NCBI GenBank assembly: GCA_001632435.1
Contig: KV424132.1
Coordinates: forward strand, 1-39,765
DNA from: Calocera cornea HHB12733
Taxonomy: Eukaryota > Basidiomycota > Dacrymycetes > Dacrymycetales > Dacrymycetaceae
DNA: 39,765 bases
Reading direction: 5' to 3'
Shown here: piece after piece, positions 1 to 39,765 of the stretch
How the letters are laid out: each line of letters begins with the position of its first letter
How positions within the stretch are numbered: the first letter of the stretch is position 1
The notes under the pieces: model-generated
Told to the model about the DNA's origin: nothing
Database searches by the model: none
The model's input: the letters and a program-made list of their open reading frames with translations, nothing else
Program-made: the position numbers and the translations under genes

Positions 1-255
1 TGACGGGTACTGACAGGACCTGTAAGTATGGGTGAGAATACCTCCGCCGGCGGACGGAAGCAAGGGTTTTGTCCGATAAGCACTGCGATACACGTCCGCA
101 CAGCCTCCCCGTCCGCAGGCCCCCAGGTACTGACGGGTACTGACAGGACCTGTAAGTATGGGTGAGAATACCTCCGCCGGCGGACGGAAGCAAGGGTTTT
201 GTCCGATAAGCACTGCGATACACGTCCGCACAGCCTCCCCGTCCGCAGGCCCCCA
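1..255. repeat. Perfect 130-bp tandem duplication at window start
   Basis: Bases 1-130 are repeated immediately at 131-255, where the match ends after the run CCCCA. I see no mismatch between the two copies. The unit lies just upstream of the ABP1 start codon at 314 and contains a donor-like GTAAGT, so it may overlap a 5' UTR or a 5' UTR intron. Because the first copy begins exactly at base 1, an assembly-edge artefact is as likely as a genuine promoter duplication. Confidence 0.9.
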
Positions 256-313
256 AGCTCCCAGAACGGACCGCACTCCTCCTCCTCCTCCTTCGCGTTA
301 CAACAAAACAGCC

Positions 314-3060
314 ATGTCGCTCCAACTCAACTTGAGCTCGCCGGAGATTTCAGACGCGTACAAGGAGGTGCTGAACGGTGACCCCAGCACCAACTGGGTG
401 CTTTATACTTATGAGGGCAGGAGCAATGATCTCAAGGTCCAGGACACGGGAAGCGGAGGGTTGGAGGAGTTGGAGGACTCGTTCAATGACGGCAGGTACG
501 GTAGCCATCATTCAAATTCCCCCAATACAAGTGCTTAAGAACCTCTACAGGATTCAGTACGCATACGTACGCGTCAAAGATCCCAACGTATGCTCGTTCC
601 TACACTTGAAGACTGTATGCTCATCATGTCTTCAGTCAGGGTTGACCAAGTTCGTTCAAATCAACTGGTGCGGAGACGGTGTTCCAGAATCCAGGAAGGG
701 CCTCTTCCGTATGCTCTCTAATTTTGGAAGTAGCCAGTGTGCTTACGCCCTCCCAGATACTCACTCCGCCACCCTCACTGAGTTCCTCAAGGTCGTGCAC
801 GTTCAGGTCGCTGCCCGCAGCGATGCGGATGTCGACCCGGAAATCATCATGAAGCGCGTTTCCGACGCCTCGGGCTCCAAGTACTCCGTGCACAACGAGC
901 AGGCGAAGGCACCCGAACCCATCGCGCCCATCCGCGGCAGCGGCTACCAGCCTATTGGCAAGGTCGATATCGGCGAGCTGCGCAAGGGTGCTAAGCCCGC
1001 GGAGCCCATCGCCCCTATCAAGCCTGCCTATCAGCCCGTCGGCAGGGTGGACGTGAATGAGCTGAGGCACGGTGCCAAGCCAGAGGAGCCCATCGCCCCC
1101 GTTGTTGGGAGCGGCTACACGCCTGTGGGCAGAGTCGATATCGACCAGCTTCGGAAGGGTGCCCGGCCCGAGCAGGCGCCTGCCCCCGTTGTCGGCTCTG
1201 GATACCAACCGGTTGGGAGGGTGGATATCGGAGAGCTCAGGAAAGGCGCCAGGCCGGCGGAGCCCATCGCTCCCGTCGTCGGGAGTGGCTATCAGCCAAT
1301 TGGCAAGGTGGATATTGGGGAGCTCAGGAAGGGCGCGAAGCCGGACGAGCCCATCGCCCCTGTGGTACGTTTGAATGAACCTGAGGCGTGAGATACGTGT
1401 ACTAATCGATTGATAGGGGACCGTATATACTCCCCCTCGCGAGGAGCTCAGCAACTTCAGGAATCTGAGCAACCCACCGCCTCCCCCAGCCGCTCCTCGG
1501 CCCGTACCACCGGTTGCGGCGAGCCCTTCCCCTCCCGCAGCGCCGAGACCGGCTGTGAGTGTTACTACAACTCCGCTGTACCAATGCTGATGCGGTACCA
1601 GGCTGGAGGCTTCAACCCGAGGCCTCCCGTTTCGAGCCCTTCGGCACCCGTGGCGGCACCTGAGCGTACAAAGCCTGCTGAAGACGATCGCATTGGCCCC
1701 GTCGTATGTCTATCGCCGTTAATTAGCTAGTTCTCATAGCTCATGACTGCCTGCAGGGTACGGCATACACCCCCGTGTCCTTGGGGGCTCCAAAGAAGCT
1801 GGTGAACCCCTTCGCGAACCGTATGCAGCAAGAGGAGAAGCCACCTGCAGTGTCGCCCGCATCGACTGGGCCCAAGAAGCTGACATGGAGCGAACGGCAG
1901 GCCGCGGCGAAGAAGCAGCAAGAGGAAGAGGATGCTCACACGAGGAACCTTGCGGGTCAAGCGACCTCGACAGCCGGTCGCGTGGCCGAGACCGCTGTCG
2001 CCGGCGCCGGATTCGCTTTCGGGGCAGTCAAGGGTGCGACTCAGGCACTGGCCGACGCTGTCACGGAGACTGTCACGTCCGCGCCTGCAGCCCCTCCCCG
2101 GCCGCCTCTGCCTGTGCGTCAAGACACCGAGGAGCCGAAGGACGAGGAATGGCCGGAAGACGAGCCTGCTGGACCTCCCATCGTAACGTCCGCACCCGCA
2201 GCACCGCCGCCGCCGCCTTCTGCTCTCCGTCCTACCGTATCGGCTGCAGCCCCGGAGACCGCTGCTCCCCCTCCTCCCCCGCCACCTCCCGCACCTCCTT
2301 CGGCCGACGAGCTGGAGGAAGTCACCACCCAGGTGGCCACCATGCAAGTCGCGGAATCGCACCCTCCTGGTCCAAAAGCTATCGTGACGTTCTCGTATGA
2401 AGCTGCTGAAGGCAATGAGATTGATTTGATTGAGGGCGAGACGATCTACGGCGTTGAGCAGCTTGACGAGGGTAAGCCTCACATCTCCGCGAATCACTCG
2501 TTGTTAAATGTTGTTACAGGTTGGTGGTCTGCTACTACTGCGGACGGAAAGACTGGGCTTTTCCCAGGTACAAGTCACAAATCAGGGTATTGACCAGTTG
2601 ACTGATGGCCATCTAGCCAATTATGTGGAGTTGCTGGAAGATGATGGTGCGGAAGCAGCCGCACCGCCTCCGCCTCCGCCTCCCGCGCCGGTTGCCGAGC
2701 CAGTCCATGAAGAGCCCGCAGCACCTGCGCCTCCCCCGCCTCCTGCCGCTCCCCGCCCGACTGCGGCAGAGCCAGCTAAGCCATTTGCAATCGCAACATA
2801 CGAGTAAGTTCGACTTTCCCAGGTGACGCGGCTGATTCGGCCGCAGATACGAGGCCGCAGAGGAGAACGAGATATCGTTTGCCGAGGGTCAGAAGATCAT
2901 TGATATCGAGTTTGTCAGTGAGGACTGGTGGTCTGGCCAAACTGAGGATGGTGCGCAGGGTCTTTTCCCCGGTAAGCTCAAACGTGCGGTCGTCCCTTAA
3001 ACGCTGGCACTGACTAGCGTCGGAATTGCATCAGCGAACTATGTCGACCTGCAAGAGTAA
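314..3060 (+). CDS. ABP1: Actin-binding protein 1 (Abp1/drebrin-like): ADF-H domain, repeats, two SH3 domains
   Basis: Abp1 proteins bind F-actin at endocytic patches through an N-terminal ADF-homology domain and recruit partners through SH3 domains. I infer eleven exons (314-495, 551-587, 636-708, 757-1364, 1417-1554, 1602-1703, 1757-2471, 2520-2567, 2617-2803, 2847-2971, 3035-3060) with consistent phases, giving about 746 residues. Residues 1 to about 140 are ADF-H (key stretches SSPEISDAYKEVL, KFVQINWCGDGVP, HVQVAARSD). Next come five repeats of about 29 residues with a core like GSGYQPVGRVDIGELRKGA, then proline-rich and K/Q/E-rich linkers. The two SH3 domains end in GLFPANYVELL and GLFPANYVDLQE. 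ATG 314 is chosen because it starts the ADF-H domain; an upstream in-frame ATG at 158 lies inside the tandem duplication. The 3' end has a decayed copy at about 7.5-7.85 kb. Confidence 0.95.
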
Positions 3061-3428
3061 ACGGTACAATTCTCCGCCCCAATGCGAGGGTAGAATCCAC
3101 GTATAGTGAGTATGCCGCACCACCTTCCCTCGTATCAGTCGAAATTTGTACTTGTCTCCTGTGCAGTAATCGACTTCGCGGCCGAATAAGGCAAGCACCT
3201 GTTAATAGCATCATGTTTTCTTGTCAAGTGATCGCAGAAGCGTGCCGTCGCCTTAGTGCGCGAAGCTCAGGGATTTTCTGCCTCGTGGCAGGGGTAACTA
3301 ATGGAATACAGAGCTGGCAATCTATCGAAGCCCTTATAGCACTATCAACACATGCATCCTCCATGCTGCCTGTCTTTCCGTCATTTGGGCTGCCCTCGAC
3401 CGACTGCCAATCCGTCGAAAGACAAGGA
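3061..3428. other. Intergenic region between ABP1 and the first kinase gene
   Basis: This 368-bp stretch should hold the ABP1 3' UTR and the promoter of the downstream kinase. An open frame runs in from 3213 in frame with the kinase, with further ATGs at 3213 and 3363, so a longer N terminus cannot be excluded. I recognise no TATA box or other site. Confidence 0.5.
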
Positions 3429-6400
3429 ATGTCGACTCTTCCAGTCGCTCTAGGTGAGAGAGAGCTATCGAGCCCAGCATCATTTGAAGAGGCAATTCGG
3501 GCGATTCGGGCGATTCGGGCTCCCATAATTGACGCCCAGAAAGTCGAAGACTGGCCCCGGGCACATGGTCATTTCGCCGAGGTTTACAAAGGGTCAATAC
3601 GCGGAGAGTCGACGGATGTTGCGGATGTCCCTCAACTTGTTGCCCTCAAAGAGTTTCAGATACCCAGAGCTCGGGACTACGCAACGGTTCTGGTCAAAGT
3701 AAGCGTGAATTTACATATTGGGTCCACCGGCATATCGATCCTGATCTTTCATCTGACAGAACATTGTTCGTGAGACGAATGTGTGGCTTACACTTCAACA
3801 CGAGAATGTTCTACAACTCCTTGGAGTGGCGGTCTGTGCCACCACCCAGCGAATCTGGTTGGTCTCACCCTGGATCGTCCGGGGGAGCATGAAACAGTAT
3901 CTGAAGGACGATCCAGAGGCGGATTGCATGGTTCTTGTGAGTACTCGCAACCGTGCAAGACAAACATGTTCTAATGATTATGTCAGTCGCGCGGTCTTGT
4001 GCAGGGTGTGGCATATCTTCACTCCATGGGCGTAGTTCATGAGGATATAAGAGCGGTATATTGTCTCATACCTCCCTAGTAGTCCCTCTGACGTTGTCTC
4101 TGAGACCAACGTCCTTGTCGATTCCTCAGGCCAGCCGTTGTTGGCCGACTTTGGTCTATCGAGAACCATGGAACAGCTACCTCCACCTGGAGATACGACA
4201 ACAAGCATGACAGATGGTTCATTGCGATGGATGGCACCCGAGCGGCTTGATCCCAAGGCATTTGGGCTCGCAACAGGTGCTGCTCAGAGCAAAGCCAGCG
4301 ATGTCTACGCCGTTGGTATGACCCTCTACGAGGTGCGCTCTATTTATTGCTCAGATAACTCTTCATTGAGTTATATTCATTACATCCTCAGATTTTTGCA
4401 CTCGATCAGCCGTTTAATCAACTTTCAAACCCCGCAACGATTTCCGCAGTGATGGGAGGTGTCAGACCGGAGCATCCAGGCCCCGATGCGCTCCGGCGCG
4501 GTCTGACTCCGAGGTTGTGGGACTTCATGCTCAATTGCTGGGACTATGAGCGTGATATGAGACCGAATTTACAAACTGCCTTACAGACCATTCTGACAAG
4601 TCCTGTGGCCAAGACACCATCGGGATTTACGGGCACAGTCAAGGTGGATTACGCTCGTCGCCATTGGTCGGAAGTCAACCTCATGGCAAATGAAGCTGTT
4701 TCAGGTCTGGAGCGCGTATCAGAAGGTATGAACAAACACAGCTCCCTCACTCCATTCCTCATTTTCCTTAAAGGTTATTGGCTGGGAACGACTTCTCTGG
4801 ATGAGACCGGGATTTTCCCTAGTAAGTTGAGCATGTGTAACGTCCAAATATCCATGTAACAATCTCTACCGGCAGATCACTTGATCTCCCCCGAAGATCT
4901 GCGCCATACCCATCTGGACATAATGCCACTGAATCAGTTGATCGTTCCTACGAAATCCTTGGAAGCAAACACAATGATGGGGCGTCTGGCTCCTCACCTT
5001 GCCCATGTGATCCGAACAGACAGAAATGCCGTGACAGGTGATGTTTATGCCGATCTTTGGCGAGGTGTTTTGCAATCAAACGGTACTGAAGTTACGCTGA
5101 AAGTGCTTCGGCATCATATATGGGGCCGCCCCGCTCAGGCTATATACCAGGTACGAGAGTGCCGCTCTGCCGGACCGAAGTGCTGACGTGCACATAGGCG
5201 ATCGCAGAAGAAATATCAACTTGGGTACGGCTGGTGCATCCAAACGTTCTGCCCATTCTGGGCGTGTGTCCGCAGGAAGATGGGAGAGGCTTCGGCCTTG
5301 TCTTACCTGTCCTCTCACAAGATTTGAAATCATACTTGGAGTCACGATCTTCTGTCAGCATTGATCGACTGGCGTTGGTATGAAATAATGGCTGGCCAAC
5401 TAAGCTTTGGCCAACTGTGCTGACCCACCGACAGGCTTCCGGCATAACCAACGGGCTCGCCTATCTTCATCGCAACAAGATCGTGCATGGTGATATCAAA
5501 GCGGTAGGTAGTGAGTGGAGCTACTGCGAGCGAGATGCTAATAGTGCTTGGAGGATAATATACTTATAGATGACACTGGTCAACCCCGCCTCGCTGAATT
5601 CGGCCTCTCCAGCATTCTGGACAATTTCCTCCCCGATAACATATCCTCCACAATGTCCACGATTTCCGTCCTACAATGGATGTCTCCAGAGCGTATCCAA
5701 CCGGCGCGATTTGGCTTAATGCGGAACTCTTGCCGCACCCTTTCGGGAGATGTGCATTCTCTTGCGATGGCACTCTATGAGGTAGGCTTTCGAAAGCCGA
5801 CTTTCCTATCACAATTGAATGATTCTCTCTGAAAGATTTTTACGTTGAGACCACCGTTTCATGACCTTGATGAGATTAGTGTCCCTCAGGCCATCACGAG
5901 CGGTGTCCGTCCTCCTCATCCAGGAGAAGAGGCAATTGGCTTTGGGTTGAGCGATAGCATATGGCATTTCATGGCGCACTGCTGGTCTTTGATCTTGGCA
6001 GAGCGACCTGACATAGCAGCAATCCCACCCGACAACCCAGAAGATCCTCATAATGTGTCACTTCCCGTGGCCGCTTCCCATTTTGATGTCTGTTGCAAAA
6101 CCTTACACCTGTCAGACTTAACTTGCAAACACAGAAGTGGCACTATCGGTCGTGGCGCCTCTAAATCAGATAATTCCCAAGTAACGACTACGCTGTCCAA
6201 CCCTTTTCGCCGTCTTCTGCTGTCCAAAAGTAAGGCCATCTGTAGCAGTCATGTTTCGTGCAGCTGATCACTTGATGGCAGACGCTCTACTGCCTCTACC
6301 TGCACCCAGCTCAATTAACACTGGCGTACGGGTTCGGGCTCAATGGGGCTCTCTAAACCCCTACCGGTCCACCCTTGGCTCACAGTCTATTGTTGAGGAA

Positions 6401-7136
6401 CACAACGACAAGTTGGATCCACTGCGACAAAAGGACGTTGATGTCGCTGGGAGCAGTCAAGCTCGTCTGGACTCCATTCGTCCCGACGTCTCTTCCATAA
6501 TGGCAGAAGAACGGCTATATGAGCATGACCGTCTCGACCAACTGGGGATTGAAAGGCTCACATCTGGTTCAGCAGGTGGGTTCCTTGTTATGGCATGTAA
6601 CGTGCAATCCGTATCATCTGACTCATGATGCTGCAGGGACCATACACGTCTTTAGAGAGCAGTACGTTGCAGGCCTACTCACGCACAAGCGGGCTCGGAG
6701 CGTATCTCTGGGCTCTCAGAGGACATCATTCATGTCGACTTCTTCCAGTGATTCATCCCTAATGGCCGGGAGCACATCTCGACCTGGTACACCTCCATAT
6801 AATGTATGTCAGAGCGGCTGTCGTTGCTTCGCCTGCTCTACAAATGTAGCTTACCATTGATCAGGGCTCTTCATCCGTACTTGCACCCTTTCAACAACCT
6901 GCAAGGGACAGCTTGGTACGCTGTCTCCTGCAGCCATTCGTGCTCATCAACCTTACATCCAAATTCAGGCGGCGCAAGAAATTGGCAACTGGACGAAGGC
7001 ACTCATGAGCAAAGAAGAAGTAATGAAGAATTTCATCTCTCCACTGAGAAGCGCGACGACAGGTTCAAGCGCTGGGCTGCCGTTTATCCATCTAAGCTCG
7101 CCCAGACTACGGGCCCGTTCCTGCAGCATCCTTTAG
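3429..7136 (+). CDS. Tandem TKL-like protein: kinase + SH3-like domain + probable pseudokinase
   Basis: The inferred exons are 3429-3698, 3760-3936, 3987-4055, 4105-4332, 4392-4725, 4774-4821, 4876-5150, 5198-5377, 5435-5503, 5554-5781, 5836-6229, 6264-6575, 6637-6803, 6865-6915 and 6969-7136, about 989 residues. Kinase 1 (A-type) has the ATP-site lysine in VALKEF, catalytic loop HEDIRATN, DFGLS and APE. An SH3-like domain follows (VKVDYAR ... YWLGTT ... GIFPNHL). The reading frame then runs without a stop into a second, B-type kinase fold with VTLKVL and HGDIKADN, but DFG reads EFG and APE reads SPE, so it is probably catalytically impaired. Start 3429 is chosen because the paralogue at 15604 begins at the equivalent place. 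The part after 6060 is weak: the 6230-6263 intron is only 34 bp and the last exon has a rival open frame. Two separate genes remain possible. Confidence 0.72.
3495..3520 (+). repeat. Three-copy 9-bp coding microrepeat (ATTCGGGCG)
   Basis: Three consecutive copies of ATTCGGGCG in the first exon of the kinase encode a run of Ile-Arg-Ala triplets just before the kinase glycine loop. The equivalent region of the A-type paralogue at 15.6 kb lacks it, so the expansion is local. Confidence 0.85.
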
Positions 7137-7465
7137 CTGGGGTATCTGCCGCTCAAGAGGTATAGAAGCAAGTGATTCTCACTTCCATTTGCGAACACAG
7201 ACACTGATCCATCAGCGTCTCAGGGCTCACACGAGTGGAGCTGCGAATCGCAGCAAGGTCAATAAATTCCTCAGACAATGGACTTTTGGTTGAGGTCCTA
7301 TGAGAGCTGATTTCGAATGTGGGGCTCTTATGGTCAATGGGCATTGGGAACAGTGGTAGACACCACACAGTACCCTGGTACTTATTGTCCGGTTGGCTCT
7401 CTCTATTTATGATCAACACGGGTACGGCACTTTGCGCTTTCTTTCCCCCCCTTGTTTCTCGTACC
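7137..7465. other. Gap between the dual-kinase gene and the ABP1-like pseudogene fragment
   Basis: An alternative open frame covers the last 150 bases of the upstream gene and may continue through an intron at about 7160-7199 as far as 7285. This leaves the 3' end of the dual-kinase gene uncertain. I see no independent gene here. Confidence 0.4.
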
Positions 7466-7852
7466 TGTTGCCAAGCCGGCCCATGAAGGAACCGCACTGA
7501 CTACACGTCCCCCGCCTTCTTCCGGTCAGCGCTCGACTGCGGCAGAGCCAGCTGAGACATCTTCCATCGCGCGATTTGAGTCAGTGCCATGTGCTGGCTT
7601 TCAACGTGACGCGGCCGATTCGGCCTCAGATGCGAGGCCACAGAGGAGAACAAGAACTCGTTTTGCCGAGTGTCAGAATTTCATCGAAAGAGGTCGACTT
7701 TGTCAGTGAGGACGGGCGGTCTGGCCGAACGGAGAGAGGTCGCAGGGTCTTTTCCCCGGTAAGCCCAAACATGCGGCCGTATCTTAAACGCTGGCACTGA
7801 CTAGCGCCGGAATTGCATCAGCGAACTATGTCGCAAGGCAAGAGTAAAGGGT
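7466..7852 (+). pseudogene. Decayed duplicate of the ABP1 3' end (last proline-rich exon, SH3 domain and introns)
   Basis: The stretch aligns collinearly by eye with ABP1 from about 2690 to 3062. Shared blocks include the proline-rich exon end, the intron before the second SH3 domain, the SH3 exon, the last intron (with its GGCACTGACTAGCG segment) and the final exon through GCGAACTATGTCG. The frame is broken, the donor after the proline-rich exon is lost, and both tryptophans of the SH3 signature (TGG TGG in ABP1) have become GGG CGG. Intron sequence is retained, so this arose from genomic DNA and not from an mRNA. It sits about 350 bp upstream of the next kinase, as the real ABP1 end sits about 370 bp upstream of the first kinase. 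Confidence 0.9.
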
Positions 7853-8199
7853 GCAAACCGGCACCAGTGAGATGCCGGTGAACACATGGGAATGTCTATT
7901 CAGGATACATACTTGTTCAGGCGACGAGTGACCAATACATTTTGTTGCAACGTTGCAGGCACCCCCCTGGCGCCTCGTGTGGAAGCTCGAATTTCAGCAT
8001 CAGCGGCCTCAAATCCCGTATCTGCCTCCGGTGACCATCTACTAGGAGATAGGCGAAGGTCAGAAGCTGATGAAAGGACCCTCCGCACTACGGCATTGCA
8101 GTCTAGCCAGATAACTATTCATCACTAATAAACGATGGACAGCAGAACATTGCAGGCTTGCTGCTACCTCGTCCTCTCTCCCTCACTTGCCTGCTCGCA
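7853..8199. other. Upstream region of the large B-type kinase gene
   Basis: This 347-bp gap should contain the promoter and 5' UTR of the kinase starting at 8200. A pyrimidine-rich run directly precedes the ATG, as is common in basidiomycete promoters. I see no coding signal or recognisable element. Confidence 0.4.
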
Positions 8200-11100
8200 A
8201 TGTCGGATCCGCGACCGATTTCAGTGAGTTTATGTACCGGTTGCCTATTCGGGCGATCTGCTTACTCCTGATCAGACTCCACGCCAGTGGTCGGACTCGT
8301 CCAGCGGCGGGCTCAGTGTCCTAAGCGATAGCACATCTGGCCCACGTACGCCTGCGCCCAATGTGAGTATTCATAAGGCAACGTTAGCTTCGGTAATTTA
8401 AGCTCGTATGTGTGGTGTCAGACCCCTCTTGGCTTGCCTGAGCCATACTATGTACAATCTCCGGAGAACTCTTCTGGACTTCCTATTACGGTAAGGTCTC
8501 CGTCGCATGACTATATGCATACTGAAGTTTCCAAAGCACGAGCATCAGTACTTCGAGACTGACAGTGGTGGACTGCCGACTCATCTCAAGGCCAGTACGT
8601 ACCAAACTGCTCGTGTTGATTATCGCTCCTCTCCGGAACGGAACGCGCCTTCGGCCAAAGCAGCGTCTTCTCAACGCCCCGTATATGTCGAGCAAGTGAC
8701 TCCAGCTTCGGTTGCGTCGGCAAATCTCAGTGCACGGTATAGAACTCCGCCTCCATCCATTCAGGCTGCAAGAGCTCCCTCAGGTAGTCGGCTGGTTGTT
8801 CCCGTCAATCCTGATTTCGACCCGGACGATCCGAGGAACCTCGAAATTGACGATCCGAATGCCAGCGACAGTACGGAGTCCGACCAAGAGCCGGTCCTCC
8901 GAACTCCCGTCCCCCGAAAGCAACCTGAAAACAGGACGGGGTCTCCCGAAAGCACCAGGACGAGGTATACAGGGCAAGTTCGTACTCCTGCCCCGCCTTC
9001 GGACAACACGAATGCAGCGTATGACAGGACATTTGGTCGTCAGACAGCTGTGGAGACGACCTTCGACCGTCAAGCTGGCTTACTTGCTTCCTCTCCTCCA
9101 ATCGTCCGGACGATACCTGAAGGACAGGCTCGTGTTCCAGCGCCTCCTCGCGATATCGCGCGCGCGGGACAAGGGCAGACGCACGCTCCAGCTCCGCCAC
9201 CCCCGAAAGTTATCTCTACGAATGAGGGACACAACCGCGCTCCAGCACCCCCTCCTGAGATCGTTCAGGAGGTACCTGGAGCACGAACCCGCGTCCCGGC
9301 TCCGCCTTCTGAGATTGGTCAGGCGAAGTCCTATGGAGAAGCCCGAGCCTCCGTCGTCCCAAGGGCGACGCCCGATGGGGAAGCTATTGCTCACCACCTT
9401 CCCGGAGCCGTGAATGAACCATACACGAAACAAGTCGAGCAACTGCCTCATTCTCCGGAAGCCGTCAAAGGAATCCTCCAAGAGCCGGTCCGTGCTCCGC
9501 TGAATCCCGCGCCTGACAGTTCGTCGATGCCGAAGGATGCGCATTACTACGCGCTGGCTCTAGAATTAGAGCCGAAACCGCACGACTTTGCCTTCCCAAA
9601 CAGAGCAGTGGGAAAAGGCACAGCTCCGCCCCCAGTTCCACCTCGCCCGACAGCAGAACAGTTGAAAAGACGGGGATTGGGGCTTCGAGCCACCCCTGCT
9701 CCAGTTACAGTTACACTGCCGACTTCTACTCCGCCCCCTGAACCCATTCCTGCTTGGGCCCCTCAGGTCACTCCTGCCACACCTGTTGCGGCCTCTGAGC
9801 CTCCGCCGGCCCCCACTCCTCCTCCTCCTCCTCCCGGGAGGTCCGACTCAGAAGCATCCATCCAGAAGAAGCTGGATACGCTCTTGCAAGACCTATCGGT
9901 CCCAATTGTCGACGCCAAAAAGAAGGATGACAATCCCGTGAATGGCGGAGCATTCGCGGACGTCTGGCGAGGAGTTATGAAGCCTGGTGATCAAACAGTC
10001 GCCCTGAAAATTCTCCGACTTCACCTTCGAGGGCAAGACTCGCATAGGCTATATCGAGTAGGCTCAGATCCCATGCCTTCGTGTGATTCCTGAACTGACC
10101 CTGCATTAGGCCATTGCTCGGGAGGTATCTGTATGGGCGAGATTGGATAATAAGAATGTACTCCCCTTCCTTGGGGTTCGGCCGCAAGACGATTGGGAAA
10201 GTCTCTGGCTTGTATCTCCATGGATGGAAAACGGAGACATCAAAACATATCTTTCAGCCAATCCCAATGCTGATCGTCTTTCTCTCGTAAGCGAAGGCAC
10301 CTCCTCGATGGCATACCAATGTTCATGTATCTAGGCATCCGGCGTTACTAGTGGCGTGGCTTATCTGCATCAGAACAATATTGCACACGGAGATCTGAAA
10401 GCGGTATGAGCGATGCATGCCAACGTATGGCAGACATTGATCCTTCTCCTAGAACAACATTCTAGTCGACAGTGAGGGTCAACCACGCCTCGCTGATTTC
10501 GGACTATCCCTCGTATTGGACGATGTTCTTCCGGAGCAGACGACTTCAACAATGTTCGCTGGCTCCGTCCGCTGGATGGCCCCTGAACGTATCCAGCCCA
10601 AGCGATTCGGTCTCGAGCCTAGCAACTCCCGTACGCTACCAGGTGATGTGTTCTCTCTGGCGATGACTCTCTACGAGGTGCGCAAAGCCCGGACAGAAGT
10701 GGGAGGACTCACTAATCAAGTCATAGATCTTCACGTTGACACTTCCATATCACGAGCTCACTCAAATGGATGTCCCGCGCGCCATTGTAACCGGTGACCG
10801 TCCTCCTCATCCCGGCCCTGAAGCAGTGCAGCGCGGCTTGCACGAGGATATGTGGAAGTTCATGCAATTGTGTTGGTCGGAAAACCCTGAGCATCGACCA
10901 GACCTGGCGAAATTGTCAGACGACAGCGATGATCAAAAGTCTGACAGTGGTGAGACAGAGGAGGGCGACTTTCGACTGAGCGAGATTCGCAGTGCGACTG
11001 TCCAAACGATCGAGCGCAACATCGCTCTTGATATGCCTACGAATGACCCCAGACCTCCGGTAGAAGCTTCCGTCGGTAAGCGGTATCCGACAGAGGTTTG

Positions 11101-13519
11101 CAGCTGAGAAACGAGCTGACTGATTTACAGATACCAAGGATGTGCCTATCTCAGCGCTACCTCGAAAGGCTCTCTTATTGGAGTCCGAGCGAAGCTATCA
11201 CTCTGCTCATGCCGAGGAGGCTCTGGCTCAAGAACAACCCGTGCAAGCTGTGAGGGCAGCCAAAGGGGAAATTGAGCAGATACTCAGTGGTACTTCTCCC
11301 CGACCCTACATTGAGCACTTGCATCTATCGTCCCCGGATACCACGAATTCGACCTCGGGCGACCGCACAACAACCCGCAATCCCCTGATCCCAGTCCTAA
11401 CAGGAAGAGATATCGTCCGAACAATTGACAATACCGACCCTGAGATAACGCAAAAGGTTACCTCTCAGAGCAGCAACGCATCCGAGGTGACGCCGCACCC
11501 ACCCCTTAGGCAGGAGCCTGTTCTGAGCCATGCGGAGCCGCAGGCTCAACCTAATGCCAGCTCGGCTCTCGCCCTCTCTGCAGTTCGTAGTGAGCCGGCC
11601 AACGCGACAAGTTCGAAGAGCTTGAACTCTGATTGGAAACGTGCACCGGCTGACGACGACGCCGTACCTCCAAACTGTGCTACGGCGTCTCCTGCGACGG
11701 TCAGACGTGCATCCGTCGACAATGAGATAGCTGAGCATCGCTCGGACGTGCATGTCGACATTTCATTCCCACCACCGACAGTACCGCATCAAGGTAATGC
11801 ACCTAAATCTTGGCCATGTGCTCAGCTAACACATTGTTGGATGCTAGATACCCCGATGCTGCCATCCAAGCTAAAGTCTCGCAATCCGTTCCGCCCTCGC
11901 ACGGTGTCACAGCCCAGCGTTCAGGAATCCAGCTTGCCGTCTGGCCGACAGAAGGATGTTGTCTCCGATGGTGCTGTTCCAGCAATGATGGCCACAAATA
12001 ACATGGCGTCGACTGACAACTCGCTCTTCGAAGACTTATCAACATTTGCTCCTCATCCTGTGGTTCTGCAAGAGCTGCGCTCGAAGACAGCTTCCCCACC
12101 TGGTGCTGTTCCACAAGCCTCCGTGCCGATCGAGCAACCGATCCCTGTTCGAGCCCCACTCGCAGAGCCAACCGTAACTGTAGAAGACTTGATGCTGGTT
12201 AAGGGACAACCAATGGCGACGACCCAAGCCAAAGCGCCTGCGGTAGTAACTGTAGTAACACCACCACCTTCTGTTGCCTCTGACTCCTCATTTGGGGATG
12301 GTTTGAAGTCACTTCGACGCAAGACACCGCCACAAACTCGAGCTTCTCCACCCATTATCGATCAAGCCCGTGCCTCATTCTTGTCAAGATCCATCCGAAC
12401 AAACTCGCCCGAAGAGACCGTGGGCTCCCAGCAGACCACCGCTAGTCAACCCACCTCCCTTCACCCCGCGTACACCCAAGTCAGAGGCCCGCCTGCCACG
12501 CAGAATGCTCGCCGTGTTGAATGGGATGATGTCATGACCGACGTTGAGCGAACACCGACTAATATCCGCCGGACTGCAGATGTGAGGCGTGATTCTGGTC
12601 GCCAATACGCAAGCCACGCAGGAAGGGATGACTATCTGACGGATTCTGAGCTGACGCCGACGACTCGGAGGATAGCGCCGCTGTTGCCTAGAGTTGGCCG
12701 ACTAGGTATGACAGTCCAATGGTTCATCCCTACGGAGATTTCTCACGGTCAACTATAGCTCCAGTCGAAGAGCTACCCACCCCACCGCGGAGATCCAGTC
12801 CCGCAGAACACAGCACAGTATTGACTCAACCCTCAATGCACGCGGCGACTCAGTCCTCACAATCGAGCATTTACACTGCTTTCAATCGGACTGAGCCGCA
12901 AATGAACTTCTCCACACCTTCCAGAGAGAAGGCATCTGCTGTAAATGTGCATCCAGAGCTTTCATTCCTTGCGGACGTGCAATGGCAAGCCCCGACCGAC
13001 CTCAAGGCGATGGACATGCATCAGACAACGAGTCAGGTGGGCCCACGGGCCTCGACAGCTATTTCGATCCAAAGCCCTCAACAGCCCGGAATGACTCCTC
13101 AAGAACCACCTGCCCATACCCATGGGAATATTGTCCAGCCCACGCCCCAGAATTACGAAACCTCTGAAAACAAACACAACACAATCAGTGAGCCTATTAT
13201 CCATCGGCTCGAGTCTTCCCTCCCCCTGACAATGAGGCTCTTCTCTAGAGCTTATCGAGTTGGAAGATCATTTATCTGCTTCAACACATGCATCGGACGA
13301 GCTATCATGGGGATCTCAGCAGTCCGAAGATATCTCCGATATATTGATCACCGTGAGTGCCAAGGAAGAGATCGTCCCTACATCTCTAACGCGCAACAGA
13401 ACCTGGACAAAGCTATAAGTAAGGATAGGCTGAAGCGACTGTTTGAGCGGTTTGGCGATGTTCTCCAGTACGTCCCAAGTCACAGAAGTGAATTTGCTCT
13501 CACTCCAAGTACAGTGTGA
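8200..13519 (+). CDS. Large TKL-like protein kinase with long proline-rich flanks (B-type)
   Basis: Well-supported exons are 8200-8223, 8276-8362, 8422-8490, 8549-10057, 10110-10286, 10335-10403, 10453-10677, 10727-11075, 11131-11793, 11848-12705 and 12759-13187, with matching phases and at least 1,480 residues. The first roughly 500 residues are low-complexity and proline-rich, with repeated PAPP-type motifs. The kinase core follows: glycine loop NGGAFADVWRG, VALKIL, catalytic loop HGDLKANN, DFGLS and WMAPE, so all residues needed for catalysis are present. HGD makes it a non-RD kinase. A long disordered Ser/Thr/Pro-rich tail follows. I chose ATG 8200 because it opens a frame that splices cleanly onwards. 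After 13187 the model is uncertain: an intron 13188-13248 leads to an acidic exon, but the final exons are unresolved and the stop at 13519 is provisional. Probable role: cytoplasmic signalling kinase; substrate unknown. Confidence 0.78.
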
Positions 13520-13962
13520 ACATCGTGTTGGGCGACAATGGTGTGTCAACCGGAAGTGTCTCGTTCGCTCATCGAGAAGACGGCGAGTTGTCAGTTGACT
13601 AGCCTGCTTCGTCTTTGCTGACACAAATCTCTGCAGCACTTCGGGCAGTGGAGCAGATGGACGATGAAACGGTGGGATCAAAGCGTATTTGCGTTTCTGT
13701 GCTGTAATATGGTCTTCGGACTAGGGATGGATGTGGTTCGGTTCGGTTCGGTTCAGAACGGTTCCTCGTTTCCATCCCTAGGTATTCCGAGCCTTCAAAC
13801 CCAGCCCTCACGTACAATACTGGAAACCATTGAAATTCATATTCTTGTTGAGATTACATTTGCGACTTACAGCTATGTCCTAAAAGGGATGCAAAGCCAT
13901 ACTCGCCTCGCCTCCCTTTCCCCCTGATCACTCCCGCTTTGCACCGCGGTTTGTATGTAAAG
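13520..13962. other. Junction between kinase genes with coding-like remnants
   Basis: Short coding-like stretches occur (for example a frame at about 13511-13586 reading NIVLGDNGVSTGSVSF) that may be last exons of the upstream kinase. The stretch GGGATCAAAGCGT at about 13672 also occurs at about 15138 after the next kinase, so this gap probably contains duplicated gene-end material. A small inverted repeat lies inside and is listed separately. Confidence 0.5.
13721..13781. repeat. 61-bp inverted repeat with perfect 11-bp arms and GGTTC repeats
   Basis: CTAGGGATGGA at 13721-13731 is perfectly complementary to TCCATCCCTAG at 13771-13781. Between the arms are four tandem GGTTC units and a partly complementary GAACGG segment, so most of the unit could fold. 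It could be a very small foldback element or a deletion remnant of a transposon. I see no clear target-site duplication. Confidence 0.85.
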
Positions 13963-15440
13963 CAATCTTTGGTTTGTCGCGGTCTCGTGGAGGACCTCCG
14001 CATGGTGGTGAACATGTGACTACCGCACGGTATCAAGGCTCGGCGCTGCGGTGGATGGCTCCGGAGTGCCCTGTGAATGGCGGGGCCTTCGCCGACGTCT
14101 GGCGAGGGACAATGCAGCCTGGTGACCAAACCGTAGCTCTGAAGATCATCCGATTCCATCTCGGAACGAAGGATTTGCGACGAATATGCCGAGTCAAGCT
14201 TTCTCGTCCTTTTACCGAATTGACTCCTCACTAACCATGGATCAGGCCATTGCGAAAGAAGTGTCTGTATGGATGAGGTTCAGCCACAAAAACGTTCTAC
14301 CATTTCTTGGGGTGCAACCACCAGTGGATGGGAGCGGCCTCTGGCTTGTCTCCCCTTGGATGGAAGATGGGGATGTGAAGACATATTTGAAGTGCAATCC
14401 AGGTGTTCAACGACCAGAACTGGCAAGTCGCTTGTCCTTGTCCAGGTGATGTTTGTACCACATTTAACACTTCCATCTGGTAAGGTGGCCGGCATCGTGA
14501 AAGGTGTCGCTTATCTGCACCGTAAGAGCATTGCTCATGGAGATCTCAAAGCAGTGGGAGTTTTGCGCATTCGTTCGGAAAATAGAGCTGATGAAGCACA
14601 CAGAACAATATCCTAGTAGATGACGAAGGTGAACCCCGCCTTACCGACTTTGGCCTTTGTGTAGTTACGGATGAGGCACTCTCAGACTTGACCACCTCAA
14701 CAATGTTTTCAGGCGCTGTACGATGGATGGCTCCTGAGCGCATCGATCCAGGCCGATTTGGTTTGAGAGCAAGCTCCTCTCGGACGCTTGAAGCGGACGT
14801 CCATTCCTTCGCAATGACATTATACGAGGTAAGGACATATATCGCATCGGGGCGCCAGAACATAATCACCCAATTCCATCAGAGTTCCACCCTGAAGGTC
14901 CCTTTCTACGAATATCCGCACTTGAGGATATCTGGTGTAATCACAAACGGTGAACGCTCCTCTCGCCCTGGTGCAGAGGCCCTCCAGGTTGGCTTGAACG
15001 ACAATACGTGGCACCTCATGACGAACTGTTGGTCGGAGAGACCAGAACATAGGCCTAGCCTGAAGCTACTGTCTGAAGACTGTAAAAAACCCGATTTCCG
15101 AGCTGTTGAATGGTATCCGGGGCCGGCGCACATGAGATGGGATCAAAGCGTCAATTATAGATTATGGCCTGATGTAGTCGCAAACCTGCATTTGAATGAT
15201 CGGAGAACCACTCACAGCAGTACTTGTCTCTCGTTCCCGACGGCTTTGGAGCCAATACATTCCATATAGCAATGCCAGTCAAAGAGAAATATTCCCTGCG
15301 GATAGTCGCGCACGAAGGGAGATGGAGTGGCATCGACATCGCACCGAAGATGGCAGACGGAGCTCGGATTTGCTGCACGTGGTCGTCGGATCCCACAAGC
15401 GGCAGACGCGGGAGGTTCAGGGTCGCGCCTCGTTGCCTCT
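13963..15440 (+). pseudogene. Chimeric, decayed TKL-like kinase (A-type activation segment joined to B-type kinase)
   Basis: From 13963 to about 14066 the sequence resembles the A-type activation segment of the 15.6-kb paralogue (FGLSR ... YQGS ... RWMAPE). It then switches directly to the B-type N-lobe (VNGGAFADVWRG, VALKII). The rest follows B-type order: intron 14193-14245, HGDLKA, intron 14554-14603, NNILVDD, DFGLC, WMAPE, intron 14829-14882. A convincing start codon is missing. The donor after the 14.25-14.45-kb exon is damaged so the frame cannot be joined, another donor is GTGGGA, and the usual IFTL after the APE exon is altered. A further open stretch at about 15209-15440 is coding-like but unrecognised. 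I call it a pseudogene; a transcribed truncated kinase is the alternative. Confidence 0.7.
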
Positions 15441-15603
15441 CTGATACATCCCTACCTTTTCCGGCGAATTTGCCAACAATGCGACTCAGCCCAGCGGCTC
15501 TTATCGATCCTCATGACATGTATGAATCCGGCCAGGTTCAGGGACTGCTGTCTCTCCTGCCTCCAAGTCATTCCTTCAGACCGACGGCACATCTTGGAGT
15601 AGA

Positions 15604-18412
15604 ATGTCTCGCACTGCATGGGGAACAACAACAGACCCGAATGCCCTGCTCAGCGAGCATGAATTTCTTGGACTTCTCAGCTCCTTGAAGGCTCCCAGGG
15701 TCCAAGCCACCAAGCTCGAGAGTGAGCCACGGGGCCGTGGTCACTATGCCGTGGTCTACAAAGGGACTATGCTAGTGCAGTCCAGCAGGATAGCGGTTGC
15801 ACTCAAAGTGTTCCACCGAAAGAACACAAGGGCGGAACTGGAACGACTAACAAAGGTGCGAGCTACAATACGTGCTTTCACGACCGAAGCTAAAACAATT
15901 TACCCATAGAATATTGTTCGGGAAACGAGAGTGTGGATTGGGCTTGAGCATCCGAATGTTCTTCCCCTCCTTGGAGTGTGCCCCGATATTGAGAGCCGGC
16001 GCATATGGCTCATTTCCCCATGGATGGACAATGGCAATCTATCCGAGTATCTGAGACACAATACTCGCGCTGATTGCGTAGGACTGGTAGGTCCTCGTAT
16101 GACACTTGCGTCTTTGGAGCTCACCCCTTGATCAGTGCCGGGGCATTGCGCGAGGTGTTGATTATCTTCACTCTGTAAATGTTCTCCATGAGGATATCCG
16201 AGCAGTATGTCATGTCCATACACCCTATAGCCTTCCAGCCGAAAAATAACAGGCGCCCACAGACGAACGTACTTGTCGATGCTCGTGGAGAGCCTCTGTT
16301 GGCAGACTTTGGTCTGTCACGGTTTACGGAGGAGCTTCCGCCTGCTGGGGATGCAACCACTGGGCTGTACCAGGGTTCGCTGCGGTGGATGGCTCCCGAG
16401 CGCGTCCAACCTGCCACTTTTGGCTTGGCCGCCGGAGCAGCACAGAGTACAGCGAGTGATGTATACTCGGTGGGGATGACAATGTATGAGGTCCGTAACG
16501 TTCAGCTGAGTACCGTCGTGCGCAGTTTTACTGATCCATTCTTATCAGATATTCACACGCCGAGCACCTTTCGACAATAAGCGTGATCTTGATATCATCC
16601 AGATGCTCGTGAGAGGTGTTCGACTCGATCATCCCGGCCACGACGCGATCATACGAGGCATGAACCCTAGGCTGTGGGAATTCATGTGGGACACATGGGA
16701 TTTCGATCGCACGAAGAGACCAAGACTAGACGTCGCATTGCAGACGGTCCTATTCGACCCCGCGTCCGCCCCTCCAACTACATCGCCTCTGAGTGGTGTG
16801 ACGAAGAATAGCTACACCCGGAAGAATTGGTTAGAAATCGACCTCGTCCCAAGTGAGCCGGTGTATGACCTGGAGAACTGGTCTTCCGGTATGCCTATAT
16901 GCTCTCCAGGTCTCTTCCGGTCTAACGACATAACAGGCTATTATCTTGGGAGGACGTCCCGTGGTGAGAAGGGAGTGTTCCCAGGTCGGAGGGATCAGCA
17001 ATTCGCTTTGCTTTTTGCTCACCATTTTCCAGGTTACCTAATCCATCTTGCGGATCAGTCTACCGCGCACGGCGTTCCCCACGAGCCGCGCGTGCCAGAT
17101 GCACCAGGCATCCGACCTAGACCTGTCCAGCGCGCGACACAACAGACGCAACCCGATCCAATCACTGTGGCCAGAGTGAACGTGCCCGTTCCTCGAACTG
17201 TCTCAATGCCAGCTGCCGTTGGTCAACCGGCGCCATCTCATGAGTATACGACCGGACAGTATTACCAGGAGCCGTCTGAATACAACGCGAGGTGCGTCGT
17301 CCCTCTCCAGACCCGCGGGTCAACGCGTGTTGATGCGTGCATAACAGAGCTGCTCCACACTCTTATGAACAGCGCTCACGAAATATGGCCCCTGGATTTG
17401 ATCCTCGTCTGGTTCATCAACAACAACAGTCGTACGTCCGCACCTGGTTGTAATTGTCACAGCTCTGACATCGTTACTTGATCCACACAGACATGCATAC
17501 AGCACATATCCGTCTCATGTGGATGAAAGCGACGACGAGGAGACTGATAACGAAGGTCAATATTCGTCCTCTAGCGGTGGTCACTTGTCGGCCGGCCATG
17601 GGCAAGCGCCGTATGGGACCAATCTCTCGCATCCTACGGCGCCTCTCGGATATTATGCACCGCCGCCTTATCCTCCTAATACGGATGCGAGAACTCAATA
17701 TCGACAAGGCGGCGTGCCGCTCCAGCAGCAGAATCCGGATCCCAGGATGCAACCATCTCAGGACGCGAGGGCTCGTCCGCCTCCTCAAGAGCCACGCTCG
17801 CGCCAGCCTCAATCGGCATCCTCCGGCTATGTCAATCGTCCAGCGCCTCTCACGGCGATCAATCAAGTTCCCAATGCACCGCCAAAGCCTAATTTACCGA
17901 CTCCGCCGCTATCGGCGGGATATCAGATCACTGCGGGCGGTCCTCCGAACTACCCATACGCTAATCGGTCTCCTCCCCCGGCGGAAGCGCGCGGCCAACC
18001 GCCAACGGCGGCCTACCACGCGACCACGCACAGCGCTCCTCCCGGCCCTCCGTATCAGGCGATGAACCCCGTCAACCCTCGCTCAGATACGATGCCGCCC
18101 AGCGCTGCGCCTGTGCAATACCCCGCGCGCCCGACGCTGCAGGGGCAGGGGCACGGCAGGCCGGGGTCGTTCCCGCCCACACATGCGCCACCGCCGCCGG
18201 TGGGGATGCCTCAGGTGCCTGTGCACCGGCCGCAGCCTGTGCCACCGGGGCATCGACAGCTGCCTAACCCACTGAGGCAGCAGCAGCCGCCTGATGCGGA
18301 CAGGGACGTCGACGCGGTCACAGGCTACATGGGCTCAATGAGCATCCAACAGCCTCCGGCACGACCTGGCCAGCAGCCAGGGCAGGCGTACTGGCCGCCA
18401 CCTCAGCGCTGA
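15604..18412 (+). CDS. TKL-like protein kinase with SH3-like domain and P/Q-rich tail (A-type)
   Basis: The inferred exons are 15604-15855, 15910-16086, 16136-16204, 16263-16490, 16549-16888, 16937-16984, 17033-17291, 17348-17431 and 17491-18412, all in phase, giving 792 residues. The kinase core has GHYAVVYKG, VALKVF, HEDIRATN (R of HRD replaced by E), DFGLS and WMAPE. The SH3-like module resembles SH3 domains of the ABP1 type (ending GVFPGYLI). The remaining 380 or so residues are rich in Pro, Gln and Tyr with an acidic patch (DESDDEETDNE). Unlike its relative at 3.4 kb it is not followed by a second kinase domain. The HED loop retains the catalytic aspartate and asparagine, so activity is plausible. 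I infer an adaptor-like signalling kinase; substrate and partners are unknown. Confidence 0.88.
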
Positions 18413-19374
18413 GGGATGGGGCAAACATGTATCGATGCTTGTAATGTTTTTTTATGACTGTGCTATAGTTATGGTTATTTGTTATGTTCTGGAATGACCT
18501 GTAACGCTAGGAAACGGATTATGAAATGTATACATGCTGTAAAACACCGTTGGACCGAGGAGGACAACAACTAAATGGGGCGAGTATGCGTTGAGGAGCA
18601 AGCTTTCGGCAATGCGCCACAGGGAGTCGTACTTTGCCAGGTTGCGGCGCTCTGTGAGGATGCCAAGCCTCGGCCAGTGGCGAGACGGACTGTGTATTGT
18701 TTGGATGTTGTAAGAATGTCTACATTGCGCTCCGGCCTAGAGTACGACGCGCTATGTAAATGACCGAGCGAGAGGGGGGGCTAACCTGATACATTGCAAT
18801 GTTGTTGTCGAGGGCATGCCGAACAAGGTTTCCCATCGGACGGGTCAGGCCGACCCTGAAATAGCATGCCTGAGGAAAAAGGGTCCGGGGCCGCGTGCAG
18901 TTCCGGTTGCGGTGGGTGCCCGTTGTTGCCACGCGCAGAGTGCACCGCCGAGACAGGATAGAAGCTTCCTTTGGGCGACCCGCGCCTGCCCGTCCGCGCG
19001 GTGTTTTGTCCCCCATTCCCAGCACGGGCGATCGCCCATTACCCCCCGTCCCATCCCGCCCCTCGTCGCCCTTATCGTCCTCCTCACCGTCCTCCTCGAC
19101 GTCCCCCTCCCTCCCCCACCACCCCTGGCCTGTAATCTCCCTCCCTGCCCGTCGACGCGCAAAGGCCCGCAACGACACCACGCTCTCTAAAACCAACACA
19201 CTCGTTTAGACCAACACGCTACGCGCGAATTTTCTACTCCTCTCAAGACAGACAGTTCTCCCCTCTCCCCCAAACCCTCCCTGCCAAGCTCGTCTCCCTC
19301 GGTTGTCTCTTACTTTGAACACTTGACTACCAACGCTTGCATCTGCGATTCCTCCTCTCAACCCACCAGGAACC
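18413..19374. other. Intergenic region, 3' UTR and pyrimidine-rich promoter
   Basis: The first roughly 150 bp are AT-richer and look like the 3' UTR of the kinase. From about 19030 the plus strand is strongly C/T-rich up to the ATG at 19375, typical of basidiomycete core promoters. Long open frames on both strands here are compositional and lack splice or domain support. Confidence 0.5.
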
Positions 19375-21285
19375 ATGGACCATCTGCACAAGCAAAGGCA
19401 CGAGCATATCGCTCAAGTCGCGAAGCGACAGATCACCTCGACGAGTGCGCAATAAGCCATCATTGACTATATGCGAGTACTGATGCGCAGAACAGGCTCA
19501 AGCACGACCAGTAGCACGTCTTCGACCTCGTCCTCATCGAGCAGCACATCCTCAACCAGCTCGACAAGCAGCACGACTTCCAGCACTTCCTCCACGCCCA
19601 TCACGTACGCGACGACCCCTCCCAGCTCGCAGAGCATTGTCAACACCACCCCAGTGCGTAATGCCACGTACAATCTCGCAGTGTCGATTATTAACCGGAG
19701 CACAGACGGGCATCGCAACCTATGCCGCGAAGACAACCGCTGCATACAAGCCTGCGACCTCCAACTATGCGCCTGTATACAGCAACTCACCCGCCAAGTC
19801 TGGCAGTGCCGCCGGTTCGCAGGCCAGCGGAACCGCTGGGAAGACGACTACGTCTGGTAGCATGAGCACGACGACGATCATCGGGATCGCCGCCGGTGGT
19901 CTGGTTGGCTTGATTATCGTCGGAGCGATAATCGCTTACATGATCGTGCGTTTCTCCCTTTTCCATATCGGGTTCGTGGTTCTGACACTTGCTTTCAGCG
20001 TCAATGCCGCCGACGCAACGCACGTGCCGAGACCAAGTTCGATCGCAACTCGTTCATCCGCAACTCGGTTCTGCTCGATGACAAGAACGAGAGCACCACC
20101 ACGCTGGGTTACGACGAGAAGCCCGGGTACGGCGGCTCGGCGGCTTCGCTGGCGCTGGGGCGCTCCAACACACGGCTCAACCTTCCTGGTGCTGGCATGG
20201 CCGGAGCTCCGCGGCCCCCGACGATGATCCAGCGGCACTACAACGCTCCGGCTGTTCAGCCTGGGCAGCAATTCGCGTACCCCGCGGCACCGCCAAACAG
20301 CTATTACTCGCCGGGGGGCATGCCCGTGCGCGCGCAGTACGCCAACGGGCCGGCAAAGGATCTGCCGTCTTCCCCAGCCGACTCGTTCTTCACCCAGGCA
20401 CAGGCTCAGCAGCAGGGTGCGATGTATTACCCTGGCCAGTACAGGCAGAACAACGGGCAGGCGCCGCCTGAGCTTGGCCGCGCCCCAACGTACAAGAGCC
20501 AGGGCTCGGATCATGCCGATGTCGCGCGGCAGCCGAGCAACGGTGGCAATGGCAGAGCCGGCCGTGGGCTTAGTGTTACGCCCTTCCAGGCGCAGCAGTA
20601 CGCGGAGATCTCCAGGCTCGTCAACCAGCCACTCCCGCCGATGCCGCCCAGTAAGGGCAACGGAGAAGCGTACGAGCTTCCCGCGAGGAACGTTGCTTCC
20701 CCGCCGCCGGCCGTGCGCTCTCCCCCGCCAATGGGCAGGCCGATGGACATGTCGCCCTCCGGCTTCCGTTCGCCGTCACCTCCCTCGCCCTTGCAGCCAC
20801 CGCGCAACCTCGTTTCGCCCTTCCAGCGCATCGGCTCGATGCCGCCCATGCTCCCGCCGCTCATCACCAGCTCGCACGCATCCGACGCCTCGCTTTCCCA
20901 GTTCAACTCGGACCGCAGCCTGAACATGCGCTCTGGCACGCCCACGGACCCAAACCCTCAGCAGTACTTTACCACGCTGCGCTCGACCAGCCCGCAGCAG
21001 ATCGGCGAGGTGCGCTCGGGCTCGGGCTACCCGACCCTTGTGGAGCCGAACAACTCGCCCCAGACGCCACGCTTCCACAGCGGTGTCTCGGCAACCTCGC
21101 ACGTCGGACAGGAGGGCAGTTACGGTAGCTCAGGCAACATCAACGGCATGGCGCAGGCTCGGAGCGGGAGTAACTTGGCTGTTCCTAACCACGAGCCCAG
21201 TAGGCGTCTCAGCGTCCGCAACTCGATGGCGAGCGACGGCCGGTACAGCATGTACGGCGAGGAGGACGTGTACGGCGGTATCTGA
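19375..21285 (+). CDS. SKG6-like single-pass membrane protein with Ser/Thr-rich ectodomain
   Basis: Four exons (19375-19444, 19496-19653, 19706-19945, 19999-21285) encode 584 residues. After a short charged start lacking an obvious signal peptide comes a run of almost pure Ser/Thr, likely O-mannosylated. One transmembrane helix follows (TTTIIGIAAGGLVGLIIVGA onward to YMI), with a basic stop-transfer RQCRRRNAR. The roughly 430-residue tail is proline-, serine- and tyrosine-rich, with many PPP and SPP stretches that could bind SH3 domains. The layout matches fungal SKG6/AXL2-type proteins linked to polarity and the cell wall. That link comes from general architecture, not from a diagnostic motif, so the function is tentative. 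Confidence 0.8.
19496..19610 (+). repeat. Low-complexity Ser/Thr codon tract
   Basis: Degenerate tandem AGC/ACG/TCG/TCC codons form an almost uninterrupted Ser/Thr run in the second exon of the membrane protein. Such tracts change length quickly by slippage. Confidence 0.85.
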
Positions 21286-22334
21286 GCGTCGCTCTGGACG
21301 CCGGTGCCGAAACGCTTAGAATGTGCTCATGTCCTTTGCTTTCCCCCTTCCCTCGGTACCTATGTGTTTCTTGCGACGCCGCTCCTGGTGACGGCCTCTT
21401 TCCCTTCTTTATTTACTGCCTCTCATTTCCCGCGCTCTCATTCCCCTTTTCTCTCGTCAATGGCTTTCTCTGGAATCTTCTTCAAGGACTTGCTCGTCCG
21501 TCTTTGCCCCTTGCTTCACACCGTCCCACGTCGCCGAAACGCGCATATATCCCTACTTTACTGACTCCTGTTGAACCTTTTTCTGAGGTAGCCTTTCTCT
21601 CTCTTTGTGAAGGAGGGAGAGAGACGGTAGAGACGCTGTTTGACGCGGTACACCGCAATGCAATTCGTTGCCGAATCACATTCCACAAAATACATATGCA
21701 TACAGTCACTACACCAAGAGGGACCCGTCCCGAAATGGCGACGCGACGCGTCCGGTTTGTTTACGTCCCTCTCCTCTCGCCGATTGGAACAACCCGCTTT
21801 GGGAGACTGTGCAATGGATATGGAGTCCGTCGATGACACCAGCATCTCCCGTATCTTCAATATCTAACACTTGGCAGGGTTGTGACGACTGGATTTGTGA
21901 AGAGCGGCCTGCGTCGGCGTTCTAGCCGAGCTTCTATTGAACGTGCATCTGCGCACGACATCAAGCCTAAATCGCAGCCTGTCCTCTGCCAGAACATACT
22001 GCCAACCCAGTCGTCTGAGAGATCTGTTTCCCACCACTTATCTCTTGATCGTCTTCTTGGCTATGTCTTGGCTTACCTCCTCGGGCATCGTCAGATGCTC
22101 ATTTGCAAGGCGCTTCCCGACAATATCGGCTCCCTTGTTGGGCACTTTTACGTAGGGTCATGGCCCGTGATCCAGATTACAGATGGATCTATGGTCTTCG
22201 CGAACCTCTTACGCAAAGTTGCACGATCTGGCTTCGAGAGATATACAGCTATCTGCCTTGGTTAGGGGCTTGATGACGAGCCTTGCTCTTCGACAGCCTC
22301 TGCTCTCCTACCTTGCTTCAACCTGACATCAGCA
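21286..22334. other. Intergenic region without recognised genes
   Basis: This 1.05-kb gap should hold the 3' UTR of the SKG6-like gene and the upstream region of the first monooxygenase. Several short open frames exist on both strands but none shows a domain, conserved splicing or biased composition. Confidence 0.5.
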
Positions 22335-28333
<5,999 letters not shown>

Positions 28334-28438
28334 TAGAATTTCGCATTCCATTTCGCAATTCCAATATTGGGTAGACACAAGCTGGGCCGTTCGGGTCGAA
28401 AGAATGATATAAGTTTCTGTCAATTAGATTCAGTATAG

Positions 28439-29406
28439 CTACAGTTCATCCTTCGAACGCTTAGAGGAGGGTATTGCAATATCATCGAAGAAGGGTGTCA
28501 AGGAATCGTAGTTCAGAGTACCTGGCAAGACATGTCAATGAGAGGCACGCCCACTAAAGATGACACACGCGCCATCAAACAAAGTCCTTTCGCCGTCCTT
28601 CCAAGTCACAACCTTCGTCTTATCCTTCCCCAGCATGAGGGCGTCCGATATGGATTGATCCTCGTCTTTCGCAATCGCAAATGTTATGCGCTTGAAGTAG
28701 TTGGCTCCGAGCACACGCCATAACACCGGCATCTGCTTCTTGTCGGTGAGCAGCAACGCCTTGGGCTGCTTCACTTCATCCTGCGTGGATGTTAGATGCG
28801 TAGCAACAGAAGCACAGCAGCAGCAGCATCATACAGAGTTGATCCAATCGTTCACAGCCTCCAGTCCCCTCAGCACCTTCACTCGATTCGGCACCTCGGT
28901 CTTGACCCACTCGATGATAGCATTGGCGCTCCTCTCCTGGTTGTAATCATGCGGCACGCCCTTGAGGCCCTTCGGGAACGACTTGATCGTCGGGAAGCCC
29001 TTGACGCCCTGGGCTCCACAGACCGGCTTGTTCTCTTCAGCGTCGCAGTCCACGGCGTAGAACGGCACGAGGGGAGACAGGGAGCGGGCGGCGCGTTCGT
29101 ACTCGGGCGAAAGTTTCTTGCAATGCTACGAATCCCGTCAGCCATGATAGCTGCATAGCTGGCAAGCGGACGTACCCCGCACCAGGGCGCTACAAACGCG
29201 ACCACGCTCGTTTTCTGGATTGAGGAATGTCATTAGCATGTCGCTATCGTATGTATGCCGTTGCCAGGACGCGCCTCCTCAGCCAGGACCCTGTGGAAGT
29301 CGGGGCCGCTGAGCATCTTGACCGGGCTCTTAGAGCCAAAAAGCGCGCCCAAGGAGAGCTCGGCGCATGCCAGGAGTATAGTAGCAAGTGCGGCGGTGGC
29401 ACGCAT
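28439..29406 (-). CDS. ER-resident thioredoxin/protein disulfide isomerase-like protein with KDEL
   Basis: Read on the minus strand, the inferred exons are 29406-29275, 29214-29176, 29125-28835, 28780-28567 and 28521-28439, about 252 residues. An N-terminal hydrophobic signal peptide (MRATAALATILLACAELSLG) is followed by one thioredoxin domain. The active site APWCGHCKK is split by the intron 29126-29175, and FYAVDCDAEEN and KGFPTIKSF are typical of the fold. A short last exon after a 45-bp intron ends in SKRSKDEL, an ER-retrieval signal. The protein should oxidise or isomerise disulfides in the ER lumen, like yeast Mpd1. The first intron is uncertain: either a non-canonical GC donor after LAEE or a GT donor five codons earlier. 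Confidence 0.9.
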
Positions 29407-29695
29407 TTTGGTGGTGGGGAGAGAGGCAGAGGGAGGAATGGAAGGTGACGTGAGGCGCAGGTAGCTTACGCGATGCGTCTCAGGGACACGTCGACGTGTA
29501 CGTGATTCTCGGGAGACCGTATGATTCCCGGCACACGACCACTTGCGCTGGTCTCCTCGGCTCATCAACGCCTCTGCAATTTAACACTGTTCATCACATT
29601 CATCATCGATCGTATCTGTACTCTATATCGCTACACTACAACGGTCTTCAGAGTCCTTGGGTGCTCATAGCACGAGTGCGTGCGCAGCGCGGCGC

Positions 29696-31029
29696 TCAGC
29701 TGTTCGCGGTGGTGGCAAAGCCGACCTGCTTGTTGGTCGTGTCGTACACGCTGTAGAAGCGCTCGAGGAAGAAGTAGCCGTTGATGAAGTCGAGGCCTTG
29801 GCCGGAGGGTGAGCCGAGCTGCGGGGAGTGCCCGTCAGTAAGATTCAGGAGAAGGCAAACAGGAAACGACGGACATCAGAGACGATCGAGTAGTACGATG
29901 TGCGCGAGCCGCCGAAGTCCTCGTTCAAGCTCTGGTCGAGCAGCTGGTCGGTGCCAGTGAATTCGAAGTTGGTGCCACCGATGTTGAACACGAGGCTCTG
30001 GAGGTTCTGCACCTGGCTGGCGGGGATCTCGAGCAGGCCCGAGTTCTGGTCGACCGACGAGCCGGGGATGGCCTGCTGGTACGCCTGGAAAGCGTCGCTC
30101 GCGATAAGGACGAGTGTCGTGCCGGTGTCGACGATGCCTGCGGAGCTGAGGATCTGGTTGCCGGCATACGAGATGGTCTGGTCGATGCCCCAGTACTGGC
30201 TCGCGGGCGCGGTCGACGTGATCGGCGTGTACGTCACGTCGCTCGTGATGCGGCTCTGGTCGATGCCACCGAATGTCAGCTCGCCGTTCGCCGTGCCCGA
30301 CGCCGTCGTCGGCGCGTAGTAGATCCCGATCATCTCGGTCGGGATCGTCCCCTGCGCGTACAGGTTGTCCGTCACGGTCGGCACGGGCTGGCCGCCGGAG
30401 ACGGTGCTGTCCGTCAAGTCGACGGGGCCGATGCCGATGATGCCGTCGACACCCTGGAAGCCTGTGGAAGACGATCAATCAGCACGACTGCGGATTGATG
30501 GAGATCATCAGGGCTACTGACCCTGATCCGTGGAGGCAACACCGATGGACTGGTTGTTGATGACGAGCCCGCCGCCGAGGTCGACCTGGTCGGTGTACTC
30601 GGTGCCGGAGAAGGAGCCAGAGCCGTACGAGACGGTGACGGTGTCGCCCGTGCTCTGTGCCGTGGACGTGGGGCTGTACTTGGTGGCAGCGCCGCACCAG
30701 GTGTTGCTGCTCCCTGTGTCGATGAGAAGGTTGTACGTCGTGGCCGGGTTGCCGATGTTGACGGCCATGGTGTACGTCTGGAGGATGTTGGTCGCGCTCA
30801 CGCTGGTCCCGTCTGTCGCCGCAGCGGTCTGCAGCGTCTGGGCGAAGCGCGTGGTGCCGGTGGGCACCTTTCCGTAGCGGCCCGCGACGAACTCGGTCGC
30901 ACGGATGCGGTCGTTGTGCGCGAGGCCCATAGCGAGCTTAGGCTCCTTGAGCTTGCGGATGGGCAGCTTGAGCGGCGCGCCCGAGGCGGCGGCCTTGGTA
31001 TGGGCGGCGTGGTGGTGGGTGTGGGTCAT
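29696..31029 (-). CDS. Pepsin-family (A1) aspartic protease, polyporopepsin-like
   Basis: Minus-strand exons 31029-30522, 30461-29875 and 29818-29696 give 405 residues. The two catalytic aspartates lie in IDTGSSNTWCG and VDTGTTLVL. The flap region YGSGSFSGTEY and the C-terminal LDFINGYFFLERFYSVYD also fit the family. The N terminus looks like a propeptide rich in Lys and Arg (LPIRKLKEPKLAM). An in-frame ATG at 31101 would add 24 residues, but a TATA box at 31127-31132 places transcription start near 31100, so I prefer ATG 31029. No strong classical signal peptide is visible in either model, which is odd for a normally secreted family. The role is probably extracellular or vacuolar proteolysis. 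Confidence 0.9.
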
Positions 31030-31126
31030 CTTGTCTGGTTTGCGGAGTGATATGCGGGTGAGCAGGTTGTTGAACAGCGGGAGGAAGGTGGATCTGTACA
31101 TCCTTTCGACGGTGCAGGGCAGCCCC

Positions 31127-31132
31127 TTTATA
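31127..31132 (-). promoter_or_regulatory. TATA box of the aspartic protease gene
   Basis: On the minus strand the context GGGCATATAAAGGGG contains TATAAA, about 95 bp upstream of the preferred ATG at 31029. Such a clear TATA box suggests a regulated, highly expressed gene and predicts transcription start near 31100. Confidence 0.7.
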
Positions 31133-31942
31133 TGCCCTCCTACCAGAGCTTATTATACCACTGCACGGAAAGGAGCGGAATACAGGGGAGTTGGCACCCC
31201 ACCGGCGTGGGGCCCGAGCACCTCCGCGCACGGTCTTACGACCGCCGCACCGCCGTGGTCGCGAATGGGGATTCCGTAGGGGGTGTCGCCAGGGGAAGAA
31301 GGCGGCAGGCACCACTCGCTGCACCGGGGATGGGCGGGGTGGGCGCCGGTATGAGAAGCACACGAGCATAGCGGGCAGCGAGCACTGCTGGGTACATCAC
31401 TGTAGCCCTGACGATGGGCTTGCGCAAGCATGCGTCATTGCGCTAGGGCATGACGGGCTGAAGAAGGCGAAGACGTGGGGAGCACAGGAACGAGCACGAG
31501 CACGAGCACGAGCACCAAGTGCGCCGCCGTGGATACTCCTGCAGCAGGCAACGAGTGCTCCCGCGCTGGGTGCCTAAGAATATACCCAGCGCGCGCCGGT
31601 CGCTGGTCGCTGCACGACAGTAGAATGCAGGGGCAATGAGTAGGGGAAGCAGAGCCCCGCCATGTGCTGGAAGGGCGATAAGGCCGCCCCGCGCCCCATA
31701 GTTGCGCGTGGGCCGTGGGCCGACGAGCAACGGCGCAATTCAGTAACCATTCGGAGCAGCCCAGAGCTAGAGCAGTCGCCGCCGATCAATTGTGTTGGGT
31801 GTCCTTTGTCCGAGAGAAGGATAATGCAGTTAAGCATACGCGTTAATATGATTGGAGAGACCGGGCTGGGCTGGAGGGTGATCCCTCGGGTTCGGGTAGC
31901 CCAGTGAGGATGGACGAAGAGCCGTGCACGCAGCGCTCCAGG
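31133..31942. other. GC-rich intergenic flank before the motif-rich segment
   Basis: No gene is recognisable. It contains the upstream region of the protease and a hexamer repeat of GAGCAC units at about 31490-31515. The dense CCTGGT motif of the following segment is absent here, which helps to place the left boundary. Confidence 0.5.
31490..31515. repeat. Short GAGCAC hexamer tandem repeat
   Basis: About four consecutive copies of the hexamer ACGAGC/CGAGCA occur in intergenic DNA. This is a simple microsatellite with no visible function. Confidence 0.85.
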
Positions 31943-32026
31943 GGTACCGAAGTCCTAAGTGGACAGCTGCTCCTGTCGCCTGTTTAGGGGGTCGAGCTGT
32001 CCGCCCAGGACTTCTGCCCGCGTACC
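31943..32026. repeat. Candidate left-end hairpin of motif segment 1
   Basis: Three nested complementary blocks flank a loop of 26 bp: GGTAC (31943-31947) with GTACC (32022-32026), GAAGTCCT (31949-31956) with AGGACTTC (32007-32014), and GGACAGCT (31961-31968) with AGCTGTCC (31995-32002). The inner stem shares GGACAG with the hairpin at 37283-37317, so the pair may mark the ends of one element. No target-site duplication was established. Confidence 0.65.
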
Positions 32027-32260
32027 TAACTGGTCAGCTCCGCCGCCACCCATCTCGGTCTTAAGATAAGGCGAAAATCATTTCTTCTCGTTGCTTCCGC
32101 TCCGGCGGAGTTTCAATCCCTGCACCAGGCTGCGTGCATATAGCCATTGCCTGCCAGCCAGGCACTCTCCCTGGTACGATCGTCACTCCTCTCCCCTGGT
32201 TGCCCCGATCGTCTATCCCCTCCCCTGGTCCCCGATTGTCTCTCCCTTCTCCTGGTCTCG

Positions 32261-33764
32261 ATGTCTGGTCTACCCGACCCCGGTGGAGTGTTTGTTCCCC
32301 CCGACATGGGCCGCCCGCTCCCGGATCACCCCCTGTCCGCCAAGATGGATTTGACCGACCAGGAACTCCGTACGCTGCTCGCTATGCTCCCTGGGCCACC
32401 CGACAAGTACCTCCTGGGCCGCACGTTGCGCGTTGCCGAAGACGGCGACTACAATCGCACGGATCCACGGCCCATGCGCCTCACGGTCAACGTGAGGTAT
32501 GTCTACGAGGACGGCAACCCGATGTGCTACCACTTCTGCCCTGCCAAGGTCATCCCTGAGCGTGCGGCGTGGGATCGCAATTGGACATTCCCTGTCTACA
32601 GTGCGTTGTCCTCCTAACCAGGAATTCCTGGTCATTTGCTAACTTTCTCTGTCCCAGTTTGCCCATTCTACGAGGACGACTATGATAACTGTACATACAA
32701 AGGTGCGCACCCGTTCTTTCCTGGTCAACCAGGATTCTTTACTGACTTCTCATTCAGAAACTATGTCCCAACGCCACTGGCGAGTGACACGTCGTCTGCC
32801 CCTGGTCATCCCTCAGAAGGCACAGAACTTTCCTCGTGGAGTCAGGCCTCACTACGCCCTCCGTCGTCCGCATCTCCACGGTCTCGCGTTCGTGGGCGCT
32901 CTTCCCCAGGCTCCCGATGTACAACGCAACCCGGCCGATTACCTGCACGACCCCGAGTCAGACGAGGATATTGAGCCTGGTCAGGCCCTTCCCGTGCGTC
33001 GTGGCCCTCAACCAGGGCGCTGTCATACTGACTTGCCCTAGAACGATCCGGTTTCCTGGGCCCGCATCGACTGGGATTTGCGCGCCGAAGAGCTCATGCA
33101 GTTCTTTCGCTCTGCCGACGGCTTCCCGTTCGCCGCGTACTTCCTTCGCGAGCTACTGGAAGAGTACCAGTTCCTGGCGGATGATGTGCACCAGGCGCTG
33201 TTGACCGAGCTGAAGGACCTGGTGCGCGTTATCGTCTCTTTTCACTTCCTGGTATACCAACTAACCAGGAATCAGGGAAAGCGACCTCCTGGAATGCCCG
33301 ACTGGCCCAGGCCCAACAACGACTACTGGAAGCGCCGCCTGCAGCAGTTCTCCGACTTCATGGGCACGAGCAACCCCGAGCCAATGTTCGAGCAGCGTCA
33401 AGCTATCCCCAAGCAGTTCCTGGTCACCCAATTCCTCCTCATGAAGCCGCTCCAGGACGCGAACGCGCACATGAACATCAACTGGCAGAAAGCCCTGTAC
33501 ATCGTCGAGCACCGAATCGCCGTTACGGACCGCTTCTTCGAGAGGACAAACTTCCGCTCCGATCGCATGACCGAAGGGCAGTTTCAGGATGCCAAGGTCG
33601 TCATGGAGCAGATCGCTCCCAGTTCAGCTCGTCGTGACCGCACTCGCGCTGAAAAGGAGGCTCGGGGCGAAGTCGGTCCTCTCCGTCAACCCCCTGCCAA
33701 CTATCCTGGTCTGGCACCTGCAAATCAACATTTTCCTGGTCGCCGTGGTCGCGGGTCGGCATAG
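32261..33764 (+). CDS. Hypothetical 429-residue protein of motif segment 1
   Basis: The inferred exons are 32261-32600, 32658-32702, 32758-32993, 33042-33221 and 33276-33764, all in phase. I recognise no family. Visible features are a proline-rich start, a Cys-containing stretch across the first introns (CYHFCPAKV, then CPFYEDDYDNC), an acidic patch (ESDEDIE), and a helix-rich middle (ELMQFFRSAD, LRELLEEYQFL). A basic tail ends in PGRRGRGS. The four introns (48-57 bp) all begin GTGCG and all contain the CCTGGT/ACCAGG motif, three of them as inverted pairs. It is the only protein of the segment with no assigned role, so it is a candidate for the factor that reads the motif. That is speculation. 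Confidence 0.7.
32617..32632. repeat. 16-bp perfect palindrome ACCAGGAATTCCTGGT, copy 1
   Basis: It lies inside the first intron (32601-32657) of the unknown gene. The identical 16 bp recurs at 36636-36651 inside an intron of the alpha-kinase gene. A related everted pair (TCCTGGTCAACCAGGA, 32719-32734) is in the second intron. Confidence 0.95.
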
Positions 33765-34098
33765 GTTGGGTTAGGGTTCGTGGGATACCAGGAGGTGGGT
33801 TCGGTTATACTACCGCTACTGATACCTTTAGTACTTCTAGGATACCAGGAACCTGTAAGGTAGGTTACAAAGCTAGGGTTAGGATTACGGGTTATGTCAA
33901 ATGGATTACATCCTGCGTTTGGAATTGCACTTGCACACGACAACCAGGAGTGACTGCCATCTACCAATGAAATGCACGTTGTATTACTGCATGCATTTGG
34001 ACTATCAAGATTCAACGAGCGACTAGAGTTAGACCAGGATATAGGTTAGGGTTACATGTAAAGAATGACGGCAGTTGACTATACACCGAAGCCGCAAT
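33765..34098. other. Convergent intergenic region with TTAGGG-like repeats
   Basis: This 334-bp gap separates the 3' ends of the unknown gene and the alpha-kinase gene. It contains four or more CCTGGT/ACCAGG copies and three TAGGGTT/GGTTAGG stretches (33768-33778, about 33874-33882 and 34043-34053) that resemble fungal telomere repeats. They are scattered, not tandem. No gene is seen. Confidence 0.6.
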
Positions 34099-36986
34099 TT
34101 ACTCGATCGAAACACCATTTCCAGGTTTTTCGACTCCCTCCCCCTCAGTACCACTGAGCTCTGTCTCCTTGGCGACTTTCTGCTGCAACAAACGAGCGCT
34201 TTGACGACCAGGGAGAATCACTTTCTTTCGCTTTGCTGGACGACCAGGCATCGACTCAGGCTGTGGTTCCTGGTCAGTTTCCTTCGGTGGCGTCCAACCA
34301 CTATGGCTCGCTTCGGATTCCAGAGCCTGGTCATCCGAAACAAACAGCGGCAATTCACCAGGAACATCAGTCTCACCCAGTTCCTGGTCGATCACCTCCT
34401 GCACAGAGGGCAGGCTGCGGTTGGACTCGGACGCGCCCAGTAAGTCGATGACACATACATCACTCCTGGTGCTCTGCAGAGGGACCAGGTCAAAGGCCTT
34501 GCAGAATTCGTTGCACTGGTGAAGCATTTGGAACTCGTTGAATGCTGAGCTCACGTTCCCATCACCAAAAATCGCTCCCAGATCGCTATACGCATGCATG
34601 AGTGACCGGGAGCCCTTCCTGGTCAATTGAAGAATGCACGCACGGATTGGTGACGATCTGGGGATCACTCAGCAAGGTAAGAGATCCTACAGAGTGGTCA
34701 GGTTCTACCAGGATTAGTCCGATAGGGAGTTCTGGCTCACCCTGGTAGTCGGAAATGAATGCATGTCCGCCGGTCTTCACATACTGTATGTGCTGACAGA
34801 ACGACAGAAACCTCCCAACACGACCAGGAGGACCAACAGTCTCGCGTGGGATCGGTGAGGCATTGGAGATGAATTTGACGAAGTGAGAGCCTTTTTGGCC
34901 CCTCGCCTCCTGGGTGGTGACCAGTTCCTCGATCAAGATGACCAGGCCTTTGTGCTTGTCATCACTGTTGGGCCCGTACTGGAACAAGCCACCCCGGACC
35001 ATTCGTGTCTCTGGAATATCCAATTGTGCTGCTGCCGATCCAGGATGTGACTGTTGATACTTCTTCACAAATGCCTTGCAGAGCTCGTGAAGACTTGTCG
35101 CCCAGTAGAGTAAGTTGGCTTCCTGTTCCAGGAATCGTGTCTCGACCTGCACAGATGCTCGGACTCGGGACCCTCCACGCTGTGTTCGGATAAAGTAGCG
35201 CTTGGCAGCCACTGGGGTCCGCCGTGATACCTCTATTGGTTGATCGGTAAGGTTGTCCCATAGGCCAGGGCGCTCTCCAAGTGTGATTTGAGCGGGATGC
35301 GCGGTCTTGAAGGTACCAGGAGGGCCAAGCATGTTATGGGCATGCTCGTTGATGCGCAACACGCAGTCGCAGCCGTGCTTGTCATAGTCAATCTCCAGGC
35401 GACTCAACGTGTGAACCAGGGTTTGCCAGTCTACAACCGGGATAGGGTGGAACTGACCCTGGGCCGTGATTGTACCTCCTGCCAACATGAGGTGCTATCC
35501 CTGGACCAGGAGAGATGACAGCACACACCTTGGGCACGGAGAACCTTGTTGTGGTCCGAACTGATAAGTGCTCTTCGTATAGCTACCTCATCAGGGCTGC
35601 CTTCGATTCCTGGCCCTGGGCTAACGCGCTTGTTGGGTCGGGGTGTGATGGTATCATCCACTTGAGCATGCTATCGAGTTTGGTACCAGGATGTTGTGTG
35701 AAGAATGATACACGTACTGTTGGTTTATCGGGACCTGTCTCCACCTGGGCCACTTGGTCAACCCGTGCCTCCTGGACTTGCCCAGGAACCACACGACTCC
35801 GTGTCCCATAAGATGGTGTGGGTACTGGCCCTGATCCATTTGAGCGCAATTCCTGGGGTGCATGGGATTGAGAACCAGGAACTGGGAGCGGGAAATTAAG
35901 AGCAGGCAAACATACCACGTCCTCCATCCAGAGCATGACATTGGGCCACACTTCTTTCTTCACCAGGAGAAATACTTCGACTTGATGATTCGGAATGAAA
36001 GCACGGCTAGTGATACCATTCTTGGTAACCTCCCGGAAACACTGGTCATACATGGGTGGGATGTCGGGGTGCTTCTCCAGATCGGCCAGGCCTGGCCCAC
36101 AAAGCTCAAAGTCGACCAGTTTGAATGGGTAGTTGTGCGTATCGCGTTGTATCTTTCTGTACAGCTCCGTGTAGAGATACTGCTTCAGCTGGGCAGGCAA
36201 AAGGGCTGCAGGTACACCGTTCAAGCGTTCGTATGTGTTCTGGTAGTGGGTTAAAATTCGGTTCCTGGTTGACAAGTGATTTACACCTACACCAAGCTGC
36301 CGAGGCTTGATCTTGCCTTCTACCAGGTGCTGCACTGAGGCATTCACCCTCACCAGTTCTGCTTTGGGTCCTGAAACGGTCATTCGGACCACTTGGCGAT
36401 TCTGGTGGTAGGCAGCATGATTGGCATTGTACCCAAATGCCTGGGGCCCAGGCGTTGGGGTCATGGCTGGGAATGCGCCCTGGAACGGATGCTGAAAAGC
36501 GGCTAAGGTGTTGCGTCCAGGTAAATGGGCCGTTGCCAGACTTGTCAATGGAACACCTGGTTCAGCCAATGGCAGCGCGTGAAGCTGCAATCCAATGGCC
36601 TGGACGGGAGACTTTCCTCCTGGAGAACGTCAGCTACCAGGAATTCCTGGTGCATGGGTTTGCTCACCAGGGAAGTGAAGCCTCTGCGCACTAGCTGTCT
36701 GCTTGCGGAGCTCAGCCAAGGCATCCGGACTGAAGAGGTCAGTTGGAATGACACTCCCGGAGCCCTCAGGTGCCCTTCCTCCCACAGGGCGTCGGATTGT
36801 ACCAGGCTTGGCCTGGTAGTGCTGAAAACAGGGCAGGCATACCCTCTGCGGAGCCAGTGCAACGCCGTCTGGCCCCATGGGTCGGATAACCTGGAAGGGA
36901 TCATTCGGTCCAATGATCGTGTGGCAGCTGCGTCGCTCGCAGAGAGTGCCTTCCCACCCAGTCAGGATAGGCATGAGTTCGTCCAT
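34099..36986 (-). CDS. Alpha-kinase (MHCK/EF2K family) domain protein
   Basis: Minus-strand exons 36986-36668, 36619-35718, 35670-35529, 35478-34644 and 34585-34099 are in phase and give about 894 residues. The N terminus has paired cysteines (TLCERRSC, CLPCFQHY) resembling a zinc-binding module, then a long unrecognised middle. The C-terminal alpha-kinase domain shows LIEELV, FCQHIQYVKTGGHAFISDYQG, LLSDPQIVTNP, FGDGNVSS and the HQCNEFCKAF zinc motif (H-x-C-N-x-x-C) that ends this fold. A basic RPAKRKK near the C terminus may be nuclear targeting. The start is uncertain: the first in-frame ATG is used, but an acceptor at about 37020 suggests another 5' exon. Such kinases phosphorylate Ser/Thr and are abundant in mushroom fungi. 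Several introns carry the CCTGGT motif. Confidence 0.82.
36636..36651. repeat. 16-bp perfect palindrome ACCAGGAATTCCTGGT, copy 2
   Basis: It lies inside the first intron (36620-36667) of the minus-strand alpha-kinase model and is identical over 16 bp to the copy at 32617-32632, although the surrounding intron sequences differ. Confidence 0.95.
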
Positions 36987-37754
36987 GGGGCGCACCAGCC
37001 AAGGGGGGAGAGAGTTCACTGTTGGCAGGGGAAGAGGATGAGACCAAGATACTTAGATGGGCGTTTGAGGGGTATTTCCCACCAGGAAATGGAAACAGGA
37101 TGCTGCGCAGTACTGAGTTCTCCTGGTGTTTAGAATCCGCCCTGCCCCACCCTGGGTTCCATGAGCCCATTGGGACGTTTCGGGGCCCTGGTCAAGGACA
37201 TTGCTGACCAGGAAAACAATATATCTTCAATGTTGTGGTTGGAAATGCTCCGGTCCAATTGGGACACCCGGAATCCGCTGCCGTGGACAGCTCGTATGCA
37301 CCCAACTACCTGTCCACTAGGGTGACAGATCCGGGTCTGTCCCTATTGCGCCACATGTCGGGATTGTCCGGAATTCTCGGGGCGTCGTGAAACATCCGTT
37401 GGTCACGTCATTCGTCCACCATAGAAACAACATTCATTCCCCCCTGGTGGGTGGATCACCACGCAATAAGGCTCGGTCACATCCCAGGCTGTGATAATGG
37501 ATGACTTTCCGTAGACCCAGATACACAGATGGGTACCAATCCCGGAGGCAAAGTCACAGATTGCCTCCGTGTACGCAAATCCGTAGGATGCGCATTCGGC
37601 CGCACGCAGACCATACTTTGGTCCCGTGCACCACGCAGATCACACCATTTGCATCCGCTCTTCCACAGGGGGGCTGCTGACAGCTGTCGCCCCCCCCCAC
37701 ATCCTCACCCTCGGCTCACCACTGCCCCCGATTGGCTCCTCGCTGTCTCTCGTC
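36987..37754. other. Region between the alpha-kinase and the RPA1-like gene
   Basis: The divergent upstream regions of both genes lie here. It probably includes an unplaced 5' exon of the alpha-kinase (for example an ATG at 37201 on the minus strand). It also has the right-end hairpin, a second small hairpin GACAGA...TCTGTC (37324-37341), the last CCTGGT copies (to about 37208, one more at about 37443) and the first AGGATGCGC of segment 2 (37585-37593). The two motif zones barely overlap. Confidence 0.55.
37283..37317. repeat. Candidate right-end hairpin of motif segment 1
   Basis: GTGGACAG (37283-37290) is perfectly complementary to CTGTCCAC (37310-37317) across a 19-bp loop. GTGGACAGCT also matches the left-end hairpin (AGTGGACAGCT at about 31958-31968). 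CCTAGTGGACAG, read on the minus strand here, resembles CCTAAGTGGACAG on the left, as expected for degenerate terminal inverted repeats. Confidence 0.6.
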
Positions 37755-39765
37755 ATGCCCGATCCATCCGCTCAGCCCACACCCAAATTAACTGGGCCGG
37801 CCCCTGCCGGCCAGTCGCTCACCCCTGGCACATGCCAGCGCATCCTGCACAACAAACTTGACCGCACGGCCTTGCCCAACGTTCAGCTCATCAACTGGGA
37901 GGAGAACGTGACCGCCAGCGGTCGCGCCCGCGACCCACCCCTCTTCACGTGAGTTCGCCCGTTCCCCAGAGGATGCGCATCCTGACCAAGTGAGCAGCAT
38001 ATACATCTCCGATGGCAAGTTCTGTCTTGCTTGCGTTGCTGGACGCGACGTCGTGTGGCAGCTGGAGACGTATCGTCTCAGGGAGCGCGATGAGGTCAAG
38101 GTGGTTGGGTACAATGTGTGGACCGACCCGAGGAAGAAAGGGTGCGCATCCTCTCTTTCTCTTTCCTTCAGCCAGGATGCGCTGACCATGCCCTTTCTAG
38201 CTGTTACTCGATCCTCATCCACAACCTCTATCATGTCAAGGCGCATCCTAATCGCATCGGTCGACTCACTTACCCGCCCAACGTGGACTTCACTCGCTCC
38301 ATCGCATACGTCAGGCTGCGCAGCCTAACGCCCACATACGAATGGCTCCATGTCGATGATCAGCTCCGCCTGTTCATCGCGCCTCGCGTACTCCAAGGCG
38401 GCGAAGCAAACATCCCCGTGGCCCCTCGTGAGGTTGCGCCAGTCGGCGGGTGGACATTTGCAGTCGGTCAACGCCTCCCCGCTTATGCTGAGGACTTCGT
38501 GATCCCAGCCCACACACCCCTCGATCCAAACGGCCGCGTACAGCGAGGCCTGGAACATGTACTCTGGATGCCTGGGCACGGCTGGCGCTGGGGCGCATCC
38601 TTTGCCGAGATCCAAGCCGCACAGGGTGCGCATCCTTACAATCCGACCACCGAATTGCACTTCATCCCCAATCCGCCGGCTGTTCTGCGTCCTGCGCAGA
38701 CTCCTCCGCCTGCCCCGGTCTACCGCGGCCCTCTCGTTTACCCTCCTGACGCTGTTCGCCCTGACCACAACAACCCGGCGCATCCTGGCTTTCACGTCGT
38801 GGCCAACATCATCCTCGGTCACAACGTGGACGTCTGGGTGCGCGTGACTCGTATCGAAAGCAAGGGGTCGACCACCGACCTGGTGGTCCATGACGCGTCC
38901 GGGGCCATCGACATCGTTGTGCGTGCATCCCTCAAGCCGCACTTGACCAGGATGCGCCTCGGCCGTTGCTACCAAATCTACAATGCTGCCTGTGTTCAGA
39001 CGCGCGTCTACTGCCGCACGTTCCATCCGGTGCAACTCTCCATTAACGATACGTCTGCCGTCTTTGAGGTCGGTGGCGCATCCTCCCAGGTTGCGCCAAT
39101 GCTGACCTTCCTCCCGTTAGATTGACAACCCCACCGTGCCAGAGTGGGTGCTCAACCCATGGCGACTCAACAGCCTCATCCGCGGCGTGTCCAACAAACC
39201 TATTGGTGAGTTCGCGCCCATGAGGATGCGCATCCTGCGTGCTGATATACCAGCAGATGTTTGGTGCGTGGTCATGAACACCAGCGCTATCATCCCCGGC
39301 AAGGCCAAGGGCGATGCAACAAAGGTAGGTCTGCACGCTCCGAGGTTGCGCAACCTGTCTGACGTCACGCAGGGCTGGGACACGCCTCCCAACTTGACGC
39401 GTTGCGAGGCCTGGGTTACGGACAAGACGTTTTCTGCGGTCCGGCTCATGGCATGGGACGAGTTCCCCGAGCAACTGTACGGACGCGATGGGGAGGTGGT
39501 CCTGCTTCACAATGTGGTGATGGAAGATGGGCGCCGGGACGAAATCTGCCTGAAGACGCTCCACGGGCTTACCGAGATCTTGCGTGGCCAGGATGCGCCC
39601 TCGCTTGCTGACGACTACAACGACATGGTGGCTTGGTGAGTGCGGCGCATCCTCAGGTTGCGCCAACCTTCATGATGCGCATCCTGATCGTTTCACAGGT
39701 GGAACAACCCAATTGGTCCTGTCTGCCTGGACCCCTCGGTTGACCACTTGCAGTGCAAGTGGTCC
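37755..39765 (+). CDS. RPA1-like single-stranded DNA-binding protein (partial, runs off window)
   Basis: RPA1 is the large subunit of replication protein A, a chain of OB folds that coats single-stranded DNA. The inferred exons are 37755-37948, 37998-38141, 38201-39068, 39121-39205, 39254-39324, 39373-39635 and 39699 onward, all in phase. The first about 115 residues match the N-terminal RPA1 OB fold (NVQLINWEEN, IYISDGKFCLACVAGRDV). A proline-rich linker follows. An OB fold resembling DBD-A spans VDVWVRVTRIESKGSTTDLV to YCRTFHPVQLSINDTSAVFE. A second resembling DBD-B includes VWCVVMNTSAI, RLMAWDEFPEQLYG and VLLHNVV. The C-terminal part is missing from the window. RPA1-like genes are known cargo of Helitron transposons in plants and other lineages. 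Here every intron carries the segment's private motif, which a housekeeping RPA1 gene would not be expected to show. Confidence 0.85.
37970..37983. repeat. Palindrome AGGATGCGCATCCT, intron 1 of the RPA1-like gene
   Basis: This perfect 14-bp palindrome lies inside intron 37949-37997. The same sequence recurs at 39223-39236, and base-substituted but still palindromic versions occur at 38313 and 39343. Confidence 0.97.
38313..38326. repeat. Palindrome AGGCTGCGCAGCCT in an exon
   Basis: The variable position is C on the left arm and G on the right, so the palindrome is perfect although it differs from the AGGATGCGCATCCT form. It is the only full palindrome located in coding sequence. Confidence 0.97.
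39223..39236. repeat. Palindrome AGGATGCGCATCCT, intron 4 of the RPA1-like gene
   Basis: It lies in intron 39206-39253 and is identical over 14 bp to the copy in intron 1 (37970-37983), while the rest of the two introns shows no obvious similarity beyond splice signals and GTGAGTTCGC at the donor. Confidence 0.97.
39343..39356. repeat. Palindrome AGGTTGCGCAACCT, intron 5 of the RPA1-like gene
   Basis: It lies in intron 39325-39372. The variable position is T/A instead of A/T, a paired change that keeps perfect two-fold symmetry. Confidence 0.97.

Follow-up and report, generated by a model that had tools for sequence, protein, structure and literature searches.

The window (the whole 39,765-bp stretch of Calocera cornea DNA that was analysed) ends inside a PIF/Harbinger-type transposon, hereafter F1. 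A dense array of a short 9-bp word, AGGNTGCGC, occupies the first 2.3 kb of this 6.2-kb element, which is truncated here by the contig end (Table 1). F1 has full copies in C62 (6255 bp), C2 (6188 bp) and C53 (6167 bp), and carries both terminal inverted repeats and a 3-bp target-site duplication. These ANT duplications match on both sides in each of the six copies read at both ends (C62, C2, C53, C7, C109 and C152); the canonical PIF/Harbinger target duplication is TWA. Short non-autonomous copies of 403–489 bp hold 1–2 sites each and still have matching 3-bp duplications. The DDE_Tnp_4 transposase was matched above cut-off in C2 (8e-10) and C53 (1.4e-11). The array overlaps a gene with a Rep_fac-A_C match (E 9e-8, above the Pfam cut-off) in the sister copy C2, the corresponding part of the window copy being beyond the contig end. 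Since the predicted structure of the RPA-like protein P0121 is unusable (mean pLDDT 29.6) and no solved-structure match was found by sequence, the name RPA70-like rests on Pfam. According to the sections of two reports that describe PIF/Harbinger elements (PMC2836001, PMC12730594), F1 shares with them the DDE_Tnp_4 transposase, terminal inverted repeats, 3-bp duplications and short copies with the same ends, has a candidate for their separate SANT-like protein, and differs in its ANT duplications, its added RPA-like gene and the array.

Table 1 Features at the right end of the window.
Feature	Position	Strand	Basis or remark
Second element, with dispersed word ACCAGG (30 + 25) and alpha-kinase gene	31944..37421	.	
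Alpha-kinase ORF of second element	34586..35488	-	PF02816, E 2e-6, above cut-off
3-bp target-site duplication of F1, left side only in window	37496..37498	.	ANT form
F1, 5' part (2267 bp) of PIF/Harbinger-type TIR transposon	37499..39765	+	Boundary common to other copies; terminus GGATGACTTTCCGTAGAC
Array of 26 AGGNTGCGC/GCGCANCCT half-sites	37585..39685	.	Exact matching; 0.16 expected
RPA70-like gene (CALCODRAFT_487662, P0122, NCBI hypothetical protein, 541 aa)	37755..39636	+	Exact spliced model
Exons of RPA70-like gene	37755-37948, 37998-38141, 38201-39068, 39121-39205, 39257-39324, 39373-39636	+	Exact spliced model
Intron 1, with dyad 37970	37949..37997	+	Spliced model
Intron 2, 5' splice site within dyad 38139-38152; extra half-site 38174	38142..38200	+	Spliced model
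Intron 3, inverted half-sites 39076 and 39088	39069..39120	+	Spliced model
Intron 4, with dyad 39223	39206..39256	+	Spliced model
Intron 5, with dyad 39343	39325..39372	+	Spliced model

The array ends where the element ends
Exact matching over the window located 13 forward and 13 reverse half-sites in the array and only two outside it (9534 and 20802), while 1000 dinucleotide-preserving shuffles (custom code) of the same interval averaged 0.16 and never exceeded 3. The original prediction, made from the letters of the window, had about 24 sites and a random expectation of 0.06; its listed coordinates are correct and its expectation is of the right order, with the total corrected to 26. Six pairs of half-sites form the 14-bp dyad AGGNTGCGCANCCT (37970, 38139, 38313, 38623, 39223 and 39343). 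Four are perfect palindromes in three versions, as had been noticed, and the dyads at 38139/38144 and 38623/38628 had been overlooked.

The full copies contain 59 (C62), 61 (C2) and 61 (C53) half-sites, against a shuffled mean of 0.3–0.4 and maximum of 3 (300 shuffles each). This density of about 10 per kb spans the whole element between its terminal inverted repeats with no concentration near the ends, and the flanks of the carriers hold a single half-site in 33,920 bp (five flank sets). Stray half-sites outside carriers in the fetched loci lie at C11:335522, C38:92674, C18:123254 and C62:136087. Composition is excluded as the cause, since shuffles yield fewer than 0.5 site per element. Tandem duplication is excluded as the source: tandem repeats are absent from the window's part of F1, and the examined part of C2 (L024 5022-10000) has one 18-bp row.

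Selection acts on the word at the DNA level
The F1 copies are 63–69% identical overall. When they were aligned, a check proposed with the original prediction, motif letters proved to be kept (86–94% identical) while the 12-bp flanks drift (57–61%; other columns 62–70%; nine ordered comparisons). Copies of a second carrier, a MULE, behave alike, with 97–98% identity in motif columns versus 79–80%. In exons, fourfold-degenerate positions are identical in 140/164 cases inside motifs versus 814/2276 outside, counts that pool related copies, so that their P values overstate independence (three of the fourteen comparisons were tested singly). The contrast is weaker with the copy of another carrier, F2 (for example, 3/5 and 6/9 identical in motifs). 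Amino acids are equally conserved inside motifs (309/419) and outside (4231/5709). Since fourfold sites are kept and amino-acid conservation is equal, purifying selection acts on the word as DNA, coding exons included. Exonic sites also fill five of the six strand/phase classes; together with the fourfold sites, this rules out protein-level selection, as the original prediction had argued from the different peptides encoded.

Strand symmetry, dyad geometry and intron enrichment
Forward and reverse sites are about equally frequent in each of six copies or part-copies. Among the 92 sites of the modelled spans, 45 fall in exons (22 sense, 23 antisense) and 8 outside genes. Across eight elements, the preferred inverted offsets are +5 (60), +7 (14) and -10 (8). 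In a test for nucleosome-like spacing, clusters of sites were 148–202 bp apart on average, only mildly more evenly than random (spacing CV 0.36–0.57 versus 0.63–0.70, P 0.01–0.23).

The symmetric covariation of the dyad arms claimed for the window does not hold over the family: the N positions are complementary in 17 of 46 dyads from the six copies or part-copies, versus 15.3 expected if independent. The hairpin offered as an alternative to a protein-binding site is thus disfavoured. Complementarity differs by copy. It is found in 12/18 dyads of the window and C62, which exceeds the overall rate, and in 5/28 of C2, C53, C83 and C155 together.

Introns contain 33.9 half-sites per kb, about 5.5 times the exonic density of 6.1 (P 7e-13, again with related copies pooled), and sequence outside genes contains 6.4. 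At least one half-site is present in 17 of the 18 annotated introns, and two or more in 16. Two of these introns seem wrong by eye (57 bp in C2 and 176 bp in C62), and the others hold 35 sites in 859 bp. The 1257 bp outside genes are likewise poorer in sites than the introns, a difference for which plain relaxed constraint is no obvious explanation.

Unrelated transposons share the word
Genome-wide, the half-site occurs 1242 + 1308 times versus 755 + 684 for a reversed control, and the dyad 110 times versus 4. The original prediction was to fall if the motif had the same density throughout the genome or if composition accounted for it; the array withstood both the genome counts and the shuffles. 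Of the 110 dyads, 104 sit in 17 loci and 6 are singletons, near the 4 of the reversed pattern. Twelve of the loci hold a DDE_Tnp_4 match, and all 14 that were read are transposons, including the MULE and a second Harbinger clade. The word fills four transposon types, F1 and three more, one of them from another transposase superfamily. The array had been called specific to this segment, which is not the case; that it is a DNA-level, dyad-forming site array tied to a class of mobile elements is supported.

The MULE carrier (F3, C11/C27) has a MULE transposase domain above cut-off in C11 (PF10551, 3.6e-8). No DNA similarity was found between the second Harbinger clade and the first, or at E 1e-5 between F1 (copy C2) and the MULE or C38. 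In the MULE copy on C11, N is C in 46 of 49 half-sites, a preference that F1 lacks. A blind 8-mer scan (worst null score -8.4) scored the MULE at -42.7, L040 at -20.9 and C16 at -16.4. C38 (-8.9) and C198 (-5.8) were barely or not found and are conspicuous only by counting AGGNTGCGC; in them, the 7-mer CAGATGA scores higher (-13.1 and -11.4). The same scan revealed no word in four further loci with RPA-like matches (L047, L048, L049 and L050).

Different words in neighbouring transposons
Further transposons of this genome have words of their own. The target-site duplication beside F1 starts 75 bp past the aligned end of the second element, in which ACCAGG occurs 55 times versus 4.9 expected. 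This word is 81–84% conserved versus 59% in its flanks; twelve other common hexamers of the element, several overlapping the word, are 66–80% identical. IS3EU elements are marked by an integrase-like transposase opposite an alpha-kinase gene, a 6-bp duplication and TAYGG..CCRTA ends. The C155 relative shows a weak integrase core (E 0.004, below cut-off), and matching inverted ends were not found for the second element. In C16, GACCAGCA occurs 16 times versus 0.2 expected and ACCAGG is absent. Weak candidates, on which we do not rely, are CCACAGCA in C63 (6), GGATAATC in C40 (5) and CGGAAGCA in C9 (9, 8 on one strand). EM refinement drifted for all words except AGGNTGCGC.

Candidate binding proteins
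Two proteins are candidates for binding the word: a SANT-like one, present in F1 and F2, and an RPA-like one, present in F1 and the MULE. The former matches Myb_DNA-bind_5 only at E 0.27 and DUF6818 at 2.6e-5, 2 bits below cut-off; PF20681 (DUF6818) is precomputed on P0123–P0125. Its model (mean pLDDT 60.8) predicts four helices at 110–186 and a confident long helix at residues 260–345, which may perhaps be a coiled coil. In a Foldseek search with this model, Myb domains rank high but all fall short of significance (E at least 0.45). For the F1-type SANT domain, C16 gave a weak match (E 0.034), and the MULE and C38 gave none. F2 yielded no RPA gene, the MULE neither an F1-type transposase nor an F1-type SANT-like gene, and C38/C198 yielded none of these three genes. 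No single element-encoded protein was found to be common to all carriers.

Discussion
The word persists for the most part where the neighbouring letters change, so a DNA-binding protein probably reads it as an address. We consider it fairly likely that the array is the address of a dimeric factor that binds along the element, is probably encoded by a transposon and is used in trans. AGGNTGCGC would be the half-site of a double-stranded DNA site, often arranged as the dyad AGGNTGCGCANCCT for a dimeric protein, and a sequence-specific factor from one carrier transposon, shared in trans with the others, would coat the whole element. The likeliest gain would be shielding from host silencing, as with VANC, or open chromatin for expression and transposition. 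What the sequences show is an array confined to the element, under purifying selection as DNA, symmetric between strands, with a dyad geometry and an enrichment in introns, and shared by unrelated transposons while other transposons have other words; that the binder is a dimer, that a transposon encodes it and that it counters silencing are inferences. Several observations count against this reading: no one element-encoded protein was found in every carrier, introns are denser in sites than the sequence outside genes, dyad arms are complementary in 12/18 cases in the window and C62, the fourfold contrast weakens with the F2 copy, the four further RPA-like loci gave no word, even spacing is weak, and the rice Harbinger MITEs mentioned below had no shared sequence-specific internal region.

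The array might instead load transposition proteins, the SANT-like protein binding along the element and helping to join its ends or capturing the transposase, as has been proposed for the TnpA sites of maize Spm. The confident long helix is in keeping with such a role, which nevertheless seems unlikely given that sites do not crowd towards the ends, that copies of 403–489 bp with 1–2 sites have matching duplications, and that the MULE carries the array although its transposase is different and no F1-type SANT-like gene was detected in it. It is improbable that the reader is a host protein whose word several transposons each adopted for open chromatin, replication or expression. The presence of the word in four transposon types, two without DNA similarity to F1, would fit a host reader. 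However, dyads outside carriers are at background (6 versus 4), which implies scarcely any use by the host; N = C is preferred in the MULE and not in F1, and other transposons in this nucleus have other words.

Intron-triggered small-RNA production is known from work on Cryptococcus, and dyads acting in pre-mRNA, in splicing or in escape from such production, could account for the intron enrichment and for the 16 of 18 introns with two or more half-sites. We regard an RNA-level signal as very improbable, since exonic sites are evenly sense and antisense, 8 sites lie outside genes and the N positions show no covariation across the copies as a whole. It is scarcely credible that composition, tandem duplication or simple inheritance unaided by selection produced the array: copies of one family do share ancestry, yet shuffles and the near absence of tandem repeats from the window's part of F1 and the examined part of C2 speak against it, and conservation is far higher in motif columns and at their fourfold sites than in the flanks.

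The factor-binding address that we favour has partial counterparts. Spm sites are subterminal, unlike the Calocera sites, which run end to end with coding parts included. Maize Spm/CACTA has several internal sites for TnpA, a DNA-binding protein that the element itself encodes, and the array of F1 would be similar in this; for two mutated rice Harbinger MITEs the same source describes, in the relevant part, internal promoting regions and no shared sequence-specific one (PMC9921582). The closest likeness is to the VANDAL/VANC system of Arabidopsis, for which the relevant parts of two reports describe a 9-bp word that is dense within a single transposon family and scarce outside it, variants particular to families (C-type and T-type), introns among the bound regions and different words in related families (PMC5735166, PMC10398659). 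A short family-specific word dense inside the transposon is likewise found here. VANC sites are described there as mainly non-coding, often tandemly repeated and all pointing the same way, whereas the Calocera sites are dispersed, form dyads, lie on both strands about equally, fall in exons in 45 of 92 cases with selection at synonymous sites, and have candidate binders; one word also spans different transposase superfamilies, unlike in VANDAL. TET/JBP genes of many fungal DNA transposons are, in the part of the source concerned, a putative silencing-escape module passed among unrelated superfamilies of one host (PMC12730594); that module is an enzyme gene, and the item shared in Calocera is a DNA word.

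Our searches of the open full-text literature gave no description of such an array. It offers a clean case, read from sequence, of DNA-level selection across transposon coding regions that is visible at synonymous sites. More tentatively, there may be a few address guilds in this fungus, in which transposons of different superfamilies carry one word over their full length, exons included, so that a single coating factor, encoded by a transposon, serves them all by hiding or opening them. If so, the word would be a public good and a second code laid over genes, traded or converged upon by unrelated selfish elements. Scanning transposons for private words may be a way to find their binding factors. 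The array is probably read by a DNA-binding protein, which perhaps helps these transposons escape silencing. The finding suggests that self-recognition by a dispersed word, known from plant VANDALs, arose in fungi too and crossed transposon superfamilies, and it makes the self-marking of eukaryotic transposons against silencing a testable question.

Distribution of the AGGNTGCGC half-sites

The array of AGGNTGCGC half-sites is a property of F1, a PIF/Harbinger-type TIR transposon. At 37585‒39685 of the window (contig C219; C-numbers denote contigs of this genome), exact matching found 26 half-sites, 13 on each strand, against 2 in the remainder of the window and a mean of 0.16 in the shuffled stretch, and the dense array of the original prediction is thus real. 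This stretch is the left third of F1, within which the contig ends. C179 also ends in F1, and its complete identity to the window's part over all 2267 bp suggests a recent F1 movement that broke the assembly. Besides the full copies (Table), short copies of 403‒489 bp on C7, C109, and C152 have the identical type of ends and matching 3-bp duplications. Forward and reverse half-sites are about equally numerous in each of the six F1 copies and part-copies, whose shuffled sequences contain 0.1‒0.4 (maximum 3). The flanks hold 1 half-site in five sets totaling 33,920 bp, and a few stray half-sites lie at greater distance in other fetched loci.

F1 encodes a transposase that matches DDE_Tnp_4 (8e-10 and 1.4e-11), an RPA70-like protein that matches Rep_fac-A_C (9e-8), and a SANT-like protein whose DUF6818 match (2.6e-5) falls slightly below the cut-off. 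The RPA C-terminal family has 29 matches in the genome, and since at least those of six loci (C2, C53, C62, C83, C11, and C27) lie within transposons, RPA-like genes may be a common transposon cargo in C. cornea.

Table. Transposons discussed in the text and their AGGNTGCGC half-sites
Element	Location	Length (bp)	Half-sites	Features
F1, part-copy	window, from 37499		26	terminus GGATGACTTTCCGTAGAC, preceded by AAT
F1, full copy	C62	6255	59	3-bp duplication ACT
F1, full copy	C2	6188	61	3-bp duplication AGT
F1, full copy	C53	6167	61	3-bp duplication AGT
F1, part-copy	C83		57	
F1, part-copy	C155		18	
F2	C14, C18, C78			transposase 74‒76% alike F1; SANT-like protein 37‒38% and 55‒56%, in two parts
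F3	C11, C27		49 and 46	MULE transposase (3.6e-8); RPA-like gene 31‒40% alike that of F1, by part
Another Harbinger	C38, C198		16 and 14	99% alike each other; Myb_DNA-bind_3 protein
Second element	window, 31944‒37421			alpha-kinase gene
Harbinger-type	C16:86501‒91500			GACCAGCA

The genome-wide count proposed with the original prediction, made over 32.1 Mb in 302 contigs, gave 1242 + 1308 half-sites against 755 + 684 for the reversed control, and 110 of the 14-bp dyads AGGNTGCGCANCCT, two inverted half-sites, against 4. All 110 dyads were located, 104 within 17 loci and 6 solitary. Fourteen of these loci were read in whole or in part, while only the transposase match and dyads represent C175 and C268, with C76 left out; a DDE_Tnp_4 match is present in 12 of the 17. 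No RPA gene was found in F2. At E 1e-5, neither F3 nor C38 is similar to F1 at the DNA level, yet all are rich in AGGNTGCGC (shuffles of F3, C38, and C198, 0.1‒0.3). The variable position N is C in 46 of the 49 half-sites of the F3 copy on C11, and the F3 copies, about 85% alike, keep 44/48 and 44/45 half-sites. The 7-mer CAGATGA is also enriched on C38 and C198, with 9 and 8 occurrences, respectively, within 2 to 2.5 kb.

Other words in other transposons

The second element, transposon-like and possibly of the IS3EU type, contains ACCAGG 55 times against 4.9 expected, and its C13 copy, about 72% alike, 54 times against 4.2. ACCAGG is conserved at 81‒84% against 59% in its flanks, and twelve further hexamers common in the second element, several overlapping ACCAGG, at 66‒80%. 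As judged by eye from the alignment, ACCAGG pairs lie inside apparent introns, e.g., at 32617 and 32720. The Harbinger-type element on C16 has GACCAGCA 16 times, where 0.2 would be expected; ACCAGG and AGGNTGCGC are both absent from it. Weaker candidate words are CGGAAGCA (9 copies, 8 of them on one strand), CCACAGCA, and GGATAATC at loci L045, L044, and L046, respectively.

The AAT next to F1 in C219 recurs on C155 at the right F1 end, past which this contig continues into relatives of the C13 region, i.e., related second-element DNA. Since both the AAT and the DNA beyond F1 correspond, the end of C219 and the start of C155 may be two sides of one F1 insertion nested in the second element.

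Geometry and conservation of the motif

Across eight elements, inverted pairs favor offsets of +5 (the dyad; 60 cases), +7 (14), and −10 (8). The N positions are complementary in 17 of 46 F1 dyads, against 15.3 expected if independent; the symmetric covariation originally predicted is therefore not a family-wide feature, though the window and C62 reach 12/18 (other four copies, 5/28).

In exact models of five genes (RPA-like of C62 and the window, transposase of C62 and C2, and SANT-like of C2), half-site density is 33.9/kb in introns (37 in 1092 bp), 6.1/kb in exons (45 in 7331 bp), and 6.4/kb outside genes (8 in 1257 bp), with 2 half-sites on boundaries. With 6 bases on each side included, 17 of the 18 introns contain at least one half-site and 16 at least two. 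Two annotated introns appear wrong, and the intron density is 40.7/kb when both are dropped. A AGGATGCGC motif contains the transposase start codon in C2 (about 8260 of locus L024) and in C62; this does not hold for C53.

The F1 copies are 63‒69% identical overall. In nine ordered comparisons between them, motif letters are 86‒94% identical, against 57‒61% for the 12 bases on each side and 62‒70% for other columns. Codon alignments covered 12 ordered pairs of four transposases, three from F1 and one from F2, and 2 ordered pairs of two RPA genes. Within motifs, fourfold-degenerate positions are identical at 140/164, and outside at 814/2276, counts pooled over non-independent comparisons, while amino-acid identity is equal (309/419 and 4231/5709). 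The contrast is greatest among F1 copies (e.g., 17/17 against 52/163) and smaller in comparisons with F2 (e.g., 6/9 against 46/150); three comparisons tested singly gave P of 1e-4 to 2e-8. Selection thus acts on the motif as DNA. Since exonic half-sites occupy five of the six phases and both strands (22 sense, 23 antisense), and the fourfold contrast accompanies equal amino-acid identity, a strand-bound RNA signal is disfavored, as is a protein-level cause, which the original prediction had already excluded.

Possible binder and role of the array

The original prediction offered a dimeric DNA-binding site array or a hairpin signal. The hairpin has no support because covariation is missing across the F1 family. 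Strand symmetry, dyads, a central N that is free to vary, and selection acting at the DNA level instead point to a putative dimeric double-strand DNA binder, which would read the element over its whole length. We favor a binder encoded by a transposon, since the genome has no dyad excess outside the carriers, the N of F3 differs, and further transposons of this nucleus use words of their own. The SANT-like protein, common to F1 and F2, may be this binder; its predicted model, with four helices and one long, confidently modeled helix, perhaps a coiled coil, would suit the dyad. The RPA-like protein is also a candidate, since no other protein was found to be shared by F1 and F3. Neither candidate was found in C38, and a transposon-encoded binder would therefore be used in trans by at least some carriers.

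In VANDAL transposons of Arabidopsis, according to PMC5735166, the words are mostly non-coding, often placed in tandem repeats, and in a single orientation. On that account, the AGGNTGCGC array resembles VANDAL arrays in its density, its privacy, and the presence of family variants. Unlike VANDAL words, however, its sites are also exonic, in both orientations, and dispersed. By these layout features the array stands outside the VANDAL systems. A search of the open full-text literature, a scope outside which most subscription papers fall, found no description of the AGGNTGCGC array. By analogy with the VANC anti-silencing proteins of VANDAL elements, the role that we favor for the array is that the putative binder would shield the element from silencing or open its chromatin, which seems possible, if somewhat short of probable. 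The main rival account is that the array serves the loading of the transposition complex.
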